A DNA stretch of 64,000 nt, taken from Gammaproteobacteria bacterium. Lineage in GTDB: Bacteria; Pseudomonadota; Gammaproteobacteria; UBA6429; Thiohalophilaceae. Shown here one piece after another: positions 1 through 64,000 of the stretch (within the stretch, counting starts at the first letter, position 1; each line of letters opens with the position of its first letter). The stretch is taken from positions 565,911 to 629,910 of the forward strand of contig WGLP01000003.1 in assembly GCA_016125505.1 (NCBI GenBank), in the 5' to 3' direction. The notes under the pieces were generated by a model, which was not told the DNA's origin, searched no databases, and saw only the letters and a program-made list of their open reading frames with translations. Made by a program: the position numbers and the translations under genes.

Positions 1-751
1 ACGGGATCAGGTTGGCGGAATAGTTGTCCACCATTTGCTTGATCGCCTGCTCCCCGTACCGCTCACGCACGAATTCAAAAAAGAACACGCCATACAGATA
101 GGGCGTATCCCCGGCCGGCCAGCTGCCAATCGGTTGATTCACGCGCCGGATCGGCTTGAACCCGGACAGTGTTTCCACACGCATTAACATATCGAAATAC
201 GCGCTCTGCCCACGCCCGATGGTCTTTTTTGTATCCGTCTCGATATAGGTCGCCAGGCCCTCGATCACCCAGCGCGGCTGGTAGGCATTGGGAAACAATA
301 AAGGGTGGCGGCCAAAGATATGCTGTGCACCTTCTGGCAGGCCACGCACCTTATCCAGGTGCACGACGTGCAGAAATTCGTGATGGAACACCAGTTCCAG
401 CCAGTCATCGTAATCTTCCAGGCTGTTGATCTCATCGGGCGCCGCGATATACAACACGACACTGTTAAAAGGAAACACCCGGGTAAAGCCATTGGAGAGA
501 TCGGATTCATCACTGAGGACAATATCGGTCTTGTCCCTGGGATACCAATCCAGATAGGCGCAGGTCTCGCCGTAGATCCGCTCGGCCTTGGGCCAAAAGC
601 CTTGCGCCAGCGCTTCCGCGCCATTGTGAAAATGAATACGAAAATGGGCGGACTCGATTGTTTGCCATGTCAGGTCGGGATCGTGATAGACACCCGCATT
701 GGCAATGCCACACCATGCCCACAACAACATGGGCAAGAGCCATCTGGACAT
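1..751 (-). CDS. Exported HExxH metalloprotease-like protein (3' end outside window)
   Basis: The reading frame starts with ATG at 751 and stays open to base 1, so only the first 250 residues are visible. The N-terminus (MSRWLLPMLLWAWCGIANA) is a good signal peptide. Around residues 120-130 there is HHEFLHVVHLDK, an HExxH zinc site, followed further on by a second glutamate region (WVIEGLATYIETD), as in gluzincin-type peptidases. Proteins with this start often continue into a TolB-like beta-propeller, but that part lies outside the window. The export and zinc site are seen; a peptidase role is inferred. Confidence 0.6.
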   Translation of the reverse strand, partial: MSRWLLPMLLWAWCGIANAGVYHDPDLTWQTIESAHFRIHFHNGAEALAQGFWPKAERIYGETCAYLDWYPRDKTDIVLSDESDLSNGFTRVFPFNSVVLYIAAPDEINSLEDYDDWLELVFHHEFLHVVHLDKVRGLPEGAQHIFGRHPLLFPNAYQPRWVIEGLATYIETDTKKTIGRGQSAYFDMLMRVETLSGFKPIRRVNQPIGSWPAGDTPYLYGVFFFEFVRERYGEQAIKQMVDNYSANLIP

Positions 752-1030
752 ATGAATTATTATCTTAGTTATTGAATTATCAGAGGAAACAAATCATATA
801 ACAAAGATTGTGGAATTGCCTAATTTTTGTAACATTCCTAGCTGGGTGAACAACTATTGCGTTTTCAACGGCTTATTCGGTCGCACGCCGGTAACCCAAC
901 ATGCCCGTGTTTGCGGTTTTTCCCACCGGACACCGCCGGCTTGTTACAGGCGCTGACCCTGCGTGAACCTGAAATTACGCACGCCGTCAAGCATCGACAT
1001 TTCACGGGCACACTCTAGAATACCCGGACC

Positions 1031-3043
1031 ATGCTGCAGCAACTGAATCCCGTCCAACGCCAGGCCGTCATCGATTGTGAGTCCCAACTGCTGGTGCTGG
1101 CGGGCGCCGGCAGCGGCAAGACACGCGTGCTTACCCAGAAGATCGCCTACCTGATCCGCCAGCGCGGGATCCAGCCGGACGCCATCATTGCCGTGACCTT
1201 CACCAACAAGGCCGCACGCGAAATGCGCTCACGGGTTGTCGAGTTGCTGGATGCGGAGACCGCCAAGGCCCTGCAGGTCTCCACCTTTCATACCCTGGGG
1301 CTCAACATGATCCGCAAGTCCCCCGCGCGCTATGGACGCAAACGCGGCTTTACGATTTATGATTCCACTGACAGTCAGAATCTCATCAAGGACATCATGC
1401 GCCGCGATTTTGGTGACCCGGACAACATCGCCGAACGCGTGCGCTGGAAGATCAGCGACTGGAAACAAAACGCCATCAGCCCGGAGCTGGCGCGCAGCCA
1501 CGCGGCCGATGCCATTCATGCCACGGCGGCGAGTGTCTACAAACAATACGAGCAGGCACTACAGGCGTATAACGCCGTCGATTTCGACGATCTGATCCTG
1601 AAACCGCTGCAGGTGCTGAGCGAAGACGCCGAGTACCGTACGCAGTGGCAGTGCCGCATCAAGCACGTACTGGTGGACGAGTATCAGGATACCAATGCCT
1701 GCCAGTACGCCTTCATCAAACAACTGGTGGGCAAGTCGGGGCACTTCACCGTGGTGGGCGATGACGACCAGTCGATCTATGCCTGGCGTGGCGCGCGCCC
1801 GGAAAACCTGTCGGAACTACAGCGGGACTATCCCTACCTGAAGGTCATCAAGCTCGAACAGAACTATCGCTCTACCGGTAACATCCTGCACGCGGCCAAC
1901 GCGCTCATCGCCAACAATCCGCACATCTTCGAAAAACGCCTGTGGAGTGAGCTGGGCCCCGGCGATCAGATTACCTTGCTGAGCACCCAGGACGAACAAG
2001 GCGAGGCCGAGCAGATCGTGGTGGACCTGATGCACCATAAATTTCAGAACCGCAGCCGCTTCGCCGATTACGCCATTCTCTATCGCGGCAATCACCAGTC
2101 GCGTCTGTTCGAACAGCAACTGCGCGAGAAAAACATTCCCTATTATCTCAGCGGCGGCATGTCGTTTTTCGATTATGGCGAGATCAAGGACGTCATGGCC
2201 TATCTGCGCATCATGACTAACCCGGATGACGATAACGCCCTGCTGCGCATCATTAATACCCCGCGACGCGAACTGGGGACCACGACGGTACAGACACTGG
2301 TGGAACACGCCACCGCATCGCGCTGCGGCATACTGGAGGCCATCGAACACGACGGCCTGCAGGACAAACTCTCCGCACGCGCAATGAATAACGTGCGCGA
2401 GTTTCGGGAATGGCTGCAGAATCTGCATCGCCGCACGGAATCCGAGAGTCCGCTCACTCTGTTACGCGTCCTGCTGGATGACATCGGCTACAGCGACTGG
2501 ATCAAACAATCCATCAGCGACGAACAACAGGCGAAGCGCAAGCTCGAGAACGTCGACGAGCTGGTGCAGTGGGTACAACGCATGTGCCAGCAGGATATGC
2601 AACTGGACATGGCCGGTGCCGTCGCCAAGCTGGCGTTGATCGACACCCTTGATCGCGATAAGGACGAGAACACGCGCGATGCCGTCAGCCTCATGACCCT
2701 GCACGCCGCCAAAGGCCTGGAGTTTCCCTACGTCTATCTGGTGGGCATGGAAGAAAACCTGTTGCCGCATCGCACCAGTATCGAAGAAGACAGCATCGAG
2801 GAAGAACGCCGTCTCGCCTATGTCGGCCTTACCCGCGCGCAACGCAAACTGACCTTGTCGTACGCCACGCAACGCCGGCGTTTCGGTAAGACCGACACCA
2901 CCGAACCCAGCCGTTTTCTGGCCGAAATCCCGGAGAAGTTACTCAAGCGACGCGGCCTGGAAAACGATCAAACCCCGGAAGAACGTCAGAGTCACGGCCA
3001 GAGCCAACTGGCACACCTGCGCGCATTATTGGGCGACGCATAA
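1031..3043 (+). CDS. rep: ATP-dependent DNA helicase Rep
   Basis: A superfamily 1A 3'-5' helicase that helps replication forks restart and pass obstacles. At 670 residues it matches the usual length of Rep (about 673). Visible motifs in order: Walker A AGAGSGKT at residues 24-31, motif Ia TFTNKAAREM, motif II VDEYQDTN, motif III VGDDDQSIYAWRGA, motif IV LEQNYRS, motif V LMTLHAAKGLEFPYV and motif VI RRLAYVGLTRAQ. LMTLHAAKGLEF and NPDDDNALLRIINTP are closer to Rep than to UvrD or PcrA. It stands alone on the plus strand and converges with the cytochrome gene, with a shared hairpin between them. Confidence 0.95.
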   Translation: MLQQLNPVQRQAVIDCESQLLVLAGAGSGKTRVLTQKIAYLIRQRGIQPDAIIAVTFTNKAAREMRSRVVELLDAETAKALQVSTFHTLGLNMIRKSPARYGRKRGFTIYDSTDSQNLIKDIMRRDFGDPDNIAERVRWKISDWKQNAISPELARSHAADAIHATAASVYKQYEQALQAYNAVDFDDLILKPLQVLSEDAEYRTQWQCRIKHVLVDEYQDTNACQYAFIKQLVGKSGHFTVVGDDDQSIYAWRGARPENLSELQRDYPYLKVIKLEQNYRSTGNILHAANALIANNPHIFEKRLWSELGPGDQITLLSTQDEQGEAEQIVVDLMHHKFQNRSRFADYAILYRGNHQSRLFEQQLREKNIPYYLSGGMSFFDYGEIKDVMAYLRIMTNPDDDNALLRIINTPRRELGTTTVQTLVEHATASRCGILEAIEHDGLQDKLSARAMNNVREFREWLQNLHRRTESESPLTLLRVLLDDIGYSDWIKQSISDEQQAKRKLENVDELVQWVQRMCQQDMQLDMAGAVAKLALIDTLDRDKDENTRDAVSLMTLHAAKGLEFPYVYLVGMEENLLPHRTSIEEDSIEEERRLAYVGLTRAQRKLTLSYATQRRRFGKTDTTEPSRFLAEIPEKLLKRRGLENDQTPEERQSHGQSQLAHLRALLGDA

Positions 3044-3073
3044 AAAAAGCCGCTGACAAGCAGCGGCTTTTTT
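3043..3073. terminator. Bidirectional Rho-independent terminator between rep and cytochrome gene
   Basis: AAGCCGCTG (3047-3055) and CAGCGGCTT (3061-3069) form a stem with a 5-base loop. It is flanked by A-runs on the left and T-runs on the right, so it can end transcription of both converging genes. Confidence 0.85.
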
Positions 3074-3095
3074 CACACAACTTAATTTTATCGAC

Positions 3096-3920
3096 TTACT
3101 TCACCAGGCTGACCATGTAGTCCACGGCGGCCTTCACATCGTCATCACTCAGGCCGGCATTACCGCCCTTGGCCGGCATCATGCCCTTCTTGCCTGTGAA
3201 GCCATGTATCGCATGCGTGTACAGCGTCGGCAGACCCTTAGCGACGTGTTCTGCCCAGGCGGCCTTGTCACCCGCCTTCGGTGCACCGGCGGCGCCGGTA
3301 CCATGACAGGCAAAGCAGGTACCACTGTAGATCTGCTTGCCGTGCGCGATATCGCTGCCACCCGCAGAGGCCGTGGCGGCAGGCGCAGCCGCGGCCTTGG
3401 CTGGCTTCGCCGGCTTGGCATTCTTGACCATCGCGGGATCGACCAGACCGACCATGTAATTCACCGCGGCTTCGACCTGGGCATCGCTCAGGGACATGTT
3501 GCCGCCCTTGGCCGGCATCATGCCTGCTTTGCCGGTGAAACCGTGGATCGCATGTTGGTGCAGGGTATCGAGGCCTTTGGCCAAATGCCGGGCCCAGGCA
3601 GCCTTATCACCCGCCTTCGGTGCGCCGGCCGCACCGGTACCGTGACAGGCGAAACAGGTTCCCTGAAATACGGCCTTGCCATCGACGGAGGTATCAGCAG
3701 ATGCCACAGCAGCACCGGCCTCGGCGGCCTTGGTTTCAATTTCGCCGACGGGCTTGATCAGCTTGTTGATCTCCGCCTCAATGCGCGGATCAGCCTCACC
3801 CACCGTCTTGCCGCTGCCGGTTATGAAATTCGCCAGAAAAATGATGACTGCCAAAAAGACGATCAACAGCACCAGCACCAGGCTAAAGGTGCGAAAAAAA
3901 TTTGAATCCTGCTCGCTCAC
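3096..3920 (-). CDS. Membrane-anchored di-heme cytochrome c5 with duplicated domain
   Basis: An electron carrier of 274 residues facing the periplasm. Residues 12-33 form one hydrophobic anchor, not followed by a cleavage site. Two cytochrome c5-like domains follow, each with a CFACH heme site (residues 89-93 and 202-206) and a later MMPAKGG segment giving the axial methionine. The two domains are nearly identical around the heme, with the same GTGAAGAPKAGDKAAWA stretch, and are joined by an Ala/Lys/Pro-rich linker. This points to recent internal duplication. Cytochromes of this type pass electrons to terminal oxidases; the exact partner cannot be read here. Confidence 0.88.
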   Translation of the reverse strand: MSEQDSNFFRTFSLVLVLLIVFLAVIIFLANFITGSGKTVGEADPRIEAEINKLIKPVGEIETKAAEAGAAVASADTSVDGKAVFQGTCFACHGTGAAGAPKAGDKAAWARHLAKGLDTLHQHAIHGFTGKAGMMPAKGGNMSLSDAQVEAAVNYMVGLVDPAMVKNAKPAKPAKAAAAPAATASAGGSDIAHGKQIYSGTCFACHGTGAAGAPKAGDKAAWAEHVAKGLPTLYTHAIHGFTGKKGMMPAKGGNAGLSDDDVKAAVDYMVSLVK

Positions 3921-4082
3921 ACTGACACCTCATTAATAACTTGTTGATTTTGCGGTCAATTACATGTGACCACGCCAAAATTCGCGCGTAAGTATACCCT
4001 CAATACCCGCAAACGGAAACGCCGGTTATTCTATATATATGGACGCTAATGCGTGAGGACGGTAAGCTACGCGCCCTGCAAA

Positions 4083-4159
<77 letters not shown>

Positions 4160-4160
4160 A

Positions 4161-4197
4161 AAAAAGAAAAGGCCCCACCTGGGGCCTTTTCTTTTTT
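4161..4197 (+). terminator. Rho-independent terminator of tRNA-Arg
   Basis: A long stem, AGAAAAGGCCCC / GGGGCCTTTTCT with loop ACCT, ends in a T-run at 4192-4197 directly behind the tRNA. It is nearly symmetrical, so it may also act for transcripts from the right. Confidence 0.85.
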
Positions 4198-4235
4198 CAG
4201 GGGCATGTGAATGGCTACGGCTGTCTTTATTTACC

Positions 4236-4964
4236 TCACTTGGCGGGACCGTGATCTTGCTTGACCCCGTGGCTCATCTCAGTGAGCAGGGCCAATTGCA
4301 GTTGCTGGATTTCCACCAGGCGCTCCCATTGCTTGCTAAGCAAATGATCCATTTTTTCATGCAGATGACGGATTTCCAGTTCGGCCTTCAGGTTGATTTG
4401 ATAATCGTGCTGTCCCCGCATCCGGTCTTTTGCTTCCTGGCGATTCTGGCTCATCATGATTATCGGCGCCTGGATGGCGGCAATACAGGACAGGATAAGG
4501 TTAAGCAGGATATAAGGATAAGGGTCAAACGGATGCGCCATTAATGCAATGCTATTGCCCCCTATCCACACCCCCATGAATACCGCAAATAAACCAATAA
4601 ATGTCCAGCTCCCGCCAAAGACGGCCACCTTGTCGGCCAGCCGCTGGCCAAGGGTCAAACCGCGCTCGAACTGTTGCTCGGTATTGCTGGCCAGTACCTC
4701 GTGTTCGCGCAGACTCCTGACCACCTCATTTTCGAGGGCAGTCATCTCTCCTCGTTCCGACGCAATCATTCGCTCTATATATTTAGTCCGGAACACAGCG
4801 AGATCGGAGCGGCAGATGAAACCCTCACTCGACCACTGGGGGTATTGTTCACGTATCAAATCCACTATCGGTTCGCGTATCGCCATCGCCGGGAATAAAT
4901 TACGGTGCGGGAAGGCCTTGCCGCAGATTTGACAGATATCGCGTTGTTGATTGGCTCGTTTCAT
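4236..4964 (-). CDS. DUF1003 family membrane protein
   Basis: A 242-residue protein with a CxxC pair near the N-terminus (CQICGKAFPH), a soluble region, two transmembrane segments at about residues 115-170 and a charged C-terminal helix. The stretch NLILSCIAAIQAPIIMMSQN followed by RQEAKDR is the hallmark of DUF1003, an uncharacterised bacterial inner-membrane family. The CxxC pair, perhaps with nearby His, could hold a metal, but no ligand set is complete. It is a single gene, with its ATG at 4964. No role can be stated. Confidence 0.8.
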   Translation of the reverse strand: MKRANQQRDICQICGKAFPHRNLFPAMAIREPIVDLIREQYPQWSSEGFICRSDLAVFRTKYIERMIASERGEMTALENEVVRSLREHEVLASNTEQQFERGLTLGQRLADKVAVFGGSWTFIGLFAVFMGVWIGGNSIALMAHPFDPYPYILLNLILSCIAAIQAPIIMMSQNRQEAKDRMRGQHDYQINLKAELEIRHLHEKMDHLLSKQWERLVEIQQLQLALLTEMSHGVKQDHGPAK

Positions 4965-5258
4965 GGATTATGTCCACTGCTGAAATGGGAGACAGGTCCC
5001 ATGGTACGTGCCAGATGACAATTTTTCTCTCCTTTTGTTCGCCGCGGGCTTCCCGTTTAACTCCTGCCACAGCCTGGCCGGACATCAATGCAATAGCTTT
5101 CAAGAAAACCAGTGGTGTCAATTATCTTTCTGAACTTTTATTTAGTCGGCAAGTGAAGGTCGATGGAACAAGCATTTTTGAACATTGTCGAATGCAACTA
5201 AAGCTCGGCATTGTTGCCTGCTAAATTCGCTATATTTCAGCATCTATGGAGAATAGTC

Positions 5259-5474
5259 ATGGGCGCACTCAGTATCTGGCATTGGCTCGTTCTGCTCATT
5301 GTCGTGTTGATTGTTTTTGGCACTAAAAAGCTGGGGAGTATCGGCGGTGACCTGGGAATGGCTCTACGCGATTTCAAGCATGCCCTGAATGACAAAGACG
5401 ATACTTCAACGAAAGCGGCAACTGTCAGTGAACAGCAAAAACTTCCGGTGGAAAAAGAAGAGCGTAATACCTGA
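5259..5474 (+). CDS. tatA: Twin-arginine translocase subunit TatA
   Basis: TatA forms the variable-size protein-conducting assembly of the Tat pathway. The 71-residue product has one N-terminal membrane helix (IWHWLVLLIVVLIVFGTKKL), the FGTKKLG hinge, an amphipathic helix (GGDLGMALRDFKHAL) and a polar tail. The start at 5259 is chosen because GGAG lies 10 bases upstream and the protein then begins directly with the TatA core; an upstream in-frame start at 5211 adds 16 unrelated residues. tatB and tatC are not adjacent, so this is a lone tatA. A Tat signal occurs in this window on the TRAP binding protein. Confidence 0.9.
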   Translation: MGALSIWHWLVLLIVVLIVFGTKKLGSIGGDLGMALRDFKHALNDKDDTSTKAATVSEQQKLPVEKEERNT

Positions 5475-5733
5475 ATCCCGCCCTGTTTCGGGCTTGATTC
5501 TCACACTGTCTGGCATTGACCAGCAGGGTGCTATGCACGCGCCAGCGTGGCAGGGCAGGTCTGTTTTTTAAAATTTTCTATTCCATCTAATCACTTGGGC
5601 GAAATGACAAGTGATTGTGTTGCTCGTTGTGTTATCCCAAACGATAACAGAACAATCTATTTGACTGTATGGCTCGAAAACCTGTTCTTAGTTGCGCCCC
5701 CCATTATGATCATCGCAACCTTATTATAAGCAT

Positions 5734-6735
5734 TTATTGCCCTGCCTCCATCAAGCCCGGCCACACCTGCACCAGGCGCTCGCTGATCTTCGGCTCACTG
5801 GCAATGGCGTAATCGAGGAAGGCCTTGGCCACCAGCGACAGGTCCTTGCCCTTCGGATGCACCATGAACCATTTGCGTTGAATGGGAAATCCTTCCACAT
5901 CCAGTACGGCAACCGGACCCTCGCTGCCTTCGAGTGTGAGCGTGTGCAAGGACAAGATGGATAGGCCAAGTCCGCCTACAATTGCATGCTTGATGGCCTC
6001 ATTGCTGCCCAGCTCCATGCGTATCTTCGGGCGCAGTCCTGCCTCCGAAAATACGCGCAGCGTGGCGTCACGAATGCCGGAACCCGGTTCACGCAGAATC
6101 AGTGGCTCTTCCGCGATGGTCGCTAATGGAATCTTTTTCTTGCCCACCAGCGGGTGATTGCGCGGCGCCATGATCACCAGCGGATTGGGCGCGAAGGCAT
6201 AGGCATCGACCTGTAATTCATCGGACGGCGCGGTGCCCATGATGTAGAGGTCGTCCTCGTTCGCCTGCATGCGATCGAGCACCCGATCGCGGTTAGTCAC
6301 CTTCAACGAGACCTCAATGCCCTGGTGCATCTGGCTGAACTCACCGAGGAGTTCCGGCGCGATGTATTTGGCGGTGGTCACCACACACAGGCGCAGGCGG
6401 CCACGCTTGATACCCTTGATGTCCGCAATCTTCATTTCCAGATTGGCGAGGGTCTCGAAGATATCCCGACAGGCCTCATACAACTCCAGTGCGGCCTGGG
6501 TCGGCTTCACGCTACGGCCGACGTGCTCGAACAGGGGCAGGCCCATGGCATCGGCGAGTTTTTTCACCTGCATGGACACCGTCGGCTGGGTCAGGAAGAG
6601 CTCCTCGGAGGCCCGGGTAAAATTGCCATGGCGCACGATCGCTTCAAACACCTGCAACTGGCGCAGAGTGGCATGCCGGATGAGATAGTCAGGCATGGAG
6701 ATCGGCGGATTGTCGTCATTGTCAGGCGTCGACAC
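5734..6735 (-). CDS. cbbR: LysR-type RuBisCO operon regulator CbbR
   Basis: A 333-residue LysR-type regulator. The winged helix-turn-helix is at about residues 22-80 (RHGNFTRASEELFLTQPTVS), followed by the two-lobed effector domain. CbbR proteins sense metabolites such as NADPH, RuBP or phosphoglycolate and activate Calvin-cycle operons. The sequence and its place next to the carboxysome genes both support CbbR. Unusually, it lies on the same strand at the far end of the operon, 133 bases after mcdB, and not divergent from cbbL. It could therefore be part of the long transcript, giving feedback, or have its own promoter in the AT-rich gap 6736-6868. Confidence 0.85.
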   Translation of the reverse strand: MSTPDNDDNPPISMPDYLIRHATLRQLQVFEAIVRHGNFTRASEELFLTQPTVSMQVKKLADAMGLPLFEHVGRSVKPTQAALELYEACRDIFETLANLEMKIADIKGIKRGRLRLCVVTTAKYIAPELLGEFSQMHQGIEVSLKVTNRDRVLDRMQANEDDLYIMGTAPSDELQVDAYAFAPNPLVIMAPRNHPLVGKKKIPLATIAEEPLILREPGSGIRDATLRVFSEAGLRPKIRMELGSNEAIKHAIVGGLGLSILSLHTLTLEGSEGPVAVLDVEGFPIQRKWFMVHPKGKDLSLVAKAFLDYAIASEPKISERLVQVWPGLMEAGQ

Positions 6736-6868
6736 GATAGTTTTCCTCGGTGGGTGAGATTCCGCAGTAATTCTGACGGATATTGTACTATCGACTACGT
6801 ATAGAATTTAATAGATATAATTATTATTTAGTATAGACGCATATCTATATATTAAGAACCTATCACGA

Positions 6869-7096
6869 TCAGTCGGGCCAGACACGGCCCCGGCTCTGAT
6901 AGGGATCGCTGCCCGGGGCGGGCCGGCTTGGAGGCAATTCGGCGGGTGCTTCAGTCCTGGCGGGGGCTGGCTTTTTGGCGGGCGGCGCATAGGTCTCGGC
7001 GTGCGCCTGCTTGGAGTCGGGTTGATCGTTGATGACGGCCTTGGTCTTGCGCATGGAGTTCAGCAGCTTTTCCCGGGTCTTGTCTCTTGTCGTCAT
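6869..7096 (-). CDS. mcdB: Carboxysome positioning adaptor McdB (alpha type)
   Basis: A 75-residue, mostly disordered, Pro/Ala/Lys-rich protein. Its ATG overlaps the mcdA stop in an ATGA, which fixes the start and implies coupled translation. Alpha-McdB proteins are short, low-complexity and carry an invariant tryptophan close to the C-terminus; here the protein ends RVWPD with Trp73. The N-terminus (TREKLLNSMRKTKAVI) is charged and helical, a plausible McdA-contact region. With McdA it spaces carboxysomes over the nucleoid. Identification rests on position, size and the terminal tryptophan, since such proteins show little sequence similarity. Confidence 0.8.
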   Translation of the reverse strand: MTTRDKTREKLLNSMRKTKAVINDQPDSKQAHAETYAPPAKKPAPARTEAPAELPPSRPAPGSDPYQSRGRVWPD

Positions 7097-7719
7097 GGCC
7101 TGATTACCTCTTTGATTAATTGATCCAGTTCTTTCGCCGCATCCGCGCCGCGTTTACCCATATCGAATACGGTGCGGCCCTCCAGGGCACTGGCCTTATA
7201 GACCGCCCGTTTACGGACGACCGTATTGGCAACCGGCACCGCGATTTCGGCAAGCGCCTCCCGGATCAGCTGCGACAGCGTGCTGCGGCTTTCCAGCTGG
7301 TTAACGACGAGGACCGCGTGCAGCGCCGGATTGATCTGTTTTGCCTCCGCAATCGCCTGCTCGATATGGACGGTGGCCCACAGGTCCACTGGCGAGGGCT
7401 GCACCGGCACCAGGGCCACGTCGGCCATCTTTAAAATGGCATCCGTCTGCGGTGCATGTACCGACGGCGGACAGTCCGCAATGACGTAGGCAAATTTAGC
7501 TTTGAGGTCTCTGATCTGATCGAGCAGCTCAGATTCTGCCGGGAACACCGGCGTGACTCTCACCTCGTCCGAATTTGCATACCAGTGTACGGACGAACCC
7601 TGCGGGTCGGCATCGACGATGGCCGTCTCCGCGTGGCGTGCGAGCCCCGCTCCCATATTGACCGCAAGTGTGGTCTTGCCTGCGCCGCCCTTGTTTCCGA
7701 CGAACGCGATAACCGGCAT
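7093..7719 (-). CDS. mcdA: Carboxysome positioning ParA-type ATPase McdA
   Basis: A 208-residue ParA/MinD-family ATPase. The deviant Walker A motif KGGAGKT is at residues 10-16 with the signature lysine Lys10; a switch I-like DADPQGS and a Walker B-like VIADCPPS follow. McdA forms gradients on the nucleoid that McdB, bound to the carboxysome, uses to space the microcompartments. The position between acRAF and mcdB in a cso operon separates it from chromosome or plasmid ParA. The start is directly downstream of a short spacer from acRAF, so it belongs to the same transcript. Confidence 0.9.
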   Translation of the reverse strand: MPVIAFVGNKGGAGKTTLAVNMGAGLARHAETAIVDADPQGSSVHWYANSDEVRVTPVFPAESELLDQIRDLKAKFAYVIADCPPSVHAPQTDAILKMADVALVPVQPSPVDLWATVHIEQAIAEAKQINPALHAVLVVNQLESRSTLSQLIREALAEIAVPVANTVVRKRAVYKASALEGRTVFDMGKRGADAAKELDQLIKEVIRP

Positions 7720-7738
7720 GGTGTTTACCTAGTTATGA

Positions 7739-7996
7739 TTATTTGTTTGAGAACAGCGCATCGAGCTGTTCAGCAAAGCGACGGTGTTTCTCCGTCAACT
7801 TGTCGCTACCTTCATCCGTGTGAATGGTAACATTGACATAGTCACGGCCGAAACCCATGTCCGGGAACAACTCTTCACGCTCCGAGACTTCCGCCGCGCG
7901 ATCGAGAAAATCGCGCAAGCTTGCGTAATCAGGAAAGACATAACGTTTTTCAAGACGTACTGGCCGGATTCGTTCCTGCCATGCATCGTTACTCAT
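7739..7996 (-). CDS. Alpha-carboxysome RuBisCO assembly factor acRAF (PCD-like)
   Basis: An 85-residue protein with the pterin-4a-carbinolamine dehydratase-like fold. VNVTIHTDE and LTEKHRRFAEQLD mark the core strand and following helix. In alpha-carboxysome operons this family acts as acRAF, a chaperone in RuBisCO assembly, and is not a pterin enzyme. It starts 13 bases after the bacterioferritin-like gene and precedes mcdA, the usual order in proteobacterial cso operons. Functional assignment comes from family and context. Confidence 0.85.
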   Translation of the reverse strand: MSNDAWQERIRPVRLEKRYVFPDYASLRDFLDRAAEVSEREELFPDMGFGRDYVNVTIHTDEGSDKLTEKHRRFAEQLDALFSNK

Positions 7997-8009
7997 GTTC
8001 TACCTCCCG

Positions 8010-8489
8010 CTAAAAGGTCGCGCCGCTGGACTCACGGCCAGTGACACCAGCATACCCAAGCTCTTTGAGCCACGCTAGCAACTCTTTGGCATGGGCCTTT
8101 TCTTCGTTGAGGAGTGCTTCAAAAAATGCACGGCCGTCGTGATCGCCCGTACTGCTGCAATACCTGAAGGCCTGGTCGTACAGGCTGACGAGTTCGTTTT
8201 CGAATTCGTAGTCGTGCAGCAACAACTCGGCCAGATTGCTTCCCAGTTTTACCGGCCGTAGCTGCGAGGCATTCGGTGCGACACCCAGCGCCAGCATGCG
8301 ACCGATGATGCGATCGGCATGCCCCAGTTCTTCGTGGGCCTCTTCGCTCATGCGCTTGGACGCCTCTGCCAACCCCCAGGCCCCGAGGAGACGGGCCTGG
8401 GTGCTGTACAACTGGACCGCGGACAACTCCAGACTCAGAGTACGTCCGAGATATCCAAGTACACGCTGGTCAGCGTTGGCATAGTACAT
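8010..8489 (-). CDS. Bacterioferritin-like four-helix protein of the cso operon
   Basis: A 159-residue ferritin-like four-helix-bundle protein. Paired ExxH segments are visible (EEAHEELGHADRI near residues 50-60 and EEKAHAKEL near 127-135), consistent with a di-iron site. Genes of this kind are a standing part of proteobacterial cso operons, between csoS1 and the acRAF gene, but their role in the carboxysome is not established. It is not a full heme bacterioferritin by obvious sequence; iron storage should not be assumed. Confidence 0.8.
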   Translation of the reverse strand: MYYANADQRVLGYLGRTLSLELSAVQLYSTQARLLGAWGLAEASKRMSEEAHEELGHADRIIGRMLALGVAPNASQLRPVKLGSNLAELLLHDYEFENELVSLYDQAFRYCSSTGDHDGRAFFEALLNEEKAHAKELLAWLKELGYAGVTGRESSGATF

Positions 8490-8532
8490 GACGTGGTATT
8501 ACCCAGTCTTACTGCAACAACCAGTCAGTCGG

Positions 8533-8847
8533 TTAGCTACGCTGCGGACGATTGCCAGTCGACTCGCTGAGCACAGGCTCAACTTCTTTGTGCGGACGGG
8601 CAATGATGTGCGCAGCAACCAGGCCATCACCTACCCGCTCACAGGCATCCGCCCCGGCGCGTACGGCGGCATTCACGGCACCGGTCACACCGCGGACCAG
8701 AACGGTGACATAACCGCCGCCGACAAATTCACGTCCGATCAGACGTACTTCTGCCGCCTTGGTCATGGCATCCGCTGCTTCAATAGCGGGAACCAGTCCA
8801 CGTGTTTCGATCATGCCCAGTGCAATGCCATAACTTTCATTGGCCAT
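8533..8847 (-). CDS. csoS1: Carboxysome hexameric shell protein CsoS1 (second copy)
   Basis: A 104-residue single BMC-domain protein that forms hexamers tiling the shell facets. The body (GIALGMIETRGLVPAIEAAD, VGGGYVTVLVRG, AHIIARPH) is almost identical to the neighbouring copy. It differs at VRGVTGAV in place of VRGETGAV and in the C-terminal tail (SESTGNRPQRS in place of the Ala-rich tail). The DNA of the two copies differs at many third positions although the proteins match, so the duplication is old and kept by selection. Which of CsoS1A/B/C it corresponds to cannot be decided by eye. Confidence 0.95.
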   Translation of the reverse strand: MANESYGIALGMIETRGLVPAIEAADAMTKAAEVRLIGREFVGGGYVTVLVRGVTGAVNAAVRAGADACERVGDGLVAAHIIARPHKEVEPVLSESTGNRPQRS

Positions 8848-8887
8848 GGTTAAATCTCCTGTCTGTTCAGTTAGTCAAAATTACTGC

Positions 8888-9205
8888 TTAGGCAGCAGCA
8901 GCCTTGCCCGTGCTGCCACCTGTCGGCAGTACCGGTTCAACTTCGCGGTGCGGACGTGCAATGATGTGTGCGGCAACCAGACCGTCACCTACGCGTTCGC
9001 AAGCGTCGGCGCCTGCACGAACCGCAGCGTTAACCGCACCGGTTTCGCCACGAACCAGAACGGTAACGTAACCACCGCCAACGAATTCGCGACCAATCAG
9101 GCGAACTTCCGCCGCCTTGGTCATGGCGTCGGCTGCTTCGATAGCCGGTACCAGACCGCGTGTTTCAATCATGCCCAGTGCTATACCATAGTTTTCACTT
9201 GCCAT
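8888..9205 (-). CDS. csoS1: Carboxysome hexameric shell protein CsoS1 (first copy)
   Basis: A 105-residue BMC-domain shell protein. It begins MASENYGIALGMIETRG and carries the pore-lining and packing segments EFVGGGYVTVLVRGETGAV and AHIIARPHREVEPVL. A good Shine-Dalgarno (GGAGACACGAAA before ATG) supports the start. It lies 64 bases after csoS4B and 40 bases before the second csoS1. Hexamers of this protein form the facet layer with the central pore through which bicarbonate and RuBP are thought to pass. Confidence 0.95.
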   Translation of the reverse strand: MASENYGIALGMIETRGLVPAIEAADAMTKAAEVRLIGREFVGGGYVTVLVRGETGAVNAAVRAGADACERVGDGLVAAHIIARPHREVEPVLPTGGSTGKAAAA

Positions 9206-9269
9206 TTTCGTGTCTCCTTCTGACTCGGTTGTTTAACTTAAAACTCTTCGTACTACCCTGGAAAAGCAA

Positions 9270-9527
9270 CTACTGTTGTTCCTCTTCCCAGTTATCAATA
9301 ATTCCGCAGATGGTGAGGTCGGTTAGCACCTCGTAATCACCTGCGGCATAACGTGCCGCCGATCCCAGCGACGTAAAGACCCAGTTGCCTTCGCGGCATC
9401 CCACCGGGTCAACCGCGACCTGGCGTTTGCCCGTTTTGGTATTCCGCAGTACCCGCAAACTGACGTGCTGCAAGCCAGGTATTCTGTATGTACACACCAG
9501 CGGCGCTTCCACCTGAAGAATCTCCAT
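9270..9527 (-). CDS. csoS4B: Carboxysome pentameric vertex protein CsoS4B
   Basis: An 85-residue BMV-fold (EutN/CcmL family) protein that closes the vertices of the icosahedral shell as pentamers. Typical features are LVCTYRIPGLQH near the N-terminus, VAVDPVGCREGNWVF in the middle and LTDLTICGIIDNW near the C-terminus. Its ATG overlaps the csoS4A stop by one base (TAATG), so translation of the two is coupled. It is the more divergent of the pair, as usual for CsoS4B. Confidence 0.92.
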   Translation of the reverse strand: MEILQVEAPLVCTYRIPGLQHVSLRVLRNTKTGKRQVAVDPVGCREGNWVFTSLGSAARYAAGDYEVLTDLTICGIIDNWEEEQQ

Positions 9528-9784
9528 TACGCAGCCTCTCCCGGTGGCGGCCAGTGATCGATGATCCCGACGATGGTCAGGTCACTCGGATACTCCTTGC
9601 TGCCGGCCGCCTCGCGCGCCGCCGAACTGCCCACGCAGATCACCCAGTCACCCGGCTTGCAACCGACCGCATCCACCGCAACGGCGAGGGTGCTGCCGTC
9701 CTTCACCACCTGCAGGTGCTTATGCTCCATGCCGGGAATCCGGTTGGTCGACACCAATGGACGTTCAACCTGACAGATCTTCAT
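9527..9784 (-). CDS. csoS4A: Carboxysome pentameric vertex protein CsoS4A
   Basis: An 85-residue BMV-family vertex protein with LVSTNRIPGMEHKHLQVV, AVDAVGCKPGDWVICVGSSAAREA and DLTIVGIIDHW, the conserved CsoS4A sequence. Its start touches the csoSCA stop and its stop touches the csoS4B start, so csoSCA-csoS4A-csoS4B form a tight translational unit. It is needed only in small numbers (12 pentamers per shell). Confidence 0.93.
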   Translation of the reverse strand: MKICQVERPLVSTNRIPGMEHKHLQVVKDGSTLAVAVDAVGCKPGDWVICVGSSAAREAAGSKEYPSDLTIVGIIDHWPPPGEAA

Positions 9785-11301
9785 CAGTGCGCTCCCGCTG
9801 TATTCTGTGGATAGACGGATGACTCCAGCACTTCAATCTGCTCGCCCGCCGTGCAATCACGAACCGCCAGCAAGGTATGTAACAAACCGTTTTGCGCCAG
9901 TTCGATGTAACGCGTACGCAAGGCATCGGCCACGCGCTTGCAGTTGGCCACCGCGCGATCCCGTGCACCGGGCACCTGGCCGTGATAATCGAAACGAATC
10001 ACGATGGGGATCGGCAGGCCGTGCGAGACATTCAGGCCGGTGAAGATCTTGACGCCGACATCGAGGTCCGCCGTCGCCTCTTCCACCGTGTTCATGTACG
10101 CAAAATAGGTCAGATTGCGTAACTGGATCTCTTCAAAGCCGATGCCGGCACCGATAAAACGCTCGGCATGACCGATATCCGGATACTGCTGATTGAAATA
10201 CTGGTTCACGTAATCAATCTGGGAAATATTGCTGGTGATCAAACGGCACACCAGTTGAATCATGCCCGGCGTGGCACCGGTACTGACGGCGCGCACGCGA
10301 TCTGCAATCATGGACGCAGCCTGTTGCGCACTCAGGTTGAAGGTCTCTTCGTAGATTTCCCTGGCGTCAACATAGGTGCCCAGCAGGATCGTGCCGTCCT
10401 CATCGGGGACGTGCACCCGAATCGCGTCGGTGTCGGTATCCAGACCGATCAACAACAAATCGATCGAGGCGCCGCAACAAAAACTGTTCTGTACCGCCTC
10501 CTGGAAGGCGCGCAGGCGCTGCATGCCGGCACGGGCGGCCAGCGCCGTATCGGAACCGTGGGCAGCACAACCTTCGTGCTCGGGATCGCCGGAGCTGAAA
10601 TGGTAGACGACGGTCTTCAGATAACGTGTCTGCTCATCCGAAGTATTCGGCCGTCCTTCACGGAAACGCAGGAACTCGGTCTCCGTCCACTTCGCCAGAC
10701 TGTCTTCAACATCAAACATGGCACCCGCGTAAGATTTACGTCTTACAGCGCGATGCGGCAGACGCAGGACGTAGCGAATCACGTGCGCCAGTCGTCCATC
10801 TGCGCAGGGCGAGATATCCAGCGTGTGGAATCCGCACTGCAGAATAAAGTTCTGGAAGTCCTTTTCCGGAACACCTAGGGGATCGGTCGTAAAAAAATCG
10901 TCGCAGAAGGCGTGATAGGTCTCGAACACGGACCACGCGAACAGACGACGCATGTCCAGTTGACCGACCCAGGCATCCGCCAGGGTCTTTGCCGGCAGTT
11001 CGAAACCGAGTTGTTCACGCGCAATGGCCTGGGCCTTGCGCTCGAAATCCGCTTCACGCTGAATCGCGGCGATCTGCTTGAGCGTCGGCACGATGGCATC
11101 GAAGGCACCCTTCACGCGTTGCTCGTAATCGTGCAGGCGCTGGTTCTCGGCCTGATTGGTCAGCGGATGCAGGCCAACACGCGGCGCAGCCGGGACACGC
11201 GAGGGTGTCACGCTGTCATCGGAACGCAACGGTGCCGTGGGTCGCGGCGATGGCGGCGACCAGCGGGTGTTGCGTGCAGATTTTCGACGAGTGCTTAACA
11301 T
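9784..11301 (-). CDS. csoSCA: Carboxysomal carbonic anhydrase CsoSCA
   Basis: Converts bicarbonate to CO2 inside the carboxysome. The 505 residues match the family length (about 514 in Halothiobacillus). After a basic, disordered N-terminal tail comes a helical domain, then the catalytic domain. Zinc ligands Cys166, His234 and Cys245 and the Asp168/Arg170 pair (CADGR) can be placed with the spacing known from the Halothiobacillus enzyme. The C-terminal domain is the degenerate second half typical of this epsilon/beta-like subclass. The N-terminal tail is where binding to RuBisCO occurs in the known case. All active-site residues are intact. Confidence 0.95.
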   Translation of the reverse strand: MLSTRRKSARNTRWSPPSPRPTAPLRSDDSVTPSRVPAAPRVGLHPLTNQAENQRLHDYEQRVKGAFDAIVPTLKQIAAIQREADFERKAQAIAREQLGFELPAKTLADAWVGQLDMRRLFAWSVFETYHAFCDDFFTTDPLGVPEKDFQNFILQCGFHTLDISPCADGRLAHVIRYVLRLPHRAVRRKSYAGAMFDVEDSLAKWTETEFLRFREGRPNTSDEQTRYLKTVVYHFSSGDPEHEGCAAHGSDTALAARAGMQRLRAFQEAVQNSFCCGASIDLLLIGLDTDTDAIRVHVPDEDGTILLGTYVDAREIYEETFNLSAQQAASMIADRVRAVSTGATPGMIQLVCRLITSNISQIDYVNQYFNQQYPDIGHAERFIGAGIGFEEIQLRNLTYFAYMNTVEEATADLDVGVKIFTGLNVSHGLPIPIVIRFDYHGQVPGARDRAVANCKRVADALRTRYIELAQNGLLHTLLAVRDCTAGEQIEVLESSVYPQNTAGAH

Positions 11302-11331
11302 GATGCTGACTTAGTTATCCTTTAACCTTGT

Positions 11332-13599
11332 TTAACCGCGTGCGCCGCCGGAATAGGTAATCAATGAACCCTTCTCGGTGTTACCACTGCTACCCGTCAC
11401 CTTACTGTTCGGCGTCGGCAATTCTTCGTTACGCTTGTTGATCAGTTGCATCGCCATCGCATCACTACTGCCGCGACGCGTGGGATTGCGACGGGTGGCC
11501 GATAGACCTTCGGTCCCGGTCACGCGGGCATTACGATCCCAATCGTCACCGGTGATGCGCAGACCGGCATCCTGACCTTCGCCAGTGATGCGACCCTTGA
11601 CGCGTTCGTCCACCAGTTGCGCGGTGTACGTCGGCGCAGGTGCGCCAGCGCCGTGGCCAAAACGCGCCTCTTCCGTCCCCGTGACCTTGCCGCCGGCCAT
11701 CCCGAACGGACCGGTGATGTTGCCTTTTTCGTATTGCGTACCGGTCACGGCACTGTGTGCACTTGAGGTCTGTGAGGCATGGTTCGGTGCGCTCACGCTG
11801 AACTGACCCCACGCGGTACCGCCAATCGGTTGCGGAAAATCCGGGCTGCTGCTATCCGCCGGCACACTCGGGCAGGCATTGGCAAATTGATCCGCGCCAA
11901 CATACGGTGTCCCGGTGAGCGGTTCACACGCGCCTCTGCCGGCACCGGTCAGCTTGCCGCCGATACCCGGTTGAATGCCGGTCATGGGCATACCCGGTGT
12001 CATGCGGCGCGGTTGCGTACGTGCACGCGCCTGGTTGACGGAGTCGGTATCGCAAAAATCTTTATAGGTTTCTGCACCGGCATAAGGTGTACCGGTCACG
12101 GCCTTGCAGGTACCGGGTTCGTCACCGGTGACCTTGCCGTCGCGACCGGTCATGGTGCCGGTCACGGCTTTATTCTTTAACGTCGCGGAGACACCGACTT
12201 TGCGATCGGTCGCCTTCGGTGTGGTGTTGCAAAAGCTGGTGTACTGTTCGGCGCCGATGTAGTCATCGCCGGTCACATTGCGGCAGCTTCCCGGTTCATC
12301 ACCGGTGACATTCTGATTGCGGCCAACTATGGTCCCGGTCACGCTGCCACCGCGCAGGGTCGCGCTCTTGCCGACCTTGGCCGGTGCACTACCTTCGCCG
12401 AGTTGCATCACGGACGTCCCGGTCAATTCACGGTTCGAACCGCGTTCGTCGCCGGTCACCTTGTTGGAGCGGCCGACATTATTGCCGGTGACGGTCTTGC
12501 CCTTGCGGGTTTCGGCAATGCTGAACTTGGTCGGACCGGCCTCCACCGTCGTGCCACAAAATTCCTGCATCTGGCCCGCGCCAACATACTGCACACCGGT
12601 AACACGCTTGCAGGTGCCCGGTTCATCGCCCGTGACCTTGCCGCTGCGTCCCAGCTCATTGCCACTCACGGCATTGCCGGTGGCGGTGGACGTCACCCGC
12701 ACCTTGCGCGGTGATTTGCTGGCCTCGGACTGACAAAACTCGCGGAAGATATCCGCACCTAAATATTCTGTGCCGGTAATCGCGCGGCAGGTGCTCGGTT
12801 CATCACCGGTAACACCGACACTGCGACCGACCATGGTGCCGGTCACTGTCTGGCCGTGCGTGGTTTCACTCGCACCGACCTTCCAGGGTGCATCTTGTGC
12901 AGCCGCTGGCTTTTCTTTACCGGGGCGCATGCGACCGGTCGGACGGCACTTGCTGTCCGCGCTACCCGTCTTGCACTTGCCCTTGGTGCTGCGTTCTTCG
13001 CGAATGGTTTGCGCCAGTTCGCGACTCGAAATATTCGGATTACTGGCGCGGGCCGTTTGCGCTGCACTCGGCCCTTTACCAGAAATAGCTGCCTTACCAC
13101 GTGAAGACATGGCCTGACGACGTGCCAGTGAAGCGGCACGTGTCGGGTTCTCAACTTTCTTGCCGGCACGGACCTGTACTGCCGGCGCAGTCATCGCCGG
13201 TGCCGTTGACTTCTCACCGTTGCAACCACAACCGCAATCACGCTTTTCAGGAGTAGAGCTTGCGGTTTGAGTGGTTGCCGGTGAGGTCATCGTCGCACTG
13301 GGTGTAGAGGAGAGTTTACCTACCATCTCATCACCGCGAGTACGGTCCTTACTGACAAAGGCTGCCTTGCCGCCTGTCGACATTGCCTGACGGCGTGCCA
13401 GCGAGGCCTTTCTAGCGGAGGAAGAAACAACACTGCCCGTCGCGGTTGAACGTGCCGACGTTGCCGGTGCAGAAGTTGCCGCAGTGGCTGTTACGCCGCT
13501 GCTTTGCATTTTCTGCAGACCCGCCTTACCGCTTTCATAAGAAAGCCGACGACGTTCCAATGCTATTTCACGTGCAGTCTTTTTAGCTGTCTCTGCCAT
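11332..13599 (-). CDS. csoS2: Carboxysome assembly scaffold CsoS2
   Basis: A 755-residue disordered scaffold that links RuBisCO to the shell. Three parts can be read. The N-domain has short basic helices repeated three to four times (LERRRLSYESGKAGL, LARRQAMSTGGKAAF, LARRQAMSSRGKAAI), the RuBisCO-binding N-repeats. The middle region has six M-repeats with VTGT, VTGDEPG and paired Cys; the third repeat lacks both Cys. The C-region has C-repeats and the conserved end SGNTEKGSLITYSGGARG, which anchors to the shell. Some CsoS2 genes make a short form by frameshifting; I did not find a convincing slippery site, so only the full-length form is called. Confidence 0.95.
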   Translation of the reverse strand: MAETAKKTAREIALERRRLSYESGKAGLQKMQSSGVTATAATSAPATSARSTATGSVVSSSARKASLARRQAMSTGGKAAFVSKDRTRGDEMVGKLSSTPSATMTSPATTQTASSTPEKRDCGCGCNGEKSTAPAMTAPAVQVRAGKKVENPTRAASLARRQAMSSRGKAAISGKGPSAAQTARASNPNISSRELAQTIREERSTKGKCKTGSADSKCRPTGRMRPGKEKPAAAQDAPWKVGASETTHGQTVTGTMVGRSVGVTGDEPSTCRAITGTEYLGADIFREFCQSEASKSPRKVRVTSTATGNAVSGNELGRSGKVTGDEPGTCKRVTGVQYVGAGQMQEFCGTTVEAGPTKFSIAETRKGKTVTGNNVGRSNKVTGDERGSNRELTGTSVMQLGEGSAPAKVGKSATLRGGSVTGTIVGRNQNVTGDEPGSCRNVTGDDYIGAEQYTSFCNTTPKATDRKVGVSATLKNKAVTGTMTGRDGKVTGDEPGTCKAVTGTPYAGAETYKDFCDTDSVNQARARTQPRRMTPGMPMTGIQPGIGGKLTGAGRGACEPLTGTPYVGADQFANACPSVPADSSSPDFPQPIGGTAWGQFSVSAPNHASQTSSAHSAVTGTQYEKGNITGPFGMAGGKVTGTEEARFGHGAGAPAPTYTAQLVDERVKGRITGEGQDAGLRITGDDWDRNARVTGTEGLSATRRNPTRRGSSDAMAMQLINKRNEELPTPNSKVTGSSGNTEKGSLITYSGGARG

Positions 13600-13649
13600 G
13601 TTTATCTCCGCTAGATCAATTTCTTCGTTGAGTCCATGCCTGGTATTAC

Positions 13650-13988
13650 TTAGCGCCCCTGGAATACGACAAAGGAAGCACCCTGGCTTTGGGTGTAGTT
13701 GTCATAGCCGGTCAGACGCACGTGGTGATCGGGATATGCGCGACGGCATGCTTCCAGTTCGTTCACCACGTTGCCCAGGTTGGTTTCACCGAAGAACGGC
13801 AGTTTCCACATGGTCCAGTAGTGATCGAAGGCACGGCTCGGATGTTCGTGCTCGATCGCCGGGGTCCAACCTTGCGCAATGATGTAATTGATCTGCGCGT
13901 AGATTTCGTCCTGTGAAAACTTCGGCAGGAAGCCGAAGGTTTCCAGCGTATTCAGGGTTTGATAGTCGCCCGTTGTTTGCTGTGGCAT
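13650..13988 (-). CDS. cbbS: RuBisCO small subunit, form IA (carboxysomal)
   Basis: A 112-residue small subunit of the L8S8 enzyme. It shows [18 protein letters not shown] near the N-terminus, [21 protein letters not shown] and [18 protein letters not shown], the pattern of carboxysomal form IA small subunits. It lies 55 bases behind cbbL and 50 bases before csoS2, with a Shine-Dalgarno GAGGA before the ATG. It caps the large-subunit octamer and, with CbbL, forms the groove that binds the CsoS2 N-repeats. Confidence 0.95.
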
Positions 13989-14043
13989 TTGTTTGTCCTC
14001 TTAAATAATCGTCTGTATGAATGATCCGTTTACGCCGATTGCC

Positions 14044-15456
14044 TTAGGCAACGTCCAGCTTGTCCACGGTTTCGAATTCAAACTTGATTTCTTTCCAGGT
14101 TTCCATCGCGATGGCCAGTTCCGGACTGTGCTTCGCAGCTTCCGTCAGGATGTCCTTGGCCTCTTTCTCGATCTGGCGACCTTCGTTACGTGCCTTCACA
14201 CTGGCTTCGAGCGCAACCCGGTTGGCGGCGGCGCCTGCGGCGTTACCCCAGGGGTGACCCTGCGTACCACCACCGAACTGCAGCACGGAGTCGTCACCGA
14301 AGATGGTCACCAGCGCCGGCATGTGCCATACGTGAATACCACCGGAAGCGACGGCGAAGACGCCAGGCAGTGAACCCCAATCCTGATCGAAGAACACGCC
14401 GCGTGAACGATCTTCAGGGACAAACGATTCGCGCAACTGATCCACGAAGCCCAGGGTGGAATTGCGATCACCTTCGAGCTTACCGACAACCGTACCGGTA
14501 TGCAGATGGTCACCACCGGACAGACGCAGACACTTGGCCAGTACGCGGAAGTGGATACCGTGCTTCGGATGGCGGTCGATTACCGCGTGCATGGCACGGT
14601 GAATGTGCAACAGCATGCCGTTCTTGCGACACCAGTTCGCCAGACCCGTGTTAGCGGTGAAACCGCCGGTGAGGAAGTCGTGCATGATGATCGGGCAACC
14701 GACTTCTTTGGCGAATTCCGCACGCTCATACATATCTTCCGGCGTGGCGGCGGTAACGTTCAGGTAGTGACCTTTACGTTCACCGGTCTCTTGTTCGGCC
14801 TTGGAGATAGCTTCGGCAACAAACTCGAAACGATCGCGCCAGCGCATGAATGGCTGCGAGTTAACGTTCTCGTCGTCCTTGGTCAGGTCCAGACCGCCGC
14901 GCAGACATTCATATACTGCACGACCGTAGTTCTTGGCGGACAGACCGAGTTTCGGTTTGATGGTGGCGCCCAGCATCGGACGGCCATATTTGTTCAAGCG
15001 ATCACGCTCGACCTGGATACCGGCTGGCGGACCACCGCAGGTCTTGATGTAAGCCATCGGGAAACGGATGTCTTCCAGACGCAGGTGCTTGAGGGCCTTG
15101 AAACCGAATACGTTACCCACCAGCGAGGTCAGTACGTTAACGATGGAACCTTCCTCGAACAGGTCGATAGGATAGGCAACAAAGGCGTAGAATGACTCTG
15201 CGTCACCCGGTACGTCTTCGATGCGATACGCACGGCCTTTGTAATATTCCAGGTCAGTCAGTAATTCTGACCATACGGTACTCCAGGTACCGGTTGAGGA
15301 TTCGGCGGCAACAGCAGCGGCCACTTCTTCACGGGGTACGCCGGGCTGGCCAGTCACCTTGAAACAGGCCAGCAGGTCTGTATCGAGGGGCACATAGTCC
15401 GGGGTCCAGTACTTTTCGCGGTACTCCTTAACACCCGCTTGGTATTGTTTAGCCAT
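14044..15456 (-). CDS. cbbL: RuBisCO large subunit, form IA (carboxysomal)
   Basis: Catalyses carboxylation of ribulose-1,5-bisphosphate. The 470 residues start [21 protein letters not shown]. Active-site parts are complete: Lys167 in TIKPKLGLS (equivalent to spinach Lys175), the carbamylated Lys193 with Asp195 and Glu196 in [11 protein letters not shown], and later HIHRAMHAV and [10 protein letters not shown]. It is the first gene of the minus-strand cso operon and should be the most strongly translated; an AGGAG-type site precedes the ATG. CbbQ/CbbO-type activase genes are not in the window. Confidence 0.98.
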
Positions 15457-15796
15457 GATCTACTCCTGATTCTATTTGGGAAAAACGGTTAAGCGTCTTT
15501 GCGCGTGGAGAGAAGACTACGTCGAGTGCGGAATGCCATACCAATCGAAGTTTTATTGATTTCTCATTGATAAAACTCTATGACTATTCCGCCTGACCAT
15601 CAGCATTGCCTATCAACGCGAATTCCGGCGAAAAATTCAGCGGATCAGGGTGAATATCGTGTGTGTGCGGGGTAGATCGGGAATTTCGGCCTGTTTCAAT
15701 AGACTGCTATCTATGAAAACCCATCGTTTTTCAAATTATCAGACGGCAGTCCCTCACCTGTAGAATCGGCACATCAAATTACAGGTAATCCGTTTA
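15457..15796. promoter_or_regulatory. Divergent control region between cbbL operon and csoS1D
   Basis: This 340-base gap separates two outward-facing carboxysome transcripts and holds no gene. It should contain both promoters and the CbbR binding sites. The only strong signal is the dyad described separately at 15549-15577. The half nearest csoS1D (about 15640-15790) is AT-richer, with TTTTTCAAATTATC, but I see no confident -35/-10 pair. Confidence 0.6.
15549..15577. promoter_or_regulatory. Candidate CbbR operator (dyad upstream of cbbL)
   Basis: AGTTTTAT (15549-15556) and ATAAAACT (15570-15577) form an 8-base perfect inverted repeat with a 13-base centre that itself contains T-N11-A-type spacing, the usual shape of a LysR-family site. 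It lies about 95-120 bases upstream of the cbbL start, where CbbR boxes are expected. It could serve both divergent transcripts. Binding is inferred from shape and place. Confidence 0.55.
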
Positions 15797-16438
15797 ATGA
15801 ACATGTCGAGTTACACGCAAGGCCGGATGAAGCTGCGGACCTATGTCTATATCGACTCGCTGCAACCGCAGCTGGCCGAATACATGGCGACCGTGTCGCA
15901 AGGCTTTCCACCGGTGCCGGGCGACGCCTGTCTGTGGGTGGAAGTCTCACCCGGTATGGCCGTGCATCGCGTTACCGACATTGCACTCAAGGCCACACAG
16001 GTGCACCTGACGCAAAAGATCGTGGAACGCGAATACGGCTCGATGGTAATCCATCATCGCGATCAAAGCGATGTGATCTCCGCCGGCCAGACTCTGTTGA
16101 GCAGAATGAATGCCAGCGTGGAAGATCGCGCACAACCCAAAGTGGCCTGGACCGAAACCATTCGAGGCATGAGTCCGGAACACTGCGTGTTGATCAATCG
16201 CCAGAACCGCATGGGTTCCATGATCCTGCCCGAACAAAGCATGTTTATTCTGGAAACCGAACCCGCGGGCTATATCGTGTATGCCGCAAACCAGGCCGAA
16301 AAGGCCGCAAACATCACCTTGATCGATGTGCGTGCGGTCGGTGCCTACGGCCGCCTACTCGTGTCCGGCCGCGAGGCCGATGTGGATGAAGCCGCCGCGG
16401 CGGCGATTGCGGCCGTCGAGAATCCATCCCGGACCTAG
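15797..16438 (+). CDS. csoS1D: Tandem-BMC carboxysome shell protein CsoS1D
   Basis: A 213-residue protein with two BMC-like domains. The halves are recognisable from [20 protein letters not shown] through [20 protein letters not shown], and from [17 protein letters not shown] through [20 protein letters not shown]. CsoS1D forms trimers, often stacked in pairs, with a large gated pore thought to pass RuBP and phosphoglycerate. It is usually found downstream in the cso operon; here it is divergent from cbbL and shares the control region. It is followed after two bases by a NUDIX gene, so the two are co-transcribed. Confidence 0.88.
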
Positions 16439-16440
16439 TC

Positions 16441-17019
16441 ATGCATCGCAACGACCTGCTCAATCTGCTAAAAGGCTACCACACCCGCTTCATGGATGAG
16501 GTCGCCTACGTCCGACGCGCCATCGATCTGATCAGGCGCGACGAACACGTGTTTGAACGCGCGCGGCCCATGCATGTCACCGCCTCCACCTGGGTGGTTA
16601 GCCCCGATCGCGAACAGGTCCTGCTGATGCACCACCGTAAATACGGCCACTGGTTTCAACCGGGCGGTCACGCCGATGGCGATCCGGATGTGTTACGTGT
16701 GGCCTTACGCGAATGCGCGGAAGAGACCGGCGTGGACCCTGCGCACATCAAGCTGATCGACCCGGCAGTGTTTGATGTCGATATTCACTCCGTGCCTACC
16801 GTGGGTGAGGTAGCCGGCCACGATCATGTCGATATCCGCTTCGTGGTTGAGATCGATGATAGTCTGGAAATTCCGGGGAATAATGAGTCGCACGCCGTCG
16901 AGTGGTTCCCGCTGCACGAGGTCATGCACTACAACAACTTCCGCTCCACCTACCGCATGCTGGAGAAGACCCGCGCCCTGCGCAATCCGGTGAATGTGCT
17001 GCGTCAGCGAAGCGCCTGA
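16441..17019 (+). CDS. NUDIX hydrolase co-transcribed with csoS1D
   Basis: A 192-residue NUDIX protein. The NUDIX box (G-x5-E-x7-REUxEExGU) is visible at about residues 79-101 as GHADGDPDVLRVALREC then AEETGV, although the box glutamate after G-x5 is replaced by Asp. An N-terminal helical part of about 40 residues precedes the domain. Only two bases separate it from csoS1D. The family hydrolyses nucleoside diphosphate-linked compounds; the substrate is unknown here. The link to the carboxysome, for example removal of a damaged cofactor or an inhibitor, is inferred only from co-transcription. Its last codons are copied 2.7 kb downstream. Confidence 0.85.
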   Translation: MHRNDLLNLLKGYHTRFMDEVAYVRRAIDLIRRDEHVFERARPMHVTASTWVVSPDREQVLLMHHRKYGHWFQPGGHADGDPDVLRVALRECAEETGVDPAHIKLIDPAVFDVDIHSVPTVGEVAGHDHVDIRFVVEIDDSLEIPGNNESHAVEWFPLHEVMHYNNFRSTYRMLEKTRALRNPVNVLRQRSA

Positions 17020-17023
17020 CGCC
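16962..17023 (+). repeat. 62-bp direct repeat, copy 1 (3' end of NUDIX gene)
   Basis: This stretch covers the last 19 codons and stop of the NUDIX gene. It recurs in the same orientation at 19645-19706 with three mismatches. The identical block around CTGCGCAATCCGGTGAATGT is too long to be chance. Confidence 0.92.
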
Positions 17024-17103
17024 CGACACATCGCAATACCTTCATGCAGATTGTCTTATTACTCGAAGCCTCATTACCGAGAACCAATCATTGCCACCGT
17101 TGT

Positions 17104-18012
17104 TCATGGCCCGGGCTTCATCGCTGAGTCATAGACAACAACCTTGTTTCGACCCTCGGATTTCGCAACGTAGAGTGCTGCGTCCGCATGCTTTATCAGA
17201 TTCGACACTGATTCCCGGGCCTCAAAGCAGGAGAATCCAATTGAGACGGTTAATTTTATGTCGGCATTTTCGAATCGAATGGATAGCTGGCTTATCCCTT
17301 CACGGATACGCTCCAAGATTTTAAATGAGATGTCTCGGGTGCTGTTAGGCAGCAAAATAAGAAATTCTTCGCCGCCATAACGACTGATACTGTCCGAATC
17401 TCTTAATGTGGAAGACAAGTATCGCGACAATGCTTTAAGCACTTCGTCCCCACCCAAATGACCGTGTGTGTCGTTTATGGATTTGAAGAAATCTATGTCC
17501 AACATCGCGATGGCATAGGGCGAATTGTACCGCAATGACTGGGCGTGGTTTTTTTCAAGAATCAGGCGAATGGATTTTCTGTTGATCAGCCCTGTAAGCG
17601 GGTCAAAAGAATGTTGCTGACCGATGATGCCGTCACGCAAACTGACCAGCAGCTTCATTAATTCCTGTTGCTTTTCTGAAAGACGGCGGTATTTACTCAA
17701 TTCGACTTCATTGAAACTCTGAAAGGCCTCGACCAACTCCCTGGCTTCATCGTGCATCGTTTTATGCGAGGCCTCTAAAGCCTTGAATTCAGGATTTGAA
17801 TGAATGGCGTCGCCCGCCTCCCCATAATACCAGCGGCCTAACTGGCATTTGGTATGTGCAGCGGGATGAATAATTGTTTCCAGAAAAGGCTGTTTGCAAA
17901 GCAGGCCTTCATGTAACTGAATATACCAGTTGAGATGATTTTCGATTGCCTGATTCAGCACGCTCAACGCATCGTCTATCTCTTTGGAAGAAAAACTATA
18001 GCGATCGGTCAT
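17104..18012 (-). CDS. Diguanylate cyclase with zinc-sensing CZB domain (DgcZ-like)
   Basis: Makes the second messenger c-di-GMP from two GTP. The N-terminal CZB domain has the zinc ligands His26, Cys56 (in TKCQLGRW), His83 and His87, matching E. coli DgcZ (YdeH), where zinc inhibits the enzyme. The C-terminal GGDEF domain has the active GGEEF motif at residues 213-217 and an intact inhibitory RxxD site (RDSD, 204-207). With 302 residues and this layout it is very likely a cytosolic zinc-responsive cyclase. It sits alone on the minus strand inside the segment bounded by the 62-bp repeats. Confidence 0.9.
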   Translation of the reverse strand: MTDRYSFSSKEIDDALSVLNQAIENHLNWYIQLHEGLLCKQPFLETIIHPAAHTKCQLGRWYYGEAGDAIHSNPEFKALEASHKTMHDEARELVEAFQSFNEVELSKYRRLSEKQQELMKLLVSLRDGIIGQQHSFDPLTGLINRKSIRLILEKNHAQSLRYNSPYAIAMLDIDFFKSINDTHGHLGGDEVLKALSRYLSSTLRDSDSISRYGGEEFLILLPNSTRDISFKILERIREGISQLSIRFENADIKLTVSIGFSCFEARESVSNLIKHADAALYVAKSEGRNKVVVYDSAMKPGP

Positions 18013-18367
18013 CAGACTCTTACCAGATTTTTTTCATTGCCAATGAAATCGCATAACGATAACAGGTATTATCTGGACCCCGATATCAAACTGCATCCAG
18101 AATTAACCATAGTCCATTCCCTGAGCTTTGCCTATTTTTATCCGGACCCGCATTTGCGGGTTGCGGCCGTGAGTGGCCCCCCTAAATTAATGGCGGAGTG
18201 AGCGATTTTTCGGTAGATTCGAGATGACGGTGTCGTCGATTCGAGACGAGGAGAACAAGAGTGCCACAGCATCCGGTGTATTCAGCCCCTCACGCAGCGA
18301 AGTCTGCTTCTCGCTGCGAAATCAAATTTCTATTCCTCAGATAGTCACCACAATGATAAATACCCAC
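18013..18367. other. Intergenic region between divergent genes
   Basis: This 355-base gap lies between the divergent diguanylate cyclase gene and the periplasmic gene. An open frame extends upstream of the latter to 18224, but that part gives no signal-peptide or domain sequence and was not included. GATTCGAGA occurs twice (near 18216 and 18238). I see no RNA gene or clear promoter. Confidence 0.4.
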
Positions 18368-18940
18368 ATGAAACGAATAACACCGACCCTGCTCAGTCTG
18401 CTCATTGGCATGGGGTCCGGCGGCGCCTATGCGAAAACCCAGGTGACCGTGGAGAAGAATCCCAAAAGCGGAATGCTCAGCTGGACGGCAACTGACGATG
18501 GCCTCAGCATCCAGCTGGTCCAACTGTTACCCGATTTTGTCCGGGCCGTGTACTCCAAGCACGGCCTGCCGGCCAAGCTATATAACGAGATCGCCGGTTA
18601 CTGCGATTTCGGCACCATCTTCAGGAACACCTCCGGCAAAACCCTGGATTACGATGTCCGCGACTGGCGCGCGGTTACCAGCGCGGGTGCGCTTGGCAAA
18701 ATCAAGTCCAAGAGCGAATGGGCCGAGGAATGGCGCAAGGCAGGTATCCATTTCTCCTGGACCCTGTTCCCAGGAGCCGGGACCTTCTACGCAGGTGACT
18801 GGCAACAGGGATTCACCACCATCAAGCTTCCCCACGGCACTCGCTTCGATCTGATACTCAAGTGGAAAATCGACGGCGTGATGCACACCGGCAGAATACA
18901 CAACATGCAATGCGCCTCCGACGTGACGAGTACCCCATGA
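18368..18940 (+). CDS. Exported protein of unknown function, module A with TlpA
   Basis: A 190-residue protein with a signal peptide (MKRITPTLLSLLIGMGSGGAYA). The start at 18368 is chosen because it gives this signal. It can be aligned by eye with the product of 50657-51202: a segment ending in a Cys (here Cys79, GYCDFG), then a short D-x-x-x-W stretch (VRDWRAV), an E-W-x-x-x-W-R helix, FSWTL, and a second Cys close to the C-terminus (Cys182, NMQC). Both relatives are followed directly by a TlpA-type thioredoxin; here the stop overlaps the thioredoxin start (ATGA). The two Cys may form a disulfide handled by that partner. I know no family name for it. Confidence 0.75.
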   Translation: MKRITPTLLSLLIGMGSGGAYAKTQVTVEKNPKSGMLSWTATDDGLSIQLVQLLPDFVRAVYSKHGLPAKLYNEIAGYCDFGTIFRNTSGKTLDYDVRDWRAVTSAGALGKIKSKSEWAEEWRKAGIHFSWTLFPGAGTFYAGDWQQGFTTIKLPHGTRFDLILKWKIDGVMHTGRIHNMQCASDVTSTP

Positions 18941-19473
18941 AACACACACTCCTGATTCTTTGCAATTTCCTGCTCATACTGACGTGCCTGGGCACCGCGC
19001 AGGCGGAACAGCCGCTCGGTCACGACCTCGCGCCTTTGCCCAAGCCGATCCCGGCACCGGCCTTCACACTGCAAGACGGGGACGGCAACCCGGTCAGCCT
19101 GGCCGATTACAAGGGCAAGGTGATCCTTCTCAATTTCTGGGGAACCTGGTGCCCGCCCTGTCGCCAAGAAATGCCTTCAATGGAACGGCTCTACCAACGG
19201 CAGCAGAGCAAGGGGTTCGTGGTGCTCGCCGTCAACCAGACGGAAACCCCCGAAGACGTGTTCATCTATACCGGTCAGCTGTCGGTAACACCTACCTTCA
19301 AGATCCTGTACGACAAGAACAGCGACGTTTCCGCGGAGTATCGGGTTGTCGGTCTGCCCACCACCTTTCTCATCGACAAGAAAGGCATCATCCGTTACCG
19401 CGCGGTCGGCGGCCGCGACTTCGACAGTCCCAAGGTGGAGCAGCAGATCAGCAGCCTGATAAGTGAAAAATAG
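18937..19473 (+). CDS. TlpA-type periplasmic thioredoxin, module A
   Basis: A 178-residue exported thiol-disulfide oxidoreductase. It has a signal peptide (to TAQA), a TlpA/ResA-like fold with active site WCPPC (Cys72, Cys75) and the cis-proline loop GLPTTFLID. TlpA-like proteins normally reduce disulfides of periplasmic client proteins such as apocytochromes or CuA centres. The start is fixed by the ATGA overlap with the upstream unknown exported protein, so that protein is the likely client or partner. The gap after this gene holds the second 62-bp repeat. Confidence 0.9.
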   Translation: MKHTLLILCNFLLILTCLGTAQAEQPLGHDLAPLPKPIPAPAFTLQDGDGNPVSLADYKGKVILLNFWGTWCPPCRQEMPSMERLYQRQQSKGFVVLAVNQTETPEDVFIYTGQLSVTPTFKILYDKNSDVSAEYRVVGLPTTFLIDKKGIIRYRAVGGRDFDSPKVEQQISSLISEK

Positions 19474-19597
19474 CCGGCCGCAAGACTGCTGTCTGTCCGG
19501 TTCCTGTGTAGGCGCGCCGGGTCCTGGCGACGCTGGCAATTTGACTGCTCTGTAAACCCGACAGGAAGAGCGTAATCCAGATAAGAGTCAGAGAGAG

Positions 19598-19624
19598 ATA
19601 TCTTCTAATATTAGAAACAATTGC
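19598..19624. repeat. 27-bp repeat with TTCTAATATTAGAA palindrome, copy 1
   Basis: ATATCTTCTAATATTAGAA followed by ACAATTGC. The core TTCTAATATTAGAA is a perfect 14-base palindrome. The same 27 bases occur at 20534-20560 with one change. Confidence 0.85.
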
Positions 19625-19644
19625 ACACTGATCCGGTTTTTTTC

Positions 19645-19706
19645 GGAGAAGACACGCGCCCTGCGCAATCCGGTGAATGTGCTGCGTCAGCGAATTGCCT
19701 GACGCC
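19645..19706 (+). repeat. 62-bp direct repeat, copy 2 (NUDIX 3'-end remnant)
   Basis: A copy of 16962-17023 (59 of 62 bases), including the former stop codon. No NUDIX coding sequence precedes it, so it is a fragment left by duplication or insertion. Together the two copies bracket 17024-19644. Confidence 0.92.
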
Positions 19707-19750
19707 AGCGTAATTCAAATATCTTTCCGGTTAGCGTTCTAGAGCTATCT

Positions 19751-20464
19751 TCATTGGTACTTAGGCCATTCTTTGTACTTTGATGGGAACAAATTTATCT
19801 CTTCTCTCTTCAAAATATTAAAGATAGCTTGATGTCGAGCATCTTCCGTTCCAATGTTTCGCTTCATAAACTGCAGCAGCCAAGCGTACACATCTGCTAG
19901 CTGCAGAAAGCGGCTGAGGTGCGAATGTGTGAAATGCACAGAATCAACTAAATGGGTTAGATCTCTACCAAACGCAAAATCAGTTCCATTTGCTCTGTAG
20001 CCTGATAGAGTGGTAGCGAACCGTTCTGACATTCGATCGCTCTCGCGATCTCCTATGAGCATACCCAAAGACCTTTTTGCTCTAACGTAATCGTTCGCGC
20101 GCTCACATAGGAACATAAACGCAATCTCTTCAGCAGATTGGTTTTGTGACAAAAGGTCTGTATTGATCTGAATATCTATCAGCGCCACTTCTTCTAGGGA
20201 CAATATTTGAATCAAACGTTCAAGTACGTCAATTCGTCGGGAAAAATCTGTCCAAGCCTTGAAGTTTCTCTTCCGATGATAAATTTCTGCCGCATGAAAT
20301 TCAGTTTCCTTACACATCTCTGATCTGCCAAAAACTTTATTTGCAAGAGCTGATACTTGCATCTCGACTTGATGTAGATGTTCCTCATCTATGCAAATAG
20401 CGCCAATATGATAGTGTGGATATTCCACTTCTGGCTTAACTTCATCGAAAAATATTAGTTTCAT
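19751..20464 (-). CDS. DUF3800 domain protein (cassette gene)
   Basis: A 237-residue protein of the DUF3800 family, predicted to have an RNase H-like fold. Typical signs are the N-terminal strand with acidic residues (LIFFDEVKPE), a central acidic helix pair, a later GDRESDR and the C-terminal LQLADVYAWLL. DUF3800 proteins often sit next to mobile or defence genes, and nuclease activity is suspected but not shown. It is the last gene of the cassette-like run; AACGCTAACC follows its stop, like the start of an attC site. Confidence 0.75.
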   Translation of the reverse strand: MKLIFFDEVKPEVEYPHYHIGAICIDEEHLHQVEMQVSALANKVFGRSEMCKETEFHAAEIYHRKRNFKAWTDFSRRIDVLERLIQILSLEEVALIDIQINTDLLSQNQSAEEIAFMFLCERANDYVRAKRSLGMLIGDRESDRMSERFATTLSGYRANGTDFAFGRDLTHLVDSVHFTHSHLSRFLQLADVYAWLLQFMKRNIGTEDARHQAIFNILKREEINLFPSKYKEWPKYQ

Positions 20465-20482
20465 TTTTTCGATCCATCACGA

Positions 20483-20594
20483 CACTAACTGTTGAATTAA
20501 CGACCCACAGTAGCAAATTAGGTTTAGAGATGAATATCTTCTAATATTAGAAATAATTGCTCTCTGGCCCTACTCTTTTTCCATCGCGTTATAA
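20483..20594 (-). repeat. attC-like junction between DUF3800 and small exported gene
   Basis: Reading in the gene direction, TTATAACGCG near one end and GGGTCGTTAATTCAACAGTTAGTG near the other match the ends of the better sites at 22509-22549 and 21536-21576. The middle is longer and includes the 27-bp palindromic repeat. Confidence 0.45.
20534..20560. repeat. 27-bp repeat with TTCTAATATTAGAA palindrome, copy 2
   Basis: Identical to 19598-19624 apart from one C/T change. Both copies lie in junctions of the cassette-like run. A shorter relative, AATATTAGAGAAAAC, occurs near 21005 and 21070. Confidence 0.85.
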
Positions 20595-20607
20595 ATTTAT
20601 TTGTATG

Positions 20608-20979
20608 TTACTCACGCGGCTCCATCCATCTGTTAACTCTTCCGTTAAAAAACATGACTGTTCCACCATTTCCATAATACCAAGTAGCTAGGTTACCTCC
20701 GTCTACCCGTTGCGGTTCTCCAAGTATTTTTTGAACATCACTAGCGCTCATGTCTGTGGCTAATTTTCTCCAGTTATGAACTGATTTCCAACCTTCATGA
20801 GAAGGTACAAGTACTTTGTTTTCACTTGATTCTCTAAGCAAGGACTCTAGTTTCGATATACGAAGGTTTAGTTCCTGTACCTTTTTCTCTAGCCGATCAA
20901 TTCGATCACTGTCATCTGCATAAGAATTGAAGATGACGCCCAACATCAGAAATCCAATTATGGTAATAGTTCTAATCAT
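20608..20979 (-). CDS. Small exported coiled-coil protein with BamE/OmlA-like domain (cassette gene)
   Basis: A 123-residue protein. The start at 20979 has GAGGGAGATC just upstream and gives a signal peptide (MIRTITIIGFLMLGVIFNSYA); the longer frame to 21069 runs into repeated DNA. A short coiled coil (DRIDRLEKKVQELNLRISKL) is followed by a small domain with MSASDVQKILGEPQRVD and WYYGNGGTVMFFNGRVNRW, the look of SmpA/OmlA-like beta-alpha folds. Function unknown; probably envelope-associated. It sits between two repeat-rich junctions in the cassette-like run. Confidence 0.7.
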   Translation of the reverse strand: MIRTITIIGFLMLGVIFNSYADDSDRIDRLEKKVQELNLRISKLESLLRESSENKVLVPSHEGWKSVHNWRKLATDMSASDVQKILGEPQRVDGGNLATWYYGNGGTVMFFNGRVNRWMEPRE

Positions 20980-21005
20980 GATCTCCCTCGCTTGTAAATA
21001 GTGGC

Positions 21006-21098
21006 ATATTAGAGAAAACTGTGTTCTGACCCCAGTTGTCGGACCCCAGTTGTCGACCCCAGTTGTCATAATATTAGAGAAAACTGTGTTCTTGCCCC
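21006..21098. repeat. Nested short repeats between cassette genes
   Basis: A 28-base unit (ATATTAGAGAAAACTGTGTT then CTGACCCC) at 21006-21033 recurs at 21071-21098 with two changes. Between them GACCCCAGTTGTC occurs three times in tandem (21028-21040, 21042-21054, 21055-21067). GGGGTCAGAACACAG-type sequences are also found beside REP-associated transposases, so this may be a mobile REP-like insertion within a cassette junction. Confidence 0.75.
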
Positions 21099-21102
21099 GG
21101 TT

Positions 21103-21166
21103 TTCTAAAACGCAGCTTTTGAGCGTGCCAATGAGCGTAGCGAATGGCTCAATTTATTTGTTAGAT
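21103..21166 (-). repeat. attC-like site after small membrane-protein gene
   Basis: In gene direction it begins ATCTAAC, a perfect RYYYAAC core overlapping the stop codon of 21161-21517. TTGAGC and GCTCAA arms can pair across the centre. The far end (GCGTTTTAGAA) is a degenerate GTTRRRY. This is one of the better single sites. Confidence 0.5.
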
Positions 21167-21517
21167 TTTACATGGTATGAGTATGTCACCATAACCCCAA
21201 ATAAATGTTCCAAACACCACAGAAAAATGTAATACCTTTAAAAGTATTTGCCTTTGGCGTGGTTGATCTAATGGTCCAACCCCACCTCCTATAGCTCCAG
21301 CGCCTCTTGTGGCTCTTACATTTATTTGTTCCTGCAAATTAACGTTTTGATACTCAGACATGGCACTTAATAAAACCATTATTGAGCCAGAGCGCGCGAA
21401 CCAATCCGCGCGGCCATACTTACAAGCCAAGTACAGCGATACCCCCATAATTAAATAGCTCGCAGCCAATGCAATAATGTCATTCCGTGTTTGTTTATTT
21501 AAATCAAGTCCATACAT
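21161..21517 (-). CDS. Small membrane protein of unknown function (cassette gene)
   Basis: A 118-residue protein with hydrophobic segments at about residues 13-33, 41-55 and 90-112, and a Gly-rich loop (RATRGAGAIGGGVGPLDQP) between them. No family is recognised. Its stop codon lies inside the attC-like core ATCTAAC and its start follows the site at 21536-21576, the compact arrangement expected of a cassette. Confidence 0.55.
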   Translation of the reverse strand: MYGLDLNKQTRNDIIALAASYLIMGVSLYLACKYGRADWFARSGSIMVLLSAMSEYQNVNLQEQINVRATRGAGAIGGGVGPLDQPRQRQILLKVLHFSVVFGTFIWGYGDILIPCKI

Positions 21518-21535
21518 AATTGTTTTCTCTTATAT

Positions 21536-21576
21536 ACCTAATAGTTTTATTAACGAGACCCTATGTCTCGTTATTA
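21536..21576 (-). repeat. attC-like site between cassette genes
   Basis: In gene direction: TAATAACGAGACATAGGG, then TCTCGTTAATAAAACTATTAGGT. TAACGAGA and TCTCGTTA form an 8-base stem. It matches the site at 22509-22549 over most of its 41 bases, although the neighbouring genes are unrelated. Confidence 0.6.
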
Positions 21577-22161
21577 TTTTTTATGTTCAAACGGTCCCAA
21601 TATTGTCGAGCCATCTGGCAACTTGAAGTTTAAGGCGTTTTTATTTATATAACCAAGTATTGCAAAAGACTGTCTAAAAAACGCCACAAACACAGCCAAA
21701 TTACCGCACTCAGAAAACACATAGCGATAAAAAAACTGATCGCTCAAATTTGTATTACAACGCTCTAATTTAGGAAAGTTACTTACTAAGCTGGCAATTT
21801 CATTTGGTAATTCATTATTCTCTATTTGTAAATTTGAGAACCATAATAAAGCTATTCCTGCCTTCTTTGGCAAAATCTCGCCGGTATGTTTATAGTAAAG
21901 CGCAAGAAATAGCTTTCTACCGAAATTTGTTACTGCTTTGTTTACAAGTGGGCCTTTTAGGCTAAGGACTGGTAAATCGGCTGAGCTTTCACCATCTGGT
22001 AAGGTGATGTTGTATTTTTTAACGGCATTTCGTTTTTGACGTAATGTAGGTTGCAATTCTACTAAAATTTCGGGGTAATTATACGCAACAGCCCGAATTC
22101 GTTCTTGTGCTTCTTTTATACCTTTTAACAATCCAATCATGATTGCTCCAATCTGCATCAT
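21574..22161 (-). CDS. Unknown protein overlapping the TIR-like gene (cassette gene)
   Basis: A 195-residue protein; ATG codons at 22161, 22158 and 22140 are possible starts. It has no recognised domain, but a hydrophobic, aromatic C-terminal half (LFLALYYKHTGEILPKK, FFYRYVFSECGNLAVFVAFF) is visible. It overlaps the TIR-like gene by about 80 bases in another frame. If the frames were joined near GATTGTTAAAAGG, the TIR domain would run directly into this protein (DWIVK then GIKEAQERI), so a frameshifted fusion or programmed shift is possible. It may be an effector or partner of the TIR protein. Confidence 0.5.
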   Translation of the reverse strand: MMQIGAIMIGLLKGIKEAQERIRAVAYNYPEILVELQPTLRQKRNAVKKYNITLPDGESSADLPVLSLKGPLVNKAVTNFGRKLFLALYYKHTGEILPKKAGIALLWFSNLQIENNELPNEIASLVSNFPKLERCNTNLSDQFFYRYVFSECGNLAVFVAFFRQSFAILGYINKNALNFKLPDGSTILGPFEHKK

Positions 22162-22510
22162 CTAACAGGATCGGGAATAAGTAGCGATCTACAGAATCAA
22201 TAATGTTATTTATAGCTTTCTCGATATTTGGCGTTACAAAACCTATGTAAAAAGAAGATATTATTGGAATAACAATATTTGCTTCTTCTATAGATTTTCT
22301 AGTGCCCGCTTCATTATCGGGGTCAATATCTGATGAATTATTATCTTCAAGATCACTAAATGTTTTAACGATGTATTGAGCATCAAGTTTCAAATTTAAT
22401 AGTCTTTTCTTTAATTGACTCGCAAATTCCTTATCAAGGTCATGACCAGTGTTGTCGATGAATATCTTAATAACAGATTTTAGTGTCATGAAATTGTCTC
22501 TATTTTCCAT
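22079..22510 (-). CDS. TIR-domain-like protein (cassette gene)
   Basis: A 143-residue protein. Its fold pattern matches TIR domains: strand A KIFIDNTGHD then helix (LDKEFASQLKKRLL), IEEANIVIPIIS as the fourth strand, SFYIGFVTPNIEKAI as the alpha-C region holding the likely catalytic Glu, and RYLFPILLDDADW as the last strand with the common DW ending. Bacterial TIR proteins often degrade NAD+ in phage defence. The first ATG overlaps an attC-like end; MTLKSV at 22489 is an alternative start. The match is by pattern, so NADase activity is unproven. Confidence 0.5.
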   Translation of the reverse strand: MENRDNFMTLKSVIKIFIDNTGHDLDKEFASQLKKRLLNLKLDAQYIVKTFSDLEDNNSSDIDPDNEAGTRKSIEEANIVIPIISSFYIGFVTPNIEKAINNIIDSVDRYLFPILLDDADWSNHDWIVKRYKRSTRTNSGCCV

Positions 22511-22549
22511 CTAACAGTTGAATTAACGAGACCCCATATCTCGTTATAC
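22509..22549 (-). repeat. attC-like site between cassette genes (best conserved)
   Basis: Plus-strand ends are ATCTAAC (perfect RYYYAAC) and GTTATAC (one mismatch to GTTRRRY). Between them are AGTTGAATTAACGAGA and TCTCGTTA, an 8-base inverted repeat. The end AATTCAACTGTTAGATG closely resembles known attC ends. The TIR-like gene starts within it. Confidence 0.6.
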
Positions 22550-22560
22550 ATTTTCCTGTT

Positions 22561-23094
22561 TCACCTATCGAAGACCTCTTCAGCCCTGACTTTGTGCATT
22601 TCTCGGAGGGAGTCTCGAAGCAGTACAACTATGCTAACGACCGTCTTCGGGTACTCATTATCCTTTGGGTTGTTGAGCCACCCAAGGAAGCTTCTAGGAT
22701 CATACGCAGAAATGCGGTTCAGTACTTTCATTGACTCTAATTGAGTCCGAGCTCGGCCGAGTTTTCGATCCTTTACATGAGCAACTACTGTATTTCTGTA
22801 CTCCTTAACGTCAAGCTGATATATCTTCGAGACAAGCTCCTTTACCTGTGGGCGGAACTCCGCTGGGACAACATGATGAAATACTTCCCAAAACTCGCAC
22901 AGTTTGCATAAAGCTAGGACGAGATGCGACACGCACATCTTCTGAACTGATACTATGCCTTCCTTAGAAAATTGCTTACACTCAAATCGTGATTGATAGT
23001 GCTCAAACACCATTGTTCCAGCAACCAAACCATCGGCTAGATCATTCAGGATATTGACGGCATCAAGGATGGTATTTCTGTCGACAACAGTCAT
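22561..23094 (-). CDS. HEPN/AbiU2-like helical protein (cassette gene)
   Basis: A 177-residue, wholly helical protein. At about residues 99-106 it has YRNTVVAHV, an R-x5-H pattern like the catalytic Rx4-6H motif of HEPN RNases, followed by a basic stretch (KDRKLGRARTQ). Such proteins include AbiU2 and other abortive-infection or toxin families that cut RNA. No antitoxin gene is adjacent unless the neighbouring HEPN-like gene plays that part. Assignment rests on the motif and helical pattern only. Confidence 0.45.
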   Translation of the reverse strand: MTVVDRNTILDAVNILNDLADGLVAGTMVFEHYQSRFECKQFSKEGIVSVQKMCVSHLVLALCKLCEFWEVFHHVVPAEFRPQVKELVSKIYQLDVKEYRNTVVAHVKDRKLGRARTQLESMKVLNRISAYDPRSFLGWLNNPKDNEYPKTVVSIVVLLRDSLREMHKVRAEEVFDR

Positions 23095-23104
23095 AATTTA
23101 AGAC

Positions 23105-23173
23105 ACATAACGGTGAGCTGTTGAGCGCAAGCTACCATACGGCGAAGCGTTCCATACGGGCATATTGTTAGCA
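23105..23173 (-). repeat. attC-like site between the two HEPN-like genes
   Basis: In gene direction it starts GCTAACAATATGCCC, overlapping the stop codon, and ends CACCGTTATGT. CGTATGGAACGCTTCG and CGTATGGTAGCTTGCG repeat in its middle. Ends fit the core rule with one mismatch each. Confidence 0.45.
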
Positions 23174-23635
23174 CTTTTTGTTTTTAAGTTCGAAATTGGG
23201 CTCATATATTTTCACCAACGTTTCGATAAATTCTTTTGCTTGTTGAATCACTACATCCGACTCCTCTGGATTACAGAACTCTCCTTGATGTGCTACTGAA
23301 TTGCGCTTCTTATTGATTTTCACAGAAACGTCTTTTAGCTTAGTTACCACTTTATGGTATTTCTCACCTTTAGTTATTGGAATCAATAAGCGATCGACTT
23401 TTCCAGAGATGCCGTTAGCCCAAACCAGAAGAGAATCGACGAACTCTTTACTCAATTTACTTTTTGATTCAAATTCTTTACGTACTGCGAAATTAGCGGC
23501 TAGTTCTGCTGCCGTAGCAGCACGAACAATTGCCGCAGACGATTCATCGCGTGAATGAAGTCCTGTCAGTTTGTTCCATTGGGACTGAACCTTTTCAAGA
23601 TCAGTCCGGTCGACATATGGTTTACGTTTAGACAT
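23168..23635 (-). CDS. HEPN-like helical protein (first cassette gene)
   Basis: A 155-residue helical protein. KKRNSVAHQGEF at about residues 110-121 fits the HEPN R-x4-H motif, followed by a predicted helix (EESDVVIQQAKEFIETLVKIY), as in many HEPN domains whose motif lies before the last helix. It is the first gene of the run and is followed by a second, unrelated HEPN-like gene. HEPN domains are usually RNases in toxin or defence systems; that role is inferred. Confidence 0.5.
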   Translation of the reverse strand: MSKRKPYVDRTDLEKVQSQWNKLTGLHSRDESSAAIVRAATAAELAANFAVRKEFESKSKLSKEFVDSLLVWANGISGKVDRLLIPITKGEKYHKVVTKLKDVSVKINKKRNSVAHQGEFCNPEESDVVIQQAKEFIETLVKIYEPNFELKNKKC

Positions 23636-23646
23636 ATTTTGATGAA

Positions 23647-23684
23647 CGCTAACAGCTGAATTAGCTTGCCCCCCTGTCTCGTTC
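23647..23684 (-). repeat. attC-like end at the upstream edge of the array
   Basis: In gene direction: GAACGAGACAGGGGGG, then CAAGCTAATTCAGCTGTTAGCG, the same layout as the sites at 22509 and 21536. It marks the right border of the cassette-like run, 27 bases or less before the first gene. No attI or integrase is seen between it and purK. Confidence 0.5.
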
Positions 23685-23815
23685 TCACTTTTTATCGGGA
23701 TCTAAATATTTCTAGAAAGTATAGCAATGGATTGATGACCAGGCGATGAAGTGAGATAGGCTAAGCCTGGATCCCTGATAATACCAGGCATTTCTGGCAT
23801 GACGATCGGGAATAT

Positions 23816-24946
23816 TTAGCGTGTACTCAAGGCCTTGCGAATCTGAGCAGCGGTGTCCAGCGCGGCTTCAACATTCTCCGCCAGCACATTGAAGTGGCCC
23901 ATCTTGCGGCCTGGGCGTGCGGCGTGTTTGCCGTATAAATGCAGTTTGGCGTTGGGATTTTGAAACAACTTGTCCCAGGCAGGGTCGCCGCCTTGCCACA
24001 GATCACCCAGCAGGTTGATCATCACGACCGGTGACAACAGACGCGTATCACCCGGTGGCAGGCCGCACAACATCCGCACCTGTTGTTCGAATTGATCGGT
24101 GAGGGAGGCATCCAGCGTATAGTGACCGCTGTTGTGCGGGCGCGGTGCGATCTCGTTGATCAGGAGTTGCTGGTCTTTGGTCAGAAACAATTCCACGGCG
24201 AGCAAGCCGCAGTAGTCGAGCTTCTCCGCCAGCGTGCGCGCCATACTGGTTGCGCGTTCGATGATCTCCGATGTGGTACGTGCCGGCACAATCGAGGTAT
24301 CGAGGATGCCATTGACGTGAATATTTTCCGCCGGTGGATACACGGCGATCTCGCCCTCACTGCTGCGTGCCAACAGTACCGATAATTCCATTTGCAGATC
24401 GACGCGCTCTTCCAGGACACACGGCTTGTTACCTAATTCGGCAAAGGCCGCATGTGCCTGCGCTGCATCGGTAACCGTGCGCTGGCCTTTACCGTCGTAA
24501 CCCAGGGCCGCGGTCTTGAGAATGGCAGGCAGGCGTACTTGTTTCAATGCCGCGTCCAGTTCAGCCGCATTATGTACCGGTTGAAACGGCGCGGTACCCA
24601 GGCCGCAATCACGTATGAAGGTTTTTTCCCGGATGCGATCCTGGGCATATTCCACGGCCTTGGCGCCGGGGCGTACCAGGCATTGCGCCTCCAGTGTACG
24701 CAGGGCCGCGACCGGGACATTTTCGAATTCCGTGGTCACCGCCGCGCAATGCGTTGCGAGATAGGTCAGTGCTTCCGGGTCGGTGTATTCCTTTTGCAGG
24801 TGTTCGTTGGCGAGTGCCGCGGCGGGACTCATGGGGTCGGGGTCCAGCACGATGACCTTGTAACCCATGGTGCGCGCGGCCACGGTGAACATGCGGCCCA
24901 ACTGGCCGCCACCCAGCACTCCGAGTGTTGCTTCCGGCAGGATCAC
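23816..24946 (-). CDS. purK: N5-carboxyaminoimidazole ribonucleotide synthase PurK
   Basis: ATP-grasp enzyme of purine synthesis that joins bicarbonate to AIR, giving N5-CAIR. The 376 residues start with the dinucleotide-like [12 protein letters not shown]; the ATP-grasp parts include [23 protein letters not shown] and [15 protein letters not shown]. Its start overlaps the purE stop by four bases, the classic purE-purK pair. Use of bicarbonate links it loosely to the carbon pump nearby, but purEK is common and the neighbourhood is probably chance. Confidence 0.96.
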
Positions 24947-25437
24947 GATTTGGGCGGGAGTTGCATATCCAGCACCGACTGGTGCTGAGCCTCGCGAAAG
25001 GCATCGAGCCTGTCGGCCAGTGCCTTGTCCGATTCCGCCAGCATCGCCGCCGCGAACAGTGCCGCGTTGGCGGCGCCGGCCTCACCGATGGCGAAGGTCG
25101 CCACGGGAATACCCTTGGGCATTTGCACGATGGACAACAGTGAATCCATTCCCTTCAGATAACGGGAAGGCACCGGCACGCCCAGGACCGGCAAGGTGGT
25201 CTTGGCGGCCAGCATGCCGGGTAAATGTGCAGCACCACCCGCGCCGGCGATGATGCAGGCCAGACCGCGCTCGCGGGCGGTTTGGGCATATTCAAACAGG
25301 CGATCCGGGGTGCGATGCGCAGAGACGACCTTGGCCTCATAGGGAATCTTGAGCTTGTCCAGCATCTGGGCCGCGGCCTCCATGACCGACCAGTCACTGT
25401 TGCTGCCCATCACCAATCCAACGCGGGGTGCTGTCAT
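24943..25437 (-). CDS. purE: N5-CAIR mutase PurE
   Basis: Rearranges N5-CAIR to CAIR in purine synthesis. The 164-residue class I PurE shows [33 protein letters not shown] (with the catalytic His), [17 protein letters not shown] and [20 protein letters not shown]. It is the first gene of the purE-purK operon, with ATG at 25437. Confidence 0.97.
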
Positions 25438-25535
25438 GTTGTGTCGTACCGTGTAGGTGGAGAGACGCTTATTTTAGCATTTCCACTGGCGGGAAGTGAG
25501 TGTTAAGACCTCTGAACCTTAGGTAAAGACACTGA

Positions 25536-25739
25536 TTAACGCTGCTCCGGTGGCAGCGCCATCTTGCCGAATTGGGCGAGTGCGGCGCGGCGTTCCCGCG
25601 CCTGGCGGCGGACCACGCCCACGGTGTGTTTCAGCTCCGCGGCGGCCGCATTGGCCTCTTCAACGGTTGCGGCCTTGCGTGCCTGCTCGGGCGCAGAGGC
25701 AAACTGCGGCTTGTGCGCCTCCGTAATATCGTCAGCCAT
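25536..25739 (-). CDS. Small conserved-looking protein of unknown function
   Basis: A 67-residue, soluble, Ala/Arg-rich helical protein (KAATVEEANAAAAELKHTVGVV, RRQARERRAAL). GGAGAACAGGATC in front of the ATG supports translation. It lies 85 bases after the PII-like gene of the dab operon on the same strand and could be its last gene. No family recognised. Confidence 0.55.
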   Translation of the reverse strand: MADDITEAHKPQFASAPEQARKAATVEEANAAAAELKHTVGVVRRQARERRAALAQFGKMALPPEQR

Positions 25740-25824
25740 GATCCTGTTCTCCTTGCCGTGGTCAACAGCGGCGTAAATGCCTCCCCCGTCCGTACCGACT
25801 CAAGCCCAAGCTGAAACCGACTGC

Positions 25825-26151
25825 CTAACTGCGAAACTTCACCATGCGCGTGACCTGGATCTCCGAAATAAACACCACGCCGGAGTGTTCGTTATAAAAC
25901 GGCGCGAGCCCTTCCAGGATGGGTTTCACCAGGTCTTCGGGCACGGCAGCCACGATCATGATCAGGACATCGTCTTCATTGAACATGAGGTGGCCTTCAT
26001 GAAAGCCATGACTGCCCTTGCCCGACAGGTTATTGAAGATCGTATAACCCTTGACGCCGGCGCGATCGAGGATGTCGGTGGCGAAGGCCTGGTGTTCGCC
26101 TTCGAGAATGATTTCGAGTTTTTTAAGCGGGCTGAAATTGAGATTCTTCAT
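25825..26151 (-). CDS. PII-like regulator of the DAB carbon pump (CPII type)
   Basis: A 108-residue protein with the beta-alpha-beta repeat of PII signal proteins (KLEIILEGEHQAFATDILDR, VLIMIVAAVPEDLVKPIL, GVVFISEIQVTRMV) and a short loop in place of the canonical uridylylated T-loop. PII-like proteins beside carboxysome or bicarbonate-uptake genes bind adenine nucleotides and bicarbonate (CPII of Thiomonas; SbtB). Its ATG overlaps the dabA stop (ATGA), so it is translated with the pump and likely adjusts its activity. Identification: family by sequence, role by context. Confidence 0.8.
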   Translation of the reverse strand: MKNLNFSPLKKLEIILEGEHQAFATDILDRAGVKGYTIFNNLSGKGSHGFHEGHLMFNEDDVLIMIVAAVPEDLVKPILEGLAPFYNEHSGVVFISEIQVTRMVKFRS

Positions 26152-29100
26152 GATGCGCAGGCCTCCTCTGAAATTGCCGTGTTGAATTCACCCGCACAAG
26201 ACTGCTTGTGCCAGTCGCCATCTTCATAAATAAATACGGTTTGCGTCTCCGGGTCGACGATCATCAGGCGGATCCAGCCGTTGCGTACCAGGTACTTCAC
26301 CGACACAACGGCCTCGACGGCCTTGAACGCGTGTTCGAACGGCGCCTCGATCACGGTGATCAGGCGCAAGGGCTGATGATAGGGTTTGCCGTTTTCGTGC
26401 ACGGTCTGCGCCGGCAGACCGGTGCGCAAATCACTGAGGTTACCGGTCATCACGCCGAAGCGACCGGCGACGTTGTGATACACCTTGCTGCCACTGCCGA
26501 AGCGCTCGTTATCGACCGCCGAGAAATAGTGTTCCATGTTGATCCACTGCCCGACCACGAGCGGTCCGGTGAGGATGTTTTCCAGCAGGCGGCGGCGCTT
26601 GTCCACGCGATAATCATACGAATGCAAAAAGGCGCGTCCCTCCAGCGATAACTGCCGGGTGAGATTGCGGTTGCCGATAATGAAATAGGCGTTGCCGGAC
26701 AGGCCCCACTCGGGACGCACCTGGGACCAGTCCAGCGAATTGCGTTGCATGAAGCGCAGGGCGGCCGCCGGTTTTTCCTGCGTCGTGTGCTCCAACTGCA
26801 GACTCGGCAATCGCTCCTGGGCGCACAGCCGGGATGCCGCAGTGAGACCCTTGCGCAGACGATCGAGATAAACCAGGTGCGACGACGGCATCAGGTCCAG
26901 ATCCTGCACCGTGATCTCATCGGTCGTGGTGTTGTGCAGGGCCGGGACAAACCACGCGTCGTCGGGGATGTGAATCCCGGATTCGTTCAGACGCTGGCGC
27001 ACATCCGCCTTGTTGGCCATTTGCGCAAGCACCCGCGCGCTGACCAGGCCGTGGTTACCGCCACAGGCGCCGCAGTCCAGCGCGGATTCGTAGGGATTGT
27101 TTTCGGAGGCGCTGCCGTGGCCGACCAGCAGAATGAAACGGGAGAAGCCGTCCTTGAGGCCGATGGACTTGAGCGCCTGACTCACGAAACGCACCTGTTC
27201 GTCGAGCGAGAAGCCGATACGCCCGAGCCGCTCCATCTGCAATTGGGCGAAGGCCGGGTTGATGCGATAGCCCGCACGCAGACGCCCGATAAATTTTTCC
27301 AGTTGCTCTTCACTGACGCCCAGTTCCTGGGCATGGCGACGATAACTCTCGTCATGTTCCATGGCCGATTCGCGCAGGTCGCGGATCAACTCGTCGGTGA
27401 GGCGCTCGGTAGATAGGCCCAGTTCCAGTTCCATCGCCTTCACGATCACGGCGCGTTGCACGGCGCGGACGATGGAGTCCGCCTGTTCGCGCGTGAGCTT
27501 GTCGAGCAACAGGCGCGTCACCGGTTTTTGCGGATGCAGGCGATGCCGCCAGCGGTTATAGGCGCGCGGCGCAATCGTCTTGCCCACCATGTCGAAACCG
27601 AACAACAGACCGATGGCCTCGACCGTCACGAACGGTGTGAGGATGGATTCCTTGAGTGCATGGATCGCCTTCTCCAGCGCACCCAACGCGGCCGGCTCCT
27701 GTCCGCCATGCATGGACATCTCCAGCACGACATTCTTCGGCGTCAATAACACCGGGCACAGGTGCGTCTCGCTGCCTTTACCCAGCTCCATGAAACTGAC
27801 TGGCACCCCGAAAAAGCCGGCAATGCCGAAGGTTTGATAATCGCCGATGGTTTCCAGTTGCCGCCGGATTCGTTCCGAACGCGTATCGATACAAAACAGC
27901 GCCTGCACAAACGGCCGTTTCTCCCGCGCCTCAGGTGGTGTCGTGTTGATCCCTTGCAACAGATGGCGCATGGCATGCGACTCCATGGCCCGCAACCAGC
28001 ACATGCCTTCCTGTTGCTCGAAGTCTCGCAACATGGCCAGCAAGTCGGCGAACTGCCCTGACGACAACGCGGCCAGCGCTTCTGCCGTTGCGGATTGCGC
28101 CAGCAACGATCGCAGGCGTGCACCCTGCCGCTGCGCCTCATCGTCACGTTTTTGTGCGATGTACTCGGCGTAGACCTGCTGGATCTTCCGAGCGTTCCTG
28201 CGCAACAAGGCCATCTCGATCTGATGCGCCCTGGCCGGCAGTACCGCGCCGCCGTAAAGCTCGTAACGTAGATAGGCCTCTTGTGTGCGCGATGTGATCA
28301 ATTCACTGATCGCCGCGGAGGTATGGGCAATGTGCTGACGCCCGCGTTCGCTCAACAGCGCCAGCGCCAGGGTCAGCCGCACCGCCATGTAATCCACCAG
28401 GTCACCGGGATAGTGTTGGGCCCAGTGATAGTGTTTGGCATTGGCGCGCCAGCGGATAAACCCGGCCCAACCGTGCAGGCGCGCGAGTTCCCGCGTGAAA
28501 AAGTTTACCCACTCGTCTTCCGGTACCTGCAGGGTCTTCATCACGTAATCAATGACGCCTTCCGGGCTGTCATCCACCGCGAGGATCTCGTGAATGTGCA
28601 AACCGCGCAGGAACAAGCGAATGTTGCGCCGGGCCACCTGCCGCCACGCCGCAAAGAAACCCTGTTCGCGGTTCGGCATGCGCCAGACGGATTGCCCTTC
28701 ATCGAAGAAGTCCAGACAACTCTTGATCACGAGCTCATCCAGGCTCGCGCCGATCTCGGTGCCGTACAGGGCATCCACTGCCTCGTACATGGTCTTCTCT
28801 TTCAACAAGGCGTGCTGCAGACGATCTGCAACAACTTCAGGTTCAGGTTGCGACGCCGCAGGCAGGGGCCTGCCTTGCCAGGCGGCGTGAATATCCGCAT
28901 CGCCTGCCAGTTTCGTCGGCAGCATCACCGGCGCATCAACCCGCGTCAGCAGGGTCAGCAACATTTCCTGCAGGTTAACCCCGGGGATGGCTGCCCGCTC
29001 CGCCAGGAAGCGCGCGACTTCCTGTTGCAGGCGTTCGTGATCGATCCTGCCCTGCGCCAGGTATTGCTGGTACAGCGAACGCGGCAGATAGGTCTGGCCG

Positions 29101-29270
29101 TGAAACAGGCTCGCACCTTTTTTCACGGCGTCCTGAAACGGATAGTCTTCCAGGCCGTGTAACGGGTTATGGTGAATGAAGGCGCGCATGGGCCAGAAAT
29201 ACGGCACCGGCTCCGCCGCGACATAGATCATGCTGCGGATCTTTAACTGTTGTCCTATCGCTACACTCAT
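26148..29270 (-). CDS. dabA: Inorganic carbon pump subunit DabA (UPF0753/DUF2309)
   Basis: The soluble, carbonic anhydrase-like subunit of the DAB pump, which is thought to hydrate CO2 in one direction using the ion gradient through DabB. The start at 29270 overlaps the preceding stop (ATGA) and gives 1040 residues beginning MSVAIGQQLK; an open frame further upstream belongs to the other frame. Zinc site residues can be placed: Cys460 and Asp462 (FCIDTRSERIR), His718 (VGHGS) and Cys733 (LDCGACGGNH), with the spacing of the Halothiobacillus enzyme (His to Cys 15 residues). It is the long version of the family. Confidence 0.92.
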   Translation of the reverse strand: MSVAIGQQLKIRSMIYVAAEPVPYFWPMRAFIHHNPLHGLEDYPFQDAVKKGASLFHGQTYLPRSLYQQYLAQGRIDHERLQQEVARFLAERAAIPGVNLQEMLLTLLTRVDAPVMLPTKLAGDADIHAAWQGRPLPAASQPEPEVVADRLQHALLKEKTMYEAVDALYGTEIGASLDELVIKSCLDFFDEGQSVWRMPNREQGFFAAWRQVARRNIRLFLRGLHIHEILAVDDSPEGVIDYVMKTLQVPEDEWVNFFTRELARLHGWAGFIRWRANAKHYHWAQHYPGDLVDYMAVRLTLALALLSERGRQHIAHTSAAISELITSRTQEAYLRYELYGGAVLPARAHQIEMALLRRNARKIQQVYAEYIAQKRDDEAQRQGARLRSLLAQSATAEALAALSSGQFADLLAMLRDFEQQEGMCWLRAMESHAMRHLLQGINTTPPEAREKRPFVQALFCIDTRSERIRRQLETIGDYQTFGIAGFFGVPVSFMELGKGSETHLCPVLLTPKNVVLEMSMHGGQEPAALGALEKAIHALKESILTPFVTVEAIGLLFGFDMVGKTIAPRAYNRWRHRLHPQKPVTRLLLDKLTREQADSIVRAVQRAVIVKAMELELGLSTERLTDELIRDLRESAMEHDESYRRHAQELGVSEEQLEKFIGRLRAGYRINPAFAQLQMERLGRIGFSLDEQVRFVSQALKSIGLKDGFSRFILLVGHGSASENNPYESALDCGACGGNHGLVSARVLAQMANKADVRQRLNESGIHIPDDAWFVPALHNTTTDEITVQDLDLMPSSHLVYLDRLRKGLTAASRLCAQERLPSLQLEHTTQEKPAAALRFMQRNSLDWSQVRPEWGLSGNAYFIIGNRNLTRQLSLEGRAFLHSYDYRVDKRRRLLENILTGPLVVGQWINMEHYFSAVDNERFGSGSKVYHNVAGRFGVMTGNLSDLRTGLPAQTVHENGKPYHQPLRLITVIEAPFEHAFKAVEAVVSVKYLVRNGWIRLMIVDPETQTVFIYEDGDWHKQSCAGEFNTAISEEACAS

Positions 29271-30022
29271 ATCATTGCCCCCAACCAGTACACGCCGGTG
29301 AATGCAAGTCCGGCCAACACGGCGATGTACAGCCACATATTGAGATAACTCATGTCCGTCACGGCGAGCTGTCCCGGGCCGGCAATCAAACCCTGTAACA
29401 GTTTCGCGCCCGCCCAGCTCCATAACAGCCAGACGATGCCGATACCGATTGCGACAAAGGGTGTCACCGGCGTGGTCTTGATGATCATCGACAGCATGGC
29501 GAAGAAGGTCGGAAACAAGGGCGTCGCCACAATGGCAAGCACCACCACCACGAGCACGCCGGTGAAGCGCGGCACGGATTGGGCCAAACCGCCATACAAG
29601 CCGAGATAGGCCGCGCCGAAGCGCCGCTCCAGCCCCGCGCCCAGCAAGGCCAACAGCACCAATGGCACGCTGATGCCGAGACTGAATAACTTCAGGTGAA
29701 ACAGAGTGTCGCCATTGCCAATCAATACCCAGAGCAATGCCCAGGCCGAGGTCCCCACGAAACTGGTCCACAGACCCAGCTCGCGCAGGGCCAGCGCCCG
29801 CAGTGCATATAACAGCGCAGTGAGCATCGCCCAGACCAGGAGCGAGTTCGGGACTTTCACGCCAAAGGCGAATACGACCAGCAGGCCGATCTGAGGCCAG
29901 ACCAGTAACAGCAGTCCGCGCAGGATCGGATGGCGCACGCGCGCGTACAGTAGATTGAACAACATGCTGAAGGGAAACAGCGGCAGAAAGATTCCGGCAA
30001 CCAGTAACATCAGAGTCGACAT
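29267..30022 (-). CDS. Polytopic membrane protein of the dab operon
   Basis: A 251-residue protein with about seven or eight membrane helices. It lies between dabB and dabA, with an ATGA overlap to dabA and a one-base gap after dabB, so it is probably a third part of the pump. Parts of it (TTPVTPFVAIGIGIVWLLWSW) resemble helices of NuoM/MrpD-like antiporter subunits, but no clear conserved Lys/Glu pair is seen. Not all DAB systems have this extra subunit. Function otherwise unknown. Confidence 0.7.
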   Translation of the reverse strand: MSTLMLLVAGIFLPLFPFSMLFNLLYARVRHPILRGLLLLVWPQIGLLVVFAFGVKVPNSLLVWAMLTALLYALRALALRELGLWTSFVGTSAWALLWVLIGNGDTLFHLKLFSLGISVPLVLLALLGAGLERRFGAAYLGLYGGLAQSVPRFTGVLVVVVLAIVATPLFPTFFAMLSMIIKTTPVTPFVAIGIGIVWLLWSWAGAKLLQGLIAGPGQLAVTDMSYLNMWLYIAVLAGLAFTGVYWLGAMI

Positions 30023-30023
30023 A

Positions 30024-31703
30024 TCACGCCCACCTCAGCCAGATGTTCAGACACTCGGCCGTACGCAACAGCATGCGCGTGAACCAGGCATACAGATCCG
30101 CCAGATAGAACTCGCGGGAGATCAAGGCATAAAAACTCAACCACACGCGGCCGCTACGCCGCCGCGCACGCTTGCCGTTCTGTTCCGAATAGTAGGTCAG
30201 CAACCAGCCCAGCACGATCACGATGGTGGTGAAGATGATCAGGATGTCGAACCACACGACATTGATGTTGGAGGCCTGATGAATCAGTTCGCGAAAGCCG
30301 GGATCCGGATACAGGAACAACTCAAACACGTGACTGATCAGGGTATAGCCAACCACCACCACCGTGAAGGAAGACAGTACGAGCGTGAGCAACTGCCCCG
30401 AACGTTCCGAACGCATGCGATAGGTCGCGAAGATCAATTGCGCGCCCGTCACCCAACCAAAGAACAGCAGCACGATGGCGCCCTGTTTTTGAAAGACATC
30501 CTGCGACACCAGCCAGTGGGCGAGCACCAGTACCAGGGCCGGGACGACCAGGGTAATCACCGCCATCATCAACCAGGGCGGGCGGCGCCGTGCCGGTCTG
30601 CGTTCCACCACGAAGGTGTAGAGATCGTCTTTGGGCACACCGTCGTCGCGGCGGGCCTCGTTGATCACACCACCGGCGCCCAGGAACAAGGTGCCCTTGA
30701 AGAGTCCGTGCGCGATCAGGTGATAGATCGCCAGGGAGAATGCGCCGACGCCGCACTCCATGATCATGAAGCCCATCTGGCCCATGGTCGAGTAGCCCAG
30801 GGATTTCTTGATATCGTTCTGCGTCAGCATCAGCACGGAACCGATCACGGCGGTGATGAGGCCGACGACAAATAACCAGTGCAAGACGTCGCTGGCGTGC
30901 ACGAACACCGGCGCGAAACGGTTCACCAGAAAGCCGCCGGCATTGACGATGCCGGCGTGCATCAGCGCCGACACCGGTGTCGGTCCGTCCATGGTGTAAG
31001 GCAGCCAGTTATGCAACAGAAACTGTGCGGAGCGGGCAAACGCCGCCAGCGCCAGGAAGACCGCCGTTGCCTCCGCCACCGGCATGCCCATGAAGGTGGT
31101 CGCGTCCGGCCTGCTTTGAATCGCCGCGAAGATCTCGGTGAGTGACCAGGTGCCGTAGGCATGAAATAAAATCGCCGCCGCCACGATCAGGGCGAGGTCG
31201 CCAATGCGGTAGGTGATAAAGGTCCAGAACGCATAACGAAACGTACTCTGGCGGCGCGTGTCGTGGCCAAGCAGGAAGTAAAGTAAAACGCCGATGGCGT
31301 GCCAGGCGATCAGCAGGGTTATCAGATCACCGGCGGCAACCATCACCAGCAGGGAGGCGGTCATCAGGTCCAGCAGCACAAAGAAACGTGCGTAGCCCGG
31401 TTCCTCGGCCATATAACGCACTGAATAGAGGTGAACGATCAGGCTGATGCCGGCGATGAGCGTACTCATGATCGCGCTCAGGGGATCGGTAAGCAAGACA
31501 CCCCAGGCATGCGAAGTACTCACATGCTGGCCGCCGAGCCCCGCCACTTCCAATCCCAGGATCACAAGCGTAAGCGCAAAGCCGATACTGATTGCGCTGA
31601 CACTCAACCATGCCACGCGCCGTCCAAGCTTCACTGACAGGACCTGGGTCAGGATGGCGGATGCAATAAGCAGTAAGGGTGTTACCGTGATTAGCTGTTC
31701 CAT
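30024..31703 (-). CDS. dabB: Inorganic carbon pump membrane subunit DabB (NuoL-like)
   Basis: A 559-residue proton-conducting transporter of the complex I antiporter family. LLIAWHAIGVLLYFLLGH, LHNWLPYTMDGPTPVSALMHAGIVNAGGFL and LGYSTMGQMGFMIMECG are the usual central helices, with the functional Lys and His residues. In DAB pumps this subunit passes cations to drive DabA. It is the first gene of dabB / membrane protein / dabA / PII. The 260-base gap upstream to the aldolase gene should hold the promoter. Confidence 0.9.
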   Translation of the reverse strand: MEQLITVTPLLLIASAILTQVLSVKLGRRVAWLSVSAISIGFALTLVILGLEVAGLGGQHVSTSHAWGVLLTDPLSAIMSTLIAGISLIVHLYSVRYMAEEPGYARFFVLLDLMTASLLVMVAAGDLITLLIAWHAIGVLLYFLLGHDTRRQSTFRYAFWTFITYRIGDLALIVAAAILFHAYGTWSLTEIFAAIQSRPDATTFMGMPVAEATAVFLALAAFARSAQFLLHNWLPYTMDGPTPVSALMHAGIVNAGGFLVNRFAPVFVHASDVLHWLFVVGLITAVIGSVLMLTQNDIKKSLGYSTMGQMGFMIMECGVGAFSLAIYHLIAHGLFKGTLFLGAGGVINEARRDDGVPKDDLYTFVVERRPARRRPPWLMMAVITLVVPALVLVLAHWLVSQDVFQKQGAIVLLFFGWVTGAQLIFATYRMRSERSGQLLTLVLSSFTVVVVGYTLISHVFELFLYPDPGFRELIHQASNINVVWFDILIIFTTIVIVLGWLLTYYSEQNGKRARRRSGRVWLSFYALISREFYLADLYAWFTRMLLRTAECLNIWLRWA

Positions 31704-31963
31704 TCTTTGCTACCTTTATTTCATTTTATTGAACCCACACAATGAACAGCATCGAGTCCTCATAGCATCTTAATTACACTTCGAACATTTCTCGGCGAGT
31801 CTACACGCGGAATCCTGCCTGACATATCGAACTTACAAATAGGAACAATAGGCTAAAGGCTATGCCACTCAAGAACTGTGCAATAGCGAGCTGAACAATC
31901 CCCGGCAAGGGATTGCTAAAGACTTACTTTCGTCTGGTGGATTCGCTTGTGCCGGCGCCGGCA

Positions 31964-33160
31964 TCAGGCCTGAAGCTCACGCTCCAATGCCAGGTCATCG
32001 AGAATTACATAATCGTTGGTTATCCGATCTGTGGCAATCGGACGGAAATAACTGTCGGCATAGGCGATGTGGACAGGATGGGTCTTGTAGTGTTCGATCA
32101 CATTTTCGTGCGCGAAACGCACCAGCCAGCAATAGCGATATTTACTCTTCTCATCGGTAGCACGCCCGATTCTCACATCCATCACACCGGGAATACTGCT
32201 GAGCTTTTGTTTCCCTTTGCGTAACATGATCTGGATGACGGTCGGATCGGTTTCGGTGGTGTTATACACAATGACGTGTTCGATGTTATTCCAGGTGCCG
32301 CACTGTATCATCACCTCCGCCGCACGCCCGGCGCTGCGCCATACCTGCATGATCCGTTGCACTGCCGCGGTCATGTTCTCGTGCAGACTGGCGACCATAT
32401 CGCGATAACCGGCGTTTTTGTGCGAGAGATTTTCTCTGACCTGATTAACGGTCAACTCCGCAAGCGCCGTAAAATAATTTATCTTTGCGACACCCTGATC
32501 GATCAGCTTGTGATATTGCTGGTCGCTCAAACCGGTGCCGCCGTGGATCACCAGCGGGACATGCACACTCTCGTTGATGCGCGCGAGCCGCGTGAAGTCC
32601 AGTCGCGTCTTGCCGTTACCCTGTCCGTGCACCGTACCGATGGAGATGGCCAGGAAGTCCACCCCGGTGCGTTCGACGAAGACCCTGGCTTCGTTTGCCG
32701 AGGTTTGCACGGACTGATTCTCGTCACCGTGGTCCCGGATCCCAGCAACATGCCCCAGCTCACCTTCAACCGGGATGCCGCAGCTATGCGCCAGCTCCAC
32801 GGCCTTGCGGGTCCGTTCGATATTGACAGGCAGTTCCGCGTTATCGCCATCGTACATGACCCCGTTGCAACCCAGGCGTATCGCGGCTTGTACGGAGTCG
32901 AGACTGCCACAGTGGTCCATGTGGATGGCGACCGGCACGCTCGAACGTTTCGCTGCCTGCACCACGGCGGGCAACAACAACTCCACGTCAAAGAGATCAA
33001 AATGGGGTTCCACCACGTTCAGGATAACCGGCGAACGCGCCTGTTCCGCCGCCGCGATCACGGCGCGGAGAAAATCTAGGTTCACGACTTCGAATGCACC
33101 TACCGCATAGTGATTGTCGTAGGCGTGATTGAGCAAATCTTTCATGTTGACCAACGCCAT
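31964..33160 (-). CDS. Class II fructose-bisphosphate aldolase fused to a Dabb domain
   Basis: The N-terminal 285 residues form a class II, zinc-dependent aldolase: AIHMDHCGS, EGELGHVAG, ISIGTVHGQ and VIHGGTG supply the His, Glu and Gly-loop residues. In autotrophs this enzyme joins triose phosphates in the Calvin cycle. Residues from about 300 to 398 form a stress-response dimeric A/B barrel (Dabb, PF07876-like: IEHVIVYNTTETDP, YRYCWLVRFAHENVIEHYKTH, HIAYADSYFRP). Most aldolases lack this tail. The start at 33160 is chosen since the aldolase core begins there; an open extension upstream lacks homology. The neighbouring carbon pump suggests a Calvin-cycle role. Confidence 0.82.
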   Translation of the reverse strand: MALVNMKDLLNHAYDNHYAVGAFEVVNLDFLRAVIAAAEQARSPVILNVVEPHFDLFDVELLLPAVVQAAKRSSVPVAIHMDHCGSLDSVQAAIRLGCNGVMYDGDNAELPVNIERTRKAVELAHSCGIPVEGELGHVAGIRDHGDENQSVQTSANEARVFVERTGVDFLAISIGTVHGQGNGKTRLDFTRLARINESVHVPLVIHGGTGLSDQQYHKLIDQGVAKINYFTALAELTVNQVRENLSHKNAGYRDMVASLHENMTAAVQRIMQVWRSAGRAAEVMIQCGTWNNIEHVIVYNTTETDPTVIQIMLRKGKQKLSSIPGVMDVRIGRATDEKSKYRYCWLVRFAHENVIEHYKTHPVHIAYADSYFRPIATDRITNDYVILDDLALERELQA

Positions 33161-33598
33161 CGCTACGCTCTTCTCTTTATAAGTGAACCTGACTGCCCAT
33201 AGGCATTGCACCGGAGATGCATCCGGCTCCAGCTGACTGTGGGAACACAGCATGCAACCATTCAGCTATAAATTAAAATTGGCTTTTCATATACCAATCA
33301 TAGATAAAAATAGATAGGAAGCAGGGTAATCCGCCGCTGCTTCAGATGAAGATTCAGAGAATGCTTATATATAGATAGCATGCAGGCCGCTTACACGGCC
33401 AAATATCACATTTTTATAACAAATCGCGTTTTGCGCATTTCCCCTGTAAGTAATCCATTCCTGCCACGACTAAGCCCCAGGTAGGAACGGTTTGCGTCTT
33501 AAACAGCGGCTGACCTTCCGCCCACTATCCACTGTTTGCCCTGTGCGTCTACCGGCTGGCAAACGGAACTTTTAAAACTTTTATTGGAGTGATATCTC
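33161..33598. promoter_or_regulatory. Control region upstream of the HvfA-like gene
   Basis: This 438-base gap holds no supported gene. The left 230 bases are AT-rich, with repeated ATAGAT motifs (near 33301, 33311 and 33373). A small hairpin, GGCCG / CGGCC, lies at 33385-33400. The right part contains GGAAC at about 33486 and 33556, like the -35 of ECF promoters, but no convincing -10 at 16-17 bases follows, so no promoter is called. Confidence 0.4.
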
Positions 33599-33901
33599 AT
33601 GACACAACAAAGCAAATTTCGTAAACCGGCCGCTCTGGCCATCGGTGCCACCTTTGCCGTCAGCATGGCCGCCAGCACGCTCGCCAGCGCCGCCGGCACT
33701 CACAGCAACCCGTTCGCCATGAGCGATTTGCCCAGCGGCTACACCCAGCTTGCCGAAAAGGCCAAGGACGGGAAATGTGGCGAAGGTAAATGCAGCGTCG
33801 ACAAGAAGAAGGCCGAGAAGAAGGCTGAAGAAGGTAAATGCGGTGCAGACAAGGCCAAGACCAAGGCCACGCCTAAAGAAGGCAAGTGCGGCGCGAAATA
33901 A
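33599..33901 (+). CDS. HvfA/bufferin-like Cys-rich RiPP precursor (EGKCG repeats)
   Basis: A 100-residue exported peptide precursor. A signal peptide (to about residue 32) is followed by NPFAMSDLPSGYTQLAEK, typical of this family, then a Lys-rich tail with four Cys in repeated motifs: DGKCG (Cys60), EGKCS (Cys65), EEGKCG (Cys81) and EGKCG (Cys97). In HvfA/bufferin systems an MNIO (DUF692) enzyme with a partner (DUF2063) turns such Cys into oxazolone/thioamide or thiooxazole groups that bind copper. Those two genes are absent nearby; a DoxX/HvfX gene follows. GGAG lies before the ATG, and a strong terminator follows. Confidence 0.82.
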   Translation: MTQQSKFRKPAALAIGATFAVSMAASTLASAAGTHSNPFAMSDLPSGYTQLAEKAKDGKCGEGKCSVDKKKAEKKAEEGKCGADKAKTKATPKEGKCGAK

Positions 33902-33916
33902 GTAAATCACGCACAT

Positions 33917-33968
33917 CAGCCGCTGTGTAGCGGAGCAAATTCACTCCGGGCACAGCGGCTGTTTTTTT
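33917..33968 (+). terminator. Rho-independent terminator after the HvfA-like gene
   Basis: CAGCCGCTGTG (33917-33927) pairs with CACAGCGGCTG (33951-33961), followed by seven T. A small inner hairpin (CGGAG/CTCCG) is possible. It should separate most precursor mRNA from hvfX, allowing many more precursor transcripts. Confidence 0.85.
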
Positions 33969-34069
33969 AATGACTGCAATTCCGAAAAATTCTTTCAAAC
34001 ATTGCTGTAAGTTTCTGTCGCTTGCTGCGACCAAGCAATAACAACCACCACATTAAGGCAGGACCAATC

Positions 34070-34564
34070 ATGAACAAGTTAGTTGCGCTCTGGCAATTCA
34101 CTGTCAAAAATCTCAATTGCATCCACCACTATGTCTCCCCGCTCGGCTTGCGACTGTTGCTGGCATACGAATTCTGGGATTCCGGCGTCATGAAGTATGT
34201 CGGTGAAAACTGGTTCGCTGAAATCATGCATCAGTTTCCGTTCCCGTTTGATGTTATCCCCGCGGGTATCAGCTGGCAGCTGGCAACCTGGTCGGAACTC
34301 GTCGGCGCCATCGCCCTCGTGCTGGGCCTCGGCACCCGCTTTTTCAGTCTTTCGTTAATCATCGTGACGATCGTAGCGTGGTATGCCGTACACGCCGGCA
34401 ACGGGTACAACGTCAGCAATAACGGCTGGAAACTCCCGCTGATCTATCTGGTGATGTTTGTCCCCCTGTTGCTGGGCGGTGCCGGCAGACTGAGCCTGGA
34501 TTACTGGCTGAAGACACGCCTCGTGCCCAGATTCTGGGGCCGTGCCGAACCTCAGTTCCAGTAA
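34070..34564 (+). CDS. DoxX-family membrane protein (HvfX-like)
   Basis: A 164-residue, four-helix DoxX-family protein. In HvfA-type loci this member is called HvfX and is thought to aid maturation or handling of the Cu-binding peptide. Visible are GLRLLLAYEFWDSGVMKY, the TWSELVGAIALVLGL helix and GWKLPLIYLVMFVPLLLGGAG. The start at 34070 is preceded by AAGGCAGGA and yields MNKLVALW; an upstream ATG at 34022 adds only polar residues. It lies after the precursor's terminator and before the ECF sigma gene. Confidence 0.82.
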   Translation: MNKLVALWQFTVKNLNCIHHYVSPLGLRLLLAYEFWDSGVMKYVGENWFAEIMHQFPFPFDVIPAGISWQLATWSELVGAIALVLGLGTRFFSLSLIIVTIVAWYAVHAGNGYNVSNNGWKLPLIYLVMFVPLLLGGAGRLSLDYWLKTRLVPRFWGRAEPQFQ

Positions 34565-34675
34565 CGGCGTCACCGCCTTGTTCGCCAGTGCTCAGCGGCA
34601 GGCCAACAAACTTATGGTATTCTTGGTTTACCAGTTACGTTTGCACACCGCGAAGGGTGAACCAACCAGGCCACT

Positions 34676-35281
34676 ATGGACGCAAACAAGGACACGATGG
34701 ATCCGGCACGCTGGCTTGCCGAGCACGGCGATTACCTGTTTCGGTTTGCCATGAAACATTTACACGATACCGCGCTGGCGGAGGATGCGGTGCAGGAGAC
34801 CCTGCTCGCAGCCTTGCAGGCCGTGGCGAGTTTCACCGGTGGTTCGAGTCAGCGTACCTGGCTCACCGGCATTCTCAAACACAAGGTCATCGATATCCTG
34901 CGCAAGCAATCGCACACAACGCAGTTTGCCGAGGACGATGCCAATGCTGACGATCATAGTGACCGCCTGGATAAACTCCTGTTCGATGCGCGCGGCGAGT
35001 GGGCGGAACCGCAGCGACGCTGGGGCAATCCGGAACAGACACTGGAACAGGATCGTTTCTGGGAGGCCTTCGCCGCCTGTCTGGATGAGTTGCCGCCGAA
35101 GCTGGCGCGCATCTTTTCCTTGCGTGAACTCTCTGGCCTGGAAACCGATGAACTCTGCGAGGTGTTGAACATCACCTCGTCCAACTGCTGGGTCATTCTC
35201 CATCGCGCCCGCCTTGCGTTGAAGACGTGCCTGGAGGCCAACTGGCTCAGGGAGACTGCGGAGGCACAGGCGCCATGTTGA
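34676..35281 (+). CDS. ECF-type sigma factor of the HvfA/DoxX locus
   Basis: A 201-residue group 4 (ECF) sigma factor. Region 2 is seen at about residues 18-75 (ALAEDAVQETLLAALQAV, RTWLTGILKHKVIDILRK) and region 4 at about 135-185 (LPPKLARIFSLRELSGLETDELCEVLNITSSN). The gap between them is enlarged and acidic. The following zinc-finger gene overlaps its end. In related loci such sigma factors turn on bufferin-type operons under metal stress; copper control is inferred. Confidence 0.85.
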   Translation: MDANKDTMDPARWLAEHGDYLFRFAMKHLHDTALAEDAVQETLLAALQAVASFTGGSSQRTWLTGILKHKVIDILRKQSHTTQFAEDDANADDHSDRLDKLLFDARGEWAEPQRRWGNPEQTLEQDRFWEAFAACLDELPPKLARIFSLRELSGLETDELCEVLNITSSNCWVILHRARLALKTCLEANWLRETAEAQAPC

Positions 35282-35556
35282 TTATGATCTCCTGCCGGCA
35301 GGCCAGCGAACTGATGTCGCAACAACTGGATCGCAAACTCAGCCTCGGCGAGAAACTGCGCATGCATGCGCACCTGCTGATCTGCAAGTCCTGCCCGCGC
35401 ACGCTGCAACAATTCGAGATCCTGCGCGAGGCAGGCAAACACTACGCCGAACATCGTGAGGCGACACAGGAAAAAGAGTTGACGCTGTCGGACGCATCGC
35501 GCCAACGCATCCTGAGTAAATTACAGGATCGGCAATCGGAAAAGCCGGAAGAATAG
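35275..35556 (+). CDS. Zinc-finger anti-sigma-like protein
   Basis: A 93-residue soluble protein. ISCRQASELMSQQLDRKLS then HAHLLICKSC gives Cys plus H-x3-C-x2-C, the zinc site of zf-HC2 anti-sigma factors (ZAS type), with no membrane segment. Its ATG overlaps the sigma gene's end by seven bases, so the two proteins should be made in step. It most likely binds the ECF sigma factor and releases it on a metal or redox signal. Confidence 0.8.
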   Translation: MLIMISCRQASELMSQQLDRKLSLGEKLRMHAHLLICKSCPRTLQQFEILREAGKHYAEHREATQEKELTLSDASRQRILSKLQDRQSEKPEE

Positions 35557-35560
35557 CTAA

Positions 35561-35595
35561 AAAGAAACCGGTGCGGGGAGGTATACCCGCACCGG
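35561..35595 (-). terminator. Hairpin terminator at the end of the TonB receptor gene
   Basis: CCGGTGCGGG (35568-35577) pairs with CCCGCACCGG (35586-35595). On the minus strand it runs into TTTCTTTTT, so it ends transcription of the receptor gene; it also blocks the convergent sigma operon. Confidence 0.75.
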
Positions 35596-35618
35596 CTCAA
35601 GCTTACTACCTATGCACT

Positions 35619-37709
35619 TCAAAACTTGATATTCAACGCCGCCTCAAATGATCGGCCCGGCCCCTGCAATGGCAACAACGGTCCGGTCATGCTGGATTTG
35701 AGTTCCGCCAGGCTCACGCCACCCAGCGGCAGGTCGTACTGCTTGTTGAGCATGTTGCGTATGCCCAATGTCAGGCTGGCCTTGTCGGTAAACTGGTAAC
35801 GCGTGCTCACGTTAACCAATGCATAACCTTTCGTTTCCGGTTCGTAACGCTGCTCATCGACGATGGTCTTGCTGTCGATCAGTTGCAGCTCCAGCATGTT
35901 CGTCCAGGGTGCGACCATCTGTTCAAGGCTGATAGAGGCGTTCAGCGGCATGATGTGATACAGGTCGCCGCCATCGGTGCGCTCGCCGCGCGTCCAGGCG
36001 ACCCTGGCCTTGATCTGGCCCAGACCATACTGACTGTTATCCCACGCCATGTAATTACCACTCACGTCGATCCCCCACAGGCGCGCATCATGATTGGCAA
36101 ACTGCAACAGGGCCCGGGTCACGCTGGCAATATTATAAGGATGAAAGCTGCCGATGGTGTCGACATCGATGAAATCCTGCACATAACTGAAATGCGGTGC
36201 CACCCGCACGCCCCATTTGGCATCGGGGGAATGCCAGTTGGCGGCAAAACTGACGGTATTGGCCACTTCCGGCTTGAGGTCGGGGTCGCCGACATAACCG
36301 TTGCCATCGCCAAACCAGCCGATCATCCGCATGTCCATGGTGTTGCGGCCCCAGGCGTAACGCTCATACAGATTCGGCGAACGCGTCTTGCGTGCGATAC
36401 CGAATTCGTAACTGGCCGTCGGTTTTGGCGTAAAGCGCGTCAGCGCGGTCAGGTCGAGATTATTATCGGTTCTCGCACGATCGCTGGCATTGAAGGCCGC
36501 CGCATAGGTGGGGTCGACGTTCATCGCGGTGACCGTCGGGTTGTAGGGTTGCACCTCGCCGGTATTCATACGCACGATTTCGCCACGGATACCGAGATTG
36601 CTCATCCAGCGGCTATTCCATTCCGATTTCATTTCGGCATAGAGGGCAAAACGATCACGCTTGCCGTCATTGATATTCCAGAACGTATCCGGCCCCATCA
36701 TCATTGAGCCGGCCACCGGCGGCCACCAGTCATCCAGGCGCTGACGGTGGTATTCGTTACCCACCGTCAAGAGGTGAATCGTGGATAGCGGCATGTCCGC
36801 ACTCACTGCATAACCGAGATCCACGCCGTGCGTGAACATCGGCATGGTGCCGGTCTTCTCATCGGTAAAGAAGCCCATTTCATGCTTGGTATCCTGCCAG
36901 TACACGCGCGTATTCAGCTTGCCCCAGGCGAAGCTATTGTTATACGCCATGTCGGAGAACACGCCATGGTTGTCGACCATGTCCATGTACTGGTTCGGAA
37001 ATCCCTGATACGGAATGCGTTGCTCGCCGACGCGCCAGATGAACTTGCTGCCATCGCCTTGCGCGGCAAAGGTGAGCGACTGGTTACGCGCCTTGTACAG
37101 GGTATCTAGTACCTTGCCGCCATCGCCGTTGTAATAGCTATTGGCCTGGCGCCATGAGGCATCGTAACCCAGGCTCAGCGTATCGCTGGCGATCGCCGCA
37201 CTTACCGCGCTGGTGTAACCCTGATCGATACTGCTGGCCGACAGCGACAGGCTGCCTTCCTTACGCAGCTCGCCCGCTGTCTGCGCGAACACCGGTTCCG
37301 CCGTGTTGACGATAATCGTGCCGGCAATGCTGTCGCCGCCCATGCTCACAGGCGTCACGCCACTGAGCACTTGTATATTGCCGACCCGCTGTGGATCGAC
37401 ATAAGAGAGCGGCGGGTTCATGTGATTGGCACAGGCCGACGTGACTTCGCGCCCGTCAACCCGGATGCGGATACGATCGTCCGCTAGGCCATTGAGTGAC
37501 GGCAGCGCGGACATGCCGCCGGCACTGGAAAAATCCACGCCATCATTCTTCAGCAAATCCGCCACGCTGGCTGCATTTTCTTTTGCAGCCTCCAGCTCGG
37601 CGTTGTCAGCTGTCGCGCTGACGGTAACGGTGGGTAATACGGTTGGCTCTTCGGCAAATGCAATACATGACATCGACACCATGACGGTGACGGGCAGGAT
37701 TCTGGACAT
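35619..37709 (-). CDS. TonB-dependent receptor, copper type (OprC/NosA-like)
   Basis: An outer-membrane receptor of 696 residues. Signal peptide to about residue 19, TonB box-like LPTVTVSA, plug domain, then a beta-barrel ending in ...SFEAALNIKF with a terminal Phe. The plug carries SACANHMNPPLSYVDP: Cys93-x3-Met97 is the copper-binding CxxxM site of OprC, and MNPPLSY is shared with NosA/OprC. This points to uptake of copper. The start at 37709 has GGGGAGC in front of ATG; a TTG four codons earlier is less likely. It faces the HvfA/sigma genes, which strengthens the copper reading. Confidence 0.85.
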   Translation of the reverse strand: MSRILPVTVMVSMSCIAFAEEPTVLPTVTVSATADNAELEAAKENAASVADLLKNDGVDFSSAGGMSALPSLNGLADDRIRIRVDGREVTSACANHMNPPLSYVDPQRVGNIQVLSGVTPVSMGGDSIAGTIIVNTAEPVFAQTAGELRKEGSLSLSASSIDQGYTSAVSAAIASDTLSLGYDASWRQANSYYNGDGGKVLDTLYKARNQSLTFAAQGDGSKFIWRVGEQRIPYQGFPNQYMDMVDNHGVFSDMAYNNSFAWGKLNTRVYWQDTKHEMGFFTDEKTGTMPMFTHGVDLGYAVSADMPLSTIHLLTVGNEYHRQRLDDWWPPVAGSMMMGPDTFWNINDGKRDRFALYAEMKSEWNSRWMSNLGIRGEIVRMNTGEVQPYNPTVTAMNVDPTYAAAFNASDRARTDNNLDLTALTRFTPKPTASYEFGIARKTRSPNLYERYAWGRNTMDMRMIGWFGDGNGYVGDPDLKPEVANTVSFAANWHSPDAKWGVRVAPHFSYVQDFIDVDTIGSFHPYNIASVTRALLQFANHDARLWGIDVSGNYMAWDNSQYGLGQIKARVAWTRGERTDGGDLYHIMPLNASISLEQMVAPWTNMLELQLIDSKTIVDEQRYEPETKGYALVNVSTRYQFTDKASLTLGIRNMLNKQYDLPLGGVSLAELKSSMTGPLLPLQGPGRSFEAALNIKF

Positions 37710-37879
37710 GATGCTCCCCAATATTCTTCTCGATAAATCGCCGCATCATTATAGGGAGGCAAAAAATTCTGGGAATGTGACATATTGCCGCACCGCTCCG
37801 AATCGCCGGTGTGGCAACGTTACCGAGACTTGCTCAGGCGGGATAGCTATAAGCGTAAGACAATATCAAACAACCAAAG

Positions 37880-39508
37880 CTAGGCATGTTTCGTCTTTAA
37901 TCCTTCATTGCGCAGCAACCGCGCGTAGGCCGGTAGCGTGAGAAATTCCGCGAAGTCGCGGTCCAGGCAGAGGTGTTCGAAGATCTCGCGCGCCTCCTGA
38001 AAATGGCCACGATCGAAGTGCTCCGCGCCGACTTCCTTGCGCACCTGTTGCATCTCCTCATCCAAGGTCATGCGCAAACGTTCACTGGTGAGTCTCGCAC
38101 CGCCGACCACGGCGTGGTGATGCAGCCATTGCCAGATCTGGGCACGCGAAATCTCCGCGGTCGCGGCGTCTTCCATCAGATGATAGATTGGGACCGCGCC
38201 CGAACCACCCAGCCAGGCCGCCAGATACTGGATGCCGACGCGGATGTTATAACGCAGGCCTGCGTCGCTGCGTTCACCTACGGGTACTTCAACCAGATCG
38301 GCACTCTCGACGTGCACGTCTTCGCGTTTACGCTCGATCTGGTTGGCTGTCGGCATATGGGCATCGAACACCTCACGCGCCACCGGCACCAGCGCCGGAT
38401 GCGCGACCCAGGTACCGTCATGACCATCCGTGACCTCGCGTAACTTGTCGGCGCGCACCTTATCAATTGCGGCCTGATTGGCCGCTTCATCATTTTTAAT
38501 CGGGATCTGCGCCGCCATGCCGCCCATGGCGTGCACGTTACGACGATGACAGGTCTGGATGGCGAGTTGCGTATATGCGCGCATGAACGGTTGCGTCATG
38601 GTGACCTGTTGCCGGTCCGGGATGACGTATTCAGCACGATTACGGAAACGCTTGATGAAACTGAAGATGTAATCCCAGCGCCCGCAGTTGAGGCCGGCGG
38701 AGTGTTCGCGCAATTCGTACAGGATCTCGTGCATCTCGAAGGCGGCCGGAATGGTTTCGATCAATACCGTCGCCTTGATGCTGCCGCGCGCAATGCCAAG
38801 CGTATCCTGACTGAAATTGAACACATCATTCCATAGCTGCGCCTCCAGATGGCTCTCCATCTTCGGCAGATAGAAATACGGACCGCTGCCGCGTGCGAGT
38901 AAGGCGCGGGCGTTGTGATAAAAGTACAAACCGAAATCTAACAGGGCGCCAGGGACGGGTTCACCGGCCACACGCATGTGCTGCTCCCACAGGTGCCAGC
39001 CGCGTGGACGCACCAGCAGCACGGCAGGGTTTTCCTGCAGACGATAGTGCTTGCCGCTCACCGGGTCATCGTATTCGATGTCATGTCTGGCGGCGTCGCG
39101 AAGATTGTTCTGGCCCTCAATAAGATTGGTCCAGGTTGGCGTGTTGGCGTCTTCCAGATCGGCCATGTAACAACTGGCGCCCGAGTTGAGCGCATTGATC
39201 ACCATCTTGCGATCGGTCGGGCCGGTGATCTCCACCCGCCGGTCCAGCAGATCGGCGGGTAAGGGCGCAACCTGCCAATCACCCTCGCGCACGTCCCGCG
39301 TCTCCGGCAGAAACTGTAATGCCTCACCATGATCCAGACGCAGTTGCCGCGCCGTGCGTGCCGCCAGCCGTTCCTTCACCCGCTCGGAGAAACGTGTCGC
39401 CAGTTGCGACACAAAGTCCAGCGCATCCGGTGTCAGGATTGTTTCGCGCGCGGCACCAAGGTCGACATTGGCTGGCTCGATCAGCTCATACTCGGTCGTG
39501 ATCTGCAT
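37880..39508 (-). CDS. aceB: Malate synthase A
   Basis: Condenses glyoxylate with acetyl-CoA to malate. The 542-residue length is that of the A isoform. Visible parts: [35 protein letters not shown]-like [53 protein letters not shown] and the C-terminal LDEEMQQV. Isocitrate lyase is not beside it. With phosphoglycolate from RuBisCO as a glyoxylate source, a photorespiratory salvage role is possible; that is inference. The TRAP transporter genes lie 9 bases upstream on the same strand. Confidence 0.95.
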
Positions 39509-39517
39509 AAGCCCTCC

Positions 39518-41062
39518 TCACCCGTGGCCATACACCAGGTGTGGCAACAGCGTGATAATGCCTGGAATAAAGATACACAACAGCAAACCTATCGCCTGGA
39601 TCGCGAGGAAGATCAGGGAAGACTTAAAGATGGTTGCCATGCTGATCTCCGGCGGACACACGCCGCGCAGGTAAAACAGCGCATATCCGAAGGGTGGACT
39701 CAAAAACGACATCTGCATGTTGACCAGATAGAGCACGCCGAACCACAGGACCTCGTCGCTGCCGGACACCGCCGGCAGGCCGAACAGGCCATCGAAGCTT
39801 AGTGATTTGATGATGGGTACGAAGATAGGCACCGTGAGTAACAGAATCCCCACCCAGTCCAGAAACATCCCGAGGAAGATCAGGATCAGCATCATCAAGA
39901 ACAGGATGCCGTACGGATGCAGGCCGGTGCCGAGAATACTTTCCGTAATAAAGGTCTGTCCGCCCTGCAGGATGAAAAAGCCGACGAAGATCGACGCACC
40001 GAAGATAATCCACAAGACCATGGCCGAGGCGCGTGCCGTGGTAATCGAGGCCTCGCGCAGGATCTTCAGATTAAAGCGTCGGTGCATGGCGGCCACGATC
40101 ATGGCGCCAAACGAACCCACGCCCGCGGCCTCTACCGGCGTGGCGATACCGCCGAACAACAGGCCCAGCACCAGGAAGACCAGAAAGATCGGGGCGATCA
40201 GATTCAGTAACAAACGCAGCTTCTGCTTCCAGTTGACGCGTTCGGATAGCGGTAATGAGGGTCCCATCTTCGGATTGATCCAGGCGCGGATCACGACATA
40301 CGCGATGTACATGCCCGACAACATCAGACCGGGCAGGACGGAGCCCAGATAGAGCTGGCCCACCGACTGTTGTGCGACCACGGCATACAGAATGGCAAGG
40401 ATCGACGGCGGGATCAGAATCCCGAGGGTGCCGCCCGCCATGATCGATCCCAGTGCGATCTTGTGGTCGTAATTGCGTTTGAGCATGGCCGGCAAGGCAA
40501 TGATACCCATGGTGACCACGGCCGCGCCGATCACACCGACCATTGCCGCCAGGATGGTTGACGCAAGAATGGTCGCCGCCGCCAGGCCACCGCGCAGGCC
40601 GCCCATCCATTTATAGACAACATCGAACATCTCTTCGATCAGGCCGGCGCGTTCGAGCATGGACGCCATGAAGATGAACAGGGGTATCGCGGCGAGGTCC
40701 GGGTTGGCCATCAGCGGAAAGATCCGCGAAGGAATGATATTCAACATGGTCTGGCCACCGACCAGATAGATGAACACCACCCCAAGCCCACCGACGACAA
40801 AGGCCATGGGCAGGCCCATCATCAGCAGCACCGCCAGGGATCCGAACATCAAAAAGGTCAGCTTGCCGATACCGACATCACTCAGACTGCCGGCCAAGGT
40901 GAACAGGAAGTGTTTGTCCCCGTACGGGTCGTAAAACAGGATGTTGATCAACTCGACGACAACAATGCAACTCACCGCCAGCGTGGTCACTATCAAGGCA
41001 TAGTGCCAGAACCTGCCCTGGCCACCACCATCTGCACGCTTCTCGACAACAGTGCTACTCAT
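39518..41062 (-). CDS. dctM: TRAP transporter large permease (DctM type)
   Basis: A 514-residue membrane protein with about 12 helices. It has TLAGSLSDVGIGKLTFLMFGSL early, IPLFIFMASMLERAGLIEEMFDVVY, MAGGTLGILIPPSILAILYAV and the C-terminal CPPEISMATIF. DctM proteins move organic acids using the sodium gradient and a binding protein. It overlaps dctQ by eight bases and is followed closely by malate synthase, so a carboxylate such as glycolate or a C4-acid could be the substrate; this is inferred. Confidence 0.93.
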   Translation of the reverse strand: MSSTVVEKRADGGGQGRFWHYALIVTTLAVSCIVVVELINILFYDPYGDKHFLFTLAGSLSDVGIGKLTFLMFGSLAVLLMMGLPMAFVVGGLGVVFIYLVGGQTMLNIIPSRIFPLMANPDLAAIPLFIFMASMLERAGLIEEMFDVVYKWMGGLRGGLAAATILASTILAAMVGVIGAAVVTMGIIALPAMLKRNYDHKIALGSIMAGGTLGILIPPSILAILYAVVAQQSVGQLYLGSVLPGLMLSGMYIAYVVIRAWINPKMGPSLPLSERVNWKQKLRLLLNLIAPIFLVFLVLGLLFGGIATPVEAAGVGSFGAMIVAAMHRRFNLKILREASITTARASAMVLWIIFGASIFVGFFILQGGQTFITESILGTGLHPYGILFLMMLILIFLGMFLDWVGILLLTVPIFVPIIKSLSFDGLFGLPAVSGSDEVLWFGVLYLVNMQMSFLSPPFGYALFYLRGVCPPEISMATIFKSSLIFLAIQAIGLLLCIFIPGIITLLPHLVYGHG

Positions 41063-41813
41063 GGGCTGTCTTCCTCCCCAGGGCGCGATACAGGCGAATA
41101 TCCTTTATCAATTTCGACAAGCCCGCGAGCGCGAGAATGATTGCGCCCAGGACCATCATCGCCTTGACCGGGTAATACTGGATGCGCCAGGTCTCATCCG
41201 TCACTTCGCGCATGGACAGTGAATCAGTAAAGAATCGCCAGGACGTGCCCAACAACGCGAGGGCAAAGATAAAAAAGAAGATGGAGGTAAAGATGTCCAC
41301 ACCCACCTGCGCGCGATTCGGCAATTTGATATACACGACATCGACGCGGACATGATCGCCGTGCAGCAGCGCAAAGCCACCCGCCAACAGATATTGCATG
41401 CCGAACAACAGATAGGAAGCCTGATGCACCCAGATCGTCGGCGCATCGAACACGTAACGTGATATCACTTCGTAGAAATAGGCGCAGACCGCATTCACCG
41501 TCCACAAGGACACAAACACCCCGGAGTGTTCGCTGATCCAGTCGAGCCAGCGGGTAACGCAGTTACCGGGGGCATGCAAGGCCGGGTCTTCTTCGGCCAG
41601 ATACGCCAGCGCAGTCTCTTCATCGGGTGTGGTGGAAATTCCTGAGCGGGATTTACTGCTGATTTCTTTTTTATCGCGCGCGAGCCACATGAAAATAAGC
41701 GGCATCACGGCAAGCCAGCCCCAGTACAACCAATGAGGCATAACAAAATTCACTGATTCAGACATACTACCTCCAAAGACCGGGCGAAGATGGCAGCGGG
41801 CGAGCACAATCAC
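41055..41813 (-). CDS. dctQ: TRAP transporter small permease (DctQ type)
   Basis: A 252-residue protein with the four-helix DctQ domain in its C-terminal two thirds (LLFGMQYLLAGGFALLHGDHVRVDVVY and WRFFTDSLSMREVTDETWRIQY are diagnostic). It has an N-terminal extension of about 80 residues including an extra membrane helix and a polar linker, longer than the usual 160-190 residues. It lies between dctP and dctM. Confidence 0.9.
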   Translation of the reverse strand: MIVLARCHLRPVFGGSMSESVNFVMPHWLYWGWLAVMPLIFMWLARDKKEISSKSRSGISTTPDEETALAYLAEEDPALHAPGNCVTRWLDWISEHSGVFVSLWTVNAVCAYFYEVISRYVFDAPTIWVHQASYLLFGMQYLLAGGFALLHGDHVRVDVVYIKLPNRAQVGVDIFTSIFFFIFALALLGTSWRFFTDSLSMREVTDETWRIQYYPVKAMMVLGAIILALAGLSKLIKDIRLYRALGRKTAHE

Positions 41814-41837
41814 CCACTGCCATTTTCATCATCGACG

Positions 41838-42971
41838 TTACAGACTCAGACCCTTGATGTCGTCTTTGGTGATATAACCCATGTACGGGTTCAGCATATA
41901 GTCGAGATGGATCTTGAAGACGCGTGTTGCATCGGGATTCTTCTTGGCCCACTCGAACCATACCGGCACGGCCGCCTTGCGAAAACGGCTGACATCTTCC
42001 GCCGACAGACGCGAGATAGTCGTGCCCTTCTGCAGGAATTTATCCATGGCGGCAAGGTCTGCCTTCTGGATCGTGGTGTAGTGATGTACCGAATAGGTCT
42101 GCACCTGTTCCTCGACAAAACTTTGCATTTTCTTCGAGAGACGTTTCCATGCGCCCATGTTCACCGTAAGGTCCATCAGGTCGACTGGCTGGTACAGGGA
42201 AGTCTGCCCCGGAGGTCCCATACAGATGATGTACTTCGTGACCTCGGCGAACCCGAGATCCCAGTTAATCGCCGGTCCGACATAGTCGGCGGCGTCGATT
42301 GTGCCTTTCTCCAGCGCGGGATAAATGTCCGAACCCGGCATACTGGTGGTGCTCACGCCGAATTTTTCAAACACCTCGGCAACCATCCCGCCCGGCAAAC
42401 GGATCTTCATGCCCTTGAGCTGCTCCAGTGTATCGACCGGTGTCTTGGAGTGAATAATATTGGCGTCGTGCTGAATCGGTCCGACATAGAACAGGCCGAA
42501 CTTGCTGTAGATCTCGCGCGTCAGTTCCAGCATGCCAAGCCCGTAGAACATGGTTTCCCATTGCGAGGTCTGATCCGGACCCGCCGGATACGATGACAAA
42601 AACACCGAAGCCGGGATCTTGCCTGACCAGTACAGGCTGAAGGGATTCATTGCCTGCAGCACACCGCTGCGGACCGCATCGAACAGGGCATTGTTATCCG
42701 CAGCGACCGCCTTGGCCGGAAACGGTTTGAAGGCCAGTTCGCCACCGGATTTTTCCTGAATGCTGTTACACCATTCTTCAAACAAACGGTATCCGGTCGT
42801 ACCGGCGTCCCATACTGATTGCACTTTCCAAACCTGGCCCTTGGCGGCCTCGGCATTGCGAATGAAGGGCGCGCCTAGTACAGCGGCGCCACCCAGTACG
42901 GCGGTGGTCTGTAAAAACTTTCGGCGTGATGCCGGGCTGGATTCTCCTGGTTGGTCAGATTTATTCTTCAT
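41838..42971 (-). CDS. dctP: TRAP transporter substrate-binding protein (DctP family), Tat-exported
   Basis: A 377-residue periplasmic binding protein. The start at 42971 follows a near-perfect AGGAGGAG. A Tat signal is clear (SRRKFLQTTAVLGGAAVLGAP), so it is exported folded, using the pathway of which TatA is encoded at 5.3 kb. The DctP fold includes KPFPAKAVAADNNALFDAV, LPGGMVAEVFEKFGVST, PALEKGTIDAADYVGP and MDLTVNMGAWKRL. The Trp/Met-rich pocket is like those of binding proteins for 2-oxo or hydroxy acids, but the substrate cannot be told by eye. Confidence 0.92.
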   Translation of the reverse strand: MKNKSDQPGESSPASRRKFLQTTAVLGGAAVLGAPFIRNAEAAKGQVWKVQSVWDAGTTGYRLFEEWCNSIQEKSGGELAFKPFPAKAVAADNNALFDAVRSGVLQAMNPFSLYWSGKIPASVFLSSYPAGPDQTSQWETMFYGLGMLELTREIYSKFGLFYVGPIQHDANIIHSKTPVDTLEQLKGMKIRLPGGMVAEVFEKFGVSTTSMPGSDIYPALEKGTIDAADYVGPAINWDLGFAEVTKYIICMGPPGQTSLYQPVDLMDLTVNMGAWKRLSKKMQSFVEEQVQTYSVHHYTTIQKADLAAMDKFLQKGTTISRLSAEDVSRFRKAAVPVWFEWAKKNPDATRVFKIHLDYMLNPYMGYITKDDIKGLSL

Positions 42972-43290
42972 CGTTCTACTCCTCCTCGCTTCTGGTGGTG
43001 TGCGACAGGCCGGGTAGTACTTTGTTGTTTTGGCGACCCGCGTCGCAGCGTGGTGGTACATCGATACGGCAGTGACAGTGGATCCAATGGGACACATTTG
43101 CCCATTGGGCGATGCCTGCTAATTACTATGGTTGTACATTGCTGGATTAGCAAGGCAATACGTTTCCACAATGCAATACGTCGCCGCCAAATACATTTGG
43201 TTTTATTAATATTAGGAAACGTTGATATTTATTCTCGTACGATGCGATTGGGGCTACGAGGTAGAGTTAATTTAGTTAGTGGGAATGAAT
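42972..43290. other. Intergenic region upstream of TRAP operon
   Basis: This gap holds the promoter of dctP on the minus strand. GCAATACGT occurs twice (near 43151 and 43173). The right end is AT-rich and leads to the porin terminator. No RNA gene or sigma-54 site was seen. Confidence 0.4.
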
Positions 43291-43318
43291 AAAAAAGGCG
43301 CCTCATCGAGGCGCCTTT
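43291..43318 (-). terminator. Rho-independent terminator of porin gene
   Basis: AAAGGCGCCTC / GAGGCGCCTTT with a three-base loop (43294-43318), followed on the minus strand by six T. It lies 26 bases past the porin stop codon. Confidence 0.9.
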
Positions 43319-43344
43319 GTGGTACTACGCAAAAGTATCAGATC

Positions 43345-44406
43345 TTAGAAGTTGTAGATTACACCTGCGGCGAAGCCGGTGTTGCTCTTGGTACCGCCAG
43401 CGCCGGTGGAACCGGTCAGACCAGACTTGTTGGCATCTTCATCAGAGTTCTGGATTTCAAAGGTGTACAGGATGCTGTCGGCTGCAGCGTAAGACACCAT
43501 CGCGGTAATGATGCTACCCTTCTTGCCGCCCGTACCGCTTTGATCGGTGTTGGAATAGTTGGCCACCAGGGTGGTCTTCGGACTAACCGCATACGAACCG
43601 GTCAACATTGCAGTGTTGATGGAATCGGTATTGGCATTACCGTCGTTTGGCTTACGCATGTCGTAGGCGAAGATCACGCTGAACTTGTCCGCCTTGTAGG
43701 CAACGCTACCACCCGTGACACTCTTGAGGTTCACACCTGAATACACGTTCTGGCCATCGCCAAACATGTTGGTATCACTCGATGCGCTGTATTGTGTCGT
43801 ACCATCAGCGTATTCGGAGTAGCTGGTGTAGCCCAGACCGAAGGTCAGCGCACCCATGCCATAGGAACCGGCCACGGTGTAGTTAGTAGTCGTTTCACCG
43901 GATGTCTTGTCCTTGGCTAAATCAAACGCCTGCACACCCAGGGTCAGACCGCTCATCGATTTGGTTTCAAAGGTGATGCCATTGCTCACTTGCAGAGATG
44001 ACATACCCGGGGTGTAGTACCAGTTGGTCAGGTAGGTGCCACCATCGACCATGCCAACGAACAAGCCGTTCACGCGGGAACCGATAGACAGCTTGCCAAA
44101 ATCACCGTCCATACCGACAACCGCCAGGTGAGTATTAGGCTTACCGCCGTCTAGGATGAAGTTGAAGTCGTAGAAGTAAGAGGTGCTACCGATCTTGGCG
44201 GCTTCACCCTTCACACCGAGCAGCGATACGTTGTCGCTCAGGGCGTAAGAGGACTCTTTGCCTGCGCCGGTATCGGTGTATGCGCCGGTATAAACCAGGG
44301 CAAATGACAGATCGCCATAAACAGTCGGGGCAGCACTGGCCTGCAGGCTGACCGCACCCAGGCCGGCGGCAACTGCGAGAGAAAGCAGGGTTCGTTTGTT
44401 ACTCAT
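43345..44406 (-). CDS. Gram-negative trimeric-type porin
   Basis: An outer-membrane diffusion porin of 353 residues. GGAGGAATTCC precedes the ATG at 44406. Signal peptide to SLQASA, then APTVYGDLSFALVYTG and alternating beta-strand sequence through to the C-terminal FAAGVIYNF with terminal Phe, the BAM signal. It belongs to the general porin family (porin_4-like) of beta/gamma-proteobacteria. The strong terminator and long upstream region fit high expression. Confidence 0.9.
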   Translation of the reverse strand: MSNKRTLLSLAVAAGLGAVSLQASAAPTVYGDLSFALVYTGAYTDTGAGKESSYALSDNVSLLGVKGEAAKIGSTSYFYDFNFILDGGKPNTHLAVVGMDGDFGKLSIGSRVNGLFVGMVDGGTYLTNWYYTPGMSSLQVSNGITFETKSMSGLTLGVQAFDLAKDKTSGETTTNYTVAGSYGMGALTFGLGYTSYSEYADGTTQYSASSDTNMFGDGQNVYSGVNLKSVTGGSVAYKADKFSVIFAYDMRKPNDGNANTDSINTAMLTGSYAVSPKTTLVANYSNTDQSGTGGKKGSIITAMVSYAAADSILYTFEIQNSDEDANKSGLTGSTGAGGTKSNTGFAAGVIYNF

Positions 44407-44864
44407 GGAATTCCTCCGAAAAAAAACGTTCAAGTTAAAAAAATGTTGGTTCAGGGTGGGTCACCCCGCTTGCCTGAGTGAAATAGCAACCGCCATGCCA
44501 GCACATAATTAATTGTTAATATCTTTTTAAAACAATTAGTTACAGAAGAATTTCGGACTCCACACCCGTAAAACAGCGCATACCGCACCAGTCTGGGCCG
44601 TAATAATCGGCCTGATGCACAACATAGGTGCAAATATGACAGTTTCTTGAAGGTATCCGGGAGGGAGACCGGCTTTGGCGTGAGCGTGATACAACGCTTG
44701 TTGTATCGATGCAGCAGACACGAGACGAAATCGTGCAGAGAAACGGGAGAAGTTCACAATTCCCGGGTTTGCGCGCCCCTGCGGTTTTAGCAGGCAGGAA
44801 ATATGAAAAGTCTTGGGACAAGACCGCCCGCAATCAGACTATTTTAATGCAGGCCCCTTACCCG
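44407..44864. other. Intergenic region upstream of porin
   Basis: This 458-base gap contains the porin promoter region. A hairpin GATACAA / TTGTATC lies at 44688-44707, without a T-run. Short open frames here show no domain or ribosome site. I see nothing else that can be named. Confidence 0.4.
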
Positions 44865-45632
44865 CTAACGATACAGCAACAGCAGAAGCAGCCCGAAGGC
44901 AATGCGATACACGCCAAAGCTCACAAAGGTAAAGCGTGACAGGAAGGAGATGAACAGCTTCATGGTGATGTAGGCAACCGCAAACGCCACCGCGAAGCCG
45001 ATGCCCAGGTGCAACAAATTACTGTCATTAAATTCGCGATGGTGTTTCAGCAGGTCGTAACCACTGGCGGCCGCCATCACCGGCAGGGCAAGTAAAAACG
45101 AAAATTCCGCGCTGGCGGTGCGATTGAGACCCACCAGCAGTCCACCCACGATAGTGGCGCCGGCACGACTGGTGCCCGGTATCAGTGAAAAGACCTGGGC
45201 TACACCTATCCATAATGCCTGGCGATACGTCAATTGCTCCACATCGGTCACATGCGCAGCTTCTTCCTTGTACAGACGTTCGATAACGATGAACACGATC
45301 CCGCCGACGATAAACATGACGGCGACGACCTCGACGGAAAACATGGCCTTGATTTGTTTATAGAACAGGAAGCCGACCGCGCCGACGGGAATAAAGGCGA
45401 GCACCAGTTTTTTCCAGAGCTCGAAGTGTCTGGGCGTGAATTTGTCCCGGTACTTGGCAACCACCGCCAGGATGGCAGCCAGCTGGATGATCACCTCAAA
45501 TGCCTTGTTGACGCTGTCCTGCGGTAGACCCAGCCACTGGCTGACGACGATCATGTGGCCCGTCGAGGAGACAGGGAGAAATTCGGTAAGGCCTTCCACA
45601 AACCCAAGAATGATTGCCTGCAGGATGTCCAT
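44865..45632 (-). CDS. uppP: Undecaprenyl-diphosphatase UppP (BacA)
   Basis: Recycles the lipid carrier for peptidoglycan by removing a phosphate from undecaprenyl diphosphate. The 255-residue membrane protein has both signature regions: [15 protein letters not shown] near the N-terminus and [18 protein letters not shown] in the second half, with the catalytic Glu, Ser, His and Arg. It is a single gene; overproduction of this family gives bacitracin resistance. Confidence 0.97.
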
Positions 45633-45788
45633 TGTTGTCCTTCTTCTGCCTTTAAAACCGGATGGGGCACGCGCGAGCCAGTATCACCCGCGGCTGCGCG
45701 ATCATGACGGATCTTGGGAAAAAAATCATCAGGACATGCCACACGCGAGGTATAGACCTCGCCATTGGCATGGAGTTTCAGGAATGGA

Positions 45789-46907
45789 CTAAGGATTGAC
45801 TACGCGCAGAAATTGCTCATTGATGTTGGCAAGATTCTCGCGGATATTGATGCCTTTATAAAATGCCTTGTTTATACGCTTTAAACAGGCCTCTACGATC
45901 TTCTCCAGGTTCTCTTCCTGAAACTGTGTCAGGCCCATGGTCAGAATGGCTTCATTCAGTTCTTCATTCATATCCTCGATGGCCAGCACATTTTCCTTCT
46001 GTACCTGCGCAAAGGAATTTTCGATACTGCTCAATGAACCCTGTATGGATTCGATGATTTCCTGCTTCTTGTTGGCCAGCACTTCATCGTTCAACTGGAT
46101 GATTTTTGCCTCGACACCATTGGCAATCATGCCCAGGATATCCTTGAGCCGGCCATATTTTTCCCGGTTCTCCAGCGGCATATTTTTTATTAACAGGGAA
46201 AAGTCTGCGTAGTTGATAATGGTACGTGAACCGAAGTCGAAAAAGCGTTCACGTTTACGCGCGAGCTCGATCACATTGGCTTCCAGCGGCGAGACGATGC
46301 CATCGGGACACAGGTTCAGGACCGAGGTCGGGGTAATAATCTGGATTGTGGTGACGAGACCGTAAAATTGCATGGCCTCAAACATATGCTCAGCCAGCTC
46401 CTTATAACTTTCCGCCGCCAGCATGTTTTTATAAAACTCGATCACCTGGCCCAATTCGCTGGAGAAGGTCATCGCCTCCATCGCCATGCTGTTGCAATCC
46501 TTGACGGTCTGGCTCAAGGACTTGACCTGCCTGACACGCTCGATGAGTCCCTTACATTTTTCCAGTAACTCGACCTCGTTGACCGGCTTGATGATGTAAT
46601 CATCACCGCCGACGGCATAGCCTTTGAGCTTTTCTTCCAGGCTCGACAGGGCGGACACAAAGATCACCGGTATGCCGGTTGTGTGTGGTTCAGCGCGGAT
46701 CTTTTCACAGAGGACATATCCATCCATGTTCGGCATGGAGACATCCGTGATGATGACGGCAACCTGATCTTCGATACCGCGAATTTTTTCCAGGGCCTCG
46801 ATCCCGTCATTCGCGATGAGGATGTCATAGCCGGAATCATCAAGATACGTTGCATGCAGATCGCATAAGACCGCATCGTCATCCACGATCATTATTTTGT
46901 CGGACAT
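45789..46907 (-). CDS. Response regulator with GAF-like and coiled-coil output
   Basis: A 372-residue protein. The receiver domain (1-125) has the acidic pocket Asp9-Asp11, phosphoacceptor Asp55 (VIITDVSMPNMDG) and the conserved Lys in DDYIIKPV. The rest has no DNA-binding or enzymatic motif: a region of about 100 residues looks GAF-like (FYGLVTTIQIITPTSVLNL), followed by a long helical part (NDEVLANKKQEIIESIQGSLS) ending in REN LANINEQF-type helices. It probably passes a phosphorylation signal by protein contact. No histidine kinase is adjacent. Confidence 0.82.
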   Translation of the reverse strand: MSDKIMIVDDDAVLCDLHATYLDDSGYDILIANDGIEALEKIRGIEDQVAVIITDVSMPNMDGYVLCEKIRAEPHTTGIPVIFVSALSSLEEKLKGYAVGGDDYIIKPVNEVELLEKCKGLIERVRQVKSLSQTVKDCNSMAMEAMTFSSELGQVIEFYKNMLAAESYKELAEHMFEAMQFYGLVTTIQIITPTSVLNLCPDGIVSPLEANVIELARKRERFFDFGSRTIINYADFSLLIKNMPLENREKYGRLKDILGMIANGVEAKIIQLNDEVLANKKQEIIESIQGSLSSIENSFAQVQKENVLAIEDMNEELNEAILTMGLTQFQEENLEKIVEACLKRINKAFYKGINIRENLANINEQFLRVVNP

Positions 46908-47092
46908 GAATTACCCCTGGTCTTGCTGTGTACTGGGCACGGACGGGAAGACTTCCAGCCCGGGACATTACTGTTATATATATCGTGAAATTGGGTGATT
47001 TCTTGAGGATATTCAGCGGCGGTGACGGGACATAGGCGCACAAAAATTCCTGAATAATGAGGGTGTTACGTCCGTGCGCTCTGTCCCGCGGC

Positions 47093-47515
47093 CTATTCGC
47101 GGTGTTCGACCTCGTCCGTATCCACCTGCCCGGAGAGGCGCCGGCGCACGTGGGACCAGATCATGCCCACCGTCAGGATGATACTGATGATTGTTAACAC
47201 CGAGTAGCTTACGGCCATGATGCTGTCCCGGGGGATCAGCCCCCAGTCAATCACCAGCCAGAGCAGGGCCGCGCACAGGGCGGATACCAGGATCAAACCG
47301 ACACCGCCCAGTGATCGTAAGGTCGCGCGCAGATAGACAACCCAGCCAATGACTAACAGGATCCCGATCACCGCCTTCACCGGATCGAACGGCCGGATGT
47401 GCATGATGCCCCAATGAAAATAAGAGTGACCGCTGGGATTGTATGTCCCCATCACGACGATCAAGGCAAATACGAAACGCCACAGTACGCCCGTCCAGGT
47501 CAACTCTCTTGTCAT
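47093..47515 (-). CDS. Small four-helix membrane protein (DUF6524-like)
   Basis: A 140-residue inner-membrane protein with four predicted helices. Its first loop carries GTYNPSGHSYFHW, a pattern I associate with an uncharacterised family (DUF6524); that name is uncertain. It is the last gene of the methionine-salvage operon, 12 bases after mtnC, but a role in salvage is not implied. Confidence 0.65.
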   Translation of the reverse strand: MTRELTWTGVLWRFVFALIVVMGTYNPSGHSYFHWGIMHIRPFDPVKAVIGILLVIGWVVYLRATLRSLGGVGLILVSALCAALLWLVIDWGLIPRDSIMAVSYSVLTIISIILTVGMIWSHVRRRLSGQVDTDEVEHRE

Positions 47516-47527
47516 TGCCCTTCTCCT

Positions 47528-48214
47528 TTATCCAAATGCCTTCAGATCGATCGCATTAAAGTCGTGTACTTGCGGATGTGCCGCTGCCGCCTGCGGTGCG
47601 TCATCGCGCACCAGCCAGCAGGTCCTGAGGCCTGCGGCACGGGCGGCATCGAGTTCGGCCTTCACATCGGATAAAAACAGGATCTGTTCCGCCGGCAACT
47701 GCAATGTCTCCACGATGTGCTGGTATGCGCTGACTTCGCCCTTGGCGCCGATACGGGTATCAAAATAGCCGCTGAACAAGGGCGTGAGGTCACCAAAGCG
47801 CGTATGCCCGAACAGGAGTTTCTGTGCGTATTCGGAACCGGAGGAATACACATACAGGGCAATCCCCTGTGCGTGCCACTTGCTGAGATTCTCAAAGGCA
47901 TCGTCATAGACATGGCCGTGGAAGTCGCCGTCACGATAGCCCTGTTCCCAGATCAGGCCCTGCAGTGCCTTCAGCGGCGTGACTTTCATGTCGCCATCGA
48001 TCCAGCGCAACAACTGCGCGATCACCGCCTCCAGATCCATATCCGCAGCGCAATCCTGGCGCACCGCGTCCAGATGTGACGCAACCTGTGGATCGTCTGC
48101 GTGCTTCAGTACGAAATCCCGCATGCGTGCGCGCGCGTAGGGAAACAGCACATCGTGCACAAAACTGATGGACGACGTCGTCCCCTCGATATCGGTAACA
48201 ATCGCCTTGATCAT
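47528..48214 (-). CDS. mtnC: Enolase-phosphatase E1 (methionine salvage)
   Basis: A 228-residue HAD-family enzyme that enolises and dephosphorylates 2,3-diketo-5-methylthiopentyl-1-phosphate. Signs: IVTDIEGTTSSISFVHDVLFPYA with the HAD Asp-x-Glu variation typical of E1, YVYSSGSEYAQKLLFGHT and FLSDVKAELDAARAAG. It overlaps mtnD by four bases. Confidence 0.97.
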   Translation of the reverse strand: MIKAIVTDIEGTTSSISFVHDVLFPYARARMRDFVLKHADDPQVASHLDAVRQDCAADMDLEAVIAQLLRWIDGDMKVTPLKALQGLIWEQGYRDGDFHGHVYDDAFENLSKWHAQGIALYVYSSGSEYAQKLLFGHTRFGDLTPLFSGYFDTRIGAKGEVSAYQHIVETLQLPAEQILFLSDVKAELDAARAAGLRTCWLVRDDAPQAAAAHPQVHDFNAIDLKAFG

Positions 48215-48771
48215 GCCAGCGCGGCAAGGTGCGAATCGAAGTCGGGAAAACGCGTGGCGATATCGCTTCCGGTAAAATCACCGACCCAGCCGTTTTCGGT
48301 GGTAAAGAAACGAATGCACTTGAAATCCGGATTCTCACCCATGTCGAACCAGTGCGTGGTATTGGCGGGCACACTGATCAGATCGCCCGCCTCGCACAGG
48401 ATCATGTAAATCTTGCCGTTGACGTGCAGGTAAAACAGGCCGGAACCGTCGACGAAGAAACGAATCTCGAAATCACGGTGAATGTGTTCGGCGAGAAACT
48501 TGCCGCGCATCTCCGCCTTCTTCGGGTTATCCGGGCGCAGGCTGACCACGTCCAGAGATTTGAAACCGTATTGTTTGTTGAGTTTGTCGACGGAGGCCTG
48601 GTAAGCGGCAATCACCGTCTCCTGATCCGCATCCGCCGGTAAGACTTTGTCCGCCTGCCAGCGCTCCAGTTGCACGCCGATATCTTTCAGCGTCTTCGCA
48701 ATCTGTGCATAGTCGGTGATCGTCCGGGGTGAACCGCTGTTGTCATCGGCGTAGATGGTCAAACTTGTCAT
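48211..48771 (-). CDS. mtnD: Acireductone dioxygenase
   Basis: A 186-residue cupin dioxygenase that turns the acireductone into the oxo-acid precursor of methionine (Fe form). The metal site is HIHRDFEIRFFVDGSG (two His and a Glu) with a later His in PANTTHWFDMG. It lies three bases after mtnB and overlaps mtnC. Confidence 0.97.
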   Translation of the reverse strand: MTSLTIYADDNSGSPRTITDYAQIAKTLKDIGVQLERWQADKVLPADADQETVIAAYQASVDKLNKQYGFKSLDVVSLRPDNPKKAEMRGKFLAEHIHRDFEIRFFVDGSGLFYLHVNGKIYMILCEAGDLISVPANTTHWFDMGENPDFKCIRFFTTENGWVGDFTGSDIATRFPDFDSHLAALA

Positions 48772-48774
48772 CGC

Positions 48775-49374
48775 TCATCCTCCTGAATGTAGTGTGCAGG
48801 CAAACAGATATTCGAATGCCTCGATGTGCCGCAGGGTGTCCGCCATGGTGCGGCCCCAGGTATACAGGCCATGATTGGCAATGATGTAGCCATACACGGC
48901 GTCGTTATTCTCCAGATAGGTTTGGACCTTGCCCGCCAGGCGCGGGATATCCTGATCGTTGGCAAACACCGGCACCACGATGGATGTCGCATGGGTGGTG
49001 ATGCCGGGAAAGGCCTTGAGTAATTCGTAATGGCTCAGCGTCACGAAGTCCGGATACCGCTGCGACAACAGTACGGCATTCATCGAATGCGGATGCAGGA
49101 TCGCACCGGTCTCGGGAAAGTGCTTGTAGATCTGCGTATGCAGGCCGGTCTCGGCGGACGGGGTACGCGCATCCAGCGGTGCACCCTCGGCATCGATGAT
49201 CATGATATCGGCCTCGGTGAGCCTGCCCTTGTGCCGGCCGGACACGGTGATGGCAATGTTGCCGTCTGCCAGGCGTGCGGAAAAATTCCCGCTGGTCGCC
49301 GGCACCAGCCCCATCTGATACAGGCTGCGACCGGCCTCGATGATGTCATGGGCGCGTTGGCTGAAATCGTTCAT
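48775..49374 (-). CDS. mtnB: Methylthioribulose-1-phosphate dehydratase
   Basis: A 199-residue class II aldolase-like enzyme. It has GLVPATSGNFSARLADG, a zinc site HPHSMNAV plus a later His (IIANHGLYTWG) and the catalytic Glu region AETGLHTQIY. The start at 49374 gives the family's usual MNDFSQRAHDIIEAGR; an open frame upstream overlaps the preceding gene and was not used. mtnN/mtnP and mtnA are not in this window. Confidence 0.95.
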   Translation of the reverse strand: MNDFSQRAHDIIEAGRSLYQMGLVPATSGNFSARLADGNIAITVSGRHKGRLTEADIMIIDAEGAPLDARTPSAETGLHTQIYKHFPETGAILHPHSMNAVLLSQRYPDFVTLSHYELLKAFPGITTHATSIVVPVFANDQDIPRLAGKVQTYLENNDAVYGYIIANHGLYTWGRTMADTLRHIEAFEYLFACTLHSGG

Positions 49375-49382
49375 GGCGGCGA

Positions 49383-50564
49383 TTATGCCACAGACGCCTT
49401 GCTGCCCCACACTGCAAATACCGGATCGGAAAAGGCCCGGTCCTGTGCGTGGGGGTCGTCCTCGGGACGCGGATAATAACGAATGCTCTCGCTGCCCAGG
49501 CCACTGAAGCCACCCGCCGCGCGGAAGTAGGCGAGGACCAGACCCATGCGTTCGAAGGGGTGTAACTCGGTCCACAGGTAGATGCACTTGGTGGGAAACC
49601 AGCGATCGGAAAACGTGAGGACAAACCGCCCGCCGGGTTTGAGCACCCGCCGCACCTGCTCGAAGACGGCCACGGGTTGCAACAGGTATTCCACCGATAC
49701 CGTACAGATCACGCTATCAAAGCTGTTGTCGGCAAACGGCAACACGGGGTCACGGTTGAGGTCATGCACCTGATAGCGCTGCAATCGGGAATTTTGCGCC
49801 AGCTCCTCGGCATTCATCCCCAGACCGGTGACCTCGATCTCCGTTAATCCGGCTGGCAGGTGCGAGACCCAGCTGCTCATGAGATCAAGCACCTGGGTAC
49901 CTGGCTGCACAAAACGCGCATAAATCTCCGTGACGTGGGCAATGGCCTGCGTATCGAGGTGCTGCACCAGGCGCGCCTGTTGATAGAACTCGCTGTCATC
50001 ACGCGGGTCCATGCGCTGGAACGACTCGTCTGAAAAAAAATCAGTTTCCCGTTCCGGTATACGTGCCTGCATCCCCGGCCCGTTCTGCGTCATCTCCTGG
50101 GCGATGTCATTGCAGCGCCCGCCGTGTTCCTGCTTGTACTCCAGGATCTCCACGATCTTGCCGCCAAGGCTGCCATGGTGTCCGGCGAGGGCATGATTGA
50201 AATCGATACGCATGGCTTGTGCATCCATATCCAGAATCCGGCACGGCCGCCGATCTGACGAAAACAAATCACTGACGCCGTGTAAAAAATGTCGTGGATA
50301 AAATCGCCCGATGCGCGGCTGGATGTTCATCACCTTGGCGAGATCCGGCCGGAAGTGTTCACGCCGGATCTGGCGCACGTCGCCGGCATTGCACTCGAGC
50401 AACAGGTCCTCGGCGCTGACATCCTCGCTCACCCATTCGCCCGGCGCCGCTGCATCGAGGCGGTCGGCCAGACGGCCCGGAAACACGTCGCGCCAGAAAT
50501 TGACGCGCTCGAAAAACTGGCGCTCGCAATGCGTTGCATCAGCGCTCTGCCATTGCAAGGACAT
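49383..50564 (-). CDS. Methyltransferase with N-terminal FKBP/SlyD-like region
   Basis: A 393-residue protein. The C-terminal half is a class I SAM-dependent methyltransferase of the UbiE/Methyltransf_11 kind (VLDLMSSWVSHLP, LNRDPVLPFADNSFDSVICT, VRRVLKPGGRFVLTFSD). The N-terminal half contains MRIDFNHALAGHHGSLGGKI, close to the SlyD/FKBP element D-x-N-H-x-L-A-G. Such a fusion at the head of a methionine-salvage operon (eight bases before mtnB) is unusual. The start at 50564 was preferred to 50645 because the extension overlaps the divergent promoter; GTGGAA gives a weak ribosome site. Substrate unknown. Confidence 0.75.
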   Translation of the reverse strand: MSLQWQSADATHCERQFFERVNFWRDVFPGRLADRLDAAAPGEWVSEDVSAEDLLLECNAGDVRQIRREHFRPDLAKVMNIQPRIGRFYPRHFLHGVSDLFSSDRRPCRILDMDAQAMRIDFNHALAGHHGSLGGKIVEILEYKQEHGGRCNDIAQEMTQNGPGMQARIPERETDFFSDESFQRMDPRDDSEFYQQARLVQHLDTQAIAHVTEIYARFVQPGTQVLDLMSSWVSHLPAGLTEIEVTGLGMNAEELAQNSRLQRYQVHDLNRDPVLPFADNSFDSVICTVSVEYLLQPVAVFEQVRRVLKPGGRFVLTFSDRWFPTKCIYLWTELHPFERMGLVLAYFRAAGGFSGLGSESIRYYPRPEDDPHAQDRAFSDPVFAVWGSKASVA

Positions 50565-50656
50565 TTCCACGCTGGCATGTTTTGATCGATCAACCACGCT
50601 ATACTCTCCGTGATAACAACGACCGTAGAGTGTACTCCACAGCAACTTCGACGCCT

Positions 50657-51202
50657 ATGCACATGCGAATTTATTCCAGCGTATTGCTCTTGATGTTCAG
50701 CGGGATCTGCACTGCCGCCGACAATCCACCGACACGTCCCGAACTCAGCAACCCGGATTTCACCCTGCGTCTGGCACCACGCACGCCCAATCAGATGGCG
50801 GCATTCTATGAAGCGCGCGGCTTTCCCAGGTTCGCCATCGATGAGATCAGAAAGGCGTGTTTTATTACCGTCGGCCTGCGTAACAATAGTGACACGATTG
50901 TCTGGTTTGACCTGGGCAACTGGCAGTTCACGACGCCGAAGGGCTCGCTCAGACGCATACTGCGTGAAGACTGGCAGGCACGCTGGACGCAGCTGGGTCT
51001 GGAGCCGCGGTTTCAATCCACGTTTCGCTGGACCCTGTCACCCGAACAACTGGATTATCGGCCGAACGAACGCGAAGGCGGCAACATCACACTCACGCGC
51101 ACGGAAGAGCCGATCACCATCACCGGCCAGATCTTTGTCGGTCAGCAAAAAAACAAAATGTATGACGTGAAGTTCGAGAACATCTACTGCGCCAGAGACT
51201 AA
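50657..51202 (+). CDS. Exported protein of unknown function, module B with TlpA
   Basis: A 181-residue protein starting MHMRIYSSVLLLMFSGICTAA (signal peptide). It aligns by eye to the product of 18368-18940: Cys68 (KACFIT), then FDLGNWQF, EDWQARWTQLG, FRWTLSP and a late Cys178 (NIYCARD). The shared Cys positions and WTL core suggest one small family. The TlpA gene follows after four bases. The Cys pair could be the substrate of the thioredoxin. No known family recognised; a role in periplasmic redox or metal handling is only inferred. Confidence 0.75.
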   Translation: MHMRIYSSVLLLMFSGICTAADNPPTRPELSNPDFTLRLAPRTPNQMAAFYEARGFPRFAIDEIRKACFITVGLRNNSDTIVWFDLGNWQFTTPKGSLRRILREDWQARWTQLGLEPRFQSTFRWTLSPEQLDYRPNEREGGNITLTRTEEPITITGQIFVGQQKNKMYDVKFENIYCARD

Positions 51203-51206
51203 ACCT

Positions 51207-51728
51207 ATGCGTCGACTTATCTTCGCCATAACCCTGTTACTGCTACAACCCTGGCAGGCCGTCGCCGCGGAGCTCCCGCCCGGCATCATCAGCCTGGATA
51301 ACGCCGCTGCGGCGAATTTCACCGTGAGCGATCTCGATGACGTACATTACTCGCTGGTGCAAAGCCGGGGCCGATGGGTCTTTCTGCACTTCTGGGCAAG
51401 CTGGTGTGGACCCTGCCGCAAGGAGATGCCCATCATCGAAAAACTTGTGCAGAAAATGGCGGACAGGCCTATCGACATCGTGTTGATCAACACCGCCGAA
51501 GATGAGGACACGATCTTCAGTTTTCTCGGGAGTGTGGCACCGTCATTACACAGTTATATGGATCGCCAGGGCAAGCTCACGGAATTGTGGGCGCCGCGCG
51601 GTCTGCCGACGACCTTCTTTATCGACCCGCAGGGCAGGCGCCGCTATCTGGCCCTCGGTGGCCGACCGTGGGATCAACCGGCCTACCTGGATTTTCTCAA
51701 CGATCTACTCGCTGAAAAGCCGAATTAA
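51207..51728 (+). CDS. TlpA-type periplasmic thioredoxin, module B
   Basis: A 173-residue exported thioredoxin-fold protein. Signal peptide to AVA, active site WCGPC (Cys67, Cys70), and GLPTTFFIDPQG as the cis-Pro loop. It differs from the module A thioredoxin in the active-site dipeptide (GP against PP), which would change its redox potential. It overlaps the convergent spermidine synthase-like gene by four bases at the 3' ends. Confidence 0.9.
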   Translation: MRRLIFAITLLLLQPWQAVAAELPPGIISLDNAAAANFTVSDLDDVHYSLVQSRGRWVFLHFWASWCGPCRKEMPIIEKLVQKMADRPIDIVLINTAEDEDTIFSFLGSVAPSLHSYMDRQGKLTELWAPRGLPTTFFIDPQGRRRYLALGGRPWDQPAYLDFLNDLLAEKPN

Positions 51729-52477
51729 TATTTAAGTTTGCGTATCTGATACTTGCCCCGCTTCTCGGCAAATTCCGCTTGTAACGGCGCCTGGTCAGCA
51801 ATGCGTTGCTGCCATTGATTCAGCGTCTGTGGCCGACTCAGGAATACGCCGATATTGTTTTCATACAGCGGCGTCATGAAACGGTAAGCGTTCTTGAAAC
51901 GTGACTGCAGGGAACGATTGTGAAAGACCGCGCTGTCACGCAGGTCGCGGCTGGAAATAAAATTCATGGACAGCATGCCGTGCGCACTCAGGGCCGCGGT
52001 GAGCGTACGCAGCCACTGCCGATCGGCGCTGACTGCGCGGCAAGGCTCGCCGTCTTCCTCAAAAAACAGATCATCGACGATCAAATCGAATGGCGCATCG
52101 GCATAACATTGCATCCACTCGATGGCATCCGCTTCGATAAGCGTTACTGCCGGATCGTCCAGATCGAAAAAGCGACGCGCGATATACAGGTGTGTGGGAT
52201 TGAGCTCGATACCGGTGACCTCGACGTGCGGATACCATCGCCGCAACTGGCGAATGACCGTACCGCCGCCGACACCCAGCACCAGCGCCCTGCGCAACTG
52301 GGTGGCCTCCAGAAAAAAACTCGGCAGGCTTAACAGATCCCAGACGTTACCGGTCAGGCTGCGCCCGGGATTATACTGGCTGTGAAAGACACCATCGGTA
52401 TACAGACGCCGGGTGCGGCCGGCGCCGCGCACTTCGTATTGCTTGCCTTCAACGCGCTTTTGCCAGATTACCGCCAC
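51725..52477 (-). CDS. Spermidine synthase-like SAM-fold protein
   Basis: A 250-residue protein with the polyamine synthase fold: YTDGVFHSQYNPGR, ALVLGVGGGTVIRQLRRWYP (SAM-binding loop), VTGIELNPTHLYIARRFF and FDLIVDDLFFEE. The gate residues of true spermidine synthases (GGGDG, with DxD) are not all present, so it may transfer a different group or be a plain methyltransferase relative. It ends the operon pap / 80-residue protein / this gene. Confidence 0.75.
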   Translation of the reverse strand: MAVIWQKRVEGKQYEVRGAGRTRRLYTDGVFHSQYNPGRSLTGNVWDLLSLPSFFLEATQLRRALVLGVGGGTVIRQLRRWYPHVEVTGIELNPTHLYIARRFFDLDDPAVTLIEADAIEWMQCYADAPFDLIVDDLFFEEDGEPCRAVSADRQWLRTLTAALSAHGMLSMNFISSRDLRDSAVFHNRSLQSRFKNAYRFMTPLYENNIGVFLSRPQTLNQWQQRIADQAPLQAEFAEKRGKYQIRKLKY

Positions 52478-52493
52478 AGCGTACTCAACCCGT

Positions 52494-52736
52494 TCAACTC
52501 AGCCATTCCACCAGATAATAAATGAACTGGCCCTCGGAAGATTTCGATGGACCCAGTACGCGCGCGGCATAAGATTTCTCGCGAGCACCGGCTGCCGTAA
52601 TCGCGCTTTGCGCATCTTCCATGATCTCGACACAACCCGCGGGGAAACGCGTACGGCTCTTGCGTGGAGTATAAATCACGGCACATCTTTCCTGTGACAC
52701 ACTGGTTTCCGGATCGGGGGGCACGTAACCACGCAT
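52494..52736 (-). CDS. Small protein of unknown function
   Basis: An 80-residue protein beginning MRGYVPPDPE, between pap (13 bases) and the spermidine synthase-like gene (16 bases). AGAGG lies upstream. It contains a Lys/Arg-rich middle (TPRKSRTRFPAGCVEIMED) and the end EGQFIYYLVEWLS. Context in a tight operon makes it likely to be real; no family recognised. Confidence 0.6.
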   Translation of the reverse strand: MRGYVPPDPETSVSQERCAVIYTPRKSRTRFPAGCVEIMEDAQSAITAAGAREKSYAARVLGPSKSSEGQFIYYLVEWLS

Positions 52737-52749
52737 GCAGACACGACCT

Positions 52750-54225
52750 CTAGTCAAGTTCGGACGCGAGTTTATCACAGATGGTTTCGAGGATTCTGAC
52801 CCTCGCCAGCGTTTTATCGTTGGCCGGGATCAGATGCCAGGGAACCTTGTCGGTACTCGTGCGCGCCACCATGTCGTGTACCGCCAGTTTATAGGCATCC
52901 CACTTTTCGCGATTGCGCCAGTCATCCGGCGTAATCTTGTAATTTTTCCATGGCGTGACTTCGCGCTCCTTGAAGCGCTCCAGTTGCTCATCCTTGTCGA
53001 TGTGCAGCCAGAATTTCAGCAAAAGCATGCCGTGGTCCACCAGTTGCTCTTCGAAATTGTTGATCTCTTCATAGGCGCGGCCCCACTCCTGCTCGTTTGC
53101 CAGGTTTTCGACGCGCTCCACCAATACCCTGCCGTACCAGGAGCGATCGTATAACGTGAAATAGCCGGCGCGCGGAATCTGCCGCCAGAAGCGCCATAGA
53201 TACTGTTGTGCCAGTTCTTCATCGCTGGGAGCGGCAATGGAGATGACGCGATACAGACGCGAATCGATAGCGGAGGTGATCCTGCGGATAACGCCACCCT
53301 TGCCTGCGGCATCCCATCCCTCAAAGACCAGTACCGCCGAGCGCTTTTGATCGAAGCACTCCCAGGCCAGACTATTCAACTGATGCTGGCGCTTTTTTAA
53401 TGTCTCCTTATCTTTTGCGTGTGTGGAGACCGACAGGTCCAGTTCATCCAGCACTGTCTTATCCGCCTCCACTGCCAGCGTGGTCTTGTGAATAATGCGA
53501 CGGCGTTCATCCGAACGATGTTCCCCGACCGCCTTTTGCATGGCCTCCAGCACGACCTGTCCCGCGGTGTAATCGCGATAGTATGCATCGGTGGCCTCGA
53601 TCAGATGCCAGGGACAGCGCACGTTATCGGTTATCCGGATCGCACGCTGGGCGGCATTGATGTAGTCATCATATTTTTTATAAATCTTGGCATCGGTTAC
53701 CGGGACATGCGCCGCCTTCAGGCGCTTGCGCCGTGACTTCAGGCGTTTCTTTTGTTCGTCCTTGTCGATGTGTAACCAAAGCTTGACGATCACCATATCG
53801 TCGTCATGCAACATGCATTCGGTTTCGCGCATCAAGTGACAGGCCTGATCAAAATCGCGGTCGTTGATATTGCCAAAAGTGAAATCACGCAAGGCCTGCC
53901 AGTACCAGCCGCCATAGAAGATCCCGATGGTCTTGCGCGCGGGTAAACGCCGCCAGAAACGCCAGTAAAACGGACGTTCGGTTTCCTCGTTACTCCCGTT
54001 CCAGAAGGCATGGACCTGGATATTGCGCGTATCCAGCCACTTGTTGAGTGCATCGATGACGTCACTTTTGCGCGCGCCATCGACACCGGCGAGGATGATC
54101 AACACTGCCTTGTCTTTTTCCTTCAGGGCAAACTGGGCATCCAGCAGTTTTCCCCGTAATACGCTTTCCTGTTCCTTGAACTCGGACTTCGACATGCTCC
54201 GTCCCAGACAGACCGCCTCGAACAT
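52750..54225 (-). CDS. pap: Polyphosphate:AMP phosphotransferase (two-domain PPK2)
   Basis: Transfers phosphate from polyphosphate to AMP, giving ADP. The 491 residues hold two PPK2 domains, the class II layout. The C-terminal domain has an intact P-loop (FEGWDAAGKGGVIRR) and the lid WRFWRQIPRAGYFTLYDRSWYGRVLVERV. The N-terminal domain has a degenerate P-loop (GVDGARKSD) and is probably structural, as in known PAPs. AAGGGG precedes the ATG. It leads a three-gene operon. Confidence 0.93.
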   Translation of the reverse strand: MFEAVCLGRSMSKSEFKEQESVLRGKLLDAQFALKEKDKAVLIILAGVDGARKSDVIDALNKWLDTRNIQVHAFWNGSNEETERPFYWRFWRRLPARKTIGIFYGGWYWQALRDFTFGNINDRDFDQACHLMRETECMLHDDDMVIVKLWLHIDKDEQKKRLKSRRKRLKAAHVPVTDAKIYKKYDDYINAAQRAIRITDNVRCPWHLIEATDAYYRDYTAGQVVLEAMQKAVGEHRSDERRRIIHKTTLAVEADKTVLDELDLSVSTHAKDKETLKKRQHQLNSLAWECFDQKRSAVLVFEGWDAAGKGGVIRRITSAIDSRLYRVISIAAPSDEELAQQYLWRFWRQIPRAGYFTLYDRSWYGRVLVERVENLANEQEWGRAYEEINNFEEQLVDHGMLLLKFWLHIDKDEQLERFKEREVTPWKNYKITPDDWRNREKWDAYKLAVHDMVARTSTDKVPWHLIPANDKTLARVRILETICDKLASELD

Positions 54226-54415
54226 GGTGTGCCCCTTTGCGTTTCCCGATCATGAACACCTTATCCCGCATTGCTCACTTTGTACACGGCGAGCCCCGGT
54301 TCAAACCCCGCCATTTCGGTTAAGCCATTGATAAGAGGGAACATTACCATTCAGTTTGAGTTAAGCCAGATCGCCACACACTGTCGCCAACGCTACGACA
54401 AATAGGAGAGTCAAT

Positions 54416-54946
54416 ATGAACAAGATCATCGCCGTGAGCCTGAGCGCCGTCCTGGCCGCCCTGTCGACAACCGCCTTTGCCGGCGGCTGGCGCCAGCATG
54501 ACGCGTACTACGACCAGGCGCGCGTCGTGCGCGTCGAACCGATTACCAGCATCGTGCGCGTCGCCGTGCCGCAACAGGAGTGCTACCAACAGGAAGTCCG
54601 CCGTCCGGTCTATAGCCGCAACGGCGACGGTGCCGCCGTAGTCGGTGGCATCGTCGGCAGTATCGTCGGTCACAATATCGATAATGGCCGCGGCGGCGCC
54701 ACGCTGGCGGGCGCCATCATCGGTGCCGCCGTCGGTAAGAGCATGGCGCGCGGCGCGGATACCTATTATGAAGAAGTCGGGTACGTGGATCGCTGCGATA
54801 CGCATGTGCGTTACCAAACCCAGGAACAACTGGAAGGTTATCGCGTTACCTACCGCTACAAGGGCCAGCTCTATACCACGCGCACGGATGAGGCGCCGGG
54901 CAAATTCATCCGTGTACGAGTCGATGTCTCTCCTGTTGTCTATTGA
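54416..54946 (+). CDS. Glycine-zipper 2TM outer-membrane protein
   Basis: A 176-residue protein with a signal peptide (MNKIIAVSLSAVLAALSTTAFA) and a Rickettsia 17-kDa-antigen-like glycine zipper (VVGGIVGSIVGHN ... LAGAIIGAAVGKS). The C-terminal part (YRVTYRYKGQLYTTRTDEAPG) is typical of this family. It lacks a lipobox Cys at the cleavage site. AGGAG lies before ATG and a strong terminator follows. Probable envelope integrity role. Confidence 0.88.
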   Translation: MNKIIAVSLSAVLAALSTTAFAGGWRQHDAYYDQARVVRVEPITSIVRVAVPQQECYQQEVRRPVYSRNGDGAAVVGGIVGSIVGHNIDNGRGGATLAGAIIGAAVGKSMARGADTYYEEVGYVDRCDTHVRYQTQEQLEGYRVTYRYKGQLYTTRTDEAPGKFIRVRVDVSPVVY

Positions 54947-54957
54947 CGCAGGCCTTG

Positions 54958-54986
54958 GTGGGCCGGCTCCCGGCCCACTTTTTTTT
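54958..54986 (+). terminator. Rho-independent terminator after glycine-zipper gene
   Basis: GTGGGCCGG (54958-54966) and CCGGCCCAC (54970-54978) form a perfect 9-base stem, followed by eight T. Confidence 0.93.
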
Positions 54987-55056
54987 CACGCGTATGTCCT
55001 TCAGATGCTTTGATTTCCCAACAGCGACCTTCCATGCTCGTCCAGTATAAGACATG

Positions 55057-55728
55057 CTATTTCTTATCGGCGGCTTTACATTGCTTGCGCTTGAGCCCCT
55101 CGTAGTATTCCAAATCGACCCGCACCTGCAGTTTTTTGCTTTTATCCTTGGTCGTCTCCAGCTGCTTGTGCAACTCTGTCAATTTCGTATCGTATTGTGC
55201 GCAGGTCTTTTCCAGCTGCGCCTGTTCTTCCTTTGTTGGCTTCGCTTCAGCCGGTTTTTCCTGCTTGTACTTGATCCTGTCCCAGTCCGGCAGATCCTTT
55301 TCCGTGATTCGACCAAATCCGCCGTCAAGACATTTGGCGTGCGTCAACGCCACCACCTCGTTTTTTCCCGCCTTGGGATTGTAACGATAGTTGAATACAT
55401 AGTTGACCGCGGCGGTGACACCGGCGCTTAAATATTCACGTCCACCCAGCTGCGTATAGACATCGAGAATCGAATCGGTCTCGTTGATATGGGGAAACAA
55501 CAGCTCGGCCAGTCTTTCGACCTGCCTGCAGACCGCGGGTTTGGGTTTACGGTTGACATCGACATTGCCGAGATTGACGCGCTCGCTCTCCTGCGTCGGG
55601 GCACAGCGGTGTTGCGTGAAAATCACGTGTCCCGAGTCATCCACACAGCGGTAGATCTCGGCGTGACCATAACCCCCGACACCCAGCAACAGGATCCCTG
55701 CAATGTATTGCCTGCGTGTCGGTTTCAT
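55057..55728 (-). CDS. DUF4124-domain exported protein
   Basis: A 223-residue protein. The N-terminal signal (to GHA) is followed by EIYRCVDDSGHVIFTQHRC, the DUF4124 pattern of periplasmic proteins. The C-terminal third is a Lys/Glu-rich helical region (KPTKEEQAQLEKTCAQYDTK), probably a coiled coil. Function unknown. It is a single gene, convergent with the glycine-zipper gene. Confidence 0.75.
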   Translation of the reverse strand: MKPTRRQYIAGILLLGVGGYGHAEIYRCVDDSGHVIFTQHRCAPTQESERVNLGNVDVNRKPKPAVCRQVERLAELLFPHINETDSILDVYTQLGGREYLSAGVTAAVNYVFNYRYNPKAGKNEVVALTHAKCLDGGFGRITEKDLPDWDRIKYKQEKPAEAKPTKEEQAQLEKTCAQYDTKLTELHKQLETTKDKSKKLQVRVDLEYYEGLKRKQCKAADKK

Positions 55729-55809
55729 GTTTTATCGGGTTATCCGCACCATTATTCGCCGTGGTGATTACACGCGACCAACACAGGCTGCCGAGACGGG
55801 GATTCAGGC

Positions 55810-56310
55810 TTACTGCGGTGTTGGCTTTTTCAAGGCATACTCACCAAGCGCAATCGGTATCTTGATATGCTTGGCCAGTTTCTCTTCGCCGATTTCGGTT
55901 ACGACAAACAGATTGAGATAAAATTCGTTTTCCGACCTTGGGATAACCATCACGGTCTTGGTAAAGGTCTGGCGCGGTTTGACATCCAGATAACGCTCGA
56001 GCACGTCGGAACTGTCGAGCTCCAGCCCGTCGCTGGTGGTCATCCCGATGCGTAAAACAGGAATCGCCTTCTCCGCAATGAATTCGAAATCGATCCGAAG
56101 ATCCCGATCGATCTGGGGTTTGCGTGAAATGGTGTAGTTGATGCGCAGTGGCTGGTGTACCGGGATCGGATCTCCGTATTGATCCTTTTGCGCCTCGAGC
56201 AGGCTCTGCGCTTCCTTCAGTGCATCCGCGTCCTCCTCGTGATGCAGCAAGCTGCAGCCACCAAGCAACAAGAACACCAAGCAAATAAGAAGACTGCGTC
56301 GCGCCAACAT
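55810..56310 (-). CDS. Lipoprotein of unknown function
   Basis: A 166-residue protein with the lipobox LLGGC (Cys at residue 19). The mature part has a beta-rich pattern (PLRINYTISRKPQID, KAIPVLRIGMTTSDGLELD) suggesting an immunoglobulin-like or sandwich fold. No known family recognised. Confidence 0.7.
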   Translation of the reverse strand: MLARRSLLICLVFLLLGGCSLLHHEEDADALKEAQSLLEAQKDQYGDPIPVHQPLRINYTISRKPQIDRDLRIDFEFIAEKAIPVLRIGMTTSDGLELDSSDVLERYLDVKPRQTFTKTVMVIPRSENEFYLNLFVVTEIGEEKLAKHIKIPIALGEYALKKPTPQ

Positions 56311-56411
56311 GGACCTTAACCTGTCATTTCGCCGGATTATGCCAAAGTTAATGGCATCGCACCAAGCTACGGGTTGGCAAATCCATCCGCGAACTCGACC
56401 CGGCGGCTAAC

Positions 56412-56993
56412 TCAGATGCCGGCAACTTGCGCGGGTGAGGGCAAAAGGCGCTGTGATGCAATGGAATGGGGATAGCGATGCTTTTCAACGGCGTAATATG
56501 CCAGCAACAGGTCAGGCTCCACGCCGACGGCCTCCCGCAGTTCGCGTAGCGTTTTGTCCTGCCAGGGCAAGAAATCAAAGTTCTCCAGCGGCGCGCAAAA
56601 CGACATATAGGCAAGCTTGATCCCTTCCTTGAACACAGTGGCTTCCGTTTCGCCAAACAAGGGGAGCGTCTTGCAAAAGTGCCTGCCGACTTCGCCATGC
56701 AGCCTGTGCTCGGGCATGACGGCCTTCTTGCTGCAACCAATGGTAAAACCCAGCACAAAGGCCTGATCCATGGGCAGGAACCCACGGCCCAGCAGGACAT
56801 GGATACAGTCATGCTGCTGCTGGGTCAACCCGGCCCGAAACACCAGCTGCCCCAGAAATGACAGATCCGGATCCCGCTGCAAACGTAGCATCAGGGGAAT
56901 CTCTCCCCCCGACGCGGGTAGCGTGGCCAGCGCCGCGCGCAGGGTCACGCCATCCTTCTGAAAGGGGATATACCATTCCTGTTGTAGACTCAT
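56412..56993 (-). CDS. Coq4-like protein with HDxxH motif
   Basis: A 193-residue helical protein. QQHDCIHVLLGRGFLP at about residues 59-74 matches the HDxxH zinc/iron site of Coq4-type proteins of ubiquinone synthesis (usually HDxxH then Glu 11 residues on; here Asp/Gln lies near that place). The start at 56993 gives MSLQQEWYIPF; an upstream ATG at 57035 adds 14 residues. A role in quinone metabolism is a guess from the motif. Confidence 0.5.
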   Translation of the reverse strand: MSLQQEWYIPFQKDGVTLRAALATLPASGGEIPLMLRLQRDPDLSFLGQLVFRAGLTQQQHDCIHVLLGRGFLPMDQAFVLGFTIGCSKKAVMPEHRLHGEVGRHFCKTLPLFGETEATVFKEGIKLAYMSFCAPLENFDFLPWQDKTLRELREAVGVEPDLLLAYYAVEKHRYPHSIASQRLLPSPAQVAGI

Positions 56994-57302
56994 GCAGGTA
57001 CCTAAAACTGTGTGTCTCGCCGGGTTTATCGGCAAAAGTCGCGGGTTTATTTACCTCTGGACTGCGAAATACGGCTTTCAGCCATTGATATACCTTGCGC
57101 CACCGTCCAGGTAAAAATATTTAGGTGTGAGCCAGTTCACAGTATTGACTTGGCGCTATGGCTTCTAATAATTGGCGGATTGGGAATCCAGTTCTCATAA
57201 CCTAATTTAAAACAGTACTTTAATAGGCTGCTGCCTGGGCATTCACTTTCCGGGGAATGCCACTTCGATTAAATTCCTGAGAGACACCTGAAGGACACTA
57301 CC

Positions 57303-58274
57303 GTGTGGTCTAAAGAAGCGGTTTCGCACAAAAAGAAACTCCTTGCCAGCCTGCTCAAGGCTCCCCTGGAGCAACTGGCCGCGATGGCAACGTCGTGCTG
57401 GGATAACGCGGAAATCCTGACACAAACCCTGCAATCCAGCTTGTGCAAGCTACCGCACTGCCAGTTACTGTATGCCATCGATACCCAGGGCCGTCAGCTC
57501 TGTGGCAACATCACCCGGCATGGCATCGACAATACCTGGCGAGGACAGGACCTGTCGGCAAGGCCTTATCTGCAGGGGATTCTGCCGTTCAAGGGCATGA
57601 CGCTTTCCGCCGCGTATCTGAGTCAGCGCAGTATGCAGCCCTGCATTACGGCGCTACAGGCAGTGCGGCTAGAGGATCGGCTGCTCGGGTTTATCGCCGC
57701 CGACTTCCATATCAAGGATTTGCCCAATATGAGCGGTACGCCGCTGCAGCGCATGCAGGTGCTGCGCAGCGACGCTGCGCGCACCGCCGGTTCGACAAAG
57801 CCTGCCCGCCAGCATAGCGAAGTCGATGCCAATATCGATTACCTCATTTATGTATTAAGCACACTGATGCAGGAACACGGGATATTCCAGAGCGCACTGC
57901 ATTTCAACAGCGCATACGCCAGCCTGTGGTCGGTGGATGACCCGCTTGTCTACACAGTGCACAAGGTCGAGGAACTGCTTAACCCCGAATTGTTCCTGCG
58001 TTACCCAAAGCGCAGCTATGATCGGCATACCCAACTCGAACTCGACAGGATCCCACTTGTGTTCGCACAATTAAAGGCCCTGCGCCAGACGGACGATAGC
58101 GTGTATCTACGTTCAGGATCGGTCAACATTATGAATGGCCTCATTGGCCTGACCTTTTCCGGCAGCGGCTCTTACTACATGAACGTGGAAGAATTCCTTA
58201 ATCACAATCTGACAGACTGGTTAAACCATGACGCTATCACCGAGAACCCGGCAAGTATCACAACCCCAAATTAA
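57303..58274 (+). CDS. PDC/Cache-like sensor domain protein
   Basis: A 323-residue protein with GTG start at 57303. The first 160 residues fit a PDC (Cache-like) ligand-binding fold: LLYAIDTQGRQLCGNI, GQDLSARPYLQGILPFKGMTLS, LLGFIAADFHIKDL. No output domain or transmembrane helix is seen. The rest is unassigned but ends in a beta-type segment (LTFSGSGSYYMNVEEF). Its end overlaps the next gene by 47 bases, so the two are likely co-translated. Confidence 0.65.
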   Translation: MWSKEAVSHKKKLLASLLKAPLEQLAAMATSCWDNAEILTQTLQSSLCKLPHCQLLYAIDTQGRQLCGNITRHGIDNTWRGQDLSARPYLQGILPFKGMTLSAAYLSQRSMQPCITALQAVRLEDRLLGFIAADFHIKDLPNMSGTPLQRMQVLRSDAARTAGSTKPARQHSEVDANIDYLIYVLSTLMQEHGIFQSALHFNSAYASLWSVDDPLVYTVHKVEELLNPELFLRYPKRSYDRHTQLELDRIPLVFAQLKALRQTDDSVYLRSGSVNIMNGLIGLTFSGSGSYYMNVEEFLNHNLTDWLNHDAITENPASITTPN

Positions 58275-59409
58275 TTACCCTCGCAAAACAATCTTGGTAC
58301 GCACGTGGCAGTTATTCACTATAACCTGCCTGTCCGTCCTGTTACTGTGCAACTCCATGACCGTGACAGCAGCCAATACTGCCGCCGGAAGCAACATGGA
58401 CCTGGTGCTCAAACTCTGGAAGGCCAATGCTGATGACCTGCTCCTGGATAACATCAAGACCAGTCTGCTCAATGGTGACCAGAACCTGCTCAAGGGGCTG
58501 ACGGATCAGAACGCCGACAAGATCAAAAAGATTGTCGATGAGAATTTCGTCGATATCAAAAACAGCATGCTGCAATACATGGCGCAAAACGGCCGTTCCA
58601 CTTTGCTCAAACAGGCCTATAACTGGATTGTGACTCCGATGGGGCAGAAAATTTCAGGACAACAAGTGTTCGCCCTGATGCTGTTTACTGATCCGGAGGC
58701 GGGTATCCCGGTAAAAAAACCGGAGTTGTCGCCGGAGCGGGCGGGCCTGCAAACGCGTTTTGAAAAAATCATGTTCAGCGACATCAACACCTTCCAGACC
58801 ACGACACTGGAATATTTCATGGCGCTACAAAATCAGAGCCGCCAACCGGAGCAGCGCTGGACAGACGTGCAACTGGACCAGCAAATCAAATCCGCGACCG
58901 TCAATGTCAGCGGTATTACCTCCCAGGTATTGCCGCATGTTTACAATCGCCTGTTCGGCAACCTGAGCCTGGAAGAAGTGACCGTCGTCCTGAACTTTCT
59001 CGATTCTGAAGGTGGACGCAACTATAACGATCTGTTGCTGGATGCCTATATCGACGCGACCAAGACCACGCGCCCTAAAGTCTTGCTCGCGATATCTAAA
59101 CTGTTCGACGATGCACTATCGATCCTGTCGCCTTACTCCAAGGAAAAGTTAACGGAAGAGAAACAGCGGGAATTGATGGCGCTGCTGATCAAGCAAAACG
59201 GAAAACCGACTGTCATCCGCGCCATGATCGATGCGCGCGCCGGATTGATTACCATCAAGACGCCGGATAACGACACCAAGGAAGTCTATGGCCGGCCGAA
59301 TCATGAACTGGTATCGCTGGATACCCTGATGATGGATCTGTCCAAGTCCGGGATGGATATTCGGGGATTCTACAAGATTCTGCAAAAGCAGTTACGCAGC
59401 AACCAATAA
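58228..59409 (+). CDS. Exported protein of unknown function, overlapping the sensor gene
   Basis: A 393-residue protein. A hydrophobic signal (TWQLFTITCLSVLLLCNSMTVTAANT) begins near residue 25; the true start may be a TTG at 58291 with less overlap. The mature part is helical, with two duplicated-looking stretches (FLDSEGGRNYNDLLLD and the earlier WIVTPMGQKISG) like the DUF2059 pattern of F-x-S-x-E-G. Function unknown; coupling to the PDC-like protein suggests a joint role in the envelope. Confidence 0.6.
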   Translation: MTLSPRTRQVSQPQINYPRKTILVRTWQLFTITCLSVLLLCNSMTVTAANTAAGSNMDLVLKLWKANADDLLLDNIKTSLLNGDQNLLKGLTDQNADKIKKIVDENFVDIKNSMLQYMAQNGRSTLLKQAYNWIVTPMGQKISGQQVFALMLFTDPEAGIPVKKPELSPERAGLQTRFEKIMFSDINTFQTTTLEYFMALQNQSRQPEQRWTDVQLDQQIKSATVNVSGITSQVLPHVYNRLFGNLSLEEVTVVLNFLDSEGGRNYNDLLLDAYIDATKTTRPKVLLAISKLFDDALSILSPYSKEKLTEEKQRELMALLIKQNGKPTVIRAMIDARAGLITIKTPDNDTKEVYGRPNHELVSLDTLMMDLSKSGMDIRGFYKILQKQLRSNQ

Positions 59410-59412
59410 GGT

Positions 59413-61323
59413 TCAGTCAGCTTCGGCTGACTTCACCTGATTGCGTCCCGCCTCCTTGGCCGCGTACAAGGCGGCATCCGCACGCTCGAACAGGGAAGTC
59501 ACCAGTTCATCCTGATGGTACTGGGCCACACCCGCCGAGATCGTGATCTCGACACGCTTGTCATGAAAGTGAAACGGCGTCTGTTCGATATCGCTGCGCA
59601 GCTTGTTTGCCACCCGCATGGCGTCATCAACCGTGGTCTCCGGCAGGAGCATCACAAATTCCTCACCGCCATAACGCGCGACAAAGTCGGTTTCGCGTAC
59701 ACGGGTACTCAATGACTCCGCGATGACCTTCAATACGCGATCGCCGCCGGCGTGGCCGTAGTTGTCGTTAATAGCCTTGAATTTGTCCACGTCCCACACC
59801 ACCATCGATAATGGTGTGCCATAACGTTTGCAGCGTGCGATTTCACTGGCGAGCCGTTCTTCATAGGCCTGACGATTCGGTATCCCCGTCAATACATCGC
59901 GCATGGCCTGTTTCTGGGTTTCTTCCAGGCGCGTGCGTAACTGGCCGCTGTCATTTTCCAGTTCCGAAACTTTTTGTCCCAGTTCGGTAATGGTTTGCTG
60001 TGCCTGTTCATAACGCAGCTTTTCAGCATCGTGGAAACGCAGCAGATGCCGATCAATCGCATCCAGCCGCTGCTGGATCGATGTTTTGAGTTGCGCGATA
60101 TCCCCTGCGGCCTGCATGGAATCCTGAATGCCACGTATCTCATCGTGGACAGCCTTGTCCATGTGTAAATTATCCTGGTGCGACTCGGTGTAAAGCGTGC
60201 CGGTCTTTTGTAAACCAAGATCGAGATCGGCCAGACGCATGCTCAACTGCACGAAAAAACTTTCCAGCTCGTCCCGCTGGAACGCCAGGCGACTGCAGAT
60301 TTCTGCGACAACCTCGGCCAGCGAATTCAGGCAATGGATCAGGCCTTCGATATCGTTACTGCGTTCGCTGTAAAATTTTTCCAGTTCACTGACACGGGAT
60401 TGCAAATCCTGTGGTGGATTCAATTGCTGGAAAAACTGGCTGACGGCCTGGGCAACCGCACCGATCGAATCGTCATCGATAGTAATGATTGTCGGCGGCT
60501 CCTGCTGGTAGGCCGCCTCCACGTGTTGCGCAATCACATCGATGATAGCGATCAGGTCCTTGCGGGCCCGGGCGCGATTGGTGTGTTTCTTAAGCGCCTG
60601 AAAATTGATCCGGCGCTTGACCGCATCCGGCATGCGCAGCGCCAGTTGCAGCAGAAGATCGCCCACGGCGGGCGCCATGAGCTTTTGCGGCACAGCTTGC
60701 GGGATCTGTTCCGCCTTGGCCTCGGTGCCCGCCGCTGCAGCATTTGTTTCTGTTGCAGCTACCGGTGACTCCTGCGCCTTTTCCTGACGCTGCAAAATGC
60801 GATCGAGCAGTTTCTGTTTGCGTGACTTTGCCGGCGCAACCGCGCCCACGCTGTCCAGAGCATCGTTGATCAGCTCGATAAACTGCTCATACACCTCGCT
60901 GGCATCGTCACCCGTATTCAGCTGGCTGATTTGCTTTTTGAGTTGACGTACCTCACGGGTATTCGCATCCTGTAACTGCATACGTTCCATCAAGTTGAGC
61001 AATATCGTTGCCGGGTGCGCTTGTTCCTGGCTGTGCTGGCGCATGTTATCCAGCTCAGCCACTTGCTCACTAATTTGGTCGATAAGTTCGCGCAGGCGCA
61101 GGACATCACGGCCGTCGCGCACGGCGTTTCGCAGTTCAGTCAGATTTTGATTCAACACCTGATGCCGGCTATCGGCGGCGAGGGTCAGGCGGGTTACCAG
61201 ATGGCGCAACAGACGTTCGGCGTCGCGCCACTGTTTTTCCCGCTCTTCGATCTCGCCCAGGGCCTCGTAATAGCGGCTCTTCCAGCGGCTCTGGGTATCT
61301 ACATCCTGGTTATTGGTCGCCAT
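59413..61323 (-). CDS. Diguanylate cyclase with long coiled-coil N-terminus
   Basis: A 636-residue cytosolic protein. About 450 N-terminal residues are helical and coiled-coil-rich without a known sensor domain or membrane segment; one part (VGDLLLQLALRMPDAVKRR) may be a small structured domain. The C-terminal GGDEF domain has MRDVLTGIPNRQAYEERL, WDVDKFKAINDNYGHAGGD, active GGEEF and an RETD inhibitory site five residues before it. It makes c-di-GMP; input is unknown. It is convergent with the exported-protein gene, with only three bases between them. Confidence 0.88.
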   Translation of the reverse strand: MATNNQDVDTQSRWKSRYYEALGEIEEREKQWRDAERLLRHLVTRLTLAADSRHQVLNQNLTELRNAVRDGRDVLRLRELIDQISEQVAELDNMRQHSQEQAHPATILLNLMERMQLQDANTREVRQLKKQISQLNTGDDASEVYEQFIELINDALDSVGAVAPAKSRKQKLLDRILQRQEKAQESPVAATETNAAAAGTEAKAEQIPQAVPQKLMAPAVGDLLLQLALRMPDAVKRRINFQALKKHTNRARARKDLIAIIDVIAQHVEAAYQQEPPTIITIDDDSIGAVAQAVSQFFQQLNPPQDLQSRVSELEKFYSERSNDIEGLIHCLNSLAEVVAEICSRLAFQRDELESFFVQLSMRLADLDLGLQKTGTLYTESHQDNLHMDKAVHDEIRGIQDSMQAAGDIAQLKTSIQQRLDAIDRHLLRFHDAEKLRYEQAQQTITELGQKVSELENDSGQLRTRLEETQKQAMRDVLTGIPNRQAYEERLASEIARCKRYGTPLSMVVWDVDKFKAINDNYGHAGGDRVLKVIAESLSTRVRETDFVARYGGEEFVMLLPETTVDDAMRVANKLRSDIEQTPFHFHDKRVEITISAGVAQYHQDELVTSLFERADAALYAAKEAGRNQVKSAEAD

Positions 61324-61441
61324 GGGGGGTGCGTATAAGGGAACGTTATCTGGTTATCGGATGCAAGACGGCCGATTTTAATCGAAAAGTGCGGACAAGT
61401 TCGCTTACCTGTTCGGCAAATTGCCTGGCAGTGGTGCCGGG

Positions 61442-62215
61442 CTAGGCGGCGCGGCGTAACATTTCGATGTCCGCCGGCAGCTCCAGCTCCATCATGATGG
61501 GCAGGTGATCGGAGTAGGGGTGGTGCAGGGCGGTGATACTTTTTACACCAATTTCAGGGGTGACCAGGATGTGGTCGATGTGGTGCTGGGGGCGCCAGCT
61601 CGGGAAGGTAAAGGTTTCCTCCAGGGGCTCGCGCAGGCGGGTCGCGCGGAACAACAACTGCATTTCCTTGCTCGCCAGCTTGCAGTTCATATCGCCCATG
61701 ACGATGGCGTGGGGATACTCGTTGACGACGCCGGCGATATAGCTGAGCTGTTTGATGCGGGCGCGCGGGCTCAGGGACAGATGCAGGATGATCACGGCTA
61801 ATGCGTGTTCACGCTGTCCAAAGCGGGCCAGAATGGCGTTACGTCCCGGGATCAGGGCAGGCAGGTTGAGGTCCTTGACCTCGACCGGGTGGTAGCGGCT
61901 CAGGAGACCGTTGCTGTGCTGGGCAAAACGGCCGAGGTTGCGATTGACCTGATGGTACCAGTAGGGAAACCCCGCCTGGAGCGCGAGATATTCCACCAGA
62001 TTAATATAATTGCTGCGCAACGACCCGGCATCCACTTCCTGCAAACCAATGAGGTCATACGCCTGGATCAATTGCGCAACCTTGTCCAGATTCGTCAGCC
62101 GCTGGGTATGCGGCAGCACATGCTTCCAGCTATGCGTCAGATAATGGTGGGGGCGACGGGTACTGATACCCACCTGGACGTTATAACTCAGGACCCGCAG
62201 GATATGCCCGGACAT
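61442..62215 (-). CDS. Endonuclease/exonuclease/phosphatase family hydrolase
   Basis: A 257-residue EEP-fold hydrolase. RVLSYNVQVG (metal Asn), LIGLQEVDAGS (Glu), VIMGDMNCKL (Asp, Asn) and the C-terminal SDHLPIMMELELP (catalytic Asp-His) are all present. No signal peptide. The substrate (nucleic acid, phospholipid or phosphoinositide-like) cannot be told. It lies between the cyclase and the acetolactate synthase gene as a single gene. Confidence 0.88.
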   Translation of the reverse strand: MSGHILRVLSYNVQVGISTRRPHHYLTHSWKHVLPHTQRLTNLDKVAQLIQAYDLIGLQEVDAGSLRSNYINLVEYLALQAGFPYWYHQVNRNLGRFAQHSNGLLSRYHPVEVKDLNLPALIPGRNAILARFGQREHALAVIILHLSLSPRARIKQLSYIAGVVNEYPHAIVMGDMNCKLASKEMQLLFRATRLREPLEETFTFPSWRPQHHIDHILVTPEIGVKSITALHHPYSDHLPIMMELELPADIEMLRRAA

Positions 62216-62289
62216 GCTTTACCATAACTCGTTGGGCAAACAGGCAAGATGATTCGGATCACACGAAACGCAAAAACACGCCTGGATCC

Positions 62290-63921
62290 TTAAATGGGGC
62301 ACACCATCTCACCCAATTTGCTGGTTAATTTCAAATTCTCACTGTAATCGACAGGACAGTCGATAACGCTCACCGCATTGTCGTTCAATGCCTTTTGCAG
62401 GGTCGGCAACAATTCCTCCCCCTTCTCGATACGGTAGCCTTTGGCGCCGAAGGCCTCGGCCAGCTTCACGAAATCCGGATTACCAAAATCAATATGGGAT
62501 TTGCGGCCGAACTGATTCATCTGCTTCCATTCTATCAAACCATAGGCGCTATCATTCCAGATCAAGATGACAATTGCCGTCTTCAGGCGCACCGCGGTTT
62601 CCAGCTCCTGTACATTCATCATAAAGCCGGCATCCCCGGTGACAGCCACCACCTGGCGATCCGGATAAGCCAATTTAGCGCCGATAGCCCCAGGCAGCGC
62701 AATGCCCATGCTGGCAAACCCGTTGGAGATAAGACAGGTATTGGGATACTCGCAGCGAAACATGCGCGCCATCCACATCTTGTGTGCACCGACATCGGAG
62801 ATGGCAATGCCTTCCATATCCATGGCCGTACGCAGGTCCCAGATGATCTTTTGCGGCTTGACCGGTACCGAGTTGTCGTCCTTGTGCTGGTTCATGTCCT
62901 CAATCAGCGCGGCGCGCAAGGCACGCATGGCGTTACCGGTATGCGGACTGGCCAGCTTGGCGATGCGGATCAGCGAATGCTTGATATCACCTACCACCCC
63001 TACCGCTACGTTGTAATAGGCATCGACTTCGGCCGGTGCGCTGTCGATATGGATAATGGTGCGGTCACGAGTCGGGTGCCACAGGTAGGGGTGATACTCC
63101 ACCAGGTCATAACCAACGCAGATAATCACATCCGCCCGGTTAAACCCGCAGCTCACATAATCGTTGGCCTGGAGACCGGCACTACCCAGCGCCATGGGGT
63201 GTTTAAAAGGTATAACACCCTTGGCCATAAACGTATTGGCCACCGGGATACGCAACTCGTCCGCAAACGTCGCCAACTGCTTCCAGGCCTTGCTACGGAT
63301 GACGCCATTGCCCGCCAGGATGATGGGGTTCTTGGCATTAGAGATGATCTCCGCCGCCGCGTCGATGCGCTCACCGGGCGGTTCCGGGGCATGTGGATGT
63401 TTGACCGGCAGGGGGCCGCCCTGGACATCCATTTCGGCGATATTTTCCGGAAACTCGATAAACGCGGCACCGAATTTTTCGGTCTGTGCCAGCTTGAAGG
63501 CCTTGCGCACCACTTCGGCAATGATGTCCGGCGTTAACAGGCGGGAAGAATATTTGGTTACGGCCCGGAACATCTCTTCCAGGTCGAGCACCTGATGCGA
63601 TTCCTTGTGCAGGCGATGCGTACTGGCCTGGCCGGCGATCGCGACTAACGGGGCATGGTCCATGTTCGCGTCAGCCACGCCGGTCACCAGATTGGTCGCC
63701 CCGGGACCGAGAGTCGACAGGCAGACACCGGCCTTGCCGGTAAGACGGCCATAGACGTCGGCCATGAAGGCTGCACCCTGCTCGTGGCGCACCGTAATAA
63801 ACTTGATCGAGGAATCCAGCAAGGCATCCATGACATCCAGATTCTCCTCACCCGGAATCCCGAAGATGTATTCCACCCCTTCGTTTTCCAGGCAACGAAT
63901 GAAGAGTTCGGATGCCTTCAT
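62290..63921 (-). CDS. Acetolactate synthase-type TPP enzyme
   Basis: A 543-residue thiamine-diphosphate enzyme. The N-terminal domain has FGIPGEENLDVMDAL and the catalytic Glu in TVRHEQGAAFMADVYGRLTG; the C-terminal TPP motif is VTGDAGFMMNVQELETAVRL followed by NDSAYGLIEWKQ. The sequence resembles catabolic AlsS-type enzymes, with no regulatory subunit gene beside it. It condenses two pyruvates to acetolactate. Whether it serves branched-chain amino acid synthesis or acetoin formation is not clear. Confidence 0.88.
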   Translation of the reverse strand: MKASELFIRCLENEGVEYIFGIPGEENLDVMDALLDSSIKFITVRHEQGAAFMADVYGRLTGKAGVCLSTLGPGATNLVTGVADANMDHAPLVAIAGQASTHRLHKESHQVLDLEEMFRAVTKYSSRLLTPDIIAEVVRKAFKLAQTEKFGAAFIEFPENIAEMDVQGGPLPVKHPHAPEPPGERIDAAAEIISNAKNPIILAGNGVIRSKAWKQLATFADELRIPVANTFMAKGVIPFKHPMALGSAGLQANDYVSCGFNRADVIICVGYDLVEYHPYLWHPTRDRTIIHIDSAPAEVDAYYNVAVGVVGDIKHSLIRIAKLASPHTGNAMRALRAALIEDMNQHKDDNSVPVKPQKIIWDLRTAMDMEGIAISDVGAHKMWMARMFRCEYPNTCLISNGFASMGIALPGAIGAKLAYPDRQVVAVTGDAGFMMNVQELETAVRLKTAIVILIWNDSAYGLIEWKQMNQFGRKSHIDFGNPDFVKLAEAFGAKGYRIEKGEELLPTLQKALNDNAVSVIDCPVDYSENLKLTSKLGEMVCPI

Positions 63922-64000
63922 GCATGTTCTCCTTAACGTGTTGTTTACTTGCTTATCGGCGCAGCCTTTGAATTCCTTACACAGTCTTTCGAGATTTTCG

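Follow-up and report, generated by a model that had tools for sequence, protein, structure and literature searches.

The closest described element is the CALIN, an integrase-less cassette cluster. Like it, the array described here consists of several cassette-type genes that share a strand and are separated by recombination-type sites; no integrase is encoded nearby, but the genome has an IntI integron at another place. The sites of comparison are attC, which form an R''-L''-L'-R' hairpin and for which a passage in PMC2727003 gives a length range of 57–142 nt. For two of the encoded proteins, the relevant references are the solved cassette protein Vpc_cass2 (PDB 3jrt; PF18867 HEPN-like_int) and the HEPN RNases Csx1/Csm6 and HepT.

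The window, i.e. the whole stretch of DNA analysed, comprises 64,000 nt of a gammaproteobacterial contig. As stated in the initial annotation, it holds seven ORFs, all on the minus strand, that span positions 19751–23635 (ORF list) and are AT-rich compared to their surroundings, with a G + C content of 39.3% at 19738–23650 against 56.0% in the window outside 19001–24000. The adjoining carboxysome locus was also found (RuBisCO large subunit, CsoS2, CsoSCA and a BMC protein), and the absence of an integrase was confirmed: in a search of the genome with TIGR02249 at E ≤ 0.001, no intI fragment was detected at the locus and none of the 11 listed matches falls within the window. The genes are arranged mostly one per site, the exception being g5 and g4, which overlap, both look truncated and have no site between them. 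At the downstream edge, the array is bordered by a copy of the 3' end of a NUDIX gene, the parent of which is located at 16441–17019 (Table 1). No Rfam family matched positions 15000–26000 at E ≤ 1.

Table 1 Genes, sites and edges of the array (positions in the window; R1, model of classical attC; R2, model of 51-nt sites)
Feature	Position	Strand	Details
NUDIX 3'-end copy, downstream edge	19645..19706	+	59/62 identical to 16962-17023
g1, DUF3800 protein, 237 aa	19751..20464	-	PF12686 57.3 bits (cut-off 21)
Split 51-nt attC-like site, g2/g1	20483..20604	-	halves parted by ~76 nt hairpin repeat
g2, small protein, 123 aa	20608..20979	-	weak BamE-like stretch, PF04355 22.0 bits (cut-off 23.2)
Classical attC, 5' two thirds, g3/g2	21111..21164	-	83% identity over 54 nt to attC L077:694-773, E 1.7e-10
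g3, small protein, 118 aa	21161..21517	-	distant relative is a cassette in G024 (L043)
Intact 51-nt attC-like site, g4/g3	21536..21586	-	R2 62.3 bits, E 9e-13
g4, probable 3' remnant of another gene	21574..22161	-	overlaps g5
g5, 5' remnant of TIR-like gene, 143 aa	22079..22510	-	56% identical to P0002 (238 aa) up to K129, unrelated beyond
Intact 51-nt attC-like site, g6/g5	22509..22559	-	R2 61.6 bits, E 1.4e-12
g6, HEPN protein of Vpc_cass2 kind, 177 aa	22561..23094	-	motif R100-N101...H106
Weak classical attC, g7/g6	23105..23173	-	R1 8.6 bits, E 8.9
g7, predicted HEPN-fold protein, 155 aa	23168..23635	-	motif R111-N112...H116
Degenerate 51-nt attC-like site, upstream edge	23647..23697	-	R2 23.5 bits, E 0.0093 per 64 kb

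Two covariance models were used for the analysis of the junctions. Training sites were gathered with a motif scanner that had recovered three attC of the genome's own IntI array. For the classical model R1, 26 of 34 candidate attC were aligned; L072:2264-2382 was excluded as false-looking (AT-rich, unlike the rest) and seven others were dropped for a smaller set. R2 was built from 22 of the 51-nt sites in 19 loci, all of them outside this genome. Among 23 short-site stretches, L105 was dropped because the contig end falls in its site, and L081 and L089 misfit the collecting pattern; L077, L079, L088 and L091 were skipped since they lie on the same contigs as L108, L098, L103 and L106.

The initial annotation had placed related sites fitting attC rules at the junctions. 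The junctions do carry mutually related sites, which are of mixed kinds, namely 51-nt attC-like copies and worn classical attC. The three R2 matches in Table 1 are the top three of the 64 kb and all lie at junctions; for the degenerate edge site, E rises to 0.61 over the whole genome. Within the window, R1 yielded just two matches at E ≤ 10, neither of them significant. Both fall in the array; one is the weak g7/g6 site, the other the shadow that a 51-nt site casts on the plus strand. The array is recognised as a CALIN by the 51-nt variant and the truncated classical attC, not by the classical model alone. At the g3/g2 junction, repeats occupy the expected place of the 3' part of the attC. Half-site scans gave the same four best places in the window for 5' and 3' halves, i.e. 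the three R2 sites and the split copy between g2 and g1 (5' half 20581–20604, 3' half 20483–20506, each third-ranked). In 30 shuffles of the array, the best half scores were 18.7 and 19.1 (mean best 8.8 and 5.9); the split copy roughly equals them with 18.7 and 19.8, whereas the edge site, with 16.4 and 14.0, does not reach them. What speaks for these two sites is their order, strand and place and, for the edge site, the R2 score as well. A genome-wide repeat was rejected as the nature of the hairpin insert at g2/g1 (its 20-nt core has two exact copies, both here, and one copy with two mismatches elsewhere). For classical attC in the array, the home-made motif scanner did not exceed chance (one match at threshold 9 compared to 2.65 expected from shuffles).

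Outside this locus, the 51-nt sites were found in the company of classical attC. A scan of 22 loci with R1 revealed a classical attC at E ≤ 0.01 in 15, on the same strand as the 51-nt site in 15/15 cases, or in 14/14 once L108 is removed (two L108 attC trained the model). Mapping of 10 loci, including one from this genome, placed 13 of the 51-nt sites mostly between ORFs, with an ORF overlap of at most 6 nt. In the relative genome G008, such a site lies on the array strand 0.55 kb past five classical attC that follow IntI, one of the five being a training site. R1 scores a 51-nt site inside a true array at only 8.8 bits.

A single IntI exceeds the TIGR02249 cut-off in this genome (contig C2, 452.8 bits compared to 265) and is accompanied by three classical attC. 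Besides this integron and the window array, attC occur at a minimum of eight further places, hence at no fewer than nine places away from IntI; R2 also matches C6:957k, C6:958k and C12:111k. The numbers of places and genomes are minimum values, as the whole-genome model searches scored 150 of 1137 and 150 of 837 candidates (148 per genome in a further search) and missed one attC of the genome's own IntI array.

None of the seven array genes is present at 25 purK loci of other genomes of the family, within at most 1.5 kb on each side. An empty site beside purK was not found there; the relatives keep purE-purK, and no window gene was detected on the array side of purK. Next to the IntI of the relative genome G024 (L043), the first cassette holds a distant relative of g3 (32% over 76 aa, E 2e-6), and a relative of g7 lies behind an attC in L114. 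Together with the resemblance of g6 to Vpc_cass2, these two cases support cassette identity. Relatives of g4, g6 or g7 were traced to seven loci (L113–L119), of which only L114 has attC at E ≤ 0.05, namely two R1 matches of 29.9 and 18.8 bits. In the remaining six, no R1 match had an E below 0.3, and R2 gave no match. As the loci of the relatives are mostly devoid of attC, genes of the g4, g6 and g7 types therefore also travel outside arrays.

With regard to the encoded proteins, the two HEPN-like products of the initial annotation were corroborated by R-N...H motifs, predicted folds and the match of g6 to Vpc_cass2. Both g6 and g7 have a predicted HEPN fold and a conserved Rx4-6H motif. In the g6 family (57 members) R100 is invariant and N101 and H106 are conserved at ≥ 90%; in the g7 family (40 members) R111 and N112 are invariant and H116 is conserved at ≥ 90%. 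Both proteins miss the curated Pfam cut-offs (g6 21.6 compared to 25, g7 18.6 compared to 28.4). With Vpc_cass2, g6 shares the predicted fold, the motif and the cassette location, and the two are linked by a profile match with E 9.1e-11; however, aligned identity is 16% and g6 itself stays under the cut-off of the Pfam family. With Csx1/Csm6 and HepT, g7 shares the predicted fold and the RNxxxH motif, but a CARF domain is missing from it, and the array showed no nucleotidyltransferase gene. Both g6 and g7 are predicted to be metal-independent HEPN RNases. Relatives of g6 were found neither in viral contigs nor in plasmids, and in a comparison with plasmid DNA only short pieces of g7 matched (2 records).

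The DUF3800 product was verified as well, the domain being covered from 1 to 148 of 149 in g1; searches with g1 gave nothing in plasmids and nothing noteworthy in the PDB. The TIR-like product was reduced to a remnant: g5 scores 19.1 bits against a Pfam cut-off of 28 and is shorter than its one relative, P0002. Being a 5' remnant below the cut-off, it is probably not a working TIR effector. P0002 does not match g4, for which two plasmid relatives of 26–28% identity (CDSs of 266 and 270 aa) match from their residue 90–93 onward. The product of g2 may carry an export signal, as judged from its sequence.

Taken together, the array is very probably a CALIN in decay, the cassettes of which were likely placed by an integrase acting from elsewhere. 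The damage comprises the TIR-like gene running into a second gene, the split site, the truncated attC and the degenerate edge site; a deletion has apparently fused g5 and g4. An integrase acting in trans, such as the IntI of contig C2, would have inserted the cassettes. Genomic sites of a non-classical kind (attG) may have been the targets, in keeping with the attC at nine or more places away from IntI. IntI would recombine the 51-nt sites like attC, for which their position in arrays is indirect support. It is unlikely that the array is instead the relic of an integron whose own intI was lost from the locus by deletion, with no insertion in trans. The edge of the array does show decay and rearrangement, but the whole-genome search at E ≤ 0.001 left no intI fragment at the locus, and each of the remote attC places would need a lost intI of its own. 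The structure of the 51-nt sites bears on whether they are recombination sites at all, or terminators or a mobile hairpin repeat favouring cassette ends. Their 8-bp L stem is paired in 99.4% of cells and nearly invariant, so that it displays no covariation, and the alignment has neither gap nor bulge. The R'' box departs from RYYYAAC, as the consensus ends in TAAA, with AAA instead of AAC. Covariation between R'' and R' was not observed either (three variable positions pair in 36/66 cases compared to 33.7 in shuffles, p 0.31), and a run of five T follows 5 nt after the consensus stem on the strand opposite to the array. On the array strand, however, no T-run follows the stem, and the sites take attC positions in mapped arrays, on the array strand in all loci where this can be judged. 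They also end in the GTTA core of the R' box (21/22 sites of alignment A2), with the strict GTTRRRY in 7/22, from which several classical training sites depart too; the window sites end in GTTAGAT, ATTAGGT and GTTAGCG. A terminator or repeat is very improbable.

For the CALIN in decay, a defence role of g6 and g7 may be inferred from fold and motif: once triggered, they are predicted to cut host or phage RNA, which would stop growth and thereby limit damage by phage or other stress; the TIR remnant would be inactive. The initial annotation saw at least four products resembling antiphage or RNA-targeting proteins; of these family assignments, the two HEPN and the DUF3800 hold up, the TIR only as a remnant. 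Since integrons as defence stores are already in print, the proposed store of defence genes is plausible; however, the array proteins gave weak matches only in PADLOC and none over the cut-off in NCBIfam. That the array is real and its genes do not serve defence, the HEPN proteins being toxin or stress RNases for maintenance and the rest unrelated, has somewhat less than an even chance. A passage in PMC3710099 proposes stress dormancy for HEPN proteins of integron cassettes, and besides the weak PADLOC matches, g2 and g3 showed no defence features. Against this stand the g7 relatives in 12 plasmid regions, of which two were examined, one lying beside a Qat system and the other within ~4 kb of TIR and TrlF genes, and the weak match of 28/40 g7 family members to a CARF-HEPN defence model. 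With g6 and g7, the genome contributes two well-conserved HEPN families that join the cassette genes of interest for tests of phage defence.

We consider it possible, but rather doubtful, that the 51-nt sites constitute a separate working attC class, which gammaproteobacterial integrases would use and classical-attC models overlook, its minimal hairpin having no extrahelical bases. If so, integron surveys miss cassettes behind such sites and, where based on classical models, may undercount environmental gammaproteobacterial cassettes. Without strand-marking bulges, either strand could be recombined, and IntI could insert cassettes in both orientations or seed remote clusters; a natural bulge-free attC would offer a direct test of what marks the strand cut by IntI. 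The genome is a natural case for cassettes leaving the integron platform, with attC at nine places at least off one IntI. The viral contigs searched contain no exact match to a 21-nt stretch of the 51-nt site. In a literature search with two pieces of the sequence, no integron title was among the matches listed, which is weak evidence of novelty because sequences are seldom printed.

In comparison with attC, the 51-nt sites share the R'-like GTTA core at the 3' end, an R''-like YTAA box at the 5' end, an inner stem, the position at junctions and the orientation. They differ in being shorter than the range given above, in a 5-nt loop, in longer spacers (8 and 10 nt) and in an L stem without extrahelical base. 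Compared to CALIN, the array stands apart in that most of its sites are of this variant, which the classical model misses, and that several have been split or cut short. The kind of element is already known, and the attC variant is apparently new.

The genome measures 4.16 Mb in 23 contigs, of which C6 carries the window. Seven minus-strand open reading frames, in reading order g7 to g1, are located between purK and a thioredoxin-like gene. The G + C content is 39.3% for positions 19738-23650, compared to 56.0% for the window outside 19001-24000. RuBisCO large subunit, CsoS2, CsoSCA and a BMC protein are among the neighbours on the low side, which confirms the carboxysome locus that the initial annotation had placed beside the array. 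The array is most likely a decaying CALIN, a cassette cluster without an integrase, with two intact and well-conserved HEPN genes (g7 and g6), a DUF3800 gene (g1) and a broken TIR gene (g5). A purK match was found in 25 of the 40 Thiohalophilaceae genomes compared, our own included. In line with the proposed cassette nature, none of the seven genes and no conserved gene order was seen in 25 purK loci of other genomes within flanks of up to 1.5 kb per side; these loci include one genome twice, five distant purK (35-44% identity) and several cut by contig ends. On a Paraburkholderia plasmid, a g7 relative (L116 3995-4462) directly adjoins a Qat anti-phage system.

For detection of classical sites, attC were collected from arrays of related genomes, both linked to an integron integrase (IntI) and others, and the covariance model R1 was built on an alignment of 26 of the 34 candidates. 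Its pairs covary (0.325 vs 0.127 in shuffles, with 0 of 500 shuffles as high). An unfiltered search over the 64 kb yielded only two matches at E ≤ 10 (8.9 and 8.6 bits), both within the array and neither significant alone. By the criterion of the initial annotation, the classical model thus calls none of the junctions for which attC sites had been predicted. The 8.9-bit match lies on the plus strand and is the shadow of a 51-nt site, a short attC-like type of junction sequence. Such a site in another locus (L077) gets 8.8 bits (E 6.7) from R1, a point against attC identity. By comparison, R1 assigns 33.9, 38.1 and 39.9 bits to the attC in the array of the genome's own IntI.

The model for the 51-nt sites, R2, was built from 22 sites in 19 loci, all outside our genome. 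Their gapless alignment starts with a YTAA box and, after 8 nt, has an 8-bp stem (AACGAGAC/GTCTCGTT) closed by a loop of 5 nt; a further 10 nt lead to an R'-like GTTA core. The three best R2 matches of the window are at gene junctions or the array edge (Table); the next ones score 17.6 bits (an other-strand shadow) and 15.8 bits. When the whole genome was searched, the two stronger sites kept E values near 1e-10, whereas the edge site had an E value of 0.61 and therefore needs its position as additional support. Scans with half-sites revealed a fourth copy between g2 and g1, split by about 76 nt; these four places hold the four best 5' halves in the window and likewise its four best 3' halves. 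Compared to the best of 30 array shuffles (18.7 and 19.1; mean of best 8.8 and 5.9), the half-scores of the split copy (18.7 and 19.8) are about equal, and the edge site scores lower (16.4 and 14.0), so both are supported by their order, strand and place. A palindromic repeat with TTTCTAATATTAGAA at its centre occurs in two copies (74%) at 19578-19643 and 20514-20579, one of which splits the g2/g1 site; one weaker core was observed elsewhere in the genome.

Table. Array flanks, 51-nt sites and NUDIX-end copies
Feature	Position	Strand	Remarks
NUDIX 3'-end copy	16962-17023 and 19645-19706	same strand	62 nt, 59 identical; second at array's downstream edge
Thioredoxin-like gene	ends 19473	plus	flanks array on low side
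51-nt site	21536-21586	minus	R2 62.3 bits, E 9e-13 in window
51-nt site	22509-22559	minus	R2 61.6 bits, E 1.4e-12 in window
51-nt site, array edge	23647-23697	minus	R2 23.5 bits, E 0.0093 in window
purK	23816-24946	minus	flanks array on high side

The sequence shared by the three window junctions is also present at C6:957k, C6:958k and C12:111k of our genome. With up to 3 mismatches it occurs in 11 of 369 genomes of the class, our own counted. A second list, which overlaps with the first, has 11 contigs from named genomes, of which three carry the label Ectothiorhodospiraceae. At E ≤ 0.001, at least 8 of 40 family genomes, again including our own, have a 51-nt site. Classical attC (E ≤ 0.01) were found in 15 of 22 loci with a 51-nt site, some of which share a genome (L085, L092 and L095 from G082; L100 and L101 from one MAG), and always on the same strand (15/15 loci, 27/27 rows). 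This holds for 14/14 loci when L108, the contig of L077, is left out of the count, two of its attC being among the R1 training sites. Some of the seven loci lacking a classical attC at this threshold are short or truncated at a contig end. Maps of 10 loci, based on mechanical ORF calls and including L080 from our own genome, have the 51-nt site in attC positions, e.g. attC-gene-attC-gene-51-nt site-gene-attC in L108; some placements are untidy, as in L092, where the next upstream ORF runs the opposite way. In the relative G008, five classical attC (one of them used in training) lie behind IntI on the array strand, and a 51-nt site (39.7 bits) comes 0.55 kb later. A second small array of our genome (L046 6892-8136, C6:957k-958k) features a pair of 51-nt sites scoring 56.1 and 43.0 bits and is located near a XerC-type recombinase gene on the same contig.

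The remaining junctions appear worn. A weak classical attC is found between g7 and g6. At g3/g2, 54 nt of a classical attC are kept (83% identical to a site in G026, another member of the family; E 1.7e-10), and repeats occupy the place of the expected L'-R' part; there, at 21006-21105, a 35-nt repeat (GAGAAAACTGTGTTCTGACCCC type) is present twice, the copies being separated by short tandem pieces. The genes g5 and g4 overlap and the site between them is absent. The only relative found for g5 among nine candidates, of which g5 itself was the other accepted protein, is P0002, which is longer, carries a second TIR stretch and shares 56% identity up to residue 129, after which the two diverge. 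In P0002, known from one contig of 963 bases, the N-terminal part is TIR-like and the TIR stretch behind it covers profile positions 1-51 of 122 only. Two plasmid relatives of g4 (266 and 270 aa, 26-28% identity) align only from their residue 90-93. The simplest reading of these sequences is that a deletion would have joined two cassettes at g5/g4. Past g1 lies the copy of the NUDIX gene end; the 2.6 kb between both copies hold genes for a GGDEF protein and the thioredoxin-like protein.

A single IntI exceeds the cut-off in the genome (452.8 bits, cut-off 265), on contig C2 with classical attC upstream. In this protein (L009 8051-9448; 465 aa when counted from the first ATG) some 150 residues precede the TIGR02249 match, and equally long open frames occur in many family members; by reading of its ORFs, its array also contains an IS3-type element. 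Besides this array, attC or 51-nt sites occur in at least eight places, at least nine with the window: C5:62-63k, C6:94-96k, C6:682-684k, C6:888-890k, C6:957-958k, C12:111-113k, C21:60k (a single site) and C21:76-77k. Since five of the nine places are on C6 itself, contamination (estimated at 5.72%) does not account for them all. Classical attC were recorded at seven places of the genome outside the window and this array (L165-L171), with gene content looked at for C12. Cassette genes in L009 (6222-6758) and L080 (1536-2549) read their last codons from attC itself, with the ends LLQPTPKSGAAE and SLQSTPKSGAAEL.

The 51-nt sites are taken as a putative attC variant. Several features count against attC identity: the AAC of the R'' box is missing, the strict R' form is kept by just 7 of 22 sites (GTTA in 21), the stem lacks a bulged base, and R''/R' pairing was no better than shuffled (36/66, p 0.31). 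The sites are also shorter than the attC range of 57-142 nt stated in PMC2727003. Five T stand 5 nt past the consensus stem on the opposite strand, where a terminator role is possible. The short variant and the many attC places in one genome are worth following. Loot 2024 is reportedly the paper on attG, a non-classical genomic insertion site. The kind of element, a CALIN, is already known: remote CALINs, mobilisation in trans and attG insertion are described in PMC12444791 and PMC12901181.
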